Source: an uncultured Pelagibacteraceae bacterium (GTDB lineage Bacteria; Pseudomonadota; Alphaproteobacteria; Pelagibacterales; Pelagibacteraceae). From it: 64,000 nt of DNA. Shown piece after piece: positions 1 through 64,000 of this stretch. The translations under genes and the position numbers were made by a program. The notes under the pieces are model-generated. The model was not told the DNA's origin and did not search any database. It saw nothing but the letters and a program-made list of their open reading frames with translations. The stretch spans positions 56,362 to 120,361 of the forward strand of contig CACAIN010000002.1 in the NCBI GenBank assembly GCA_902532595.1, in the 5' to 3' direction. Within the stretch, counting starts at the first letter, position 1, and every line of letters begins with the position of its first letter.

Positions 1-279
1 AGATGTGAAGAATTTGGAGCAGATATTTTAAAGTATTGTGTTAAAGTTGGTGGAGCACTTACTGGCGAGCATGGCGTGGGTATTGAAAAAAGAGAACTGA
101 TGTGCGAAGCATTCAATAACACTGATATCCAACAACAATTAAAAATCAAAGTAGCTTTAGACCCAAATTCTTTATTAAATCCTGGTAAAGTCTATCCTAT
201 TTTAAGAAAATGCGCAGAAGAAGGAAGGGTTCATGTCCATGGAGGAAAAACAAAATTCCCTGACATTCCAAGATTTTAG
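1..279 (+). CDS. glcD: Glycolate oxidase subunit GlcD, C-terminal part (5' end outside window)
   Basis: Frame 1 is open from base 1; GGALTGEHGVGIEKRELM and DPNSLLNPGKVYP are typical of the FAD-linked oxidase C-terminus; glcE and glcF follow. Confidence 0.9.
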   Translation, partial: RCEEFGADILKYCVKVGGALTGEHGVGIEKRELMCEAFNNTDIQQQLKIKVALDPNSLLNPGKVYPILRKCAEEGRVHVHGGKTKFPDIPRF

Positions 280-1492
280 TCAATCTGTACTAAAACCAGA
301 AACTAGAGAAGATATTTCTTATATTATTCAAGAGTGTTATAAAAAGAATATTCCAATCGAAATTAATTGTTTAAAATCAAAAGTAAATATTGGAAGAAAT
401 TTCCAAACGGAAAAAACATTAAATCTTTCAAATTATAAGGGCATAATTGAATACAAGCCTGAAGAACTTTATATAAAAGTAAAGTCAGGCACTTCAATAA
501 AAGAGATCAAAGATGAATTGAATAAACATAATCAACAACTAGCTTTTGAACCTAATGACTTCGGTCCTTTATTTAAGGGAAATCATGATGAAGGTTCAAT
601 AGGTGGGGTTATTTCGTGCAACTTTTCTGGTCCAAGAAGATTTAAAGTTGGGAGTGCAAGAGATCATATTCTAGGATTTCAAGGAGTTAATGGAAGAGGT
701 GAGATTATTAAATCTGGAGGGACAGTAGTAAAAAATGTTACGGGTTATGATCTTAGTAAAATATTATCTGGTTCTTTTGGCACTTTAACTGTATTAACTG
801 AAATTTCTATTAAAGTTCTTCCCAAGCCAGAGTCCAGCAAAACTTTGGTAATTAAAAACCCCCATCTAATGAAAGCTTTAGATTATTTAAATATATCTCT
901 TTCATCTTCAAGCGATCCATCCGGAGGTGTATTTTATCCTGAGTATTTTACTAACCACTTTACTTTTAACGACCTAACATATGAAGGACCTTTAACAGCT
1001 GTAAGAATTGAAGGACCTAAAGAGTCAATTGATCACAGAATAAAAAATTTGTGTAAAGAATTGAATCTTGATTTAAATGAAAATTTAGTTTTAGAAAACG
1101 AACAGTCTAGAATTCTTTGGGAAAGAACGAGAACACTAGAAGTATTTTCTAAGATAAAAAGTAACTTACTAAGGATAGTTGTTCCTTCAAGCGAGACATT
1201 TGATGTTATAAAACAATTGAGACCTTTTGAACCCAAGTATTTTATTGACTGGGGAGGCAGTTTGATTTGGCTTCAACTTGACAAAATTAATACCAAAATA
1301 TTAAATGACATAAGAAAAATAGTGAATAAAGGTAAAGGATATTTAACAGTGATAAAAATTGAAGAAGACTTAAAGGCATCAGTAGATATTTTTTCTGTAG
1401 ATCCTGTGAGATATAAAATATCAGAAAAATTAAAAAAAAGTTTTGATCCTAAAAGAATTCTCAATCCAGGCAAAATGTATTCAGGAATTTAA
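233..1492 (+). CDS. glcE: Glycolate oxidase FAD-binding subunit GlcE
   Basis: FAD-binding motifs GSIGGVISCNFSGPRR and GGTVVKNVTGYDLSKILSGSFGTLTVLTE; located between glcD and glcF. Confidence 0.93.
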   Translation: MSMEEKQNSLTFQDFSQSVLKPETREDISYIIQECYKKNIPIEINCLKSKVNIGRNFQTEKTLNLSNYKGIIEYKPEELYIKVKSGTSIKEIKDELNKHNQQLAFEPNDFGPLFKGNHDEGSIGGVISCNFSGPRRFKVGSARDHILGFQGVNGRGEIIKSGGTVVKNVTGYDLSKILSGSFGTLTVLTEISIKVLPKPESSKTLVIKNPHLMKALDYLNISLSSSSDPSGGVFYPEYFTNHFTFNDLTYEGPLTAVRIEGPKESIDHRIKNLCKELNLDLNENLVLENEQSRILWERTRTLEVFSKIKSNLLRIVVPSSETFDVIKQLRPFEPKYFIDWGGSLIWLQLDKINTKILNDIRKIVNKGKGYLTVIKIEEDLKASVDIFSVDPVRYKISEKLKKSFDPKRILNPGKMYSGI

Positions 1493-2796
1493 TGCAAACA
1501 GATTTTAAAAATAAACAACTTCATGACACAGAGATAAAATCAAGTGAAAAAATTATAAGAAAATGCGTTCACTGTGGAATGTGCAATGCTACTTGTCCAA
1601 CATATGGAATTAGCGGTGATGAATTAGAAGGACCTAGAGGAAGAATTTATTTAATTAAAGATATGTTAGAGAAAAATAAGCCAGCTAATAAAAAAATTGC
1701 TAAGCATATCGATAGCTGTCTTTCTTGTTACGCATGTATGACAACTTGCCCGTCTGGTGTGAATTATATGCATTTAATAGATCATGGAAGAAACCATGTA
1801 GAAGCAACTTATAAAAGACCGTTGTTTGAAAGATTAATTAGAAATGTTCTCTCTTACACTTTGCCTAGACCTAATATTTTTTTAATACTTACTGTATTAA
1901 CAAAAGTTATAAAACCTTTTAGTTTTTTATTTCCAAGCTTCATTAAAAATTCTTTAAATCTAATGCCAAGTAAAATTCAATCAAAAAAAATAAAAAATAA
2001 AAGAATTCACCCGTCAGATGGAGAAAAAACTATTGCTAGAGTCGCACTTTTAACTGGATGTGTTCAAAGAGTAATATCTCCCGAAATTAACGACTCCACA
2101 ATTAGATTATTAAACAGACATAATGTTGAAGTTGTAGTTTTACCAGAAATAGATTGTTGTGGTTCACTAAATCATCATTTGGGAAAAAAGAAACTAGCTC
2201 ACTCATCATTTAAAAAAAATATAAATTTCTGGTATGAGGAGTATTCAAAAAATGGATTAGACGCAATTATTAGCAACACTTCAGGTTGTGGGACTACTTT
2301 AAAGGATTATGGTTTTATTTTTAGAGATGATAAAGAATTGGTTAAGAAAGCAAAAAAAATTTCTGAATTGACAAAAGATATAGCTGAGTTTTTAGATAAC
2401 AATCTAAAATTAGATTTTAAAGAAAAAGAAAATGATGAAAAGAAATATAAAATTGCCTATCATTCAGCTTGTTCAATGCAACATGGTCAAAAAGTTCATG
2501 ATCAGCCAATGAATATTATAAGAAAAACTGGTAATACTGTTGTAAATATTCCAGACGGACACCTTTGCTGTGGATCTGCTGGGACATATAATATTTTACA
2601 TCAAAAAATGGCTAAATCTCTTTTAAGAAATAAAATAGATAATATTTTAAAAGTTTCACCAGATTTTATAGCTACAGGAAATATTGGCTGCATTAGCCAG
2701 ATATCTAGTGGAACAAGTATACCAATTATTCACACAGTAGAAGTTATTGACTGGTTTACAGGAGGACCAAAACCCTACAAGTTGAAGAATTTATGA
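1492..2796 (+). CDS. glcF: Glycolate oxidase iron-sulfur subunit GlcF
   Basis: Two 4Fe-4S motifs (CVHCGMCNATCPTYG, CLSCYACMTTCPSG) and CCG domains (IDCCGSLNHH, HLCCGSAGTYN). Confidence 0.95.
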   Translation: MQTDFKNKQLHDTEIKSSEKIIRKCVHCGMCNATCPTYGISGDELEGPRGRIYLIKDMLEKNKPANKKIAKHIDSCLSCYACMTTCPSGVNYMHLIDHGRNHVEATYKRPLFERLIRNVLSYTLPRPNIFLILTVLTKVIKPFSFLFPSFIKNSLNLMPSKIQSKKIKNKRIHPSDGEKTIARVALLTGCVQRVISPEINDSTIRLLNRHNVEVVVLPEIDCCGSLNHHLGKKKLAHSSFKKNINFWYEEYSKNGLDAIISNTSGCGTTLKDYGFIFRDDKELVKKAKKISELTKDIAEFLDNNLKLDFKEKENDEKKYKIAYHSACSMQHGQKVHDQPMNIIRKTGNTVVNIPDGHLCCGSAGTYNILHQKMAKSLLRNKIDNILKVSPDFIATGNIGCISQISSGTSIPIIHTVEVIDWFTGGPKPYKLKNL

Positions 2797-3746
2797 AAAA
2801 GATCTTAGTTACTAGAAGATTATTACAATCAAACGAGGAAAGATTAAAAGATCTATATGATGTAAAATTAAATTCAAATGATGAACTTTATTCTCAAAAA
2901 AAATTGATAGAATTAAGCCAAGGTTGTGATGGCATATTGTCAGCATTAACTGATAAATTAGACGCTGATACAATAAATAAATTACCTAAAAGTGTAAAAA
3001 TTCTTTCTAACTTTGCAGTTGGTTTTGGAAATATAGATATAGAAGCTGCTAAAAAAATAAATATTACAGTAACGAATACGCCTGAAGTTTTGACAGATGC
3101 AACAGCTGAAATTGGGATCCTTCTAATTTTGGGCGCATGTAGAAGAGCATCAGAAGGAATTGAAAGCGCTAAGGCATCAAACTGGAAATGGTCCGCAGAT
3201 TATTTAATAGGCAAACAATTAACTGGAACAAGATTAGGTATTTTAGGAATGGGTAGAATTGGAAAAAAGATTGCTAAAATTGCTAGATCTCTTGGCATGA
3301 TTATTCATTATCACAATCGTTCAAAGTTGAGCTCAGATAAAGAAGAAGGTGCTACCTACCATAAAGAATTAAAAAGTTTATTGTCTGTTTCAGATGTTTT
3401 ATCTGTATGTTGTCCAGCGTCAAAAGAAACAATAAATTTAATTAATAAAGAGACATTAGAATTTTTACCTAAAGGAGCTGTAGTTACAAATGTTGCAAGA
3501 GGAGATATTGTAGATGACGAGGCTTTAATTGATGCTTTAGAAAGACGGAAGGTGTATGCCGTAGGTTTAGATGTATACAAAGGAGAGCCAAATTTAAATC
3601 CTGGTTATTTAAAACATAAAAGTGCATTTATTCTTCCACATTTAGGTAGTGCCACTAAAGAAACGCGCACAGCCATGGCGAATCTAGCGATTGATAACCT
3701 TGAAGAATTCTTCAAAACAGGAAATTGTAAAAACAAAGTAAATTAG
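2793..3746 (+). CDS. D-2-hydroxyacid dehydrogenase (glyoxylate/hydroxypyruvate reductase-like)
   Basis: NAD-binding LGILGMGRIGKKIAKIARSLGM, catalytic-region NVARGDIVDDEALIDAL and LPHLGSATKETR; ATGA overlap with glcF. Confidence 0.9.
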   Translation: MKKILVTRRLLQSNEERLKDLYDVKLNSNDELYSQKKLIELSQGCDGILSALTDKLDADTINKLPKSVKILSNFAVGFGNIDIEAAKKINITVTNTPEVLTDATAEIGILLILGACRRASEGIESAKASNWKWSADYLIGKQLTGTRLGILGMGRIGKKIAKIARSLGMIIHYHNRSKLSSDKEEGATYHKELKSLLSVSDVLSVCCPASKETINLINKETLEFLPKGAVVTNVARGDIVDDEALIDALERRKVYAVGLDVYKGEPNLNPGYLKHKSAFILPHLGSATKETRTAMANLAIDNLEEFFKTGNCKNKVN

Positions 3747-3849
3747 ATATTTTTTGTACTACTTGAAGTTGTAAGCGTCAAAAGATTCTTGATTTACATA
3801 AAGACTCTTAAATTTTTATGTGCTTAAATATTTTTATTATTAATAAGTT

Positions 3850-3856
3850 AAGGGGG
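3850..3856 (+). promoter_or_regulatory. Strong Shine-Dalgarno (AAGGGGG) for the TRAP binding protein
   Basis: aaggggg lies 4 nt before the ATG at 3861. Confidence 0.7.
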
Positions 3857-3860
3857 ACAT

Positions 3861-5012
3861 ATGTCAAAAAAAACAATCAAAGGAGTTAAAACTCCTTCAA
3901 GACGTAAGTTCTTTAAAGCAGCTGCAGTTACGGGTGCAGCAGCGGCAGCTTCAGTTGCAATGCCTAATATTGCATTCGGAGCTCCGAAAACTTTAAAGAT
4001 GCAAGCAGCTTGGCCTTCAGGAGCAAATATATTCTTCGAAATGGCAGGCGACTATGCAAAAATGGTTAGCGACATGTCAGGCGGTGAGTTGAAGATTGAT
4101 CTTCAGCCGGTCGGTTCAGTTGTTAAAACTGGAGAGATTGGTCAAGCAGTAAGTTCTGGAGTATTAGATATGGGACACTGGGTAACTGCATACTGGTATG
4201 GTAAAAATGCTGCCGCTTCATTATTTGGTACTGGTCCATCATACGGAATGTCATCTCAAGAAGTTATGGGATGGATGGAGTATGGCGGAGGTAGAAAACT
4301 TTATAACGAAACACTTTCAAAAGTTGGTTTCGATTATGTTGGTTTCTTCCATATGCCAATGCCTGCTCAGCCATTTGGTTGGTTCAAGAAGAACGTAACT
4401 AAAGTGTCTGATGTTAAAGGTATGAAGTACAGAACAGTTGGTTTAGCGACTAACGTATTAACAGCAATGGGAATGGTAGTTAGACAATTACCAGGTGGTG
4501 AAATTCAACCTGCAATGAAAACAGGATTGATTGAAGCTGCTGAGTTTAACAACCCAACTTCAGACTCTCAGTTTGGTATGCAAGATGTTTCTAAGCATTA
4601 TCACTTAGGAAGCTTCCACCAATCTCAAGAGATGTTTGAAATTCCAGTAAATAAAAAGACATTTAATGGTTTATCGCCTGCACACCAAGCGATACTAAAA
4701 AATGCTGCTTATGCTGCGAATACGGACAACTACTTCAAAGCGTTAGTTAGATACTCAGCTGATTTATCAAAACTGATGAATCAACATAAAGTTAACGTGT
4801 ATCAAACATCTGATGAAATCTTGGCTCAACAATTAAAAGGTTGGGACAAAGTTATTGGTGACTTTGTGAAAAAAGATGCATTCTTTAAAAAGATTGTAGA
4901 TTCTCAGAAGAAATACGCTAAGAGAGTAATGAAATACTTACTAATGAATCAGCCAAACTATAGATTGGCTTATGAAAATGAGTTCGGTTCATTAGCAAAA
5001 GTTAAAATTTAA
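3861..5012 (+). CDS. dctP: TRAP transporter solute-binding protein (DctP family) with Tat-type signal
   Basis: N-terminal SRRKFFKAAAVTGAAAAASVAMPNIAFGA twin-arginine signal; DctP-like body; dctQ and dctM follow. Confidence 0.92.
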   Translation: MSKKTIKGVKTPSRRKFFKAAAVTGAAAAASVAMPNIAFGAPKTLKMQAAWPSGANIFFEMAGDYAKMVSDMSGGELKIDLQPVGSVVKTGEIGQAVSSGVLDMGHWVTAYWYGKNAAASLFGTGPSYGMSSQEVMGWMEYGGGRKLYNETLSKVGFDYVGFFHMPMPAQPFGWFKKNVTKVSDVKGMKYRTVGLATNVLTAMGMVVRQLPGGEIQPAMKTGLIEAAEFNNPTSDSQFGMQDVSKHYHLGSFHQSQEMFEIPVNKKTFNGLSPAHQAILKNAAYAANTDNYFKALVRYSADLSKLMNQHKVNVYQTSDEILAQQLKGWDKVIGDFVKKDAFFKKIVDSQKKYAKRVMKYLLMNQPNYRLAYENEFGSLAKVKI

Positions 5013-5030
5013 TTAACTTTTTATAAATTT

Positions 5031-5061
5031 AAAAAGGGGGCTAAAACAGCCCCCTTTTTTT
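5031..5061 (+). terminator. Strong intrinsic terminator between dctP and dctQ
   Basis: AAAAAGGGGGCT-AAAAC-AGCCCCCTTTTTTT: 12-bp perfect stem, 5-nt loop, T-tract. Confidence 0.93.
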
Positions 5062-5097
5062 ATGGAAAAAAATAAGATTTTAGAATAGTTTATTTTT

Positions 5098-5682
5098 ATG
5101 AGAGGATTTATCAGCTTCGCAGATCATTTAAGCACTTCAGTTGGAAAAGCATTTGCATGGTGTATCGTAATATTAATGGGTGGAACCTGTTACGAAGTGG
5201 TTATGGCTTATGCTTTCAATGCCCCAACTTTATGGAATTTTGATTTTAGTTTACAAATGTATGGAGCAATATTTATGATGGCAGGCGCATATACTCTTTC
5301 AACCGAAGCTCATGTAAGAGGAGATGTAATTTACAGACTATTTAAACCTAGAACACAAGGCTACATAGATTTAATTTTATATTTTATATTTTTCTTTCCT
5401 GGCGTGTTAGCACTAGCGTTTTATGGATATGAATATGCTGCATTAGCTTGGAAGATTAAAGAAACTAGTTGGAATAGTCCGGCTCAAATTCAGATTTATA
5501 TGGCAAAAGCATTAATACCTTCAGCTGGAGTACTTTTAATCATTCAAGGTATTAGTGAAGTCTTTCGATCAATTATTTGTATTCAAACTGGTCATTGGCC
5601 TGCAAGAATGGTTGTAGCTGAAGAAACTGAAAAAATGTTAATGAGAACTTCACAAGATGAGGATCAAAAAGATGTTATTTAA
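5098..5682 (+). CDS. dctQ: TRAP transporter small permease (DctQ)
   Basis: Hydrophobic protein of about 194 aa, in the order SBP, small permease, large permease. Confidence 0.9.
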   Translation: MRGFISFADHLSTSVGKAFAWCIVILMGGTCYEVVMAYAFNAPTLWNFDFSLQMYGAIFMMAGAYTLSTEAHVRGDVIYRLFKPRTQGYIDLILYFIFFFPGVLALAFYGYEYAALAWKIKETSWNSPAQIQIYMAKALIPSAGVLLIIQGISEVFRSIICIQTGHWPARMVVAEETEKMLMRTSQDEDQKDVI

Positions 5683-7033
5683 TTTAACAAATCCGGAAGT
5701 AGCAATTTTTATGATGGGCATTTTCCTATTTGCTGTACTTTTAGGATTTCCTATAGCATTTACTTTAATGGCGATGGGAGTTGGTTTCGGTTATTACGCT
5801 TACTTTGATCCAACTCGAATGGAACATCTATTAGATAATAGAATTTTTCAATTATTCGTTCAAAATACTTATACTGTAATGGACAATACTGTCTTAACCG
5901 CAGTCCCCTTATTTTTATTTATGGGATATCTCGTAGAAAGAGCTGGAATTGTTTCTAGATTGTTTTTTGCAATTAGATTAGCCTCACACAGATTGCCAGC
6001 TTCAATGGCAGTAGCAGCTTTAATTACTTGTGCACTTTTTTCAACTGCGACTGGGATTATCGGAGCAGTAGTTACTTTAATGGGTTTGTTAGCTTGGCCA
6101 GCTATGATCAAAGCAGGCTATGATAAGAAATTTGCTTCAGGTGTAATATGTTCTGGAGGATGTCTTGGTATACTAATTCCACCAAGCATTATGCTTATTG
6201 TTTATTCAGTTATTGCTCAGCTTTCACCATTAAGGTTATTTGCTGCCGCAATACTTCCTGGTTTATTGCTAGCCGGACTATATATAGGTTATGCAATTAC
6301 TAGAGCGTATTTTAATCCATCCATAGCACCTAAACCACCAGAAGAAGAAATACCTCCAAGATCTGTAATATTGAAAGAGGTTTTAGTTTCTTTTCTTCCT
6401 CTCTTTTCACTAATTATTTTAGTACTTGGTACAATCTTAGGAGGCTTAGCAACACCTGCAGAAGCAGCAGGGGTGGGTGCCTTTGGAGCAATAGTTCTCT
6501 CGTATTTTTACAAGACTTTGAAATGGAAAAATTTTAAAGAATCAGTTTTTCTTACAGCAAAGACAACAGCAATGATAATGTGGTTATTCATAGGGTCTTG
6601 GACTTTTTCGTCTGTTTTTTCTTATCTAGGAGGCCATGAAGTATTTGAACATTTCTTTAAAGCCATGGATCTCGCACCTTGGCAGTTTTTAGTAATTACA
6701 CAGATTATAATTTTCTTACTTGGATGGCCATTGGAATGGACGGAAATATTGATTATTTTTGTTCCAATATTTTTACCATTAGTTGAGTTTTTTGGAGTGA
6801 ACCCATATTTTTTTGCTATGTTGATAGCTTTAAATTTACAAACATCTTTTCTTACCCCGCCTATGGCAATGTCAGCCTATTATCTGAAAGGGGTTCAATC
6901 AAAAAATGTAGAACTCATGGATATATTTAGGGGTATAATGCCCTTCCTCGGAATAGTGATTTTTGCTATGGTATTAATGTATTTGTTTCCGGGTATTGCT
7001 CTTTGGCTGCCGGATGTTTTATTCGCAAACTAA
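5672..7033 (+). CDS. dctM: TRAP transporter large permease (DctM); ATG 5672 preferred over 5657
   Basis: Multi-TM protein with GGCLGILIPPSIMLIVYSVI and TPAEAAGVGAFGA; gagga SD upstream of 5672. Confidence 0.93.
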   Translation: MLFNLTNPEVAIFMMGIFLFAVLLGFPIAFTLMAMGVGFGYYAYFDPTRMEHLLDNRIFQLFVQNTYTVMDNTVLTAVPLFLFMGYLVERAGIVSRLFFAIRLASHRLPASMAVAALITCALFSTATGIIGAVVTLMGLLAWPAMIKAGYDKKFASGVICSGGCLGILIPPSIMLIVYSVIAQLSPLRLFAAAILPGLLLAGLYIGYAITRAYFNPSIAPKPPEEEIPPRSVILKEVLVSFLPLFSLIILVLGTILGGLATPAEAAGVGAFGAIVLSYFYKTLKWKNFKESVFLTAKTTAMIMWLFIGSWTFSSVFSYLGGHEVFEHFFKAMDLAPWQFLVITQIIIFLLGWPLEWTEILIIFVPIFLPLVEFFGVNPYFFAMLIALNLQTSFLTPPMAMSAYYLKGVQSKNVELMDIFRGIMPFLGIVIFAMVLMYLFPGIALWLPDVLFAN

Positions 7034-7042
7034 TAATTTATA

Positions 7043-8374
7043 ATGATAGATACAGCTTCTCTAAATGCCAATGAATTGGTGGCCAAGCTAAAATCTGGTG
7101 ATATTTCTTCTGTAGATTTATGTAAAGCTTATATAAAGAGAATTGAAAAATTTGATAAAGAGGTTCAAGCTTGGGCATTTTTAGATAAGAAAATTCTTTT
7201 AGAAAAAGCAGAAGAAGCTGATGAATACAGAAAGTCTGGTAAACCTCTTGGCGCTCTGCACGGATTGCCTGTAGCAATTAAAGATATAATTGGAACATAC
7301 GATATGCCAACCGAGTGTGGAACTGTTTTTAGAAAAAAAATGTCTAGCTCTCAAGACTCAGAAATAGTTAATTTATTAAAGACAGCGGGAGCAATTATTA
7401 TGGGAAAAACAGTAACTTGTGAACTTGCTTACATTCACCCAAGTAAAACAAAAAATCCTCATGACTATTCAAGAACTCCTGGCGGATCTTCAAGTGGATC
7501 TGCTGCAGTTGTAGCTTCTCATATGGCGCATTTATCAATTGGATCACAAACAGGTGGATCAATTATTAGACCTGCTTCTTACTGTGGAGTTGTTGGTTAT
7601 AAGCCTTCCTACGGATTAATTTCAAGAAATGGAGTTTTAAAAACTTCAGATAAACTTGATACAATGGGAGTATTTGGAAAAACTGTAAAAGATGTAGCTT
7701 TGCTTGCAAAAGTATTAATAAAAAAAGATTTATATGATCCCGCTACAGTTCATTTTGCTGCTGATGATATGATAAAAGTTTGTGAAGAAGGACCAGTTTT
7801 TGAACCAAAGTTTATATTTTATAAAACAGATAATTGGAAAAAAATCGACAAAGAGTCACAAAAAGCATTTGAATTTTTAATTAAAAGTTTCAAGAAGAAC
7901 ATTGAAATTTTTGATATGCCTTCATATTTTAAAGAAATACCCAAGTATCATCAAATCATCCATGAAACTGATTTAGCAAATAATTTTCAAATTTATTATA
8001 AAAAGGATAAAAATAAACTTTCCAGAGAAATGAGAGATGCAATTGAAAGAGGAATGAAATATTCTGCGAAAGAGTACACAGATGCAATAGATTTCATGAA
8101 ACAAAGTTACGAGTCTTACAAAGAAGTTTTTGAAGACTATCATGGCATTATTACACCATCTTCTAGCGGTGTAGCTGACAAAGGTCTTAAATCTACTGGA
8201 AGTGCTGATTTTCAAAAATGTTGGACATATTTAGGTTTACCAACTATTTCACTCCCTTTACTAACTGGTGAAAATAACTTACCATTAGGCGTTCAATTAG
8301 TTGGAAATAAACTTGATGATTTAAGATTTTTAGGTACAGCTAATTGGATAGAAAAAAACTGTAAAGATGAATAA
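7043..8374 (+). CDS. Amidase-signature family protein
   Basis: GLPVAIKDIIGTYD and RTPGGSSSGSAAVVASHMAHLSIGSQTGGSIIRPASYCGVVGYKPSYG amidase signature. Confidence 0.93.
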   Translation: MIDTASLNANELVAKLKSGDISSVDLCKAYIKRIEKFDKEVQAWAFLDKKILLEKAEEADEYRKSGKPLGALHGLPVAIKDIIGTYDMPTECGTVFRKKMSSSQDSEIVNLLKTAGAIIMGKTVTCELAYIHPSKTKNPHDYSRTPGGSSSGSAAVVASHMAHLSIGSQTGGSIIRPASYCGVVGYKPSYGLISRNGVLKTSDKLDTMGVFGKTVKDVALLAKVLIKKDLYDPATVHFAADDMIKVCEEGPVFEPKFIFYKTDNWKKIDKESQKAFEFLIKSFKKNIEIFDMPSYFKEIPKYHQIIHETDLANNFQIYYKKDKNKLSREMRDAIERGMKYSAKEYTDAIDFMKQSYESYKEVFEDYHGIITPSSSGVADKGLKSTGSADFQKCWTYLGLPTISLPLLTGENNLPLGVQLVGNKLDDLRFLGTANWIEKNCKDE

Positions 8375-8546
8375 AATTACCTCAATAATTGGTTGCGCTT
8401 TTTGTATTGCCTTTCTTATTGGTCTGGCAACTACATTAACTAGATCAATGATGATTGGTTTTAAAGATGTTTTACCAGTTTATATTCTAATGGGCTTAGT
8501 AATAGTAATGATGTTATATGAAGCCTTTGGCGACAAGAAAAAATAA
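8367..8546 (+). CDS. Small predicted two-TM membrane protein, 59 aa (missed by the ORF track cutoff)
   Basis: Manual translation: MNKITSIIGCAFCIAFLIGLATTLTRSMMIGFKDVLPVYILMGLVIVMMLYEAFGDKKK*; overlaps the amidase 3' end and the EamA 5' end. Confidence 0.65.
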   Translation: MNKITSIIGCAFCIAFLIGLATTLTRSMMIGFKDVLPVYILMGLVIVMMLYEAFGDKKK

Positions 8547-9423
8547 TTTTTATCCTTATTTACTTTTATTTATTCAGCCAATTTTTATGGCTTCTAATAT
8601 TATTGTTGCACGAGGAGGAGTTGAATATGTTCCCCCAGTATCATTAGCATTTTGGAGATGGCTCACAGTTTTTCTAATCTTAATGCCATTTTTTTTTAAC
8701 GAAATTATAAAAAAGAAAGAACAATTTAAAAAAGAATCCTTCAAACTTTTTTTCTTAGGACTTATGGGCTGTGGTGTTTGTGGGGCTTTCCCTTTTATAG
8801 CTGGCATGTCTACTACAATGGCTAACATGGGAATAATTTATACATCTTCTCCAATATTTATTATTATTTTATCAGTACTATTTTTTAAAGATAAAATTAA
8901 TTTATCAAGAGTCATTGGTCTAATACTATGTCTTACAGGTGTTTTAATAATAATTTGTAAGGGAGACATCTTTTACTTAGTAAATTTTAAATTTACTTCT
9001 GGAGATTTATGGATGTTGGGCGCAGCTATAGGATGGGCAGTTTATTCTATTTTTCTTATCAATTGGAAGAGCAATTTTAGCCTTATGGCAAGGTTCACAC
9101 TTATAGCTTTTTTTGGAGCAATTTCTTTATTACCTTTTTATTTAATTGAAGAGTCTTATTTCTTTAATACAGCATTTAATAACAATTTTTTATTTTGGGT
9201 TTTGTTTGCAGCTATTTCTCCAGGAATAATAGCTTTTACCCTTTATACTAAAGTTCAAAAATTTGTTGGGGCCTCTTTAGCCGGATTCACACTTTATATA
9301 TTTTCAATATATTCTGCTATTTATGGAATAATATTATTTGATGAATCTCTTTTAGGTTTTCACTATTATGGAGCAGCTTTAGTTTTTTTTGGAGTTTATT
9401 TAGCAAGAAAGATTGTTAAATGA
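8518..9423 (+). CDS. EamA/DMT-family transporter
   Basis: About 300 aa with about ten hydrophobic segments and an EamA-like repeat. Confidence 0.88.
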   Translation: MKPLATRKNNFYPYLLLFIQPIFMASNIIVARGGVEYVPPVSLAFWRWLTVFLILMPFFFNEIIKKKEQFKKESFKLFFLGLMGCGVCGAFPFIAGMSTTMANMGIIYTSSPIFIIILSVLFFKDKINLSRVIGLILCLTGVLIIICKGDIFYLVNFKFTSGDLWMLGAAIGWAVYSIFLINWKSNFSLMARFTLIAFFGAISLLPFYLIEESYFFNTAFNNNFLFWVLFAAISPGIIAFTLYTKVQKFVGASLAGFTLYIFSIYSAIYGIILFDESLLGFHYYGAALVFFGVYLARKIVK

Positions 9424-10220
9424 AATATTTATACTTAACTTTATCTTCAGTAATAATTGCTTACTTAGTATTATTAATTTTCATATACTTTTATCAAAGA
9501 AATCTACTTTATCTTCCTTCAGAAAATAATTATCAAAATGATAAAATTCAATTTAGCTATGAGGAGATTTTTATAAAAGTTGATGACAAGATTACACTTA
9601 AATCGTGGCTAATAAATAAAGATTTTAAAGAATTTAAAACACTTGTCTTATTTCACGGAAACGCAGGAGATTTATCAAATAGAATTTATAAACTTAATGA
9701 ATTAAATAAATTAGATATTAATATTCTATTAATTTCTTGGAGAGGATTTAGCGGCAATAAAGGATCACCAACAGAAAAAAATTTATATGAAGATGCAGAA
9801 GCAGCTATTAAATGGTTAAATGAAAAAAAAGTTGAAAATAATCAAATCATTTTATACGGAGAGTCTTTGGGCAGTGGAGTAGCAGTAGAAATAGGTAAAA
9901 AAAATAATTTTAATGGAATAATACTAGAGTCACCTTTTACATCAGTAGAAAATTCAGCAAAGATCTATTACCCTTACCTACCTGTAAAATTTATTTTAAA
10001 AGATAGGTATGACTCTATTAACAAAATTGATAAAATTCGTACTCCAATTTTGATAATGCATGGTAAAAAAGATGATATCATTCCTTTTTCAATGGGAAAA
10101 GAATTGTTTGAAAAAGCTAATAATCCAAAATACTCATATTTTACTTTAGACGATGTTCATATGATGGAATTTAATGATCAACTATTAAAAAATATAAAAA
10201 ATTTTATTGAAAAATATTAA
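9420..10220 (+). CDS. Alpha/beta hydrolase (membrane-anchored, BEM46-like)
   Basis: N-terminal TM, LVLFHGNAGDLSNR, nucleophile motif LYGESLGSGVA, IMHGKKDDIIPF, DDVHMMEF. Confidence 0.87.
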   Translation: MKYLYLTLSSVIIAYLVLLIFIYFYQRNLLYLPSENNYQNDKIQFSYEEIFIKVDDKITLKSWLINKDFKEFKTLVLFHGNAGDLSNRIYKLNELNKLDINILLISWRGFSGNKGSPTEKNLYEDAEAAIKWLNEKKVENNQIILYGESLGSGVAVEIGKKNNFNGIILESPFTSVENSAKIYYPYLPVKFILKDRYDSINKIDKIRTPILIMHGKKDDIIPFSMGKELFEKANNPKYSYFTLDDVHMMEFNDQLLKNIKNFIEKY

Positions 10221-11137
10221 GATTCTAATCCAAGTAACGCCTTAGAAAAAAATTCAGCATTAAATGGATGTAAGTCCGTATCTTTTTCTCCCATTCCGAC
10301 AGCGACAATAGGTAAATTATATTTTTTACAAATGGCTAATATGATTCCACCTTTGGCAGTACTATCAAGTTTTGTTACGATTAATCCAGTAATCTTCTGA
10401 ATTTTACTAAATTCCTCAACTTGATTTAATGCATTTTGACCAGTAGTTGCGTCTAAAACTAAAATTACTTCATTAGGAAACTTTTCATCTATTTTTTTAA
10501 GGACATTAATAATTTTTTTATATTCATCCATTAAATTTTTTTTATTTTGTAATCTTCCAGCTGTATCTATTAAAGCAATATCAATCTGATTTTTTTTTGC
10601 AAATTCAGCAGTTTTAAAAGCCACAGAAGCAGGATCACTATTAATCTCAGATTTAATTATATCAACTTTGACTTTTGCAGCCCAAACTTGTAGCTGATCA
10701 ATTGCTGCTGCTCTAAAAGTATCCGCTGCACCGAATACAACTGATCTACTATTATCTTTAAAGTATTTTCCTAATTTTCCAATTGTAGTTGTTTTTCCTA
10801 CACCATTCACTCCGGACACAACTATAACTGACGAACTAGCATTGCCCATAAGACTTAAATCTTTTTCGTATTTAAGTAGGTTAATAGCCATCTTATCAGC
10901 TATTAGTTTTAAAATTTCTTGATGATTATCTAATTTTTTATCTATTTTAAAATTTTCAAAATCTTTTCTTAATTCTTTAGCCACCTCAACACCTGTATCA
11001 GCACTTATAAGTAAATCTTCGAACTCAGATAATACTTCTCCATCTAATTTTTTTTTTGAAAAAATATTTTTAAATCCATCTGCAAGACCAGAAGAACTTT
11101 TTCCAAGTCCTACTTTAAATTTATCGAACAATCCCAT
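10217..11137 (-). CDS. ftsY: Signal recognition particle receptor FtsY
   Basis: GVNGVGKTTTIGKLG P-loop, DTFRAAAIDQLQVW, DTAGRLQNKKNLMDE, TKLDSTAKGG. Confidence 0.97.
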   Translation of the reverse strand: MGLFDKFKVGLGKSSSGLADGFKNIFSKKKLDGEVLSEFEDLLISADTGVEVAKELRKDFENFKIDKKLDNHQEILKLIADKMAINLLKYEKDLSLMGNASSSVIVVSGVNGVGKTTTIGKLGKYFKDNSRSVVFGAADTFRAAAIDQLQVWAAKVKVDIIKSEINSDPASVAFKTAEFAKKNQIDIALIDTAGRLQNKKNLMDEYKKIINVLKKIDEKFPNEVILVLDATTGQNALNQVEEFSKIQKITGLIVTKLDSTAKGGIILAICKKYNLPIVAVGMGEKDTDLHPFNAEFFSKALLGLES

Positions 11138-11138
11138 A

Positions 11139-11957
11139 TTAAATTTCTATTTTTATATTTTTAATCTCTGAAACTGGACCAGTCATAAATATATTATGAT
11201 TTTTGTCTATTTCTATCTTTAAGACTCCTTCATTAAATTTTATATTTACTTTATTATTAATCAATTTGTTTTCTAAAGCTGCAACAGCAGTTGCGCAAGC
11301 AGCTGTTCCGCAAGCTTTTGTAAGTCCAGCACCACGTTCCCAAACATTTACTTTAATATTGCTTTTGTCAATTATCTGAGCAAATGTAACATTAACTTTC
11401 TCTGGAAATAGATCATGATTTTCAATTTTAGGACCTATTACATTTAGGTCATGTTCAAAACAATCTTCAACAAAAAAAACTATGTGGGGATTGCCTACGT
11501 TTACACAAAATCCTCCAGTGAACAATTTATCATTAATCTTTAACGTTATATTACTCGGTTCTATTGTTTTTGATAATGGAATTTCATCAAAATTAAATAA
11601 AGGTTTTCCCATTTCGAGTTCCACATCAAAATCTCCTACTATTTTTGCACTAAGTAATCTATTATTTGTTTTTAATTTGATTTCCTTAATATTTAAATTT
11701 TTACCTAAAAGATAAGCCACGCATCTAGCTCCATTTCCACATGCGCTAACTTCACCACCATCAGAGTTATAAATTTTAATTGGGTAGGAATTACTTTCCA
11801 GTTTTTCAATAAAGAGAATTTGATCAAAGCCTAATATTTTTCTATCACCAAGTTTGATAATTTTTTCTTTGCTTAAGTTTATAGAATTTTCTCTTCTATC
11901 AACTATGATAAAATCATTGCCTAAACCGTCCATTCTATAAGCATTAATCTCTGACAT
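11139..11957 (-). CDS. dapF: Diaminopimelate epimerase DapF (track start at 11987; ATG at 11957 preferred)
   Basis: MDGLGNDFIIVD, GNGARCVAYL and ACGTAACATAVAAL active-site motifs. Confidence 0.94.
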   Translation of the reverse strand: MSEINAYRMDGLGNDFIIVDRRENSINLSKEKIIKLGDRKILGFDQILFIEKLESNSYPIKIYNSDGGEVSACGNGARCVAYLLGKNLNIKEIKLKTNNRLLSAKIVGDFDVELEMGKPLFNFDEIPLSKTIEPSNITLKINDKLFTGGFCVNVGNPHIVFFVEDCFEHDLNVIGPKIENHDLFPEKVNVTFAQIIDKSNIKVNVWERGAGLTKACGTAACATAVAALENKLINNKVNIKFNEGVLKIEIDKNHNIFMTGPVSEIKNIKIEI

Positions 11958-11980
11958 ATTTAGAGTAGTATAATTATTCG

Positions 11981-12009
11981 TTGACATTTAAAACCCCAAA
12001 TTGTACTTT
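11981..12009 (+). promoter_or_regulatory. Candidate sigma70-like promoter for ffh leader
   Basis: TTGACA (11981-11986), 17-bp spacer, TACTTT (12004-12009). Confidence 0.5.
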
Positions 12010-12020
12010 GCCTTCACTTT

Positions 12021-12099
12021 CCGCAAAATCACAAGCTTTTTGCGGTGCTCTTAGATTTAAGAGTGTCGACACTAGTCAGCGAAGGTTCGCCCACTAGTG
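12021..12099 (+). ncRNA. Structured 5' leader of ffh (three hairpins)
   Basis: CCGCAAAA/TTTTGCGG (12021-12045), CTCTTA-GATT-TAAGAG (12048-12063), CACTAGT-ca-GCGA-AGGT-TCGC-cc-ACTAGTG arrangement (12070-12099). Confidence 0.6.
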
Positions 12100-12122
12100 C
12101 GATAGGTGTTGCGTGTAATGAA

Positions 12123-13475
12123 ATGTTTGAAAATTTAACAAATAAATTAGAAAATATTTTTTCTAAACTTAAAAAGGCACCTTCGTTAACCGAAGAACAA
12201 GTCGATTCTGGGTTAAAAGAAATTAGACAGGCTTTACTTGAGGCCGATGTTGCCCTTCCAGTTGCTAAAGAATTTATAGCTAATATTAAACCCAAAGCTA
12301 TAGGACAAGAAATAATTAGATCAACTTCTCCAGGTCAAATGATAGTTAAAATTGTTTATGATGAATTAGTTAATATTCTAGGAAAAAAAAACGAAGAATT
12401 AAATCTTAAGGCCGTACCGCCTGTTTCAATTCTCTTAGTAGGCTTACAAGGGTCAGGAAAAACTACTTCAGCAGCAAAACTTGCAAAATTAATTGAGAAA
12501 AATTTTAAAAAAAAAGTGATGTTGGTTAGTTTGGATATTTATAGACCTGCAGCCCAGGAACAACTAAAAACACTTGCAGAAAAAAATAATATTGAAAATT
12601 TGCCGATAGTAGAAAAACAACAGCCAATTGATATTACAAAAAGAGCTATTAACGCCGCAAATTTAAATGGATCAGACGTAATAATCTTTGATACTGCCGG
12701 CCGAACCCAGATCGATCTTCCAATGATGTCTGAAATAAAACAAGTTAAAGAAATAATTAAACCAGCGGAAACAATTTTAGTTGCTGACTCACTTACTGGT
12801 CAAATAGCAGTTAATGTTGCAAAAGAATTTGATACGGCAGTAAACCTTTCTAGCATCATTCTCACAAGAATAGACGGAGATGGACGAGGCGGAGCAGCTC
12901 TAAGCATGAAACACGTAACAGGTAAACCTATTAAATATATTGGTATAGGAGAAAAAATAACAGATTTTGAATTATTTTATCCTGATAGAATAGCCAATAG
13001 AATTTTAGGTATGGGGGATGTAGTTTCCCTTGTTGAAAAAGCATCCCAAGATTTAGATGAGGAAAAAATCAAGAAAACTGAAGATGAAATTAAAAAAGGC
13101 CTTTTTACAATGGATACTTATCTATCTCAATTAAGACAAATGAAAAAGATGGGAGGTATGGAGGGAGTAATGTCTTTATTGCCAGGAGCAAGTAAAATGA
13201 AAGCACAAATGGAAAAAGCATCTATAGATGAGAAAATGATAACTGAAAATGAAGCAATAATTTTATCTATGACAAAAAAAGAAAAAGAAAATCCGAAAAT
13301 AATTAGTGGATCAAGAAGAAAAAGAATTTCTACAGGATCAGGAGTAGATGTTACAAAGATAAATAAATTGCTTAAACAATTCAAAATGATGTCAGACATG
13401 ATGAAAAAAATGTCTCAAGGTAAAAAAATTCCATCTGGGGCAATACCAGATGAAATAATCAATCAACTAAAATGA
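12123..13475 (+). CDS. ffh: Signal recognition particle protein Ffh (track start 12045 judged too far upstream)
   Basis: MFENLTNKLENIFSKL N-terminus; GLQGSGKTTSAAKLA, DIYRPAAQEQL, DTAGRTQID, TRIDGDGRGGAALS; Met-rich M domain. Confidence 0.96.
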   Translation: MFENLTNKLENIFSKLKKAPSLTEEQVDSGLKEIRQALLEADVALPVAKEFIANIKPKAIGQEIIRSTSPGQMIVKIVYDELVNILGKKNEELNLKAVPPVSILLVGLQGSGKTTSAAKLAKLIEKNFKKKVMLVSLDIYRPAAQEQLKTLAEKNNIENLPIVEKQQPIDITKRAINAANLNGSDVIIFDTAGRTQIDLPMMSEIKQVKEIIKPAETILVADSLTGQIAVNVAKEFDTAVNLSSIILTRIDGDGRGGAALSMKHVTGKPIKYIGIGEKITDFELFYPDRIANRILGMGDVVSLVEKASQDLDEEKIKKTEDEIKKGLFTMDTYLSQLRQMKKMGGMEGVMSLLPGASKMKAQMEKASIDEKMITENEAIILSMTKKEKENPKIISGSRRKRISTGSGVDVTKINKLLKQFKMMSDMMKKMSQGKKIPSGAIPDEIINQLK

Positions 13476-13485
13476 AAGGTATAAA

Positions 13486-13989
13486 ATGTTAAGAATAAGA
13501 TTATCAATGGGCGGCGTAAGAAAAAGACCTGTTTATAAAATAGTAGTAGCAGATGGAAGATATTCTCGAGATGGTAAATTTATTGAAAAACTTGGATCTT
13601 ATAATCCCTTGTTGCCGAAAGATAAAAAGGAGAGAATAAAAGTAGAATTTGAGAGAGTTAAGTATTGGATGAGCAAAGGGGCTCAACCTACTTTAAGGGT
13701 TTCTAGAATTTTAGGAGAAATGCAATTGATGCCGATGCCTAAACCTGGAAATAATCCACTTAAAGCTATTCCAAAAAAAGATAGAAAAAAGGAAGAGACT
13801 AAAAAGGAAGAACCTAAAAAGGAAGAGCCTAAAAAAGAAGAGCCTAAAAAAGCAGAAGCTAAAAAGGAAGAACCTAAAAAAGAAGAGCCTAAAAAAGAAG
13901 AGCCTAAAAAAGCAGAAGCTAAAAAGGAAGAGCCTAAAAAAGAAGAACCTAAAAAAGCAGAAGCTAAAAAGGAAGAGCCTAAGGCTTAG
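13486..13989 (+). CDS. rpsP: 30S ribosomal protein S16 with long repetitive C-terminal tail
   Basis: MLRIRLSMGGVRKRPVYKIVVADGRYSRDGKFIEKLGSYNP is S16; tail of repeating KKEEP/KKAEA. Confidence 0.95.
   Translation: MLRIRLSMGGVRKRPVYKIVVADGRYSRDGKFIEKLGSYNPLLPKDKKERIKVEFERVKYWMSKGAQPTLRVSRILGEMQLMPMPKPGNNPLKAIPKKDRKKEETKKEEPKKEEPKKEEPKKAEAKKEEPKKEEPKKEEPKKAEAKKEEPKKEEPKKAEAKKEEPKA
13801..13980 (+). repeat. In-frame 15-bp tandem repeat, 12 units, coding KKEEP/KKAEA
   Basis: Units aaaaa[g/a]gaaga[a/g]cct and aaaaaagcagaagct; 12 x 15 nt. Confidence 0.95.
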
Positions 13990-14006
13990 TTTGGAGACTA
14001 ATATCT

Positions 14007-14708
14007 ATGCTTGAAGTAAAAGTTTTTACTTTGTATCCAGATCTTTATCCAGGGCCGCTTAATACTGGCATTTATAAAAAAGCTCAGGAAAAAAAAATTT
14101 GGAATTTAAAAGTTATAAATATAAGAGACTATGCAACTGACAAGCATAATTCGGTAGATGACACTCCTTTTGGTGGTGGAAACGGAATGTTATTGAGGCC
14201 TGATGTTATAGCCTCAGCACTAGATGCAAATTTAGAAAATAATGAAACCACAATTTATTTATCACCTAAAGGAAAAAAATTTGATCAAAAAGTTGCTAGA
14301 GAATTTAGTAAACAAAAAAAACTAAATTTATTATGTGGTCATTTTGAAGGAATTGATCAAAGACTTTTAGAGAAAAGAAATATTGAAGAGTACAGTATTG
14401 GTGACTTTATATTGTCAGGAGGTGAAACAGCTTCATTTGTTTTTATTGACTCTGTAATTCGATTATTACCTAACGTTTTAGGAAATGATAATTCAACAAA
14501 AGAAGAAAGTTTTGAAAATTATCTATTAGAATATCCTCAATATACAAAACCTCAAAATTGGGAAGGAAAAAGCCCTCCAGAAGTACTTTTATCAGGAGAT
14601 CACGCTAAAATTAAGGGCTGGCGTTTATCGCAATCTGAGGCTATAACACGTCGCCAGAGACCCGATCTTTGGAAAAAATATTTAAATAAAAAAAATGAAA
14701 AACATTGA
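14007..14708 (+). CDS. trmD: tRNA (guanine-N1)-methyltransferase TrmD
   Basis: [43 protein letters not shown]. Confidence 0.96.
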
Positions 14709-15201
14709 AGATATAAATAAAGAGGCAATTAAAAAAATTGTTGCAAATAAAAAAATAACTGATTTTTCCTCAGGAGACACAATAAAAGTTGGTGTAAAGA
14801 TTGTGGAGGGGAAAAGAGAAAGGATTCAGTATTTTGAGGGTGTTTGTATAGCAAAAAAGAATAGGGATTTAAACTCTTCTTTTACTGTTAGAAAAATATC
14901 ATTTGGAGAAGGTGTTGAAAGAACTTTTGCACTTTACAGTCCAAACGTAGATTCAATTAAAGTAATTAGATCAGGAAAAGTTAGAAGAGCAAAACTTTAT
15001 TATTTAAGAGACAGAAAAGGTAAATCTGCAAGAATAGCTGAAAAAGTTAAGAAAAAAATTGGAGTTGATATTTCAGCTCAACCAGTAGAACCTGTAAAAA
15101 AAGTTATTGTAACTGCTAAAGAAGATGTAAAAGCAGAAGAAGTAAAAGATAATCCTATTGTTCAGAAAAAAACTGAGACAAAAACTAACGATAAAAAATA
15201 A
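14695..15201 (+). CDS. rplS: 50S ribosomal protein L19 with C-terminal extension
   Basis: [33 protein letters not shown] and [46 protein letters not shown]. Confidence 0.95.
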
Positions 15202-15212
15202 TAAAATTTTCG

Positions 15213-16613
15213 ATGTCACAAACTCTATATGATAAAATATGGGAAGACCATCTCGTTCATGAACAGTCCGATGGAACTTCACTAATATATGTTGATCGAC
15301 ATTTAGTTCACGAAGTCACAAGTCCCCAAGCCTTTGAAGGATTAAGACTCCAGAAAAGAAAAGTAAGAAGACCTGAATTAACACTAGCTGTACCAGATCA
15401 TAATGTTCCAACTACAGATAGATCTAAAGGAATTGATGACAATGAGTCCAGACTTCAAGTAGATACATTAAGAAACAATTGTAAAGAATTTGGTGTAGAA
15501 CTTTTTGACGTTAATGATAAAAGACAAGGAATAGTCCATATCATTGGACCAGAGCAAGGCTTTACTCAACCTGGGACAGTTATAGTTTGTGGAGACAGTC
15601 ATACTGCTACACACGGAGCATTTGGCGCTTTAGCTTTTGGAATAGGCACATCAGAAGTGGAACACGTGCTTGCAACTCAAACATTAATTCAAAAGAAATC
15701 AAAAAATTTAAGAATAAATGTTAATGGAGCTTTACCCAAAGGAGTTACTGCTAAAGATGTTATCCTAAAAATTATTGGAACAATTGGTACTGCCGGTGGA
15801 ACTGGTTATGTAATAGAATTTGCCGGAGAGGTAATAAAAAATTTAAGCATGGAAGAAAGAATGACTGTTTGCAACATGACTATAGAAGCAGGGGCAAGAG
15901 CAGGATTAATTGCTCCAGATGAAAAAACTTTTGAATATTTAAAAAATAAAACAATGTCTCCAAAAAACGATAATTGGAATAAAGCGATACAATTTTGGAA
16001 ATCTTTGTATTCAGATAAAGATTGTAAGTTCGACCAAGAAATTAACATTGAAGGAAAAGAAATTGAACCTTTAGTTACATGGGGGACTTCTCCTCAAGAT
16101 GTTTCACCAGTAACTGGTATGGTCCCAGATCCAAATAAAGAAACTAATGAAGATAGAAGAACAGCAATGAAAAGATCTCTAGAATATATGGGATTAAAAG
16201 CAAATACTAAAATATCTGATATAAAAATAGATAAAATATTCATTGGTAGTTGTACAAATGGAAGAATAGAAGATTTAAGGTTAGCTGCAGATCTCTTGAA
16301 AGGAAAAAAAATTGCAAATAATGTAAGTGCAATGGTAGTGCCTGGATCAGGACTAGTTAAAGCTCAAGCAGAGAAAGAAGGATTACACAAAATATTTATC
16401 GAAGCAGGATTTGAATGGAGAGAGCCAGGTTGCTCAATGTGTTTGGGTATGAATCCGGATCAATTGAAACCTAAAGAAAGATGTGCATCAACATCAAATA
16501 GAAATTTTGAAGGAAGACAAGGAAGAGGCGGCAGAACTCATTTAGTGAGCCCAGGTATGGCAATCGCAGCTGCAATTAAAGGTCGTCTTTCTGATGTTAG
16601 GGAAATAGAATAA
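15213..16613 (+). CDS. leuC: 3-isopropylmalate dehydratase large subunit
   Basis: [59 protein letters not shown]; followed by leuD. Confidence 0.97.
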
Positions 16614-17221
16614 TGGAAAAATTTTTTAAATTGAAAAGCATACCATCATACTTGTCATTACAAAATATTGATACTGATATGATCATTCCAAAACAATTCT
16701 TAAAAACAATTAAAAGAACAGGTTTAGGAAAAAGTTTATTTTATGAAATGCGTTATGATGAAAATGGAAAAATAATAAAAGACTTTATATTAAATAAAGG
16801 CCCATATAATCAATCTAAGATCTTACTAGCTGGTAAGAATTTTGGCTGTGGTTCCTCAAGAGAGCATGCTCCTTGGGCATTGCTTGATTTTGGAATTAAA
16901 TGTGTAATAAGCTCTAGTTTTGCGGATATATTTTATAATAATTGTTTTAAAAATGGTATTTTACCAATTAAGATAGATGAAGAAATTGTTTTGGAATTAT
17001 CTGATTATTCAAAAAGACAAAAAGAGATCGAAATAAATCTACAGAAACAAGAAATATCTTTTGGAAACAAAGTGATTAACTTTGACGTAGATGAATTTAA
17101 AAAAAAATGTTTGATTGAGGGATTAGATGACATTGGATTATCAATGAAAAAATTAAATGAAATTGATAACTATGAGAAAAAGATTAACACAAATAAACCT
17201 TGGATTTTAAGAAATGGCTAA
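16613..17221 (+). CDS. leuD: 3-isopropylmalate dehydratase small subunit
   Basis: [28 protein letters not shown]. Confidence 0.96.
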
Positions 17222-18320
17222 AGCTAGAAAAAGAAAAATTTTATTATTGCCTGGAGATGGTATTGGACCCGAAGTTGTCAGGGAAACAAAAAAAATAATA
17301 GAATGGTTTAACAAGAATAAATCTTTAGATTTTAGTTTTGAAGAAGAGTTAATCGGCGGGGCATCAATTGATGCTAACAAAACTCCAATAACTGACGAAG
17401 TTTTTTATAAATCTTTGGAGTCAGATGCTGTAATTTTGGGAGCTTGTGGTGGCCCAAAGTGGGATAATTTAGAGTTTTCTAAAAAACCAGAGAGAGGTCT
17501 TTTAAAACTTAGAAAAGAATTGAAATTATTTGCAAATCTTAGACCTGCAATTTGTTTTAAACAACTAGTTAACTCGTCAACATTAAAGCCAGAAATAGTA
17601 TCTGGTTTAGATATAATGATTGTAAGAGAGTTAACAGGAGGAATATATTTTGGCGAACCAAGAGGAATTGAGCCAATAGAAAATAATCAAAGAAGAGGTA
17701 TAAACACCCATTCTTATACTACAGCCGAAATACAAAGAATTGCTAGAGTTGCTTTTGATTTAGCAAAAAAAAGAAAGAATAAAGTAACGTCTTGTGAGAA
17801 GTCTAATGTGATGGAGGCAGGAGTTTTATGGAGAGAAGAAGTTCAGGCTTTAAAAGATAAAGAATATAAAAAAATAGAATTAAATCATATGTTGGCAGAT
17901 AATTGTGCTATGCAGCTTTTGAGAAATCCAAAGCAATTTGACGTAATATTAGCTGATAATTTATTTGGAGATATGTTGTCAGATGAGGCAGCAATGTTAA
18001 CAGGGTCTCTAGGCTTATTGCCTTCGGCTTCTCTTGGATTAAGAGATAAAAATGGTAAAATTAGATCTCTTTACGAACCTGTACATGGTTCCGCCCCCGA
18101 TATTGCTGGAAAAAATGTTGCTAATCCTATTGCCACAATATTAAGCTTATCTATGGCTTTAAGATATTCATTAGATCTTGATAAAGAAGCGGATTTATTA
18201 GACGTCGCTGTTCAAAAGGTCTTAGATGATGGTCTGAGAACAAAAGACATTATGTCTGATGGCAAAAAAGAAGTCACTACAACTGATATGGGTGATGCAA
18301 TTATCTCAAAATTGAAATAA
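17214..18320 (+). CDS. leuB: 3-isopropylmalate dehydrogenase
   Basis: [57 protein letters not shown]. Confidence 0.97.
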
Positions 18321-18334
18321 AACAATTAAAGAAT

Positions 18335-19333
18335 ATGAATTTTGCAATAATCGGTGCCACTGGCAACGTAGGTAGAAAAACAATAGAAGTATTAGAAAAA
18401 TCAAAAATAGAAATTGATAACCTTTTTTTAGTTGCATCTGAAAAAAGTGCTGGGCAGAAATTAGTTTTTAAAAAAAAGGAAATAATTGTTCAGCAATTAG
18501 AAAAATATGATTTTTCAAAGGCAGAAATTACGATATTTGCTGCAGGTAGTGAGATCGCAAAAAATTGGGCACCTAAAGCTTCAAAAAAAACTATTGTTAT
18601 AGATAATTCAAAATATTTTAGAATGGATAAAGATGTTCCTTTAGTAGTCCCTGAAGTTAATTCTAAAGATTTAGGAATTCACAAGAATATTATAGCAAAT
18701 CCTAATTGCTCGACAATTCAGTTAATGCTTCCTTTAAAACCTCTTCATGACAAGTATAAAATTAAAAGAGTAGTAGTTTCAACTTATCAAGGAGTTTCTG
18801 GAGCAGGAAAAGCATCAGTAGATGAATTGTTTAGTCAAACTAAAGATCACTTAGATGGTAAAAAAATTGAGTCTAAAAACTTTACTAAACAGATCGCATT
18901 TAATTTGATTCCCCACATAGATTCTTTTGTTGAAGATGGTTATACAAAAGAAGAATGGAAAATGGAGAACGAAACAAAGAAAATCTTAGATGAAAAAATA
19001 AGCTTAACCGCAACTTGTGTAAGAGTTCCGGTAAAAACTTCTCATGCTGAATCAGTAAATATTGAGTTTGAAAATGAATATGATTTGGAAAATGTTAAAA
19101 AGATATTGGAAAATGCTCCAGGCTGTAAAGTTATTGATGAAAATAAAGACGGAGGATATATTACTCCAATGGAGGCAGAAGGAGATTATTTGACTTTTAT
19201 TTCAAGAATTAGAAAAGATCATTCTAATAAAAAAGCTTTAAATATCTGGGTAGTTTCAGACAATCTATTAAAAGGAGCAGCTTTAAATACTGTTCAGATA
19301 GCAGAGTGTTTAATAAAGAAAAATAAAAAGTGA
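18335..19333 (+). CDS. asd: Aspartate-semialdehyde dehydrogenase
   Basis: IGATGNVGRKTIEVLE, IANPNCSTIQLMLPLKPL, VSTYQGVSGAGK. Confidence 0.95.
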   Translation: MNFAIIGATGNVGRKTIEVLEKSKIEIDNLFLVASEKSAGQKLVFKKKEIIVQQLEKYDFSKAEITIFAAGSEIAKNWAPKASKKTIVIDNSKYFRMDKDVPLVVPEVNSKDLGIHKNIIANPNCSTIQLMLPLKPLHDKYKIKRVVVSTYQGVSGAGKASVDELFSQTKDHLDGKKIESKNFTKQIAFNLIPHIDSFVEDGYTKEEWKMENETKKILDEKISLTATCVRVPVKTSHAESVNIEFENEYDLENVKKILENAPGCKVIDENKDGGYITPMEAEGDYLTFISRIRKDHSNKKALNIWVVSDNLLKGAALNTVQIAECLIKKNKK

Positions 19334-19356
19334 AGAATTTGGTTTATAAATAATTT

Positions 19357-19743
19357 ATGTACAATAACAAAAATCCTCTAAGTCCACATTTAGAAATTTA
19401 TAAGTGGCAGATTTCATCTCTTCTTTCTATTACTCACAGAATAGTTGGAGTCATTAATATTTTGGCCATAACATTAATTTGCATTTGGACATTATTTTTG
19501 CTTGTAGGTGAAAATAGCTATGAACCAATAGAACTATTTTTAAAATCTTTTTTTGGAAAATTTATAATAGTATCTTTGTGTTGGACTTTTAGTTTCCATA
19601 TTTTAAATGAAATACGACATCTAATTTGGGATATGGGTTATGGTTTTGATTTAAGAGTTGCAAAAATTACAGGAGTTTTAGCTTTCTTTGGATCTTTTGT
19701 TTTAACAATTTTATTTTATTTAATAGGAAAAAATATTTTTTAA
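19357..19743 (+). CDS. sdhC: Succinate dehydrogenase cytochrome b556 subunit
   Basis: NPLSPHLEIYKWQISSLLSITHRIVG and HILNEIRHLIWDMG; precedes sdhD and sdhA. Confidence 0.94.
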   Translation: MYNNKNPLSPHLEIYKWQISSLLSITHRIVGVINILAITLICIWTLFLLVGENSYEPIELFLKSFFGKFIIVSLCWTFSFHILNEIRHLIWDMGYGFDLRVAKITGVLAFFGSFVLTILFYLIGKNIF

Positions 19744-19744
19744 T

Positions 19745-20071
19745 ATGCACGTATCAACGAAAAAATGGTTATTTATAAAATATAGTTCATTAACATTAAT
19801 TCCATTAATGATTTGGTTTATAGTTAATTTAGTAGCAATATATGACTCAGATTATATTGAAGTTGTTAATTTTTTTACAAAACAGCCATCAAAAATCTTA
19901 TTTTCTATCTTTATTGTTGTTTCCTACTTTTTTTCAGCTTTAACTATAAGTGAGATTTTTGAAGATTATATTAAAAATGAAAAAATAAAAAATGTCGCAA
20001 AGCAAATGCTTAATATTTTTGCTATAATAATTTCATTATTAACAATTATAGGAATATTTAATTTATCATAA
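19745..20071 (+). CDS. sdhD: Succinate dehydrogenase membrane anchor subunit
   Basis: Three-TM protein between sdhC and sdhA. Confidence 0.88.
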
Positions 20072-21846
20072 TGAGTGCTTATAAAATTATAGATCATGAA
20101 TATGATGTTGTAGTTCTTGGAGCTGGAGGTTCTGGATTGAGAGCAGCAGTAGGCTTATCCGAAGCAGGATTGAAAACAGCATGTATTTCAAAAGTTTTCC
20201 CGACAAGAAGTCATACTTCAGCTGCACAAGGTGGAATTTCTGCAGCGCTTGGAAATATGGGAGAGGATGACTGGAGATGGCACATGTATGATACAGTGAA
20301 GGGCTCTGATTGGTTGGGCGACCAAGATGCAATTGAATATCTTTGTAAAGAAGCTCCTAAAGCAGTTCAAGAGTTAGATAAGTATGGAGTGCCCTTTAGT
20401 AGAACTAAAGAAGGAAAAATATACCAAAGACCTTTTGGAGGGATGACTAAAAACTATGGCAATGGAACTGTTCAAAGAACTTGTGCAGCAGCAGATAGAA
20501 CAGGACACGCCATTCTTCATACATTGTATGGTCAAGCTTTAAAACACAACACAGAATTTTTTATAGAATATTTTGCATTAGATTTGATAATGAAAAATGG
20601 AGAATGTAAAGGCTTGATAGCTTGGAATCTAAACGATGGTACAATTCATAGATTTAAATCTCATATAACTATAATTGCTACCGGCGGTTATGGTAAAATT
20701 TATTATTCAGCGACTTCTGCTCATACTTGTACTGGAGATGGTAATGGGATGGTTTTAAGAGCTGGTTTACCATTACAAGATATGGAATTTGTTCAATTTC
20801 ATCCTACTGGAATATATGGAGTGGGATGTTTGATATCTGAAGGAGTTAGAGGTGAAGGTGGTTTTCTTTTAAATTCTAAAGGAGAAAGATTTATGGAGAG
20901 ATACGCTCCTAACGCTAAAGATCTTGCTTCAAGAGATGTAGTAAGCAGATCTATTGCTATTGAAATAAATGAAGGAAGAGGTGTAGGAAAAGAAAAAGAC
21001 CATGTTCATCTTCATTTGGACCATTTAGATTCAAAAGTAATTGAAGATAGATTGCCTGGTATAGCTGAGTCCGCAAAAACTTTTTCAGGAGTAGATGTAA
21101 CTAAAGATCCTATACCTGTAGTTCCTACTGTTCATTATAATATGGGTGGAATACCTACAAACTATAAAGCAGAAGTTTTAACTTTAAATGGTTCTGAAAA
21201 GACCGTTCCGGGCTTGATGGCGATAGGTGAAGCAGCTTGCGTTTCTGTTCATGGTGCAAATAGATTAGGGTCTAACTCATTAATAGATTTAGTAGTTTTT
21301 GGAAAAGCTGCAGCAAAAAGAGCAGCAGAATTAGTTAAACCTAATACACCTCATGATATTTCGCCAAAAAATGAAGCGGACAAATGTCTAGATAGATTTG
21401 ATAAAATTAGAAATTCAAATGGGGGCACAAATACTGCAAGTCTAAGATTATCAATGCAAAAAACAATGCAAAGCAAGTGCGCAGTATTCAGAACAGAAAA
21501 AACTTTAAAAGAAGGTATTGATGCAATTAGAAAACCTTTTGAGGGCTTGGCAGACATATCTGTAAAAGATAAATCTCTTTTGTTCAATACTGATTTAGTT
21601 GAGTCTTTAGAATTTGATAACTTGATAAGGCAAGCTATGACCACTATGGACTCGGCTTATCATAGAAAAGAGAGCAGAGGAGCACACGCTAGAGAAGATT
21701 TTTCTAAACGGGATGACAAACAATTTATGAAACATACTTTAGCATGGCAAAATGGCAAAGAGGTCAAAGTTAAATATAGAGATGTACATTCAAGAACATT
21801 AACAAATGATGTACAATATTTTCCACCAAAAGAAAGAGTTTATTAA
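20071..21846 (+). CDS. sdhA: Succinate dehydrogenase flavoprotein subunit
   Basis: [51 protein letters not shown]. Confidence 0.98.
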
Positions 21847-22622
21847 TGGCTGAATTCTCGCTTCCCAATAATTCAAAAATTATTAAAGGTAAATATTATA
21901 AAGATAAAACAAATTCTAAAAATATCAGAAAAGTAAATGTTTACAGATGGAATCCAGATGATGGACAAAATCCTAGAATAGATACATTTGAAGTAGATAT
22001 GGATAATTGTGGACCTAAAGTTTTAGACATTCTTTTTAAGATTAAAAATGAAATGGACTCATCATTAACTTTTAGAAGATCTTGTGCCCACGGTGTATGT
22101 GGTTCATGTGCTATGAATGTAGACGGAATTAATACTTTATCATGCATTAAGTCACATAGTGATATTAAAGGTGAACTGAATATTTATCCTTTGCCTCATT
22201 TAAAAGTTATTAAAGATTTAATTGGAGATCTAAGCAATTTGTATAAACAATATGAGTCCATTCAACCTTGGTTAAAAACTTCCAAAACTGATACTGAAAA
22301 AAATGAAATTCTTCAATCACAAAAGGATAGATCAAAACTTGATGGTTATTACGAGTGTATATTATGCGCTTGCTGTTCCACATCTTGCCCAAGTTATTGG
22401 TGGAATGGTGACAAATATTTGGGTCCTGCAGTTTTACTTCAAGCCTACAGATGGATAAGCGATAGTAGAGATGAAGAAAAAAAAGAAAGATTAAAAAAAG
22501 TGGCAGATGAACTAAAGCTTTATAGATGCCATACGATAATGAACTGCACTAATTCTTGTCCAAAAGGTCTAAATCCAGCAAAAGCTATTGGATCAATAAA
22601 AAAAATGCTTGCAACAAGCTAA
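21846..22622 (+). CDS. sdhB: Succinate dehydrogenase iron-sulfur subunit
   Basis: [55 protein letters not shown]. Confidence 0.98.
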
Positions 22623-22646
22623 AAGCTTATTTAATCAATTAGCACT

Positions 22647-24140
22647 ATGAAATTAATAGAACACTTTATTGGTGGTAAAAACTATTCTGGTAACTCCAAG
22701 AGAAAAAATAAAATTTTTAATCCAGCTACGGGTGAACAGAGTGCAGAAGTTAAATTAGCAACATCAGAAGATGTTAATAAAGCAGTAGAAAATGCAAAAA
22801 ATTCATTTGAAAAGTGGTCAAATACTCCTCCTCTTCAAAGAGCTAGGATTATGTTTAAATTTAAGGAATTAATAGAAAAAAATTATGATGAACTTGCAAA
22901 AATTATCGTTTCTGAACATGGAAAAGTATATGAAGATGCCAAAGGATCTTTAACTAGAGGACTAGAAGTTGTTGAGTATGCTTGTGGTATACCTCAAATG
23001 CTTAAAGGAGAATTCACAGAAAATGTTGGAACAAGTGTTGATAGTTGGTCAATAAGGCAACCATTAGGAGTTTGCGCAGGTATTACTCCTTTTAATTTTC
23101 CTGCAATGGTTCCCATGTGGATGTTTCCAATGGCAATAGCATGTGGAAATACATTTGTTTTAAAGCCCTCTGAAAAAGACCCCTCTTGTTCTCTAAGATT
23201 AGCTGAATTATTAAAAGAAGCTGGTTTACCAGATGGAGTTTTTAATGTGATTAATGGAGATAAAGAGGCTGTCGATGCATTAATAAATAATAAGGATGTT
23301 GTCGCTATGAGTTTTGTTGGGTCAACCCCAATAGCTAAATATATATACGAAAATTGTGCCAAAAATGAAAAGAGAGTACAAGCTTTAGGAGGAGCAAAAA
23401 ATCATTGTGTTGTTATGCCAGATTGTGATTTAGACCAAGCAGTTAATGGGTTAATGGGAGCCGCTTATGGTTCAGCAGGTGAGAGATGTATGGCACAATC
23501 AGTTGCTGTAGCAGTAGGAGGAATAGGAGATAAATTGGTTAATTCTTTGACTAAAAAAGTAGAGGCGTTAAAAGTTGGTCCAGGCATGGATAAGGAATCA
23601 GAAATGGGACCTTTAGTTACTAAAGAACATTTAGCAAAAGTAAAAAGCTATGTAGACATTGGTGTAAAAGAAGGCGCTAAATTGTTAGTAGATGGAAGAA
23701 ATTTTAAAATTCAAGGTTATGAAAATGGTTATTATATCGGTGGTTGCCTATTTGACCACGTAAAAAAAGATATGAGAATTTATAAAGAAGAAATTTTTGG
23801 ACCAGTTTTATCTGTTATTCGAGCTAAAGACTTTGATGAAGCACTACAATTAGTGAATGACCATGAATTTGGTAATGGGGTAAGTATATTTACTAGAGAC
23901 GGGGACTCAGGCAGAACATTTTCCAATAAAGCTAAAATAGGAATGGTTGGTATTAATATTCCTATACCAGTTCCTATGGCTTTCCACAGCTTTGGTGGTT
24001 GGAAAAGATCATTGTTTGGAGATCAACATATGCATGGCCCCGAAGGTGTAAGATTTTATACTAAACTTAAAACAATAACTTCAAGGTGGCCTTCAGGATT
24101 GAGATCTGATCCAGAATTTATAATGCCAACTATGAAATAA
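22647..24140 (+). CDS. mmsA: CoA-acylating methylmalonate-semialdehyde dehydrogenase
   Basis: GVCAGITPFNFPAMVPMWMFPMAIACGNTFVLKPSEKDPS and AAYGSAGERCMAQSVAVAVG. Confidence 0.93.
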   Translation: MKLIEHFIGGKNYSGNSKRKNKIFNPATGEQSAEVKLATSEDVNKAVENAKNSFEKWSNTPPLQRARIMFKFKELIEKNYDELAKIIVSEHGKVYEDAKGSLTRGLEVVEYACGIPQMLKGEFTENVGTSVDSWSIRQPLGVCAGITPFNFPAMVPMWMFPMAIACGNTFVLKPSEKDPSCSLRLAELLKEAGLPDGVFNVINGDKEAVDALINNKDVVAMSFVGSTPIAKYIYENCAKNEKRVQALGGAKNHCVVMPDCDLDQAVNGLMGAAYGSAGERCMAQSVAVAVGGIGDKLVNSLTKKVEALKVGPGMDKESEMGPLVTKEHLAKVKSYVDIGVKEGAKLLVDGRNFKIQGYENGYYIGGCLFDHVKKDMRIYKEEIFGPVLSVIRAKDFDEALQLVNDHEFGNGVSIFTRDGDSGRTFSNKAKIGMVGINIPIPVPMAFHSFGGWKRSLFGDQHMHGPEGVRFYTKLKTITSRWPSGLRSDPEFIMPTMK

Positions 24141-25112
<972 letters not shown>

Positions 25113-25114
25113 TT

Positions 25115-25921
25115 TTATTTTTTTTTTAAGACTATTCTTCTACCCATACAAAAAATTTTTGGAAAAAACTTAATTAAAACTTTATCAATATAATCCAATA
25201 TATTTAAAAAAAAATTGTTCATCGGAATAAAAGCAGTTTTTGATGTAACCCCCCCTGAGTTGATAAAAATTAAACATTCAGTTAATTCTTCATATTCAAT
25301 TTCAAATAAATTACCAATTTCTTTATTAAATCTGGAACGGTCATCAAAAATTAAATGTGGGACAGCTATATTTCCATGCCAAGCATTTTTTTCATCACTT
25401 TTTGGTTCCTCTTCATCCCAGACATTTAATGTGAAATCAAATCCCTCATGTTTCATTATCATGGTAGCCAATTGAAAAAAAATAGAGCAATAAGACTCAA
25501 AAATAATAAGTCTACCTCCATTTTTTAAAATTCTATTAATTTCTTTAAAAAATTTTATTGGATACGGAATATGGTGGATCATATTTGAGGCAATTACAAA
25601 ATTTAAACTATCTGTTTTAAAACCTGTATTTTGTGCATCAATATTTTTATAATCTAAATGTTCGTCATTACCTAAGTCAGTTAATTTGAAGTTTTTGTTT
25701 TTAATAAAATCTTTTGAAAATCCCGCTCCAGACCCGACTTCAATTCCGTTATCTGACTCTTTTATAAATTTATTCATCCATCCAAATCTTTTACTTAATA
25801 AAAATTTCACATTATTATATTTATTAGAATAATACGTTTCTCTAGCAACCTTTGTGTTTGCTATAGATTGCATTCTATTATCTTCTTTTGAAAACTGAAT
25901 TTTTTCTTTAATTTTAAACAT
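25115..25921 (-). CDS. Class I SAM-dependent methyltransferase
   Basis: GIEVGSGAGFSKDFI and ASNMIHHIPYPIKFFKEINRILKNGGRLIIFE. Confidence 0.82.
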   Translation of the reverse strand: MFKIKEKIQFSKEDNRMQSIANTKVARETYYSNKYNNVKFLLSKRFGWMNKFIKESDNGIEVGSGAGFSKDFIKNKNFKLTDLGNDEHLDYKNIDAQNTGFKTDSLNFVIASNMIHHIPYPIKFFKEINRILKNGGRLIIFESYCSIFFQLATMIMKHEGFDFTLNVWDEEEPKSDEKNAWHGNIAVPHLIFDDRSRFNKEIGNLFEIEYEELTECLIFINSGGVTSKTAFIPMNNFFLNILDYIDKVLIKFFPKIFCMGRRIVLKKK

Positions 25922-25976
25922 AAGTTTTAGTAGATATATAAATCAAAACAATTTACTGGTACATTTAAATAGTTTA

Positions 25977-27581
25977 TTGATTAATATTTTTCAAACAATG
26001 TTTTTAATTAAAAAAAGTGTATTTAAAGAATTTCCAACAATATTAGGAATAATCATTTATGCATCTTTCATAAATTGGTTAAGTGGGAGAGTAGGCATTA
26101 TACCAATCGACTCTTTTGGGTTTCTAGATACTGGATTTAGTATTTTAAAAAATAAGTTACCGATTAGAGATTTCTGGATATTTACTGGTCTTTTAGTTGA
26201 TTATATGGAAGCTTTTTTTTTATTACTCTTTGGAAACAATTGGAGTAGCCATATATTACATGCCTCTTCAATGAATGTAATTGCGTCTTTAAGTTTATAT
26301 TACTTTCTGAGAAATATTAATTTCGATATAAAGTTTTCTGTTTTTTATACATTAAGCTTTGCCACGCTTTGTTATCCTGTTTCAGGTACGCCTTTTGCTT
26401 ATCTTCATGCTTACATTTTTTCATTAATTACGATTTTTATATTATTCTTAGCTATCAAGAATAGACTTAATAGTACATGGTTCTTGTTACCAATATTTTG
26501 TTTTCTTGCTTTTGTGTCAATGCAAACACCAAGTGCGTACATTATATTTTTAGTAATAATTTTTTCAATATTTTATTTTTTAAAAGAAAAAAAAACCAAT
26601 AATCTTAAATATTTTATATTTGGTAATTTTTTTTGTATTTTATTTTTATTTTTTTATTTGATTGCAACTAAGACACCATTAGAAAACTTTTTATATCAAT
26701 ATATTTTTTTTCCACTAACGGTAGGAGCAGGAAGACTTGGTAGTAGCGAAACAGCTTATTTGGGTTTGATAGATCAATTAAATATAAAAAGAATTTTTGG
26801 AGAATTTAAATTTATTCATATATTTCTTATTCCACTTGCAATTCTTACAATCAAAAATTTTAAAAAAAATAATTTTAATTTAAATATCTTAAATTTAATA
26901 ATTATATTAACCGCCATTGCTTTTGTTTTTAATCAATTGTTGACAGCTAATCAAATTTATATTTTTAGTTTAATACCTATTATAGCAGCAGTCTTGCACT
27001 TGAATATTTTAAAATTTAATAAGTCTTCAAAGGTTATTTGGGTAGTTATATTTATAGTTCTATTTGCAACTATCAAATTCCATTTAAGATATAATATTGA
27101 TAGAAAATTTCATGATCTAGAGTATGTTGATAAAAGTATCGCTATAGATGCTAGCGTAATTCATCAAAATTTAAAGGGTTTACAATGGATCAGCAGATTC
27201 AATTCAAATCCTCAAAATGAAATAAATACAATTAAAAAAGCATTACAAATCATTGATAATGATAAAAGAAACAAAGTTTTAATTACCCATTATCAATTTG
27301 TCTCAACAATACTCAATGAAGACTTAAATATATTGAATAGATGGTATTTGTGGGATAACAATACTCATCCTACAGAAAACCATAAATATTTTAAATTTTA
27401 TAAAAATATGATTAACAAGAATCTTACTAAAAATAAAATTCAAGTTATATATTTATTAGGTCAGGATAATGAAATCTTATTTAAGAATATAGAGAATTAC
27501 TTTACGAATGTTTGTTTTGAAAGTAAAACGCTTGAAGAAAAAAGATTTTCAGTACACGAATTAATAGTTTGTAAAAAATGA
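25977..27581 (+). CDS. Multi-pass membrane protein, possible GT-C-type glycosyltransferase
   Basis: Many hydrophobic segments; PIDSFGFLDTGFSILKNKLPIRDFW region resembles polytopic glycosyltransferases. Start codon uncertain. Confidence 0.55.
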   Translation: MINIFQTMFLIKKSVFKEFPTILGIIIYASFINWLSGRVGIIPIDSFGFLDTGFSILKNKLPIRDFWIFTGLLVDYMEAFFLLLFGNNWSSHILHASSMNVIASLSLYYFLRNINFDIKFSVFYTLSFATLCYPVSGTPFAYLHAYIFSLITIFILFLAIKNRLNSTWFLLPIFCFLAFVSMQTPSAYIIFLVIIFSIFYFLKEKKTNNLKYFIFGNFFCILFLFFYLIATKTPLENFLYQYIFFPLTVGAGRLGSSETAYLGLIDQLNIKRIFGEFKFIHIFLIPLAILTIKNFKKNNFNLNILNLIIILTAIAFVFNQLLTANQIYIFSLIPIIAAVLHLNILKFNKSSKVIWVVIFIVLFATIKFHLRYNIDRKFHDLEYVDKSIAIDASVIHQNLKGLQWISRFNSNPQNEINTIKKALQIIDNDKRNKVLITHYQFVSTILNEDLNILNRWYLWDNNTHPTENHKYFKFYKNMINKNLTKNKIQVIYLLGQDNEILFKNIENYFTNVCFESKTLEEKRFSVHELIVCKK

Positions 27582-28738
27582 ACATTCACGAACATCAAGC
27601 TAAGGAAATTTTGAGAGAATTTGGTGCACCAGTCTCTAAGGGAGAAGTGATTTTTTCAATTAATGAGTTAAAAGAAAAAGTATCAAAATTAAAAAGTAAA
27701 GAATTTGTTTTAAAAGCGCAAATTCATGCAGGCGGCAGAGGTAAAGCCGGAGGAGTAAAACTTGTTAAAGACCCTAAAGAATTGGAAATTCAAGCAAAAA
27801 AAATGATGGGCAAAGTATTGATTACTCATCAAACAGGCCCCGAGGGAAAAAAGGTAAAAAGACTTTATGTAGAAGAAGCATCCGAAATATTAAAAGAGTT
27901 TTATCTATCTTGTCTTGTGGATAGACAATCTTCAAAAATTGCATTTATAAGCAGTACAGAAGGTGGGATGGATATTGAAAAAGTTGCAGCAGAAACACCA
28001 GAAAAAATAGTAACGACAAAAATTGAATTAAATAATGAATTAGCTCAAGAAGATATAGAGAAAATTATATCAGTATTTGGATTAGATCAAAATCAAAAGA
28101 AAGATGCACATAAATTAATTAATGCACTATATAAAATTTTGACCCAGAAGGATGCCAGCTTAATTGAAATTAATCCTTTAATAATTACAAAAAAAGGAAA
28201 TTTATTATGTTTAGATGCAAAAATGAATTTTGATGATAATGCAATTTTTAGAAGACCAGAAATTTTAAAGCTAAGAGATTTAAATGAAGAAGATCCAAAA
28301 GAAATTGAAGCAAGCAAGTTTGATCTTGCATATATTAAACTTAATGGTTCAATTGGGTGCATGGTTAATGGGGCAGGCTTAGCTATGGCCACTATGGATA
28401 TAATTAAACTTTACGGAAAAGAACCTGCAAATTTTTTAGATGTTGGAGGAGGCGCATCTAAGGAAAAAGTTGCCGCAGCATTCAAATTAATTTTATCAGA
28501 TAAGAATGTAAAAGGTATTTTGATAAATATTTTTGGTGGAATCATGCGTTGTGATGTGCTTGCTCAGGGTGTAGTAGATGCAGCCAAAGAGACAAACTTA
28601 TCTGTACCACTAGTAGTAAGATTAGCAGGAACAAATTTTAAAGAAGGTAAAGAAATTTTAGATAAATCTGATTTAAAAATACTATCAGCTTCTAACTTAA
28701 ACGATGCTGCAAAAAAAATTGTGGAGGCTATAAAATAA
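27578..28738 (+). CDS. sucC: Succinyl-CoA ligase (ADP-forming) beta subunit
   Basis: MNIHEHQAKEILREFGAPV, KAQIHAGGRGKAGGVK, NPLIITKKGNLLCLDAKMNFDDNA. Confidence 0.98.
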   Translation: MNIHEHQAKEILREFGAPVSKGEVIFSINELKEKVSKLKSKEFVLKAQIHAGGRGKAGGVKLVKDPKELEIQAKKMMGKVLITHQTGPEGKKVKRLYVEEASEILKEFYLSCLVDRQSSKIAFISSTEGGMDIEKVAAETPEKIVTTKIELNNELAQEDIEKIISVFGLDQNQKKDAHKLINALYKILTQKDASLIEINPLIITKKGNLLCLDAKMNFDDNAIFRRPEILKLRDLNEEDPKEIEASKFDLAYIKLNGSIGCMVNGAGLAMATMDIIKLYGKEPANFLDVGGGASKEKVAAAFKLILSDKNVKGILINIFGGIMRCDVLAQGVVDAAKETNLSVPLVVRLAGTNFKEGKEILDKSDLKILSASNLNDAAKKIVEAIK

Positions 28739-29614
28739 ATGTCAATACTAGTGAATAGAAATACAAAAGTTATTTGCCAAGGTTTTACTGGAAAACATGG
28801 GACGTTCCATTCTGAACAAGCAATAAAGTATGGCACTAAATTAGTCGGAGGTGTAACTCCTTCAAAAGGAGGACAAAAACATTTAAATCTTCCAGTATTT
28901 AATACAGTTCAAGAAGCTAGAGATCAAACAAGTGCCACAGCTACAATGATATATGTTCCTCCTAACTTTGCTGCTGCGGCTATCATAGAGGCAATAAATG
29001 CTAAAATAGAATTGATAGTTTGTATCACTGAAGGGATACCTGTATTAGATATGTTAAAAGTAAAAAAAGAATTAAAAAAAAGTAAATCAAGATTAATCGG
29101 ACCAAACTGCCCAGGCATTATTACCCCTGAAGAATGTAAAATTGGAATCATGCCAGGCAATATTCATAAAAAAGGAACAGTTGGTATTGTTTCAAGATCT
29201 GGAACATTAACGTATGAAGCTGTAGCACAAACATCAGAAAATGGAATGGGGCAGTCTACTTGTATAGGAATTGGAGGAGACCCGATTAATGGCACTAATT
29301 TTATCGATTGTTTAGAACTTTTTTTAAAAGACGAAAAAACTAAATCAATTGTTATGATAGGAGAAATAGGAGGTACGGCTGAAGAAGAAGCTGCAGAGTT
29401 TCTCAAAAAAGAAAAGATCAAAAAACCTACTGTAGGTTTTATAGCTGGTTTAACAGCCCCACCTGGAAGAAGAATGGGACATGCTGGTGCCATAATATCA
29501 GGCGGAAAAGGTGGAGCCAAAGACAAAATAGAAGTGATGAAATCTGCAGGAATAACCATCTCAAAATCACCAGCTGATATTGGTAAGACACTTTTGCATA
29601 AACTTAATGGTTGA
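28739..29614 (+). CDS. sucD: Succinyl-CoA ligase alpha subunit
   Basis: [55 protein letters not shown]. Confidence 0.98.
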
Positions 29615-29647
29615 ATTTTGATAATTTATGTTAAAATAAATTACTAA

Positions 29648-32533
29648 ATGTCATCTTCAAAAAACAATACTACTTACAAAAAAACCTCTTTTTTGGTTGG
29701 TAATAATTCAGAATTTATCAATGAATTTTACGCTGACTATCTTTCGGACCCAAATTCGATACCAGAGAGCTGGAGACAATTTTTTGAAGGATTGAGCGAT
29801 GAACAAAAATTAATTTATAACGATTTACAAGGTCCTAGCTGGTCACCAGAAAGAAAAAATAAAAAGATTAACTTTAATAAAAAAGCTCTTGAAAATAAAA
29901 AGGAGAGAACATCTGAAGTGGATTTAGATGTTACTAACGAGTCAGTAAAAGCAATAGCTTTAATTAGAGCATATAGAATTAGAGGACATCTGATCGCTAA
30001 TTTAGATCCGCTTGAAATGATGGAAAGAAAATATCTTGAAGATTTAAATCCAGAAGATCATGGCTTTACAAAAAAAGACTATAATAAAAAAATTTACGTA
30101 GGTGAGTATATGCAAGGTGGTTATTCTACTATTAATGAAATTATTACTTTCTTTAAAAAAATATATTGTTCAACTATTGGAGTTGAGTATATGCATATAT
30201 CTGATCCAATCGAAAAGAAATGGTTCAGAGAAAGGATGGAAAAAGAAGAAAATCAATTAAGATTTACTAACAACGGAAAAAAAGCAATTCTAAATAAGCT
30301 GATACAAGCAGAAGGTTTTGAAAAATTTTTAGCTGTAAAATTTGTAGGGACTAAGAGATTTGGACTTGACGGAGGAGAGTCTTTGATTCCTGCACTAGAA
30401 CAAATTATAAAGAGAGGAGGACATTTAGGCTTTAAAGAAGTAAAAATCGGCCAACCTCATAGAGGAAGATTAAACATCTTAGCTAATGTATTGCAAAAAT
30501 CTTATAAAAGAATGTTTAATGAATTTGCCGGAGAGTTTGCCTCTTTTAGTTCTGACTCTACAGGAGATGTGAAGTATCATCTAGGAGCTTCTTCAAATCG
30601 AGAATTTGATGGCAACTTAGTTCATGTATCATTAACAGATAATCCCTCTCATCTTGAAGCGGTCAATCCAGTTGTATTAGGACAAACACGTGCCAAGCAA
30701 TTTTTCCATAAAGATGAAAAAAGAAGACAAGTTATCCCAGTTTTAATTCATGGCGATGCATCATTTGCTGGCCAAGGTGTAGTTGCAGAATGTTTTGCTA
30801 TGTCAGGGGTACCAGGACATAATACTGGAGGAACGATACATATTATTGTTAATAATCAAATAGGATTTACTACTAGTCCAAAATTTGCTCGTTCTTCACC
30901 GTACCCTTCTGACTTAGCAAAAATGGTTGATGCACCAATTTTACATGTAAATGGTGATGATCCTGAAGCAGTCACTCATTGTGCAAAAATTGCAACTGAC
31001 TACAGGCAAAAATTTAATAGAGATGTTGTTATAGATATGATTTGTTACAGACGTTTTGGTCACAATGAAGGTGATGAACCATCCTTTACTCAGCCCACTA
31101 TGTACAGAAAAATAAAAAAACATCCTACAACTCTGAATATTTATGCAAAAAAATTAATCGAAGAAGGAGCCATTACTTCTGAAGAATTTAATAATATGAA
31201 GACAAAATTTAAAAGTCTTCTTGAAGATCAATTTAAAACTGCTAAAGAGTATAAACCCAAACTAGAGTGGTATGAGGGTGTGTGGTCAAGATTTAAACCT
31301 GAACGAGGCAAAGATAAAAGAGGAGTTACGGGTGTACCACTAGAAAAAATAAAACAAATTGGGGAAAAAATAACTTTAATACCTGAAAACTTTAATCCTC
31401 ACCCAACTTTGAAAAAAATATTTGAAAATAAGAAAAAAATGTTTCAAACCGGAAAAGGTTTTGATTGGGCAACAGCAGAACACCTAGCATTTGCAACTTT
31501 ATTAGAAGAAGGTTATCCAGTGAGACTTTCTGGACAAGATTCTGCCAGAGGGACTTTTAGTCAACGCCATTCAGTGCTGAAAGATCAGTTAAATGGAGGT
31601 AAATACGTTCCATTAAATAATATTTCAAAAAATCAAAAAAGATTTGAAGTAATAGATAGTTTACTTTCTGAGATGGCTGTTCTTGGATTCGAATATGGTT
31701 ATGCTCTTTCTGAACCAAGCACTCTTGTGATTTGGGAAGCACAATTTGGAGATTTTGCAAATGGAGCTCAAGTTATTATAGATCAATTTATTACGTCTGC
31801 AGAAAGAAAATGGGCGAGAGCTAATGGTTTAGTGATGTTATTACCTCATGGTTATGAAGGGCAAGGTCCCGAACATTCTTCTGCTAGATTAGAAAGATTT
31901 TTACAACTATGCGCTCAAGAAAATATTCAAGTTGTGAATTGCACAACACCAGCGAACTATTTTCATGCTTTACGCAGACAAATTCACAGAGATTTTAGAA
32001 AACCTTTAATAGTCATGACCCCAAAATCTTTATTAAGAAATAAAATGTGTACTTCTAGCATTGAAGATTTTACTAAAAAGAATACTTTTCACAGAGTTTT
32101 AAATGATCATGCAGACTCAAAGCAAAATAATTTGATTAAACTTTTGGAAGATAAAAAGATAAAGAAGGTAGTTATTTGTTCAGGAAAAATTTATTTTGAC
32201 CTTCTTCAAGCGAGAGAAAAAAATAAAAATAAGAATGTATTTTTTATTAGAATAGAACAATTATATCCGTTTCCTGTAAAAACACTTGCAAGAGAGTTAA
32301 AAAGATTTAGAAAAAAATCTCAATTTTTTTGGTGTCAGGAAGAACCTAAAAATATGGGCGCGTGGAATACCGTAAGAAATTATATTCAATGGAGTTTAGA
32401 TTATATAAAAGCAGATAACAAAGAAGTTAATTATATCGGTAGAAAGCCAGGAGCATCTCCTGCTAGTGGATATCTTAAAAAACATCTTGCAGAGCAAAAT
32501 GAAATATTAGAAAAGGTAGTAGGAAAATTATAA
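29648..32533 (+). CDS. sucA: 2-oxoglutarate dehydrogenase E1 component
   Basis: GQPHRGRLNILANVL, HGDASFAGQGVVAE, GHNEGDEPSFTQP, SSARLERFLQLCAQENIQVVNCTTPANYFHALRRQ. Confidence 0.98.
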   Translation: MSSSKNNTTYKKTSFLVGNNSEFINEFYADYLSDPNSIPESWRQFFEGLSDEQKLIYNDLQGPSWSPERKNKKINFNKKALENKKERTSEVDLDVTNESVKAIALIRAYRIRGHLIANLDPLEMMERKYLEDLNPEDHGFTKKDYNKKIYVGEYMQGGYSTINEIITFFKKIYCSTIGVEYMHISDPIEKKWFRERMEKEENQLRFTNNGKKAILNKLIQAEGFEKFLAVKFVGTKRFGLDGGESLIPALEQIIKRGGHLGFKEVKIGQPHRGRLNILANVLQKSYKRMFNEFAGEFASFSSDSTGDVKYHLGASSNREFDGNLVHVSLTDNPSHLEAVNPVVLGQTRAKQFFHKDEKRRQVIPVLIHGDASFAGQGVVAECFAMSGVPGHNTGGTIHIIVNNQIGFTTSPKFARSSPYPSDLAKMVDAPILHVNGDDPEAVTHCAKIATDYRQKFNRDVVIDMICYRRFGHNEGDEPSFTQPTMYRKIKKHPTTLNIYAKKLIEEGAITSEEFNNMKTKFKSLLEDQFKTAKEYKPKLEWYEGVWSRFKPERGKDKRGVTGVPLEKIKQIGEKITLIPENFNPHPTLKKIFENKKKMFQTGKGFDWATAEHLAFATLLEEGYPVRLSGQDSARGTFSQRHSVLKDQLNGGKYVPLNNISKNQKRFEVIDSLLSEMAVLGFEYGYALSEPSTLVIWEAQFGDFANGAQVIIDQFITSAERKWARANGLVMLLPHGYEGQGPEHSSARLERFLQLCAQENIQVVNCTTPANYFHALRRQIHRDFRKPLIVMTPKSLLRNKMCTSSIEDFTKKNTFHRVLNDHADSKQNNLIKLLEDKKIKKVVICSGKIYFDLLQAREKNKNKNVFFIRIEQLYPFPVKTLARELKRFRKKSQFFWCQEEPKNMGAWNTVRNYIQWSLDYIKADNKEVNYIGRKPGASPASGYLKKHLAEQNEILEKVVGKL

Positions 32534-32536
32534 TTC

Positions 32537-33844
32537 ATGTCTGAAAAAATAATAGTACCAACATTAGGAGAGTCAGTAACAGAGGCAACAGTTTCAAAAT
32601 GGTTAAAAAACCAGGGCGAGAAAGTATCTGCAGATGAGCCAATTGTAGAATTAGAAACAGATAAGGTAAATGTTGAAGTTCCGGCACCATCAAATGGTAT
32701 TTTAGAAAGTATATCAGTTAAAGAAGGTCAAACAGTTAACGTTGGAACTTTACTAGGTATGATTAACGGATCTGCTAAGGAAGCCTCGAAAAGTGTTAAA
32801 GAGATAAAAAGCTATTCTCCACCAAAGAAAAAAACTAAAATTTTAAAAGAGCCAGAAGAAGAAGCTCTTACACTATCTGAAGAAGTAGAAAATAAGCCTT
32901 CAAAACCGAAAAAAGAAGAAGCATTAGTATTAGATAATTTTCATGAAGAAAAAAAGGTAAAAGAAAATAAAAAAATAAAAATTCAAGAGCCTTCTATTTC
33001 TCCTTCTGCAAGAAAAATGGCAACTGAAGCTAAAATAGATTTAAGTAAAATTGAAGGTTCAGGAAAACATGGTGTTATTTTAAAAGAAGATATTATGAGT
33101 TTAATGGGATCTAAACCGTCTCCTTCAGTGAGAAAAATTGAACATGGTCCAGAAGAAAGAATTAAAATGACAAGATTACGATTAACAATTGCCAAAAGAT
33201 TAAAAGAAGCCCAAGAGAATGCAGCGATGCTAACTACCTTTAACGAAGTAGATATGAGCGAAGTAATTGCTATGCGCAATCAATATAAAGAAGAATTTCA
33301 AAATAAGTATTCTGTAAAACTTGGCTTTATGTCATTTTTTGTGAAAGCTTGTGTTATAGGATTAAAAAATTTTCCTGCTATAAACGCTGAGATTCAAGGT
33401 GACGAAATAGTTTATAAAAATTATTACAATATAAGCATAGCTGTTGGAACAGATAGAGGTTTAGTAGTACCAGTTCTTAGAGAAACAGATGAAATGTCAT
33501 TTGCGGATATTGAAAAAAACATTGGTAATTTGGGGGCGAAGGCACGTGATGGAAAAATTACTATAGATGATTTACAAGGAGGAACTTTTACTATTACGAA
33601 TGGTGGAATATACGGTTCAATGCTATCAACCCCAATATTAAATCCTCCTCAATCAGCTGTTTTGGGAATGCATAATATAGTTCAAAGACCCATTGTTATT
33701 GACGGAAATGTGGAAGTAAGACCTGTTATGTATCTAGCTTTATCATATGATCATAGAATAATAGATGGAAAAGAAGCGGTATCATTTTTAAAAATAGTCA
33801 AAGAGTCTTTAGAACAACCTAAGAGACTTTTTCTCAACATCTAA
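32537..33844 (+). CDS. sucB: 2-oxoglutarate dehydrogenase E2 (dihydrolipoyl succinyltransferase)
   Basis: Lipoyl site [18 protein letters not shown]-terminal [17 protein letters not shown] catalytic motif. Confidence 0.97.
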
Positions 33845-33846
33845 CA

Positions 33847-35250
33847 ATGGAAAATAATTTTGATGTAATTATAATTGGTGGCGGTCCAGGAGGATATGTT
33901 TGCGCTATAAGAGCAGCGCAACTAGGTCTTAAAACTGCATGTATAGAGTCAAGAGGATCATTGGGAGGCACTTGTTTAAACGTTGGATGTATACCATCAA
34001 AGAGTTTATTAAATTTATCTGAAAATTTTCATAAAGCAAAAAAAGATTTCAATCAGCAGGGAATAGAAATTAGCGATATAAAATTGAATATAAGTAAGAT
34101 GATGTCTAATAAAAATAAATCAATACAAATTCTGACTAAAGGAGTAGAATTTTTATTTAAAAAAAATAAAGTTACTTATTTAAAAGGAAAAGGTGTTCTT
34201 TTTTCAAAAAATGATGTTGTTGTTTATAATAATAATAAGAAAGAAAATTACAAAGCTAGAAATATAGTAATTGCTACTGGTTCAGACGTTGCTTCTTTGC
34301 CTGGTATAATAATTGATGAAAAAAATATAATTTCCTCTACAGAAGCATTGTCATTAAATAAGGTTCCAAATAAATTATTAGTAATTGGAGGTGGTTATAT
34401 TGGTCTTGAGATGGGTTCTGTTTGGTCAAGACTTGGTGCTGAGGTTACTGTTATTGAATATTTAGATTGTATTACCCCTGGTATGGATCGAGAGATTTCA
34501 CAAGAATTTCAAAAAATTTTAATTAAACAAGGAATTAAGTTTAAATTAAATTCAAAAGTAAGTTCTGTAAAAAATAAAGATAATTCTGTTTTAGTAACAT
34601 TTACTGATAATAAAACTTCAAAAACAGAAACTATAGAAGCAGATAAAGTTTTAGTTTCTGTTGGACGAAAACCTTATACAGAAGGATTGAATCTATCCAA
34701 AATTGGAATCAAAAAAGACGACAAAGGCAGAATTAAAGTTAACGAAAAACTACAAACATCAATAAATAATATTTATGCAATAGGAGATGTGATTAAAGGT
34801 CCAATGCTAGCACATAAAGCAGAAGATGAGGGTATAGCCGTTGCAGAAATTTTAGCAGGTCAAGCCGGACATGTAAATTATGATGTTATTCCTGGTGTTA
34901 TTTATACATCTCCAGAAGTTGCAACAGTTGGAAAAACTGAAGAACAACTTAAATCAGAAAATAAAACATATAAAGTAGGCAAATTTCCTTTTCTTGCAAA
35001 TTCAAGAGCAAAGGTAAATAATGAAACAGAAGGATTTGTTAAAATTTTAGCTGATAGCAATACAGACAAAGTTTTAGGAGTACATATTATTGGTCCACAT
35101 TGTGGGGACATGATTGCTGAAATGGCTTTAGCGATGGAATTTGGAGCAAGCGCTGAAGATATCGCTAGAACTTGTCATGCTCATCCAACTCATACAGAAG
35201 CTATAAAAGAAGCTGCATTAGCTGTTGATAAAAGACCAATTCATTTTTAA
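33847..35250 (+). CDS. lpdA: Dihydrolipoyl dehydrogenase
   Basis: IIIGGGPGGYVCAIRAAQLG, GGTCLNVGCIPSK, C-terminal CHAHPTHTEAIKEAAL. Confidence 0.97.
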   Translation: MENNFDVIIIGGGPGGYVCAIRAAQLGLKTACIESRGSLGGTCLNVGCIPSKSLLNLSENFHKAKKDFNQQGIEISDIKLNISKMMSNKNKSIQILTKGVEFLFKKNKVTYLKGKGVLFSKNDVVVYNNNKKENYKARNIVIATGSDVASLPGIIIDEKNIISSTEALSLNKVPNKLLVIGGGYIGLEMGSVWSRLGAEVTVIEYLDCITPGMDREISQEFQKILIKQGIKFKLNSKVSSVKNKDNSVLVTFTDNKTSKTETIEADKVLVSVGRKPYTEGLNLSKIGIKKDDKGRIKVNEKLQTSINNIYAIGDVIKGPMLAHKAEDEGIAVAEILAGQAGHVNYDVIPGVIYTSPEVATVGKTEEQLKSENKTYKVGKFPFLANSRAKVNNETEGFVKILADSNTDKVLGVHIIGPHCGDMIAEMALAMEFGASAEDIARTCHAHPTHTEAIKEAALAVDKRPIHF

Positions 35251-35278
35251 TTAAGAATAATTCTAATACTATTATTGT

Positions 35279-37222
35279 ATGAAAGCACAAGTTTTGTTGC
35301 CAAAAGTTTTTAATTTTCCTTTTACTTACAATTCTAATATTGAAGGTAAAATTGGAAATTTAGTTGAAGTTCCATTCGGATCTAAAAAAGAGATAGGTGT
35401 AATTTGGAAAAACAATTATTCCGAACCAAAAAATATTAAAATAAAAGAAATTAGCAAAAAGACCGAATACTCAATTGATAAAAAGTTAGTTGATTTTATA
35501 GAATGGTTTTCATCCTATAATATGGTTCCAATCGGTCTTGTTTTGAAGATGGTGATAGGAAGTACAAATAAATTTATAAAAATAAAAGATAATTCAATAG
35601 TAGTAAAGAAAACAGAAATTAAGAATTTTAATTTGAATGAAGAGCAATTAACAGCACTTAAATTTCTTGAAAGGGTAAACAATAAATTTGATGTATCAGT
35701 CTTACAAGGTACGACCGGATCAGGAAAAACTTTAGTTTATTTTGAAAGAATTAAAAAAATTATAGAAAAAAACAAACAAGCTCTAGTCTTATTACCTGAA
35801 ATATTTCTAACAAATGATTTTAAATCTAGGTTTGAAGATTTTTTTGGTTTTGAACCTGCAATTTGGCATTCCAAAATAACACCAAAACAAAAAAGTTTAA
35901 TTTGGAAAGGAATTATAAACAATAAAATAAAAATATTAGTTGGTGCCAGATCTGCATTACTTTTACCTTTTAAAAAACTTGGGATTATAATTGTAGATGA
36001 AGAACACGACGCATCTTATAAACAAGACGAAGGTGTCATTTACAATGCAAGAGATATGGCAATTTCAAGAGCAAACTTTGAAGGAATTCCTATACATCTT
36101 GTTACTTCTGTTCCTTCCATAGAAACATATAATAATATTCAAAATAAAAAATACAGACATACAAAAATTTTTAAAAGGTTTGATAATTATCCTTTGCCTA
36201 AGACAAAAATAGTCAATTTAAATTTAAATAAAATAAAAAATAAGTTTATTGCTAATGAGACAATAGATTTAGTTAAAAAATATCTAGACAGAGAAGATCA
36301 AGCACTTTTTTTTATTAATAGAAGAGGTTTTGCCCCATTTCTTATTTGTAAAAAATGTGGTTTTAAACATATTTGCTCTAACTGTTCATTGTATTTAACA
36401 TTTCATAAAATAAAAAATAAAGCGATCTGCCATCATTGTTCTTTTGAAAAAACTATAAAAACAAAATGTAAATCTAAAGGAAGCTGTGAATTTATTATGT
36501 ATGGTCCTGGTGTTGAAAAAATATTTGATGAAATTAAAGAAATATTTCCTAATAAAAAAATTAGTATATTTTCAAGTGATTATTTAAAAACAAAAGAAGA
36601 ATCAAAAAATTTATTTACAAATATAAAAGATAATAAGATCGATATTTTAATTGGAACACAAATGATTTCAAAAGGTTTTAATTTTCCAAAGTTAAACTGC
36701 ATTGTAGTTATCGATGCTGATTTTTCTGGTAGAGGTTATGATTTAAGAACAACAGAGAAAAATATTCAGCTATACCATCAGTTAAGTGGTAGAGCTGGAA
36801 GATTTAGTTCAGAGTCTTTAATAATTTATCAAACATTAAATCCTTACGATGCAACTCTTAATGAATTAATCAAAAATAGATCAGAAGAACTTCTTAAGAA
36901 TGAACTTTTATTGAGAGAAAAAAATAAATTACCTCCATTTAAAAGATTGATTGCTATCATTATATCTTCAAAAGATCGAAACTTAAGCTTGCAGGGGGCT
37001 AGAGAGATTAAAGTTAAATTAAATCAAATAAAGGATCTTGAGGTTTTAGGGCCAGTTGACTCTCCATTGTTAAAAATTAAAAAAAATTTTCGATCTAGGT
37101 TATTGATAAAGTTTAATAATCAAACTTTAATGCAAAAAAAAATAAAAAAAGTACTAAATGGGCTTAAAATCTCACAAAAAATTAAACTCACGGTTGATGT
37201 AGATCCGATCAACTTTGCTTAA
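35279..37222 (+). CDS. priA: Primosomal protein N' (PriA helicase)
   Basis: LQGTTGSGKTLVYFERI, VDEEHDASYKQDEG, zinc-binding CKKCGFKHICSNCS, LSGRAGRFS. Confidence 0.95.
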   Translation: MKAQVLLPKVFNFPFTYNSNIEGKIGNLVEVPFGSKKEIGVIWKNNYSEPKNIKIKEISKKTEYSIDKKLVDFIEWFSSYNMVPIGLVLKMVIGSTNKFIKIKDNSIVVKKTEIKNFNLNEEQLTALKFLERVNNKFDVSVLQGTTGSGKTLVYFERIKKIIEKNKQALVLLPEIFLTNDFKSRFEDFFGFEPAIWHSKITPKQKSLIWKGIINNKIKILVGARSALLLPFKKLGIIIVDEEHDASYKQDEGVIYNARDMAISRANFEGIPIHLVTSVPSIETYNNIQNKKYRHTKIFKRFDNYPLPKTKIVNLNLNKIKNKFIANETIDLVKKYLDREDQALFFINRRGFAPFLICKKCGFKHICSNCSLYLTFHKIKNKAICHHCSFEKTIKTKCKSKGSCEFIMYGPGVEKIFDEIKEIFPNKKISIFSSDYLKTKEESKNLFTNIKDNKIDILIGTQMISKGFNFPKLNCIVVIDADFSGRGYDLRTTEKNIQLYHQLSGRAGRFSSESLIIYQTLNPYDATLNELIKNRSEELLKNELLLREKNKLPPFKRLIAIIISSKDRNLSLQGAREIKVKLNQIKDLEVLGPVDSPLLKIKKNFRSRLLIKFNNQTLMQKKIKKVLNGLKISQKIKLTVDVDPINFA

Positions 37223-37235
37223 ATTCAAAATTGGC

Positions 37236-37249
37236 AACTTGATCAAGTT
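37236..37249. promoter_or_regulatory. 14-bp perfect palindrome AACTTGATCAAGTT upstream of atp operon
   Basis: Exact inverted repeat; its final T begins a TATACT -10-like hexamer (37249-37254). Confidence 0.4.
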
Positions 37250-37304
37250 ATACTCTTATGGTACGACCACTGCATTATTTCACGATAAAATCTAACAATT
37301 AAAA

Positions 37305-37862
37305 ATGAGTACAAATAAATCTTTCTCTTCCGAAACATCTGAAAGGTATTCTCGTGCTTTATTTGAAGTGGTTAATGAGGCAAAAGAATTAGATAAAGTT
37401 GAGAATGATGTCAGAAATTTTCAATTACTTTTTAATGCTAGTCATGAAATAAAAAATTTTATACAAAATCCTACTCAAAGTATAAATACTCAAAATAGTG
37501 TTATTGATTTATTAGCAGAAAAATTAGGTTTTTCTAAAAATTTAAAAAATTTCTTTTTATTATTAATAAAAAAAAGAAGAATATTCTTTGTAAAAAAAAT
37601 TTCTGAGACTTTTTTAAAATTATGTTCTCAAAAAAGAGGAGAAGTAAAAGCTTCTTTAATTTCATCAAAAGAGCTTTCCTCAGCCGAACTTGATGAAATA
37701 AGTAAAGATTTATCAAAATCAATGGGATCAATTATAAAATTTGACTATAAAGTGGATAAAGGTCTAATCGGTGGTTTAAAATTACAACTAGGTAGCTTTA
37801 TGATTGATACTTCCGTTAAAAATAAATTAAAAAAATACGAACAGTCAATGTTAGAAAACTAA
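37305..37862 (+). CDS. atpH: ATP synthase F1 delta subunit
   Basis: [25 protein letters not shown]-terminus; [26 protein letters not shown]. Confidence 0.95.
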
Positions 37863-37863
37863 A

Positions 37864-39392
37864 ATGACAATTAATCCCTCAGAAGTTACAAAACTATTAA
37901 AAGATCAAATTAAGAATTTTGGTGAAAAAGCTGAAGTTTCAGAAATTGGAAAAGTTCTATCAGTTGGAGATGGTATTGCTCGAGTCTATGGCTTAGATAA
38001 TGTTCAGGCGGGCGAAATGGTTGAGTTTGAAGATGGCTCTAAAGGGATGGCTCTAAATTTGGAAAGCGATAACGTCGGTGTAGTTATTTTCGGTGATGAT
38101 AGAAAGATTAAAGAAGGTGATACAATTAAAAGAACTAATGCAATTGTAGATGTTCCAGTAGGCAAAGAACTTTTAGGAAGAGTAGTAGATGGACTAGGGA
38201 ATCCTATAGATGGAAAAGGTGCCCTAGCAGCTAAACATAGGAAACGAGTTGAAGTCAAAGCACCGGGAATCATTCCAAGACAATCTGTTAGTGAGCCAAT
38301 GCAAACAGGTTTAAAATCGATAGACTCCCTTATACCAATTGGAAGAGGACAACGTGAATTAATTATTGGAGACAGACAAACTGGAAAAACAGCAGTAGCA
38401 ATTGATGCAATTATAAATCAAAAAAAAATAAATGAGTCTTCGGATGAAAAGAAAAAATTATATTGTGTATATGTAGCAATAGGTCAGAAGCGTTCTACTG
38501 TAGCTCAAATAACAAAAACTTTAGAAGAGGCAGGTGCTCTTAAATATACAACTATAGTTGCTGCTACAGCATCAGATTCAGCGCCTTTACAATTCTTAGC
38601 ACCTTATACAGGATGTACTATAGGGGAATATTTTAGAGACAATGGTATGCATGCTTTAATTGTTTATGATGATTTATCTAAACAAGCAGTTGCTTACAGA
38701 CAAATGTCTTTATTATTAAGAAGGCCACCAGGAAGAGAAGCATATCCTGGAGATGTATTTTATTTACACAGTAGATTGTTAGAACGTGCGTCAAAATTAA
38801 GTGATAAAAGTGGCGGAGGTTCATTAACAGCTTTACCTATAATTGAGACACAGGCAGGAGATGTTTCTGCGTATATCCCAACCAATGTTATTTCTATAAC
38901 TGATGGACAAATATTTTTAGAAACAGAATTATTCAATCAAGGAATTCGACCAGCTGTAAATGTTGGACTATCTGTTTCCCGAGTAGGTTCTGCTGCACAA
39001 ACTAAAGCAATGAAAAAAGTAGCTGGTTCTATCAAGTTAGAATTAGCTCAATATAGAGAAATGGCAGCTTTTGCACAATTTGGTTCAGATTTAGATGCTT
39101 CTACACAACAGTTATTAAATCGAGGAGCAAAATTAACAGAACTTTTAAAACAAGATCAATATTCTCCAATGACAGTAGCAGAGCAGGTAATTTCAGTATT
39201 TACCGGCGTAAAAGGTTTTCTTGATGATATTGAATTAAATGAAATAAAAAAATTTGAAAAAGATATTATTGAAAAGATTAAATCTGAAAAACCTGAAATA
39301 ATTGATTCTATCGAGTCAACTGGAAAACTCGAGGAAAATACTGAAAAAATTCTTTCCCAGATAATTGCAGAATATAAAAAAGGTAATAAATA

Positions 39393-39393
<1 letters not shown>
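37864..39393 (+). CDS. atpA: ATP synthase F1 alpha subunit
   Basis: [65 protein letters not shown]. Confidence 0.99.
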
Positions 39394-41692
<2,299 letters not shown>

Positions 41693-41694
41693 TA

Positions 41695-42090
41695 ATGTCA
41701 GAGAATTTTACAGTTGAAATCATAAGCCCAGATAAATCAATTTTAAAATCAGAAGCAACAGAAGTGACTATTCCATCGTATGAGGGACAAATGGGAATAT
41801 TAAAAGATCATATACCTCTAATTACATTTTTAAGGCCTGGTTTAATAATAATTAAAAAAAATAATAGTGGAGAAAAAAAATTTTTTGTTGAAGATGGAAC
41901 GGTAGAATTTTTAAAAAATAATTTGTTAATATTAACTTCTACAGCAAAAAGTTTGGACAGTTTAGATAAAAATTCTATAGATATTATTATCAAAAATTCT
42001 CAAGAAAAAATAGACAAAGGTGAGATTAGTGATAAAGAAAAATATTTGCTATCTTATAAGATTGATACACTCAGAGAAATTAATCAATAA
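41695..42090 (+). CDS. atpC: ATP synthase F1 epsilon subunit
   Basis: VEIISPDKSILKSEATEVTIPSYEGQMGILKDHIPLIT; last gene of atpHAGDC. Confidence 0.95.
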   Translation: MSENFTVEIISPDKSILKSEATEVTIPSYEGQMGILKDHIPLITFLRPGLIIIKKNNSGEKKFFVEDGTVEFLKNNLLILTSTAKSLDSLDKNSIDIIIKNSQEKIDKGEISDKEKYLLSYKIDTLREINQ

Positions 42091-42550
42091 TTTTTTTTAA
42101 TTTTACCAATAACTTTTCATAAACTTCTTTTTTAAAATCAACAATTATTTTTGGAAGCTCATCCATTTCCACCCATTTCCATTCAATGAATTCAGGATGT
42201 TTTGTTTTTAAATTAATTTCACTTTCCTTCCCGGTGAATCTAACTACAAACCATTTTTGCTTTTGTCCTCTGAATTTGCCTTTCCAAATAATCCCTATAA
42301 GATTTTTAGGCAATTCATATTGGAACCATCCATCTAACTCTTTTATAATTTGGATATTTTTAATACTCGTCTCTTCATTCAATTCTCTTTTCATTGCAGC
42401 TAAAAAACTTTCATTTTTATCAATACCGCCCTGGGGCATTTGCCATTTATTGACAGGATTATCTTTCCGTTTTCCAACCAAAATTTTATTTTCACTGTTT
42501 AAAACAATTGCACCTACACCAATTCTTAAAGGAAGTGTTTTTTCAGTCAT
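42080..42550 (-). CDS. rppH: RNA pyrophosphohydrolase (Nudix)
   Basis: LRIGVGAIVLNSENKILVGKR, MPQGGIDKNESFLAAMKRELNEETSI Nudix box. Confidence 0.93.
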   Translation of the reverse strand: MTEKTLPLRIGVGAIVLNSENKILVGKRKDNPVNKWQMPQGGIDKNESFLAAMKRELNEETSIKNIQIIKELDGWFQYELPKNLIGIIWKGKFRGQKQKWFVVRFTGKESEINLKTKHPEFIEWKWVEMDELPKIIVDFKKEVYEKLLVKLKKIID

Positions 42551-42552
42551 TA

Positions 42553-43689
42553 TTAAGAATTGAATAATTTTAAAGCGTAATTTAATTGATTATCGTTTTC
42601 TGAGTTTATTTTGAAATTATCGCTTGTTTCTTCTACAACTATATCTGGAGTAACTCCTACTTCAGATATAGAATTGCCTGATGGTAGGTAATATTTAGAA
42701 ATTGTAAGTCTCATTCCTCCCCCATTACGCAAAGGAATAATTGATTGAACAGAACCTTTACCATAAGAACTTTCTCCTAAAATAATTGCTCTTTTATGGT
42801 CCTTGAGAGCGCCAGCAAATATTTCTGAAGCTGAAGCAGAGCCATTATTAATCAATACTATTATAGGCTTACCCTTAGTTTCATCACCTTTTTTTGCAAA
42901 AAACTTTCTTGTTTCAGAAGCTTGACGTCCTTTAGTTGAAACTATTTCACCGTCATCTAAAAAAAAATCTGTAATATTGATAGCTTGTGTCAATAATCCT
43001 CCAGGATTATTTCTTAAATCTAGTATGTAACCTTCTATTTTTGAATTTTTTTCATATTTTTTTACGATATCTAGGAATTGTTTATCGCTGTTTTCGTTAA
43101 ATGATTTTAGCCTTATATATCCTAAATTTTTACTATCACCTAGAATTTCAGAATTGACTGATTTAATTTCTATTATTTCTCGAACAATTTTAAATTCTAA
43201 TGGTTTTTTTACATTTTTTCTTCTTACTGTTAATTCAATAGAAGTTCCTACTGGTCCCCTCATTAATTTGACTGCTTCCATTAAAGATTTTCCTTGAACT
43301 TGATTATCTCCTATTTTTACAATGTAATCTCCAGCTTTTATTCCAGCTTTTGCGGCTGGCGTATCATCAATTGGAGATATAACTTTTACCACTCCAGATT
43401 CCATTCCTATTTCAATTCCCAAACCTCCAAATTCACCACGAGTATCAGTTTGCATTTCTTTAAATAATTCAGGACTCATATATGCCGAGTAAGGGTCAAG
43501 CGATTGAAGTACGCCATTAATAGCAGAGTCCATCATTTTAGATTGATTAACATCATCTACATAATCTTTTTTAATTTTTTCTAAAACTTCTCCAAAAAGA
43601 TCAATCTTCTCGTAAAGTTCGCTGCTCGAATAAGAATTTGTAAGATTTAAATTTAAAAATAATATAATTAAAAAAATAATTTTTTTCAT
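42553..43689 (-). CDS. ctpA: S41 family C-terminal processing peptidase
   Basis: PDZ domain GLGIEIGMESGVVKVISPIDDTPAAKAGIKAGD; INNGSASASEIFAGALKDHKRAIILGESSYGKGSVQ. Confidence 0.94.
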   Translation of the reverse strand: MKKIIFLIILFLNLNLTNSYSSSELYEKIDLFGEVLEKIKKDYVDDVNQSKMMDSAINGVLQSLDPYSAYMSPELFKEMQTDTRGEFGGLGIEIGMESGVVKVISPIDDTPAAKAGIKAGDYIVKIGDNQVQGKSLMEAVKLMRGPVGTSIELTVRRKNVKKPLEFKIVREIIEIKSVNSEILGDSKNLGYIRLKSFNENSDKQFLDIVKKYEKNSKIEGYILDLRNNPGGLLTQAINITDFFLDDGEIVSTKGRQASETRKFFAKKGDETKGKPIIVLINNGSASASEIFAGALKDHKRAIILGESSYGKGSVQSIIPLRNGGGMRLTISKYYLPSGNSISEVGVTPDIVVEETSDNFKINSENDNQLNYALKLFNS

Positions 43690-44033
43690 ATAATAGCCTT
43701 TTCTTTAGGAATTTCTTCTGACCACATTTTTTCTAAGTCATAAAATTTTCTTTTTTCAGGATGAAAAATATGAATTATGATATCATTAGCATCAACCAAT
43801 TTCCAATCATTGCTTTCTCTTCCTTCAATACGACACTTTTCCAAGCCTATTTTTTTTAGTTCAATCAAAAGAATTTCAGAAAGGGCCTGTAAATGTCTAG
43901 ATGAAGTACCTGAAGCAATAATCATATAATCTGCTATATATGATTTATTTTTTAAGTTGATAGAAGTGATGTTCGAAGCTTTGTTATTGTCTAAAATTTT
44001 TTCAATATTTTTTTTTATATCTATTATTTTCAT
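43686..44033 (-). CDS. rsfS: Ribosomal silencing factor RsfS
   Basis: ADYMIIASGTSSRHLQALSEILL, EGRESNDWKLVDANDIIIHIF. Confidence 0.93.
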   Translation of the reverse strand: MKIIDIKKNIEKILDNNKASNITSINLKNKSYIADYMIIASGTSSRHLQALSEILLIELKKIGLEKCRIEGRESNDWKLVDANDIIIHIFHPEKRKFYDLEKMWSEEIPKEKAII

Positions 44034-44575
44034 TAAAACTTTTTTAAATAATTCTTTTTAATATTTGATGAAGAAATATTAATTAATTTGTTATTTATAT
44101 AGATAATATTTTTTTTATTAAGATATTTCACTACAATAGATTCTTTACTCTTTTTATCATATCCTTTTCTAGAAAAAACAACTAATTTTGTTAGTTTAAC
44201 TATCTTTTTCCAACTTGTCCACTTATGAAAATTTAATAAGCTATCTGAACCTAAAATTAAGCATAAGTTTTTTTGTTTTTTTATTTTTATAAAGTAGTTA
44301 ATTACATTAATTGTACGAGAAGATTTGATTCTATCATCTAAATATAAAACTTTAATTTTTTTATATCTTTTTATAGCTTTTTTTGATCTCGATATTCTTT
44401 GTTTCAATGAGAAAAAAGGTTTTTTTTTAAAAGGATTTTTTTTTGTAATAACCCAATAAATTTTTTTGAGTTTTATTTTTTTTAGACTAATTTTAGAAAT
44501 TTCAATATGTCCTTTATGTGGCGGGTCAAAACTTCCCCCAAAAATACCGATTGTTTTTCTGTTAAGGGTTAACAT
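44033..44575 (-). CDS. nadD: Nicotinate-nucleotide adenylyltransferase
   Basis: IGIFGGSFDPPHKGHIEIS; LILGSDSLLNFHKWTSWKKI. Confidence 0.93.
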   Translation of the reverse strand: MLTLNRKTIGIFGGSFDPPHKGHIEISKISLKKIKLKKIYWVITKKNPFKKKPFFSLKQRISRSKKAIKRYKKIKVLYLDDRIKSSRTINVINYFIKIKKQKNLCLILGSDSLLNFHKWTSWKKIVKLTKLVVFSRKGYDKKSKESIVVKYLNKKNIIYINNKLINISSSNIKKNYLKKF

Positions 44576-44578
44576 TAA

Positions 44579-45820
44579 TTATGGTCTAATAATTCCTTTC
44601 CCAGACACAATATATTTGTAAGAAGTTAGCTGATTAATCCCTACAGGTCCTCTTGGAGGAAGTTTATTAGTAGAAATTCCAATTTCCCCTCCAAATCCAA
44701 ATTCGCCTCCGTCTGCAAATTGAGTTGAAACATTATGCATTGCTATAGAGCTGTTAACTCCTTCTAAGAATATTTTTGCATTTTTAGAATTATTTGTAAT
44801 AATGCTATCGGTATGCATAGTTCCATATTTTAAAATATGATTAACGGCATCCTTAACATTTTTAACAGTTTTTATTGATATCTTTGTATCTAAATATTCT
44901 GTTCTCCAATCGATCTCTTTTGCATTTTTTAGTTTATTTTTAAAAATTTTATTAATTTTTCTGTCTACGTAGACTTCACAGCCAGAAGAGATCAATGATT
45001 GTATTATTATTTTTCCGTGGGAATTTAATGCTTTTTCATCAATTAACAAAGTTTCCAGTGCGCCACAAATACTTGTTCTTCGCATTTTTGCATTGATAAT
45101 AATTTTTTTTGCCATAGCTAAATTTGCGCTTTTATCTAAATAAATATGACATAGTCCTTCGAGATGACCAATGACATGAATATTTGAAAATTTTTGAACT
45201 TTTTTTACCAATCCTTTACCTCCTCTTGGAACAATTACGTCAATAAAATTACTCATTTTTGAGAGAAGCGAGTCAACTATTTTTCTTTCTTTTTTTTCTA
45301 TAAATTGGACGCAGTTTTTATCAATGTTGTTTTTACTCAATGACTCACGAAATAGATTTGCTAACAATTTATTGGAGTTATAAGATTCTGATCCTCCTCT
45401 TAGAATAGAGCAATTTCCAGATTTTAAACACAAAGCAGCAACATCTGCTGTAACATTGGGTCTACTTTCGTAAATTACACCTATGACTCCTATAGGAGTA
45501 GAAACTTTTTTAATTGTAAGTTTATTTGGTCTTTGCCATTTTTCTAATACACGACCAATTGGATTTTTAAACTTAGTTATTTCATTGATTGAATGTCTAA
45601 TTTCATCGATTCTTCTATCGTTTAAAATTAATCTATCTACTAAATGTTTTCTTTTTGAACTCTTAATATCTTTGAAATTTTCTTTAATTATTTTTTTTTT
45701 ATTTTTTAAAATAAGATTGTTGTAATTTTTTAAAACTAATTTAATTTTACTATGTTTTATAACTTTTAGTTTTTCAAAAGCTTTTCTTGCATTAAATCCT
45801 ATTTTTTCTAAATACTTCAT
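44579..45820 (-). CDS. proA: Gamma-glutamyl phosphate reductase
   Basis: STPIGVIGVIYESRPNVTADVAALCLKSGN; DVIVPRGGKGLV; TQFADGGEFGFGGEIGISTNKLPPRGPVG. Confidence 0.96.
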   Translation of the reverse strand: MKYLEKIGFNARKAFEKLKVIKHSKIKLVLKNYNNLILKNKKKIIKENFKDIKSSKRKHLVDRLILNDRRIDEIRHSINEITKFKNPIGRVLEKWQRPNKLTIKKVSTPIGVIGVIYESRPNVTADVAALCLKSGNCSILRGGSESYNSNKLLANLFRESLSKNNIDKNCVQFIEKKERKIVDSLLSKMSNFIDVIVPRGGKGLVKKVQKFSNIHVIGHLEGLCHIYLDKSANLAMAKKIIINAKMRRTSICGALETLLIDEKALNSHGKIIIQSLISSGCEVYVDRKINKIFKNKLKNAKEIDWRTEYLDTKISIKTVKNVKDAVNHILKYGTMHTDSIITNNSKNAKIFLEGVNSSIAMHNVSTQFADGGEFGFGGEIGISTNKLPPRGPVGINQLTSYKYIVSGKGIIRP

Positions 45821-45821
45821 T

Positions 45822-46913
45822 TTACAATTTTACCATATCATCTTTGTGTATTATTTCGGACTTACTTAAATATCCCAAAATATTTTCTATTTCTTTACTT
45901 TGCTTACCTTTTATTTTATTAATCTCAGATGATGTGAATGAAGATAATCCTCTAGCAAGATTCTTCTGATTTTCATCTACTACAAGTATATTTTCACCTT
46001 TCTCAAAAGTACCTTCAACCTTAACAATTCCCGCAGGAAGTAAACTCTTACCTTCGTTTAATGCTCGAGCTGCTCCTCTATCGATATATATTTTACCTGA
46101 TGAATTTAGAGAACTGATGATCCATTTTTTTCTAGCGTCCAAACTAGAAATTTTTGGGATAAAATGAGTATAGATTTTACTTTTGATCATATTACTAATC
46201 GGGTTATTTTTTTTACCATTTCCGATAAACATATGACATCCTGCATTAATACAAATTTTAGCTGCATCTAACTTTGTACTAATTCCTCCTGAGCCATAAG
46301 AATTTTTTTTATTATCAATCAAAGCATTTATATTTGAGTCAATTTTAGAAACAGTTTTGATGATTTTTTTACTTTTAGATTTATCATAAAGTCCATCAAC
46401 ATCTGATAAAATAATGAGAGTATCAGCGCCAATGATTTGAGCCACTCTCGCTGCCAATCTATCATTATCTCCGTACTTAATTTCTGTAGTTGCTGTAGTG
46501 TCATTTTCATTTACAATTGGAACTGCTTTCAATTTAAACAAGTTATCAAAAGTTCGCCTAACATTTAATGATCTTCTACGTTGTTCAGTATCATCTGGAC
46601 TTATTAGTATTTGACCAGTTTTAATTTTATGTTTATCAAATAATTTTTGAAATTCCCCAGCTAAATGAATTTGACCAATTGCAGCAATGGCTTGACTCAT
46701 TTCTAGTTTAATTTTTTTCTTTTTAATTTTGAGATAATTTTGACCCAATGCTATTGCTCCTGAAGAAACAATAACCAAGTCACTTTTTCCACTGAATTTT
46801 TTTATATCTTTAATTAAAGTTGTTACCCATTTTTTTTTAAATTTACCCTTGCTGTCTACAACGGTGGATGAACCAAGCTTTATTACTATTTTTTTTGAGT
46901 TTTTAATTAACAT
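45822..46913 (-). CDS. proB: Glutamate 5-kinase
   Basis: VIKLGSSTVVD, SGAIALGQ, PIVNENDTTATTEIKYGDNDRLAARVAQIIGADTLIILSDVDGLY. Confidence 0.96.
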   Translation of the reverse strand: MLIKNSKKIVIKLGSSTVVDSKGKFKKKWVTTLIKDIKKFSGKSDLVIVSSGAIALGQNYLKIKKKKIKLEMSQAIAAIGQIHLAGEFQKLFDKHKIKTGQILISPDDTEQRRRSLNVRRTFDNLFKLKAVPIVNENDTTATTEIKYGDNDRLAARVAQIIGADTLIILSDVDGLYDKSKSKKIIKTVSKIDSNINALIDNKKNSYGSGGISTKLDAAKICINAGCHMFIGNGKKNNPISNMIKSKIYTHFIPKISSLDARKKWIISSLNSSGKIYIDRGAARALNEGKSLLPAGIVKVEGTFEKGENILVVDENQKNLARGLSSFTSSEINKIKGKQSKEIENILGYLSKSEIIHKDDMVKL

Positions 46914-47886
46914 TTTTTATCAATAGTTTTTTTACTTTTTGAATATCTTTATTTGAAAATACTGAAATTACTTCACATTTTGCTGTAATCTTATTTTTAA
47001 ATTCTTTTAGTTTTTTATTAATATTATCTTTTGCTAACAAATCAGATTTGTTAAGAAATATTATTTCTTTTTTTTTACCTAAATTTTTATCATATGCAGA
47101 AAGCTCAAGTTTAATCTTTTTATAGCTATTTACTAAATCTTCTTCAGATAAATCGATTAAATGTAATAACATTTTACATCTTTCTATATGACGTAAGAAT
47201 TTATCTCCTAATCCTATACCTTTGTGTGCGCCTTCAACTAACCCTGGAATATCTGCTAGAGTTATTTCTTTTCCGTCGTAATACGTAACTCCTAAATTTG
47301 GGTTAATAGTAGTGAATGGATAATTGGCGATTTTTGGTTTTGCTCTAGTTAAAGCTGCAAGTAAACTTGATTTTCCGGCATTAGGTTGACCTATTATACC
47401 TATATCAGCAATTACCTTTAGCTGCAGCCAAATCCAGAATTCTTCACCGATCTTACCATTAGTTTTTTTTCTTGGAGCTCTATTTGTAGAACTTTTAAAT
47501 CTTACATTACCCAAACCTCCTTTACCACCAGAGGCTACTAAATATTTTTCTTTGTTTTTTGTAAAATCATAAATTAAAGTATTGTTATCTTCTTCATAAA
47601 TTTGTGTTCCAATTGGAACTTTTAAAATTAAATCTTTACCATTTCCTCCAGTTTTATTTCTTTTGCTTCCAGGCTTTCCCTGTTGTGCTTTAAAATGTTG
47701 AGCGTATCTAAAGTCTATTAAAGTATTTAAATTACGATCGGACTCAACAATGATAGATCCTCCGTTTCCTCCATCCCCACCGTCAGGACCACCATATTCG
47801 ATAAACTTTTCTCTTCGGAAGCTAGCTGAGCCTGAGCCACCGTTGCCTGCTTTAATGTATATTTTTGCTTGATCTAAAAATTTCAT
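46903..47886 (-). CDS. obg: GTPase Obg/CgtA
   Basis: Gly-rich N-terminus GGNGGSIIVESDRNLNTLIDFRYAQHF; GQPNAGKSSLLAALTRAKPKIANYPFTT; DIPGLVEGAHKGIGLGDKFLRHIER. Confidence 0.97.
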   Translation of the reverse strand: MKFLDQAKIYIKAGNGGSGSASFRREKFIEYGGPDGGDGGNGGSIIVESDRNLNTLIDFRYAQHFKAQQGKPGSKRNKTGGNGKDLILKVPIGTQIYEEDNNTLIYDFTKNKEKYLVASGGKGGLGNVRFKSSTNRAPRKKTNGKIGEEFWIWLQLKVIADIGIIGQPNAGKSSLLAALTRAKPKIANYPFTTINPNLGVTYYDGKEITLADIPGLVEGAHKGIGLGDKFLRHIERCKMLLHLIDLSEEDLVNSYKKIKLELSAYDKNLGKKKEIIFLNKSDLLAKDNINKKLKEFKNKITAKCEVISVFSNKDIQKVKKLLIKNVN

Positions 47887-47924
47887 TATGGATATATTAT
47901 AAATAACTAAAGTTATTTATAGAT

Positions 47925-48179
47925 TTAATTGGGGATAACAGAAACAAAAGTCCTGTTGAATTTAGATTTTTTATATTTTACTTTTCCCTTTACAAGAGAA
48001 AAAATAGAATGGTCCTTACCCATGCCCACATTGTTTCCAGGATGAATTTTAGTTCCTCTTTGTCTTACGATTATATTTCCTGGTATTACAGCTTGGTCTC
48101 CATATTTTTTAACTCCAAGACGTCGACCTTTACTATCTCGTCCATTTTTCGATGATCCACCAGCTTTTTTTGTTGCCAT
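47925..48179 (-). CDS. rpmA: 50S ribosomal protein L27
   Basis: [48 protein letters not shown]. Confidence 0.98.
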
Positions 48180-48188
48180 AAATAATCT

Positions 48189-48638
48189 CTATTTTTTTAA
48201 AATTTTTTTAGCGACAGTTTTCTTTTTGTCGTCTTTTTTATCTTTTGCTTTAATTTCAGTTGTTTTAGTTTTAGACTTGGTTTTAACTACAGAAGAATCT
48301 GCACTCGCTATAAGTTTTCCATCCTTTGATAAAATTTTTGTTATCTGTATTTTAGAATGTCTTTGTCTATGTCCATTTTTTTTTCTTGAGTGTTTTCTTC
48401 TTCTTTTGTGAAAAACTAATACTGTTCTATCTTTAATATTATCTAAAAGTTTAGCTTCCACACTTGCTCCTTTAATATTAGGATTACCTACTTCAGTATT
48501 TTTATCATCGTTTAAGAGTAAAACGTTTTCAAATTTAACAGTTTTTCCAACTTCAACGTCTATTTTTTCAATTTCTAAAATTTTACTTGCAGAAACTTTA
48601 TATTGTTTTCCACCTGTTTCTATTATTGCAAATGACAT
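48189..48638 (-). CDS. rplU: 50S ribosomal protein L21 with Lys-rich C-terminal extension
   Basis: MSFAIIETGGKQYKVSASKILEIEKIDVEVGKTV; VFHKRRRKHSRKKNGHRQRHSKIQI; upstream of rpmA. Confidence 0.97.
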   Translation of the reverse strand: MSFAIIETGGKQYKVSASKILEIEKIDVEVGKTVKFENVLLLNDDKNTEVGNPNIKGASVEAKLLDNIKDRTVLVFHKRRRKHSRKKNGHRQRHSKIQITKILSKDGKLIASADSSVVKTKSKTKTTEIKAKDKKDDKKKTVAKKILKK

Positions 48639-48703
48639 AAATTATCTTTCTTTAAATTTAGGGCAATATAGCCTGCAGAATTGGCAAGTCAAGATGAATG
48701 AGA

Positions 48704-49468
48704 TTAAAAATTATCTTTTAAATCACGTAATTTAGAGAAAATTTCTTGCTCAGATGCATTATCTAAATTTAAAGCATTTTTTATTGATGGCTCATTGCAT
48801 CTTAGAAATATATTAGTTTTTTTTTCTTCACCTATAGAGATTGGAATAGTAGGAGATTTTGATTTTATTCTAGAGCTAATCCAATTAATTTTTTTTTTTA
48901 AAAATTCATTTTTAGAGTCATATTCTAGACAAAATTCTAAATTTTTTTTTGTGTATTCATGTCCACAATATATTTTTGTATCTATTGGTAAATTTTTTAA
49001 CTTATTTAAAGAATTAAACATTTGTTCATTAGTACCTTCAAAAACCCTACCACACCCTAGAGAAAATAAAGTGTCACCTGTAAAAATTATTTTTTCATTT
49101 TTAAAATAAAAAGCTATATGACCTTTTGTATGACCGGGAACAAAAATGACTTCAAAAGAAGTATTACCAATTTTAAAATTTTCTTTTTCTTTTAGAGCTA
49201 TATCGATACCAGGTATACGATCTTTATCTATTTCAGACCCTAAAATTTTTGATTTATATTTTTCTTTAAGTTTTTGATTGCCCTCAACATGATCAAAATG
49301 GTGATGTGTATTTAAAATATAATCTAATTTATTGTGCTTTTCATTTATTATTTTATCACAGGGACCAAAATCTGATGGATCAATGATTGAAACTATATTA
49401 GTTTCTTTATCATAGAGAAGGTAGCTATAGTTATCATCCCGACAATGAATAATTTCTATATTTAACAT
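48704..49468 (-). CDS. gloB: Hydroxyacylglutathione hydrolase (glyoxalase II)
   Basis: YILNTHHHFDHVEGNQKL metal-binding motif; VPGHTKGHIAFYF; IYCGHEYTKKNLEF. Confidence 0.93.
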   Translation of the reverse strand: MLNIEIIHCRDDNYSYLLYDKETNIVSIIDPSDFGPCDKIINEKHNKLDYILNTHHHFDHVEGNQKLKEKYKSKILGSEIDKDRIPGIDIALKEKENFKIGNTSFEVIFVPGHTKGHIAFYFKNEKIIFTGDTLFSLGCGRVFEGTNEQMFNSLNKLKNLPIDTKIYCGHEYTKKNLEFCLEYDSKNEFLKKKINWISSRIKSKSPTIPISIGEEKKTNIFLRCNEPSIKNALNLDNASEQEIFSKLRDLKDNF

Positions 49469-50061
49469 TATCCTATTAAAAATATTCCAAGTTTAGAAAA
49501 AAAGTTTTTAATTTCAAGGTTGCTTTTTTTAATCTCTGAAGTCTTATCTTCATTAACACCCACAACTCTATTAATTTTAATATTTTTTTCTAAACAAAAA
49601 TGAAATAAATCTTTAATTGTGCACATGTGCAGATTAGGAGTGTTATACCAAGAATTTGGTAATGTTTTAGTAACGGGCATCTTTCCAAAAAATAGTAAAC
49701 TAGTCCTAACCTTCCAATACCCAAAATTAGGTATTGATATGACTACTGATTTTCCGATTCTTAACAGATCTTTTAGAACTTTTTCAGGATTATAAAAGGC
49801 TTGGAGTGTTTGACTTAATATAACAAAATCAAAGGATTGATTTGGAAATTGATGAAGCTCTGTCTCTGCATTGCCTTCAATGACTGGAAGACCTTTATAA
49901 ATACATTTAGTAACGTTTTCTTTTTTAAGCTCTAAACCACGAGCTTCTATGTTTTTTTCTTTAATTAAATGATTCATTAAAGAACCATCTCCACAACCCA
50001 CATCGAGAACTCTTACATTCTTGGGTAATAAATCTGCTATTACTTTAAATTCTTTTTTCAT
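49468..50061 (-). CDS. metW: Methionine biosynthesis protein MetW
   Basis: VRVLDVGCGDGSLMNHL; NFGYWKVRTSLLFFGKMPVTKTLPNSWYNTPNLHMCTIKDL; follows metX. Confidence 0.95.
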   Translation of the reverse strand: MKKEFKVIADLLPKNVRVLDVGCGDGSLMNHLIKEKNIEARGLELKKENVTKCIYKGLPVIEGNAETELHQFPNQSFDFVILSQTLQAFYNPEKVLKDLLRIGKSVVISIPNFGYWKVRTSLLFFGKMPVTKTLPNSWYNTPNLHMCTIKDLFHFCLEKNIKINRVVGVNEDKTSEIKKSNLEIKNFFSKLGIFLIG

Positions 50062-51184
50062 TTTTAAATTTTATATGCATCGAGTCTATAAATCCTTTTA
50101 AAGTTTTAAGAAACTCTGGCTCTTCTAATAAAAAGGAATCGTGACCTTTGTCAGTTTTAATTTCTGAAAAAGAGACATCTGCTCCAGAAGCGTTAAGAGC
50201 AATGACTATATCTTTATTTTCTTTTGTCGTATAAAGCCAGTCTGAAGAGAAAGAGATGACTAAAAATTTTGTTTTTTGACTTTTGAAAGCCTCAAGTAGA
50301 CCGCCTTTAAAATGTTTAGACAAATCAAAATAATCCATAGCTCTAGTAATGTATAAGATAGAGTTTGCGTCAAATCTTTCTACAAAAGCGCTGCCTTGAT
50401 GTCTTAAATAGCTTTCAACTTGAAAATCAGCATCAAAACTAAATTCATAATCAGCTTTTTCTTGAAGTTTTCTTCCAAATTTTTCTTGCATTCCTTTCTC
50501 GGATAAATAACTGATATGACCTACCATTCTTGCTACGGCTAATCCATTTTTAGGTTGAACATTTTTTTTTAAATATTTCCCTTTTTCCCACACTGGATCT
50601 GCCATAATAGCTTGCCGAGCTAATTCATTAAGAGCAATATTTTGTGCACTATGGCTTGTGCTACAAGCAATAGGAATTGCAGAAAATGTCTTATTTGGGA
50701 ATATTGTGCAAAATTCAAGAGACTGCATTCCACCCATTGAACCTCCTGTAGCGCAGAGAAGTTTCTCTATTCCCAGATGATTTAAAAGAGCTTCTTGTGC
50801 TTTAACCATATCTCTTATTGTTATAACTGGAAAATTTAATCCATATGGTTCATTTGTTTTTTTATCTATTTCTTTAGGACCCCAGGAACCCATACATCCA
50901 CCAATCACATTTGCACAAATCACAAAATATTTGTCTGTGTCTATTGCTTTACCTGGTCCTACAGCAGTTACCCACCATCCTTCTTTTTTTGTTACTGGAT
51001 TTATTCCACTAACAAATTGATCGCCTGTAAGTGCATGAAAAACTAATATAGCATTATCCTTAAATTTGTTTAGTTTGCCATAAGTTTCATATGCTAAAGG
51101 AAAATCTTTAATAGTTTGACCACAGTCTAATTTAAGTGGTTTAGAGACATTAATAGTCTTAATATTTTCAGTTTTATAGTTCAT
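50045..51184 (-). CDS. metX: Homoserine O-acetyltransferase MetX
   Basis: YETYGKLNKFKDNAILVFHALTGDQFVSG, ATGGSMGGMQSLEF, SSDWLYTTKENKDIV, DKGHDSFLLE. Confidence 0.95.
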   Translation of the reverse strand: MNYKTENIKTINVSKPLKLDCGQTIKDFPLAYETYGKLNKFKDNAILVFHALTGDQFVSGINPVTKKEGWWVTAVGPGKAIDTDKYFVICANVIGGCMGSWGPKEIDKKTNEPYGLNFPVITIRDMVKAQEALLNHLGIEKLLCATGGSMGGMQSLEFCTIFPNKTFSAIPIACSTSHSAQNIALNELARQAIMADPVWEKGKYLKKNVQPKNGLAVARMVGHISYLSEKGMQEKFGRKLQEKADYEFSFDADFQVESYLRHQGSAFVERFDANSILYITRAMDYFDLSKHFKGGLLEAFKSQKTKFLVISFSSDWLYTTKENKDIVIALNASGADVSFSEIKTDKGHDSFLLEEPEFLKTLKGFIDSMHIKFKNEKRI

Positions 51185-51186
51185 CC

Positions 51187-51212
51187 AAAAAAAAAGCCCA
51201 GCTAAACTGGGC
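51187..51212 (-). terminator. Intrinsic terminator immediately 5' of metX ATG
   Basis: Minus strand GCCCAG-TTTAG-CTGGGC followed by nine T, then GG and ATG. Confidence 0.85.
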
Positions 51213-51216
51213 GAAC

Positions 51217-51269
51217 CCCTTTTTAGCTAAATTTGTTATGCGCTTGCAATATGGTTAAATCAGCGCTCC
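51217..51269 (-). promoter_or_regulatory. SAM-II riboswitch aptamer upstream of metX
   Basis: Minus strand GGAGCGCTGATTTAACCATATTGCAAGCGCATAACAAATTTAGCTAAAAAGGG closely matches the remembered SAM-II metX consensus (GCGCTGATTTAACC..ATTGCAAGCGC...AGCTAAAAAGGG). Confidence 0.93.
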
Positions 51270-51272
51270 TAA

Positions 51273-51301
51273 TGTTTACTAGATCGTCTTAAACTTGTCA
51301 A
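51273..51301 (-). promoter_or_regulatory. Promoter of SAM-II/metX transcript
   Basis: Minus strand TTGACA (51301-51296), 17 bp, TAAACA (51278-51273); expected start about 51266 at the aptamer 5' edge. Confidence 0.7.
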
Positions 51302-51345
51302 TTTTATATGGGAAGAAAGATTTATAGAAATCATCGAACATTTTA

Positions 51346-51351
51346 TATAAT
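51346..51351 (+). promoter_or_regulatory. -10-like TATAAT upstream of hisC (no convincing -35)
   Basis: TATAAT 14 nt before ATG 51365; implies a very short 5' UTR if used. Confidence 0.35.
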
Positions 51352-51364
51352 ACATTGAATTAAC

Positions 51365-52447
51365 ATGAGATTACCTAAACCAAAAAAGATTGTAGCCCAG
51401 AAGTATGTATCTGGCCTGAGCTTATTTAAGCAAAAAATGATTAAAATTAAATTATCTGCTAACGAGTCTGCTCTTGGTCCAAGCCCTAAAGCAATCAAAG
51501 AATATAATAAAGTATCTAAGAATTTTAAAAGGTATCCAGATACCAATGGTACAACTTTAAAAAAAGTTATAGCCAACAAATTTAAAATAGATAAAGATAG
51601 AATAGTACTTGGTTCTGGGTCTGATCAGATATTTGAACTTGCTTGTAACGCTTTTATAAAAAAAAATGATGAAGTAATTGTTCCTAAATACAGTTTTATA
51701 ATATACAGGATTTACAGCAAGCTTAATGGTGCAAAAATTATTTATGCTAAAGAAAAAAATTTTACTATATCTGTTAAAGATATACTTTCTAAAGTAACTA
51801 GAAAGACTAAAGTAGTTTTTTTAGCAAATCCTAATAATCCTACAGGTACTTACATTACTAAAAAAGAAGTAATGCATTTAAGAAAAAAACTTAGAAGTGA
51901 TATCCTTCTTGTTATAGACGATGCATATTCTGAATATTTAAATGAAAAAGATTATTTGCCTGGTTTAAAATTATTTTCTAAATATAAAAATGTTTTAGTG
52001 ACAAGAACATTTTCCAAAGTTTATGGATTAGCTGGATTAAGAGTAGGATGGGGATATGCTTCTAAAGAGATTATTAACACTTTAAATCTAATTAAACCTC
52101 CTTTTAATGTTAATAGACCAGCTTTGTTTGCTGCTTCTGCAGCTGTAAGAGATGTTAGTTGGCTCAAAAAAGAAGTTAATCATATTCGTAAATGGAATAA
52201 GATATTATTTAAAAAATTTAAAGAAATGAAAATCGCAACAAATGAAAGTAAAATAAATTTTTTATTGTTAAATTTTGATAGAGTTAATATAAGTTCTAAG
52301 AAAGTATTTCAAAAATTAGGCAATGCAGGTATTTTGGTTAGAGCAATGAATATTTATGGAATAAAGAATTCTTTAAGGATTACTATTGGAAAGAGTAAAG
52401 AAAATAAAAAGTTAATTTCTATATTTAGGAAAATTTTAAATGTTTAA
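51365..52447 (+). CDS. hisC: Histidinol-phosphate / aromatic aminotransferase
   Basis: LSANESALGPSPKAI, FLANPNNPTGTYI, TRTFSKVYGLAGLRVGWGYA. Confidence 0.92.
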   Translation: MRLPKPKKIVAQKYVSGLSLFKQKMIKIKLSANESALGPSPKAIKEYNKVSKNFKRYPDTNGTTLKKVIANKFKIDKDRIVLGSGSDQIFELACNAFIKKNDEVIVPKYSFIIYRIYSKLNGAKIIYAKEKNFTISVKDILSKVTRKTKVVFLANPNNPTGTYITKKEVMHLRKKLRSDILLVIDDAYSEYLNEKDYLPGLKLFSKYKNVLVTRTFSKVYGLAGLRVGWGYASKEIINTLNLIKPPFNVNRPALFAASAAVRDVSWLKKEVNHIRKWNKILFKKFKEMKIATNESKINFLLLNFDRVNISSKKVFQKLGNAGILVRAMNIYGIKNSLRITIGKSKENKKLISIFRKILNV

Positions 52448-53336
52448 TAAGATAACAATTATCGGTTGTGGTTTAATCGGTTCCTCTTTATTGCGGGCAA
52501 TTGATAAAAAAAAATTATCAAAAGAGGTAAGCATTTATGACAAATCAAAAGAGGCTTCAATATTTATAAAAAATAATTTTTCAGCTAAAGTTTTTAATGA
52601 CATTTCTGAATCAGTTAAAGAATCGGATTTAGTAATTATTTCATCTCCTCTTAGTAGCTACAAAGAAATTCTACTTTCTATTAAATCAAATCTAAAAAAA
52701 GATGTTATTTTAACTGACACCGGTTCAGCAAAAAAAGAAATTAATAAGATAATCAGCAATCTAAATCTAGAAAATGTGCACTGGATATCTTCACATCCTA
52801 TAGCTGGAACGGAATTTAGTGGACCAGAGTCAGGTTTTAGTGAGTTGTTTGAAAATAGATGGTGTATTTTGTCAACCGAAAATCAAAATAATACAAAGGA
52901 AATAAATAAATTGAAAAGTTTTTGGGAGACTATTGGTAGTAAAGTAAAGCTTATGACATTTGAAGATCACGATCACGTTCTTTCAATAACAAGTCATCTG
53001 CCCCACGCCGTTGCTTATAGTATTGTAAGAACAGTTATTAATGATGATGATAAGTTTAAAAATGAAATTATTCAATATAGCGCCAGTGGTTTAAGAGATT
53101 TTACTCGTATAGCGGCTTCAGACCCAATAATGTGGAGAGATATATTTATTGATAATAGTGAAAATATTTTAAAAGTTTTAAATAGTTTTTCGGAAAATCT
53201 TGAGGAGATAAAAAAAGCTATTCAAAGCAAGAGTGGTGAAAAATTAAACAATATTTTTTCTTCCACAAGAAAATTGAGAAAAGAGATTATAAAAGCTGGT
53301 CAAGAAACAGACAAACCAAATTTTGGAAGAAAATAA
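52440..53336 (+). CDS. tyrA: Prephenate/arogenate dehydrogenase
   Basis: ITIIGCGLIGSSLLRAI, DTGSAKKEI, SHPIAGTEFSGPESGFSELFENRWCILS. Confidence 0.92.
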   Translation: MFNKITIIGCGLIGSSLLRAIDKKKLSKEVSIYDKSKEASIFIKNNFSAKVFNDISESVKESDLVIISSPLSSYKEILLSIKSNLKKDVILTDTGSAKKEINKIISNLNLENVHWISSHPIAGTEFSGPESGFSELFENRWCILSTENQNNTKEINKLKSFWETIGSKVKLMTFEDHDHVLSITSHLPHAVAYSIVRTVINDDDKFKNEIIQYSASGLRDFTRIAASDPIMWRDIFIDNSENILKVLNSFSENLEEIKKAIQSKSGEKLNNIFSSTRKLRKEIIKAGQETDKPNFGRK

Positions 53337-53337
53337 A

Positions 53338-54045
53338 TTATTTAAATTTTTCTATTTCAGAATAAATTTTATTTTCTATTTCTTTAATAAATTCATCTTT
53401 ATTTTTACCAGGCATAATTGGTTCCAAAAAGGAAATATGAATATTTCCATGATGTTTAATAAAACTATTTTTTGGCCAAACTTTTCCGGAATTTAAAGCA
53501 ACGGGAATACAAGGTAAATTTAATGAGCTATAAATTCTTCCCACACCTTTTTTAAAAGAAACTTTTTCTCCAAACTTTATTCTGGTTCCTTGAGGAAATA
53601 TTAAAAGGGGCCTATTTTCTTTATCAATTGTATTTTTAATTTTATCAAAAAAGTTTAGATTTTCTTTAGTTGTAGTTTCTCTAATAATTGCAATAGAACC
53701 AATCTTTTTTAAATACCATCCAAATAAAGGAATGCTTAACAATTCTTTTTTAAGAATAAAAATTGGAGAATCCAAAGGGATTTGGAGAGCGAAAGTTTCA
53801 AACATTGATTGATGAGCTGAAGCTACGAAATATTTATTTGCTTTTTTTAAATTTTCGAGACCATGGAATACAACTTTTGTATTTAAGATTACACGCAAAA
53901 TTGTCACAATATAATTTGCCGAAAGTCTTCCAAAAAATAAAGTAAACTTGCTGGGAAGCAACAATGTTGGGATTGCTAAAATAAATATGAAAACAAGTCC
54001 TGTATATAAAAAAATATTAAAAACTAAAGATTTTATAAATTGCAT
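53338..54045 (-). CDS. plsC: 1-acyl-sn-glycerol-3-phosphate acyltransferase
   Basis: FVASAHQSMFETFA (HxxxxE/D-like), LLIFPQGTRIKFGE, IPVALNSGKVWP. Confidence 0.9.
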   Translation of the reverse strand: MQFIKSLVFNIFLYTGLVFIFILAIPTLLLPSKFTLFFGRLSANYIVTILRVILNTKVVFHGLENLKKANKYFVASAHQSMFETFALQIPLDSPIFILKKELLSIPLFGWYLKKIGSIAIIRETTTKENLNFFDKIKNTIDKENRPLLIFPQGTRIKFGEKVSFKKGVGRIYSSLNLPCIPVALNSGKVWPKNSFIKHHGNIHISFLEPIMPGKNKDEFIKEIENKIYSEIEKFK

Positions 54046-55274
54046 TAAGCGCTTATTAATTTTAGTAAATTTTGTTTCTTTCTAATAAATTTGAATTTAT
54101 TTTTGTTGACTAAAATTTCAGCAATTAATGGTCTAGTATTATAGTTAGATGACAAAGATGATCCGTAGGCGCCAACATTAGTAATAGCCACAAAATCATT
54201 TTCAGAAATTTTTTGATAATTTTTATATATTCCAAATTTACAAGTTGATTCACAGATAGGACCAACAAATTCTATTGCTCCCTTAATCTTTTTGCTGTTT
54301 TTTGTAATTGGAATGATATCGTGCTGAGCATCGTATAATGCCGGTCTCATAAAATCATTCATACCAGCGTTTAAAATTACAAATTTTTTATTAGCGCCAT
54401 TTTTAATATACTCAACTTTACTCACAAGAATACCTGCATTACCCACAATTGAACGTCCTGGTTCGAAGATAATTTTACAATTTAATTTTCTTGAAAAACT
54501 ATGAACTAGACTAGCGTATCTTTTAAGATTAACTGGTTTATCTTTCTTGTTATAATTAATTCCAAATCCTCCACCAAGATCAATGTACTTGAGATTTAAA
54601 TCTAAATTTTTTATTAATTTATATAATACGGTTAAAACTCTTTTATAAGGAATGTCCGTTAGAATCTGGCTTCCAATATGAACACTCAAGGCTTCAAGTT
54701 TTATATTTTTAAGTTTTTTAATTTCTTTAAAAAAAATTGAAAAATTTTTAATCGAAACACCAAATTTATTATTTGCCTTTCCTGTAGATATTTTTTTGTG
54801 AGTTTTTGCATCAATATTTGGATTTAATCTAAATCCAATAGAAACTTTTCTATTTGATCTTTTAGCAATTTTATTAATAATTCTAGCTTCACTTTCAGAC
54901 TCACAATTTATTAATAATATTTTTTTATTAATCGCAATTTTTAATTCTTCTTCGGTTTTACCTACGCCTGAAAAAACTATTTTATTTGCCTTAATTCCTG
55001 CTTTTAAGGCTTTCAGAAGTTCTCCACCAGAAACAACATCCATACCAGCTCCCAATTTTCCTAAAGATTTTAAAATAGATAAATTACTGTTTGATTTTGC
55101 GGCGAAGCAAACTAATGGATCTATTTTTCTAAATGTATTAACAAATTTTATATAGTTTTCTCTAATTTGATTTTTAGAGTAGAGATAAAAAGGAGTTCCA
55201 CTTTTTTTTGCAATATTTGCAACAGAGAATTTTTCAATATATAAATTTTTACCGACATATCTTAGATTTAACAT
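54045..55274 (-). CDS. lysA: Diaminopimelate decarboxylase
   Basis: VCFAAKSNSNLSILKSL, LSVHIGSQI, IDLGGGFGINY, FEPGRSIVGNAGILVSKV, GPICESTCKFG. Confidence 0.96.
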   Translation of the reverse strand: MLNLRYVGKNLYIEKFSVANIAKKSGTPFYLYSKNQIRENYIKFVNTFRKIDPLVCFAAKSNSNLSILKSLGKLGAGMDVVSGGELLKALKAGIKANKIVFSGVGKTEEELKIAINKKILLINCESESEARIINKIAKRSNRKVSIGFRLNPNIDAKTHKKISTGKANNKFGVSIKNFSIFFKEIKKLKNIKLEALSVHIGSQILTDIPYKRVLTVLYKLIKNLDLNLKYIDLGGGFGINYNKKDKPVNLKRYASLVHSFSRKLNCKIIFEPGRSIVGNAGILVSKVEYIKNGANKKFVILNAGMNDFMRPALYDAQHDIIPITKNSKKIKGAIEFVGPICESTCKFGIYKNYQKISENDFVAITNVGAYGSSLSSNYNTRPLIAEILVNKNKFKFIRKKQNLLKLISA

Positions 55275-55278
55275 ATAA

Positions 55279-55389
55279 CTATAAAATTATTTTTGTTTGC
55301 TCAATTTGGCCTTGATACTTTGGTTCTGACTTTTTTCCACAACCAGCTAAAATTAAAATACCTATACACAAAGAGATTATAATTTTCAT
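55279..55389 (-). CDS. lptM: Small LptM/YifL-like lipoprotein, 36 aa
   Basis: Manual translation MKIIISLCIGILILAGCGKKSEPKYQGQIEQTKIIL*; lipobox ILAGC; between argH and lysA. Confidence 0.75.
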   Translation of the reverse strand: MKIIISLCIGILILAGCGKKSEPKYQGQIEQTKIIL

Positions 55390-56774
55390 CTTATTTCTTT
55401 TTTATATTTTCTAATCATCATTTCTATATTGTTTGAAGCTGTTCCGCCGTAAGATCTTTTAGAATTCATAGAATTTTTTATATTAAGTATTTTTAAAACA
55501 TTTTTGTCTAATTCTTTATATATCTTTTTTACATCTGATAATGATAGTTGATCCAAAGTTTTATTATTTTTTTCAGCAAAATTAACTAACTTTGCACCTA
55601 ATCTATATGATTCTCTAAAACTTAATTTTTTTTCTTTGACGAGATAGTCTGCAAAATCGGTAGCTGTAGTAAAACCTTTATTTGCCATTTTAAACATTTT
55701 ATCTTTTTGAGGTTTAACAGCATTAATTAATTCACCAGTTATTATCAAAGTATCTTTCAAAATATCATAACTATCAAAGACTAATACTTTATCATCCTGT
55801 AGATCTTTGAAATATGATGTGGGGAGACCTTTCATTATTGTAAGCATAGAATTTAATTTTCCATAATTAATTCCAACTCTTCCTCTAATTAATTCAGCTG
55901 GATCAGGATTCTTTTTTTGAGGCATGATTGATGAGCCTGTTAACATACTGTCATCAAAATTTACTAAATTAAAAGCATCTGAATTAAAAATTATAAAATC
56001 TTCGGCTAATCTAGATAAGTGCATTGCGCATATTGCTGAGGAATATAAAAAATCAATAGCAAAATCTCTATCAGAAACTGAGTCTATTGAATTATCAGTT
56101 GGTTTTTTAAAACCAAGTTTTTTTGCTGTATATTTTCTATCTATTTTGTATGAAGTGCCTGACAAAGCTGCTGAGCCAAGCGGGCATTCATCTAAAAGAT
56201 CAATATTATTTTCAAACCTTTTTTTATCTCTTTTTAACATTTCATAATAAGCTAAAAGATGATGTGCAAATGAAATTGGTTGAGCATTTTTTAAGTGAGT
56301 AAGTCCTGGCATTATAGTGTCAGTATTTTTTTCAGCTTTTTTTATTATAGATTTCATAACTTGAGAGATATGTTTTAAAATATCTTTCGTAGACTCTTTA
56401 ACCCATAACTTAAAATCAGTTACTACTTGGTCATTTCTTGATCTAGCTGTATGCATATAGCCAGCAGTAGATCCTATAATTTCAAATAACTTTTTCTCTA
56501 TATTTAGATGAATATCTTCAAATTTTTCTTGAAAGTTAAATTGACCTTTATCAATTTGAGACTTAATTTTATTAAGCCCATTAACAATTTTCTTACCATC
56601 AGCGCTATAAATTATTTTTTGTTTTACTAACATTTGAACGTGTGCAATTGAAGCTATAATATCCTGTTTATAGAGTCTTTTATCTACATTTATTGAAGAT
56701 CCAATTCTTTGAAAGGATTTAGAGGTTTTGCCTTTAAATCTGTTTGCCCATATAGTTTTATTTTTATTTTTCAT
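55386..56774 (-). CDS. argH: Argininosuccinate lyase
   Basis: HTARSRNDQVVTDFKLW, MPGLTHLKNAQPISFAHHLLAY, GSSIMPQKKNPDPAELIRGR. Confidence 0.97.
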   Translation of the reverse strand: MKNKNKTIWANRFKGKTSKSFQRIGSSINVDKRLYKQDIIASIAHVQMLVKQKIIYSADGKKIVNGLNKIKSQIDKGQFNFQEKFEDIHLNIEKKLFEIIGSTAGYMHTARSRNDQVVTDFKLWVKESTKDILKHISQVMKSIIKKAEKNTDTIMPGLTHLKNAQPISFAHHLLAYYEMLKRDKKRFENNIDLLDECPLGSAALSGTSYKIDRKYTAKKLGFKKPTDNSIDSVSDRDFAIDFLYSSAICAMHLSRLAEDFIIFNSDAFNLVNFDDSMLTGSSIMPQKKNPDPAELIRGRVGINYGKLNSMLTIMKGLPTSYFKDLQDDKVLVFDSYDILKDTLIITGELINAVKPQKDKMFKMANKGFTTATDFADYLVKEKKLSFRESYRLGAKLVNFAEKNNKTLDQLSLSDVKKIYKELDKNVLKILNIKNSMNSKRSYGGTASNNIEMMIRKYKKEIR

Positions 56775-56804
56775 TTTACTATGTTAATTTTAATTTAAAT
56801 TAAT

Positions 56805-57332
56805 ATGAAAATTAGTAAATCTTTTAAAATCTATATTCACATAATATTTGTATTTTTAATCACCAAAAACCTTTTTGCTAGCGATGATTTTTCTAAAAAT
56901 ATAGTTATTCACGAAAAACCAAAGGTAATTAAAGAACTTAAATTTAAAGATTTTAATCTTCAAGAAGTTGATCTAACGAATAAAAAAGGCAACATCATGA
57001 TAATTAATTTCTGGGCTTCTTGGTGCGTTCCGTGTAGAAGAGAAATGCCTTCTTTAGAGAGTCTTACCCACAAATATCCAGAAATTAAAGTTTATGCTAT
57101 AAATATGGAAAAACCCAACAAACTTGTAGCCAGAGATTTTTTTCAAAGTATAGGAGTAGCAAGTTTAGATATTTACTTTGATCCAGACTTTAAATTAGTA
57201 AAACAATTTAAAATGAGAGGTTTGCCGACAAGTATATTAATAGATAAAAATGGAAAAGAATTTGGAAGAGTTGTTGGTGAAATTAATTTTATGAATAAAG
57301 ATTTTATAGAATTACTAAAACGACATATTTAG
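56805..57332 (+). CDS. TlpA-like thioredoxin-fold protein (secreted/membrane anchored)
   Basis: N-terminal signal; NFWASWCVPCRREMPSLESL; MRGLPTSILIDKNGKEFGRVVG. Confidence 0.9.
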   Translation: MKISKSFKIYIHIIFVFLITKNLFASDDFSKNIVIHEKPKVIKELKFKDFNLQEVDLTNKKGNIMIINFWASWCVPCRREMPSLESLTHKYPEIKVYAINMEKPNKLVARDFFQSIGVASLDIYFDPDFKLVKQFKMRGLPTSILIDKNGKEFGRVVGEINFMNKDFIELLKRHI

Positions 57333-57345
57333 TTTTTAAAATAGT

Positions 57346-57999
57346 ATGGAATATTCATTAAATACAATTATTTTAGAACCGTTATCAAAAGAAAAACCTA
57401 AAAACGCCGTAGTACTTTGTCATGGTTATGGTGGTGATGGAAAAGATATTTCTATTCTTGCAGGTTATTGGAAATCTTATTTACCATATACAATATTTAT
57501 TTGTCCAGATGCTCCTGAGAAGTGTGATGCAAGTCCTTCAGGATTTCAATGGTTTGATTTAATAGACCAAACTCCTGAACAAATTTTATCAAAATCTTTA
57601 GTTGCTGAATCTAAATTAAATAAACTTATAGATGAAGTTAAAGAGAAAAATAATTTATCAGCTGATCAAATTGTGATTGGAGGATTTAGTCAAGGATGCA
57701 TGATTAGTTTACAAACGGGCATTAAACGAAAAGATAAAATTAATTCAATCATAGGATATTCTGGTAAAATTATTGATACAGAACATTTAGGCAAAAATAT
57801 TGTTTCAAAACCAAATATCATTTTGATGCATGGAGATATTGATCAAGTTGTTCCAATTGATGGCTTATTAGAAGCTAAAGATTTTTTTATTAAAAACAAT
57901 TATGAAATTGAAACAAAAATTTTTAAGAATTGTGAACATCGAATACCGACAGAAGGATCAAGTTTAGGCTTACAATTTATAAAGAAACATTTGTATTAG
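57346..57999 (+). CDS. Carboxylesterase/phospholipase (alpha/beta hydrolase)
   Basis: VVLCHGYGGDGKDI, VIGGFSQGCMISLQTGI, LMHGDIDQVVPIDG. Confidence 0.9.
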   Translation: MEYSLNTIILEPLSKEKPKNAVVLCHGYGGDGKDISILAGYWKSYLPYTIFICPDAPEKCDASPSGFQWFDLIDQTPEQILSKSLVAESKLNKLIDEVKEKNNLSADQIVIGGFSQGCMISLQTGIKRKDKINSIIGYSGKIIDTEHLGKNIVSKPNIILMHGDIDQVVPIDGLLEAKDFFIKNNYEIETKIFKNCEHRIPTEGSSLGLQFIKKHLY

Positions 58000-58065
58000 T
58001 TTATTTAGGCAAGTGGTACATAATTATAACTTGATATAATTTTCTGTTTCAGTTAGCTTTCTGCA

Positions 58066-58635
58066 ATGATTATTTCTTCATTGGATAAAGTACCGCTAGA
58101 AAAATGTCCAGCTTTAGTTCTTAATGCTGACTTTAGACCTTTGAGCTATTATCCTCTTTCATTATGGTGTTGGCAAGACGCGGTAAAATCAGTTTTTTTA
58201 GATCGAGTGAGTATTGTTTCAAATTATAAAAGAAAAATTAGAAGTCCTTCATTTGAAATGAATTTGCCTAGTGTTATCGCATTAAAAAATTTTGTTCAAC
58301 CTTCTAAAAATCCGAACTTCACAAGATTTAATGTTTTTTTGAGAGATAAATTTTCATGTCAGTATTGTGGGAATAAAAAAGATTTAACATTTGATCATTT
58401 ATTGCCAAAATCCAAAGGTGGTCTTACCGATTGGAATAATGTTGTTACAGCTTGTTCAAATTGTAATGTGAAAAAAGGTGGTAAGCTTTATGAACATTGT
58501 GATTTAAAACTAACTACCAGACCTTACGCCCCAACCATTGAAGATTTACATAAGAATGGAAGAAATTTTCCTCCGAACTTTCTCCATGAAAGCTGGATGG
58601 ATTATTTATATTGGGATATTGAGTTAGAACCTTAA
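58066..58635 (+). CDS. HNH endonuclease family protein
   Basis: CQYCGNKKDLTFDHLLPKSKGGLTDWNNVVTACSNCNVKKGG HNH motif. Confidence 0.9.
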   Translation: MIISSLDKVPLEKCPALVLNADFRPLSYYPLSLWCWQDAVKSVFLDRVSIVSNYKRKIRSPSFEMNLPSVIALKNFVQPSKNPNFTRFNVFLRDKFSCQYCGNKKDLTFDHLLPKSKGGLTDWNNVVTACSNCNVKKGGKLYEHCDLKLTTRPYAPTIEDLHKNGRNFPPNFLHESWMDYLYWDIELEP

Positions 58636-59169
58636 TTAAATTTTTTCTGATATTGTTATAGCAATGCGAGATGAGGTTTTAATTACCTTATCTAATAAAC
58701 CAAATAAACCTTTTTTTGTAGCACCATTATCATAAGCAATATCTTTATGATGCAATTCATCTTCTCTGAATTTAATTATTTTATCTTTTAATTTTTTTTC
58801 ATCTTTTCCAAGTTTAAAAGTTTGGTCTTTATAGTGGCCATCAATTACTTCCTCCACGGAGGCAGTGCAAAGCATAGCAGCTTTTTCCCCTAGCATTGCA
58901 GTTCCGAATCCTAAAGTAACTCCCATTATATCCCACAAGGGGAGAAGCTTTGTAGGTTCTATATTTCTTTTCTTGATTTCATTATCAAAATATTCGTAGT
59001 GTTCTTTTTCATGTTCTTTCATTTCTTCAATTTTTCTTTTAAGAGAAGCGTTTTGTTTAAATGTTTTTAAAGCAAGTAATTGGCCCTCATAAATCTTAAT
59101 CGCACCACGTTCACCTGCGTGATCCACTCTAATAATTTCCTCTAAAATTTTCTTATTTGTTTTTTCCAT
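58636..59169 (-). CDS. coq7: Demethoxyubiquinone hydroxylase Coq7
   Basis: Di-iron ligands EIIRVDHAGERGAIKIYEGQ, EMKEHEKEHYEYF, FREDELHHKDIAYDNGA. Confidence 0.92.
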   Translation of the reverse strand: MEKTNKKILEEIIRVDHAGERGAIKIYEGQLLALKTFKQNASLKRKIEEMKEHEKEHYEYFDNEIKKRNIEPTKLLPLWDIMGVTLGFGTAMLGEKAAMLCTASVEEVIDGHYKDQTFKLGKDEKKLKDKIIKFREDELHHKDIAYDNGATKKGLFGLLDKVIKTSSRIAITISEKI

Positions 59170-59635
59170 AATTTTTAATTACTTTAAACATAATACCACT
59201 AAGTAAAATAGATATAATTGTATTTATTGTAGCAAGTGAAAGACCTAAAAATCTAAAAGCAACGTCTTTACAACTTATTGAGGGATTTTTTAATTGTTTT
59301 AGAAGTTGCTCTTTAGACAAATTATCCTCAGAAATTCCTAAATTACATACCAATGACTCACTAAAAAAACCCTGTTCTATACCTACGTGGTAGAATGAAA
59401 CTAAAGCTCCAAATAGAAAAAATAACAAGACAATTCCAGCTATAATCTTCTCGAATCTGTTCATTATAAATATTAAGGAAACAAGTATTACCGAAGCCAG
59501 ATATGGAATCCTTTCAATCAAACACAAGTTACAAGGTTTATGTCCCAAAACATATTGAATGAAATAAGCTATCGACAAAGATAGAATACTAAAAACTAGA
59601 ACACAGTTTAATATAAGTCTATTATTTTCAAACAT
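59153..59635 (-). CDS. dsbB: Disulfide bond formation protein DsbB
   Basis: GHKPCNLCLIERIPY, second Cys pair LVCNL...ISCKDV, multiple TMs. Confidence 0.85.
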   Translation of the reverse strand: MFENNRLILNCVLVFSILSLSIAYFIQYVLGHKPCNLCLIERIPYLASVILVSLIFIMNRFEKIIAGIVLLFFLFGALVSFYHVGIEQGFFSESLVCNLGISEDNLSKEQLLKQLKNPSISCKDVAFRFLGLSLATINTIISILLSGIMFKVIKNYGKNK

Positions 59636-60246
59636 TAATTAAAGACCATGTACAATACAATTCCTAAAATTATAATAAATATTCCTGCTAACGTAAACCA
59701 AAGCGCACCTTTTTTTTCGATAAATTTACCAAATTTTTGACCAAAGAGATTTGTTAAATATGCGACTAAAAAGAAACGCAATCCTCTTGTAAAAAGACAA
59801 ATTAAGAAGAAAACTGGAAGATTATAATTCATTACCCCGCTTGTTATGGTAAACACCTTAAAAGGCAAAGGAGTAAATCCTGCTAAAAACATTATACCAA
59901 GCCAAGCTAAAAAACCTTCTTTAGTTGACATTGTATCTTGAATCTCAAATACTTTTTCCTCATAACCATAAAATTCAATAATAACCATAGACGCATCTAA
60001 AAACAAAACTCCTAAAAAGTAGCCAAACAATCCTCCTAAAACAGAGCCAGCGGTTGCAATTAAAAATATTTTTAAGTAATCCTCTCTTTTAGCTACCACC
60101 ATTGGTACGATCATCAGGTCTGGTGGGACTGGAAAAAAGAAACTTTCGATAAATGATACAAAAGCTAATAGAGGCTTAGAAAATTTATGTCTAGCAAGCT
60201 CTACGCATCTATCGTATAATTTTTTTAACATGAATTTAAAATGCAC
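59635..60246 (-). CDS. YqaA family membrane protein (DedA/SNARE-associated type); ATG at 60231 may be the true start
   Basis: KPLLAFVSFIESFFFPVPPDLMIVPMVVA, AGSVLGGLFGYFLGVLF, LAGFTPLPFKVFTITSGVMNY. Confidence 0.87.
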   Translation of the reverse strand: MHFKFMLKKLYDRCVELARHKFSKPLLAFVSFIESFFFPVPPDLMIVPMVVAKREDYLKIFLIATAGSVLGGLFGYFLGVLFLDASMVIIEFYGYEEKVFEIQDTMSTKEGFLAWLGIMFLAGFTPLPFKVFTITSGVMNYNLPVFFLICLFTRGLRFFLVAYLTNLFGQKFGKFIEKKGALWFTLAGIFIIILGIVLYMVFN

Positions 60247-60415
60247 AATCTTAAAGTATCTAGCAAGTTTAATATTATCTCCTATAGCAATTTATGCAGT
60301 GCTTTTAATAGCCAAAACATTTGGTGCAAACTATGAATTCACGCATGGCGAGTCTTTTGTGATTTGGTTGCTAATGGCAATCTTAATCAATCAATCAGTA
60401 ACTTGGAAAAAGTAA
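60230..60415 (+). CDS. Small predicted membrane protein, 61 aa
   Basis: ORF with two hydrophobic segments; close upstream of the next + strand gene. Confidence 0.55.
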   Translation: MNLKCTILKYLASLILSPIAIYAVLLIAKTFGANYEFTHGESFVIWLLMAILINQSVTWKK

Positions 60416-60422
60416 TAAAATA

Positions 60423-61442
60423 ATGAGTGATCCGATTGATATAAAAACAAAAAAAATCATACATCAAGTAAAAACAGAAAAATTTGATAAGTTTTTAGTA
60501 TTAGAAAATTTACATGCGAATATAATATCCCACTACGATACATGGGGTAGCTTTCAACAAGCTTGGACTAATAGTGCTTATCTAGCATTTAAAGATTTTG
60601 ATAAATATATCGTAATGATGTTTCTGATTCGAAATTATTGGCAAAGTCTTTCAGATAAATTTAGATACCTTTCTATAGATGAATTTTATGATTTAGAAAC
60701 TATTAAAATTGATAAAATAAACTTAATCAGTATATCAAACGAATTAAATATCCCTAAAGAAACCATCAGAAGAAAAGTAAATGAACTACAAAATGAAGGA
60801 ATTCTTACTAGAGCGGGTAAATCAATAATTTTTAATAAAAGAGGAATGAATTATCAAAAACCACAAGCAACTCTTGAGCTTTTATCAACATTTATTCAAA
60901 AAAAATCAAATCTTTTACAAGATAATAATTGGTTTGGCGATGCACTTAAGAAGGAGGATATAAAAAAATTTATTATTAAATATTTTACAATTGTTTGGCT
61001 TCGATTCTTTAAACTTCAAATACCTTTTTTAATTAGGCATAGAAATGTATTTCAAGATCTTGAAACATGGATGGTTTGGGGAAATATCGCATTAAATCAT
61101 CAATATCATTTGAAACAGCACTTAGAGAAAAATTTGGTTCATGAAGAAATTAACAGTGATGCATATTATTGGAATGTGTCTAATTTTAAAATCGATAGAG
61201 GTATTAACGCATCATCAATATCAGATATATCCAATATTCCAAGAGCAACTGTAATTAGAAAATTAAAATGGTTAATGAGACAGGATGTTATTAAGAAGAA
61301 TAAAAATTTAGAATATCAATTGAAAAGTGCAGGAAAAATCAATAAACAAATTTCCAAAAATACTGTAATTAATCAGTCTGCTGTAGCTGATTTTTTAACA
61401 GATATTTTTGATTATATTAAAAACTCAAATTTTAAAATATAA
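60423..61442 (+). CDS. Putative DNA-binding protein with two winged-helix-like segments
   Basis: NLISISNELNIPKETIRRKVNELQNEGILTRAGKSIIF and ASSISDISNIPRATVIRKLKWLMRQDVIKKNKNLEYQL. Confidence 0.7.
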   Translation: MSDPIDIKTKKIIHQVKTEKFDKFLVLENLHANIISHYDTWGSFQQAWTNSAYLAFKDFDKYIVMMFLIRNYWQSLSDKFRYLSIDEFYDLETIKIDKINLISISNELNIPKETIRRKVNELQNEGILTRAGKSIIFNKRGMNYQKPQATLELLSTFIQKKSNLLQDNNWFGDALKKEDIKKFIIKYFTIVWLRFFKLQIPFLIRHRNVFQDLETWMVWGNIALNHQYHLKQHLEKNLVHEEINSDAYYWNVSNFKIDRGINASSISDISNIPRATVIRKLKWLMRQDVIKKNKNLEYQLKSAGKINKQISKNTVINQSAVADFLTDIFDYIKNSNFKI

Positions 61443-61445
61443 TTT

Positions 61446-62294
61446 ATGGAAATTGCAACAAAAATAGCACCACTGGCTCTTGCTATTATTATGTTTGGTT
61501 TGGGTTTAGGTTTGACCATTCATGATTTTTTACGTGTAATTAAAGTTCCTGTTGATTTTATAGTTGGTTTTTTTTGCCAAGTAATTCTACTACCAATCAT
61601 TGCATTTATTCTAATTAAGATTATTCCTATGCCTATCGAGATAGCTTTAGGCGTTATGATTATTGCTGCTGCCCCAGGTGGCGTAACTTCAAATGTATTA
61701 ACAAAATTTGCTGACGGTGATGTAGCTTTATCTGTAACTTTGACAGCTATTGTAAGTATTCTTAGCATTCTTACAGTACCTTTTATAATTTTTACATCTG
61801 CGGATATATTGGGTATTACGGAAATTAATAGAGACATTTCAATGATTTCTATGTCTTTAAAAATGTTTTTAGTAGTAACAATTCCTGTTTTATTTGGAAT
61901 GATTATTAGAAGGTTGATGACAGATTTTATTGTTAGAAAGACTCTTATTGTACAAAGAATTTCAATTATTTTATTTATCGTAGTTTTTATCTCAATTTGG
62001 GTAGAGGAGTGGGATAGAATTATTAGTTTTATAACAAGAGCAGGATTAATTTCATTGATTTTAAACATCATTATGATTTTAGCAGGTTACTATATAGCAA
62101 AATATTTTACATCTGGCGTCGCGCAAAGAAAGTGTATTTCACTTGAATGCGGTTTACAGAACGGAACATTAGCTGTTTTCGTAGCTACACAATTGTTTGA
62201 TGATATAGTATTTATGGTTCCAACAGCAGCTTATGCACTTATCATGTTTATAACATCGATATTTTTTGTTCTAATAGTCAGAAAAATAAATTAG
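61446..62294 (+). CDS. Bile acid:sodium symporter (BASS) family transporter
   Basis: FGLGLGLTIHDFLRVIKVP, AAPGGVTSNVLTKFADGDVALSVTLTAI, ISLECGLQNGTLAVFVA. Confidence 0.92.
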   Translation: MEIATKIAPLALAIIMFGLGLGLTIHDFLRVIKVPVDFIVGFFCQVILLPIIAFILIKIIPMPIEIALGVMIIAAAPGGVTSNVLTKFADGDVALSVTLTAIVSILSILTVPFIIFTSADILGITEINRDISMISMSLKMFLVVTIPVLFGMIIRRLMTDFIVRKTLIVQRISIILFIVVFISIWVEEWDRIISFITRAGLISLILNIIMILAGYYIAKYFTSGVAQRKCISLECGLQNGTLAVFVATQLFDDIVFMVPTAAYALIMFITSIFFVLIVRKIN

Positions 62295-62311
62295 TTTAAT
62301 TAGTAAATGAA

Positions 62312-62398
62312 GGGCGAATGGTGGAACTGGTAGACGCGCCGGACTCAAAATCCGGTGGTAGCAATACCTTGAGAGTTCGAGTCTCTCTTCGCCCACCA
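62312..62398 (+). tRNA. tRNA-Leu (anticodon CAA)
   Basis: Acceptor GGGCGAA/TTCGCCC, D-loop TGGTAGACGC, anticodon stem CCGGA-CTCAAAA-TCCGG, long variable arm, GAGAGTTCGAGTCTCTC T-arm, genomically encoded CCA. Confidence 0.97.
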
Positions 62399-62402
62399 AG
62401 TT

Positions 62403-64000
62403 ATGAATATAAGTAAATTAAACAGTTTAGTTGAACTTTATTTTAAAAAAGTAGAGGAAGTTGAAGGCAAGAAACCATTTTTGAAATGGCTAAAACCAGA
62501 TAAACCAACTTATAGTTGGGAAGATGTTGCTGATAGAATATATAAACTTACCGCCAAAATTAGATCATTAATCAATGAAGGAGATAGATGTTTGATTTTA
62601 TCTGAGAATAGACCTTATTGGTTAATAGCAGACATCTCTATCATGAATGCCGGTGGTATTTCTGTTCCAATTTTTACAACTTATTCAGCTAACGATTATG
62701 AATACATTTTAAATGATTGTAAACCTACTTTAATATTTGTTTCAAACAATGATCAATTTAAAAAAATTAAAAAATTTATAAATAAAGATGTAAAAAAAAT
62801 TATAACTTTTGAAAAAATTGATATAGAGAGTTTACTTATAAAAGATATTTTTAAAGAAAATATTAATGAGAAGATAAAAAATAAAAATTTAAAAAGAAAC
62901 ATGCCTGCATGTATAATTTATACTTCAGGTACTTCAGGAAACCCAAAAGGAGTAATTTTAAGTCATGGAGGAATTTTATCTAACTGTGAAGGCGCTGTAG
63001 AATTGCTTGAACCTTTATTAAAGAAAAAACATCCTGTTTTCTTAACTTGGTTACCTTTATCTCACTCTTATGAACATACAGTCCAATTTATTCAGATCAT
63101 AGTTGGCGCAAAAGTTTTTTACGCTGAAAGTTTAGAAAAACTTATTTCTAATATGGGAGTTGCAAAACCTACAATCATGACAGCTGTTCCAAGATTTTAT
63201 CAAAATCTATTTACTAAAATAAATATGAATTTTGAAAAACAAAAAGGTTTAAAAAGAAAGCTAATAGATCAAACTTTAAATTTAGGAAAAAAAGTGCTCA
63301 ATAAAAAGGAACTAAATTTTAATGAAAAAATAGCAAATTTTTTATGTGAAAAATTAGTTCGAAAAAAAATCAAAAATCAATTTGGAGGAAATCTTCAAGC
63401 CTTTGTTTCAGGAGGAGGGGCATTAGATCAAAATATTGGAGAATTTTTGAATGCAGTTGGTTTGCCTACTCTACAAGGTTATGGCCTAACCGAGGCTTCG
63501 CCAGTGGTTAGTTGTAATTTGCCAAACTCAATAAAAGTTGAATCTGTTGGTCCACCCTTCAGAACAAATAAAGTTAAAATAGCAGAAGATGGAGAGATCC
63601 TAATAAAGGGCGAGAATGTAATGTTGGGATACTGGAATTTAAAAGAAGAAACCGAAAAAGTAATTAAAGATGGCTGGTTACATACAGGTGACATAGGAGA
63701 GTTAAACAATAATTATTTAAAAATTACTGATAGAAAAAAAGACATCATTGTAAATCTTGGAGGAGATAATATTTCACCAAGTAAAATAGAAAATATTTTA
63801 TGTTTAAATGAAAAAATTAAACAATCTTTTGTTTATGGAGATAAAAAAAATTATTTAGTTGCTATAATAGTTAGTGAAAAAGAAACTAGCAAAGAAACAA
63901 TTAAACTTATAATTGAAAATACAAATAAAAGTTTAACTTTAATAGAAAAAATTAAAAAATTTATTTTAATTCATGAAGAATTTACAATTGAAAACGGAAT
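62403..64000 (+). CDS. AMP-dependent long-chain acyl-CoA synthetase (3' end outside window)
   Basis: ATG 62403 opens a frame to the window edge: CIIYTSGTSGNPKGVILSH, QGYGLTEASPVVS, DGWLHTGDIG, DRKKDIIVNLGGDNISP. Confidence 0.94.
   Translation, partial: MNISKLNSLVELYFKKVEEVEGKKPFLKWLKPDKPTYSWEDVADRIYKLTAKIRSLINEGDRCLILSENRPYWLIADISIMNAGGISVPIFTTYSANDYEYILNDCKPTLIFVSNNDQFKKIKKFINKDVKKIITFEKIDIESLLIKDIFKENINEKIKNKNLKRNMPACIIYTSGTSGNPKGVILSHGGILSNCEGAVELLEPLLKKKHPVFLTWLPLSHSYEHTVQFIQIIVGAKVFYAESLEKLISNMGVAKPTIMTAVPRFYQNLFTKINMNFEKQKGLKRKLIDQTLNLGKKVLNKKELNFNEKIANFLCEKLVRKKIKNQFGGNLQAFVSGGGALDQNIGEFLNAVGLPTLQGYGLTEASPVVSCNLPNSIKVESVGPPFRTNKVKIAEDGEILIKGENVMLGYWNLKEETEKVIKDGWLHTGDIGELNNNYLKITDRKKDIIVNLGGDNISPSKIENILCLNEKIKQSFVYGDKKNYLVAIIVSEKETSKETIKLIIENTNKSLTLIEKIKKFILIHEEFTIENG

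Follow-up and report, generated by a model that had tools for sequence, protein, structure and literature searches.

Among the riboswitch classes of alpha-proteobacteria, SAM-II is the one that most frequently comes with a terminator (Barrick and Breaker, PMC2258182; PMC1273637). In these systems (metA / SAM_alpha, RF00521) an H-type pseudoknot lies 5' of a methionine gene and a terminator is placed between P2 and the gene, together forming an OFF switch, and in both respects the metX leader described here is alike. It differs from the predicted terminators that were listed class-wide (PMC1273637, PMC2258182) in that it scores under the Rfam cut-off. The earlier note on this leader had held that a transcriptional output would be unusual for SAM-II, but this argument from rarity fails, because terminators are an established feature of the class (PMC2258182, PMC1273637). 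What deserves attention is rather the filing of the metX aptamer as translational.

The gene metX is a known SAM-II context, and SAM-II 5' of metX is known from 'Cand. Pelagibacter ubique' (PMC2704228). The metX SAM-II RNA from the Sargasso Sea (PDB 2QWY) has been described as a translational switch, in which AAAGGG is a Shine-Dalgarno (SD) sequence that is hidden in P2 (PMC10907184, PMC9373788, PMC12434664), and SD occlusion has also been stated for the same aptamer in PMC6061858, whereas in the leaders described here a terminator and a U9 tract lie between the GGG and the AUG. In S. meliloti, metZ has a predicted SAM-dependent terminator, like the metX leader, and metA shows the same succession of aptamer, terminator and AUG; metA differs in that no antiterminator is predicted, that a first start codon (AUG1) lies 5' of the terminator and that translation at a distance has been reported (PMC9373788). 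The tandem SAM-II/SAM-V riboswitch of bhmT in 'Cand. Pelagibacter ubique' (PMC11508383, PMC9481103) likewise has a SAM-II followed by a terminator, but with another terminator stem and, after it, a translational SAM-V. Its SAM-II domain loses the SAM response when the linker is present and regains it upon addition of linker oligonucleotides, by which the authors were puzzled (PMC11508383). For SAR11 metX, no antiterminator is described in the literature examined.

The metX leader and its probable promoter

The window (i.e. the whole stretch of 64,000 nucleotides that was analysed, from an uncultured Pelagibacteraceae bacterium) carries metX, orthologues of which are present in 273/298 genomes of Pelagibacterales. 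On the minus strand, a TTGACA box is followed by a SAM-II-like aptamer (51266-51217) and then by a hairpin (51212-51196), nine U, GG and the metX AUG. The features are as follows:

51296..51301, minus strand: -35 promoter hexamer TTGACA (from the sequence and related loci)
51273..51278, minus strand: -10-like hexamer TAAACA (TATACA, TATATA or similar in relatives)
51262..51266, minus strand: aptamer P1 5' strand GCGCU (pairing kept in 35/35 sequences, compensatory UA to CG)
51253..51261, minus strand: aptamer loop L1 GAUUUAACC with P2a 5' strand CC (P2a pair compensatory CG to UA)
51246..51249, minus strand: aptamer P2b 5' strand UUGC, assigned by analogy to the 2QWY RNA; its pseudoknot partner is GC.AA in the 3' strand
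51240..51244, minus strand: aptamer P1 3' strand AGCGC
51217..51228, minus strand: aptamer 3' strand AGCUAAAAAGGG (P2b/P2a strand when SAM-bound; proposed antiterminator 5' strand when SAM-free)
51200..51228, minus strand: antiterminator hairpin AGCUAAA..GGG-loop-CCC..UUUAGCU (-13.1 kcal/mol alone; conserved in relatives)
51196..51212, minus strand: intrinsic terminator hairpin GCCCAG-UUUAG-CUGGGC (computed fold; sole terminator-like site in 51100-51420)
51187..51195, minus strand: U9 tract of the terminator, ending 2 nt 5' of the metX AUG
50045..51184, minus strand: metX (homoserine O-acyltransferase family), the gene under control, with its AUG at 51184

A stricter consensus promoter scan of the window gave no match, and the metX promoter is argued solely from the conserved TTGACA. 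The combination of TTGACA, a 17-nt spacer and a TA-rich -10 is found in most of 80 related loci, and a looser promoter pattern matches in 79/80. Transcription of the metX leader would start near 51266.

Identity of the aptamer

Pairing within the aptamer was tested on a 35-sequence alignment with slid controls. P1 and the pseudoknot are paired in 99.7% of the cells, the slid controls being far lower. In P1 all cells (100%) are paired and the innermost pair is UA in 26 sequences, CG in 5 and UG in 4; P2b is invariant, while P2a is CG in 29, UA in 3, UG in 2 and unpaired in one, again with far lower slid controls. The covariation in P1 and P2a supports the assignment of the element 5' of metX to SAM-II, as had been claimed for it before. 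The wild-type SAM-II sequence with which it was compared is presumably that of the 2QWY RNA, given its use as wild type in its source. With this crystallised 52-nt RNA, the sequence of which was taken from PMC8494917, the window aptamer is identical at 45/52 positions, and this copy of the metX leader would be expected to bind SAM.

At the gathering score, an Rfam search finds no riboswitch in the window, and a permissive search was required to recover the metX aptamer, which reaches 19.6 bits against SAM_alpha (RF00521), with a gathering cut-off of 36. In fact, the exact crystallised RNA (34.1 bits) also stays under this cut-off, which is passed by 0/246 SAR11-family genomes, and the cut-off is therefore uninformative with respect to membership in SAR11. 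Elsewhere in the window, an ffh motif RNA (RF01793) at 12055-12107 (plus strand) scores 41.9 bits, above its own cut-off.

Terminator and antiterminator

The pairing of AGCUAAA..GGG with CCC..UUUAGCU, which the earlier note had read directly from the letters, is present on the minus strand at 51228-51196, and both its sequence and its coordinates were correct. AGCUAAA occupies 51228-51222 and GGGG 51219-51216, followed by GCCCAG (51212-51207), the loop UUUAG (51206-51202) and CUGGGC (51201-51196). In the alternative hairpin, 7 bp (AGCUAAA/UUUAGCU) are separated by a 2x2 internal loop from a further 3 bp (GGG/CCC); U-G wobbles can lengthen this hairpin (UUUAGCUAAA/UUUAGCUGGG). It shares with the terminator the CCC of the 5' arm, the entire loop and two bases at the start of the 3' arm, and it uses the 3' strand of the aptamer, which confirms the overlap that had been proposed. 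The leader thus has the arrangement of a transcription attenuator, i.e. a terminator before the gene and an antiterminator that overlaps with both aptamer and terminator.

Only one terminator-like site is present in 51100-51420, compared to 0.1 expected from shuffles, and its loop UUUAG ranks 5th of the 1024 possible 5-nt loops by antiterminator stability. In computed folds, the energies of which leave out the pseudoknot, SAM and transcription kinetics, the antiterminator has a probability of 0.99 (terminator 0.005) when the aptamer strand is free and no ligand is present, whereas the terminator has a probability of 0.99999 when the strand is held, mimicking SAM. The antiterminator is computed to be able to form ahead of the completed 3' arm of the terminator during emergence of the RNA. 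The part of the RNA that lies outside the polymerase at U5-U8 folds as the antiterminator, which persists in the computation until the U tract is complete. The minimum free energy fold of the whole leader (-24.4 kcal/mol, z -1.65) was rejected as the switch, since in this fold the A/G tract pairs with the U tract after the decision of the polymerase.

We infer that the choice between the two hairpins is made co-transcriptionally and that SAM switches metX off. Without SAM, the free AGCUAAA..GGG would pair with CCC..UUUAGCU as the RNA leaves the polymerase, and the resulting antiterminator, by consuming the terminator loop as well as parts of both arms, would allow read-through into metX (ON). 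With SAM, the pseudoknot (P2a/P2b) would lock up the aptamer's 3' strand, GCCCAG/CUGGGC would form and the polymerase would halt in U9, 2 nt 5' of the start codon (OFF).

Conservation among SAR11 metX leaders

The comparison covers 81 distinct SAR11 metX leaders having this terminator. The terminator stem is nearly invariant in these leaders, and the U tract is 7-10 long, with 9 U in 71/81 leaders and a minimum of 7. Terminator loops are normally free to vary. Here, UAG is found in the terminator loop of 80/81 leaders, compared to 29 different sequences for the adjacent linker of 8-14 nt, and, ranked against random loops by antiterminator stability, all 81 fall in the top 5% (median 0.3%). The antiterminator has a mean of -12.8 kcal/mol versus -10.6 kcal/mol for the terminator, and is at least as stable as the terminator in 73/81 leaders. 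All 27 leaders with loops other than UUUAG carry a C one base 5' of the helix, which adds a C-G pair, versus only 4/54 of the leaders with a UUUAG loop, although the association between loop variant and extra C is clade-linked and the events are therefore not independent. The pattern GCTAAA..TTTAGC..T7 occurs in 126/256 genomes, versus 4 control matches.

In an alignment of the leaders from other SAR11 genomes, which the earlier note had suggested as a check, the antiterminator stem is conserved within metX (93% of cells paired), but a formal test for covariation of the antiterminator within the metX leaders found none. This absence is to be expected, since one of the two strands is the invariant SAM-binding strand. 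Still, conservation without covariation is not positive proof of an antiterminator, as it could have another cause. Protein-coding constraint on the terminator was rejected, the upstream AUG being missing in 52/81 leaders.

The same design with other stems

The SAM-II leaders of bhmT/metY in the same clade have a terminator with a different stem (CCACC/GGUGG) and a U tract, and its loop (CGCUUUAGC) is complementary to GCUAAAGCG in the aptamer, so that, as in metX, the terminator loop can pair with the aptamer 3' strand. In 33/33 parsed leaders the loop is in the best 5% for pairing with the aptamer strand, and in 31/33 the antiterminator is the free fold. A single compensatory case is found among these leaders (G121, GCUAAAACG with CGUUUUAGC). 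A search that was unbiased with respect to the loop recovered the element in 133/296 genomes, versus 0 in the reversed control.

Pairing of GCUAAAGCG with the linker CGCUUUAGC at equilibrium could silence the SAM-II of the bhmT tandem, and a linker that carries the antiterminator strand is therefore a simple candidate reason for the SAM-II silence in the SAR11 tandem riboswitch. The oligonucleotides in PMC11508383 covered the U tract and the side downstream of it, not the antiterminator strand itself.

In the sister family f2 (g15-g18; L159-L167, L298-L326), the metX terminator stem is CCGCC/GGCGG or CCACC/GGUGG, and nearly all of the loops contain UUAGYUG, which is complementary to CAGCUAA of the aptamer. 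Here the terminator is often the stronger of the two hairpins, and the antiterminator is the computed free fold in just 3/19. These data, like the missing covariation within metX and the lack of such a terminator in the genus g4 (below), count against attenuation at metX.

Other metX platforms in SAR11

The terminator platform is not universal in SAR11. In g4, the largest SAR11 genus (e.g. L178, L206, L221), the aptamer directly abuts U5-9, and a terminator hairpin of this type was not found in the metX leaders. The U tract is followed by CUCACAAUUCA, a complement of UGAAUUGCGAG in the loop/P1 strand of the aptamer; 58/58 distinct leaders fold as an anti-aptamer hairpin, and the complementarity is matched by ~1% of shuffles. 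Possibly, it is the SAM-bound pseudoknot itself that acts as the terminator stem in this genus. In g9/g12 (L146, L152, L154, L155, L157), an SD-like purine run (GAGG/AGGG) comes after the aptamer, then a short hairpin precedes the AUG, and the metX leaders have no U7-10 tract. This may be a translational version, with the hairpin bringing the SD near the AUG.

Transcriptional or translational control

A switch between antiterminator and terminator, as proposed in the earlier note, is the reading best supported by the conservation in 81 leaders, the computed energy balance and the recurrence of the design with another stem in the bhmT/metY paralogues, and on these grounds we consider it likely that the metX leader functions as a SAM-II riboswitch by transcription attenuation. 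If control were translational instead, SAM would lock AAAGGG in P2a and thereby block the ribosome, while the hairpin would merely bring AAGGGG closer to the AUG. SD occlusion is what has been stated for the same aptamer (PMC10907184, PMC6061858, PMC9373788), the g9/g12 leaders (which combine an SD-like run and a short hairpin and lack such a U tract) agree with it, and for S. meliloti metA an SD inside the SAM-II aptamer reportedly serves a start codon that lies 74 nt further 3' (PMC9373788). In the leaders counted, however, 31-48 nt (mostly 32-34 nt) separate the GG run from the metX AUG, which exceeds normal SD spacing, and in the genomes that carry the exact crystallised sequence this distance is 31 nt. 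An AUG is present between GCUAAA and the metX start in 29/81 leaders, in 27 of which it is in frame and open, which favours translational control and reproduces the order of AUG1, terminator and AUG2 of S. meliloti metA. Yet such an upstream AUG is absent in the other 52, including the window, and where present it usually leaves too little space after the GG run for an ordinary SD. Moreover, the U7-10 tract and the complementarity of the loop would be superfluous under translational control, and without SAM the antiterminator would itself bury this GGG. We regard this explanation as quite unlikely; a transcriptional role fits the metX leader better.

The terminator could also be independent of SAM, in which case it would limit metX expression or yield a short RNA, with the aptamer serving mRNA stability or translation. 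S. meliloti metA, where a validated terminator follows the SAM-II aptamer and no antiterminator can be predicted (PMC9373788), is in line with this, as are the f2 leaders, in which the computation often gives the terminator greater stability than the antiterminator. Such a terminator would, however, leave unexplained why the loop is complementary to the aptamer strand (81/81 metX leaders and 33/33 bhmT/metY leaders in the best 5%) and why the antiterminator wins in the computation when that strand is free, and we consider SAM independence unlikely.

The crystallised RNA in its native leader

An RNA identical to the crystallised 52 nt is found 5' of metX in three genomes (L059, G093 and G153), of which G093 and G153 belong to the genus of the window. 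In all three, the next bases after the 52-nt RNA are GAUGCCCAGUUUAGCUGGGCUUUUUUUUUGGAUG, the terminator lies within the 31 nt that separate the GGG from the metX AUG, and an AUG within the linker is in frame with metX. It seems fairly likely that the crystallised metX SAM-II RNA, the best-studied of its class and for more than a decade the model of a translational, SD-occluding riboswitch, is in its native leader a terminator switch, with the supposed SD GGG being the P2a/antiterminator strand, and that at least three platforms have been swapped before metX with the aptamer nearly unchanged. What would be new is the reassignment of this model RNA, since SAM-II with a terminator is already known as a kind. 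Studies of the 52-nt RNA by structural, single-molecule and simulation methods read its dynamics as SD occlusion, whereas its context argues for attenuation, and under transcription attenuation it is the co-transcriptional kinetics of this RNA that would be decisive. In four genomes (L008, L059, L141 and L142) an AUG in frame with metX lies immediately 3' of the GG run.
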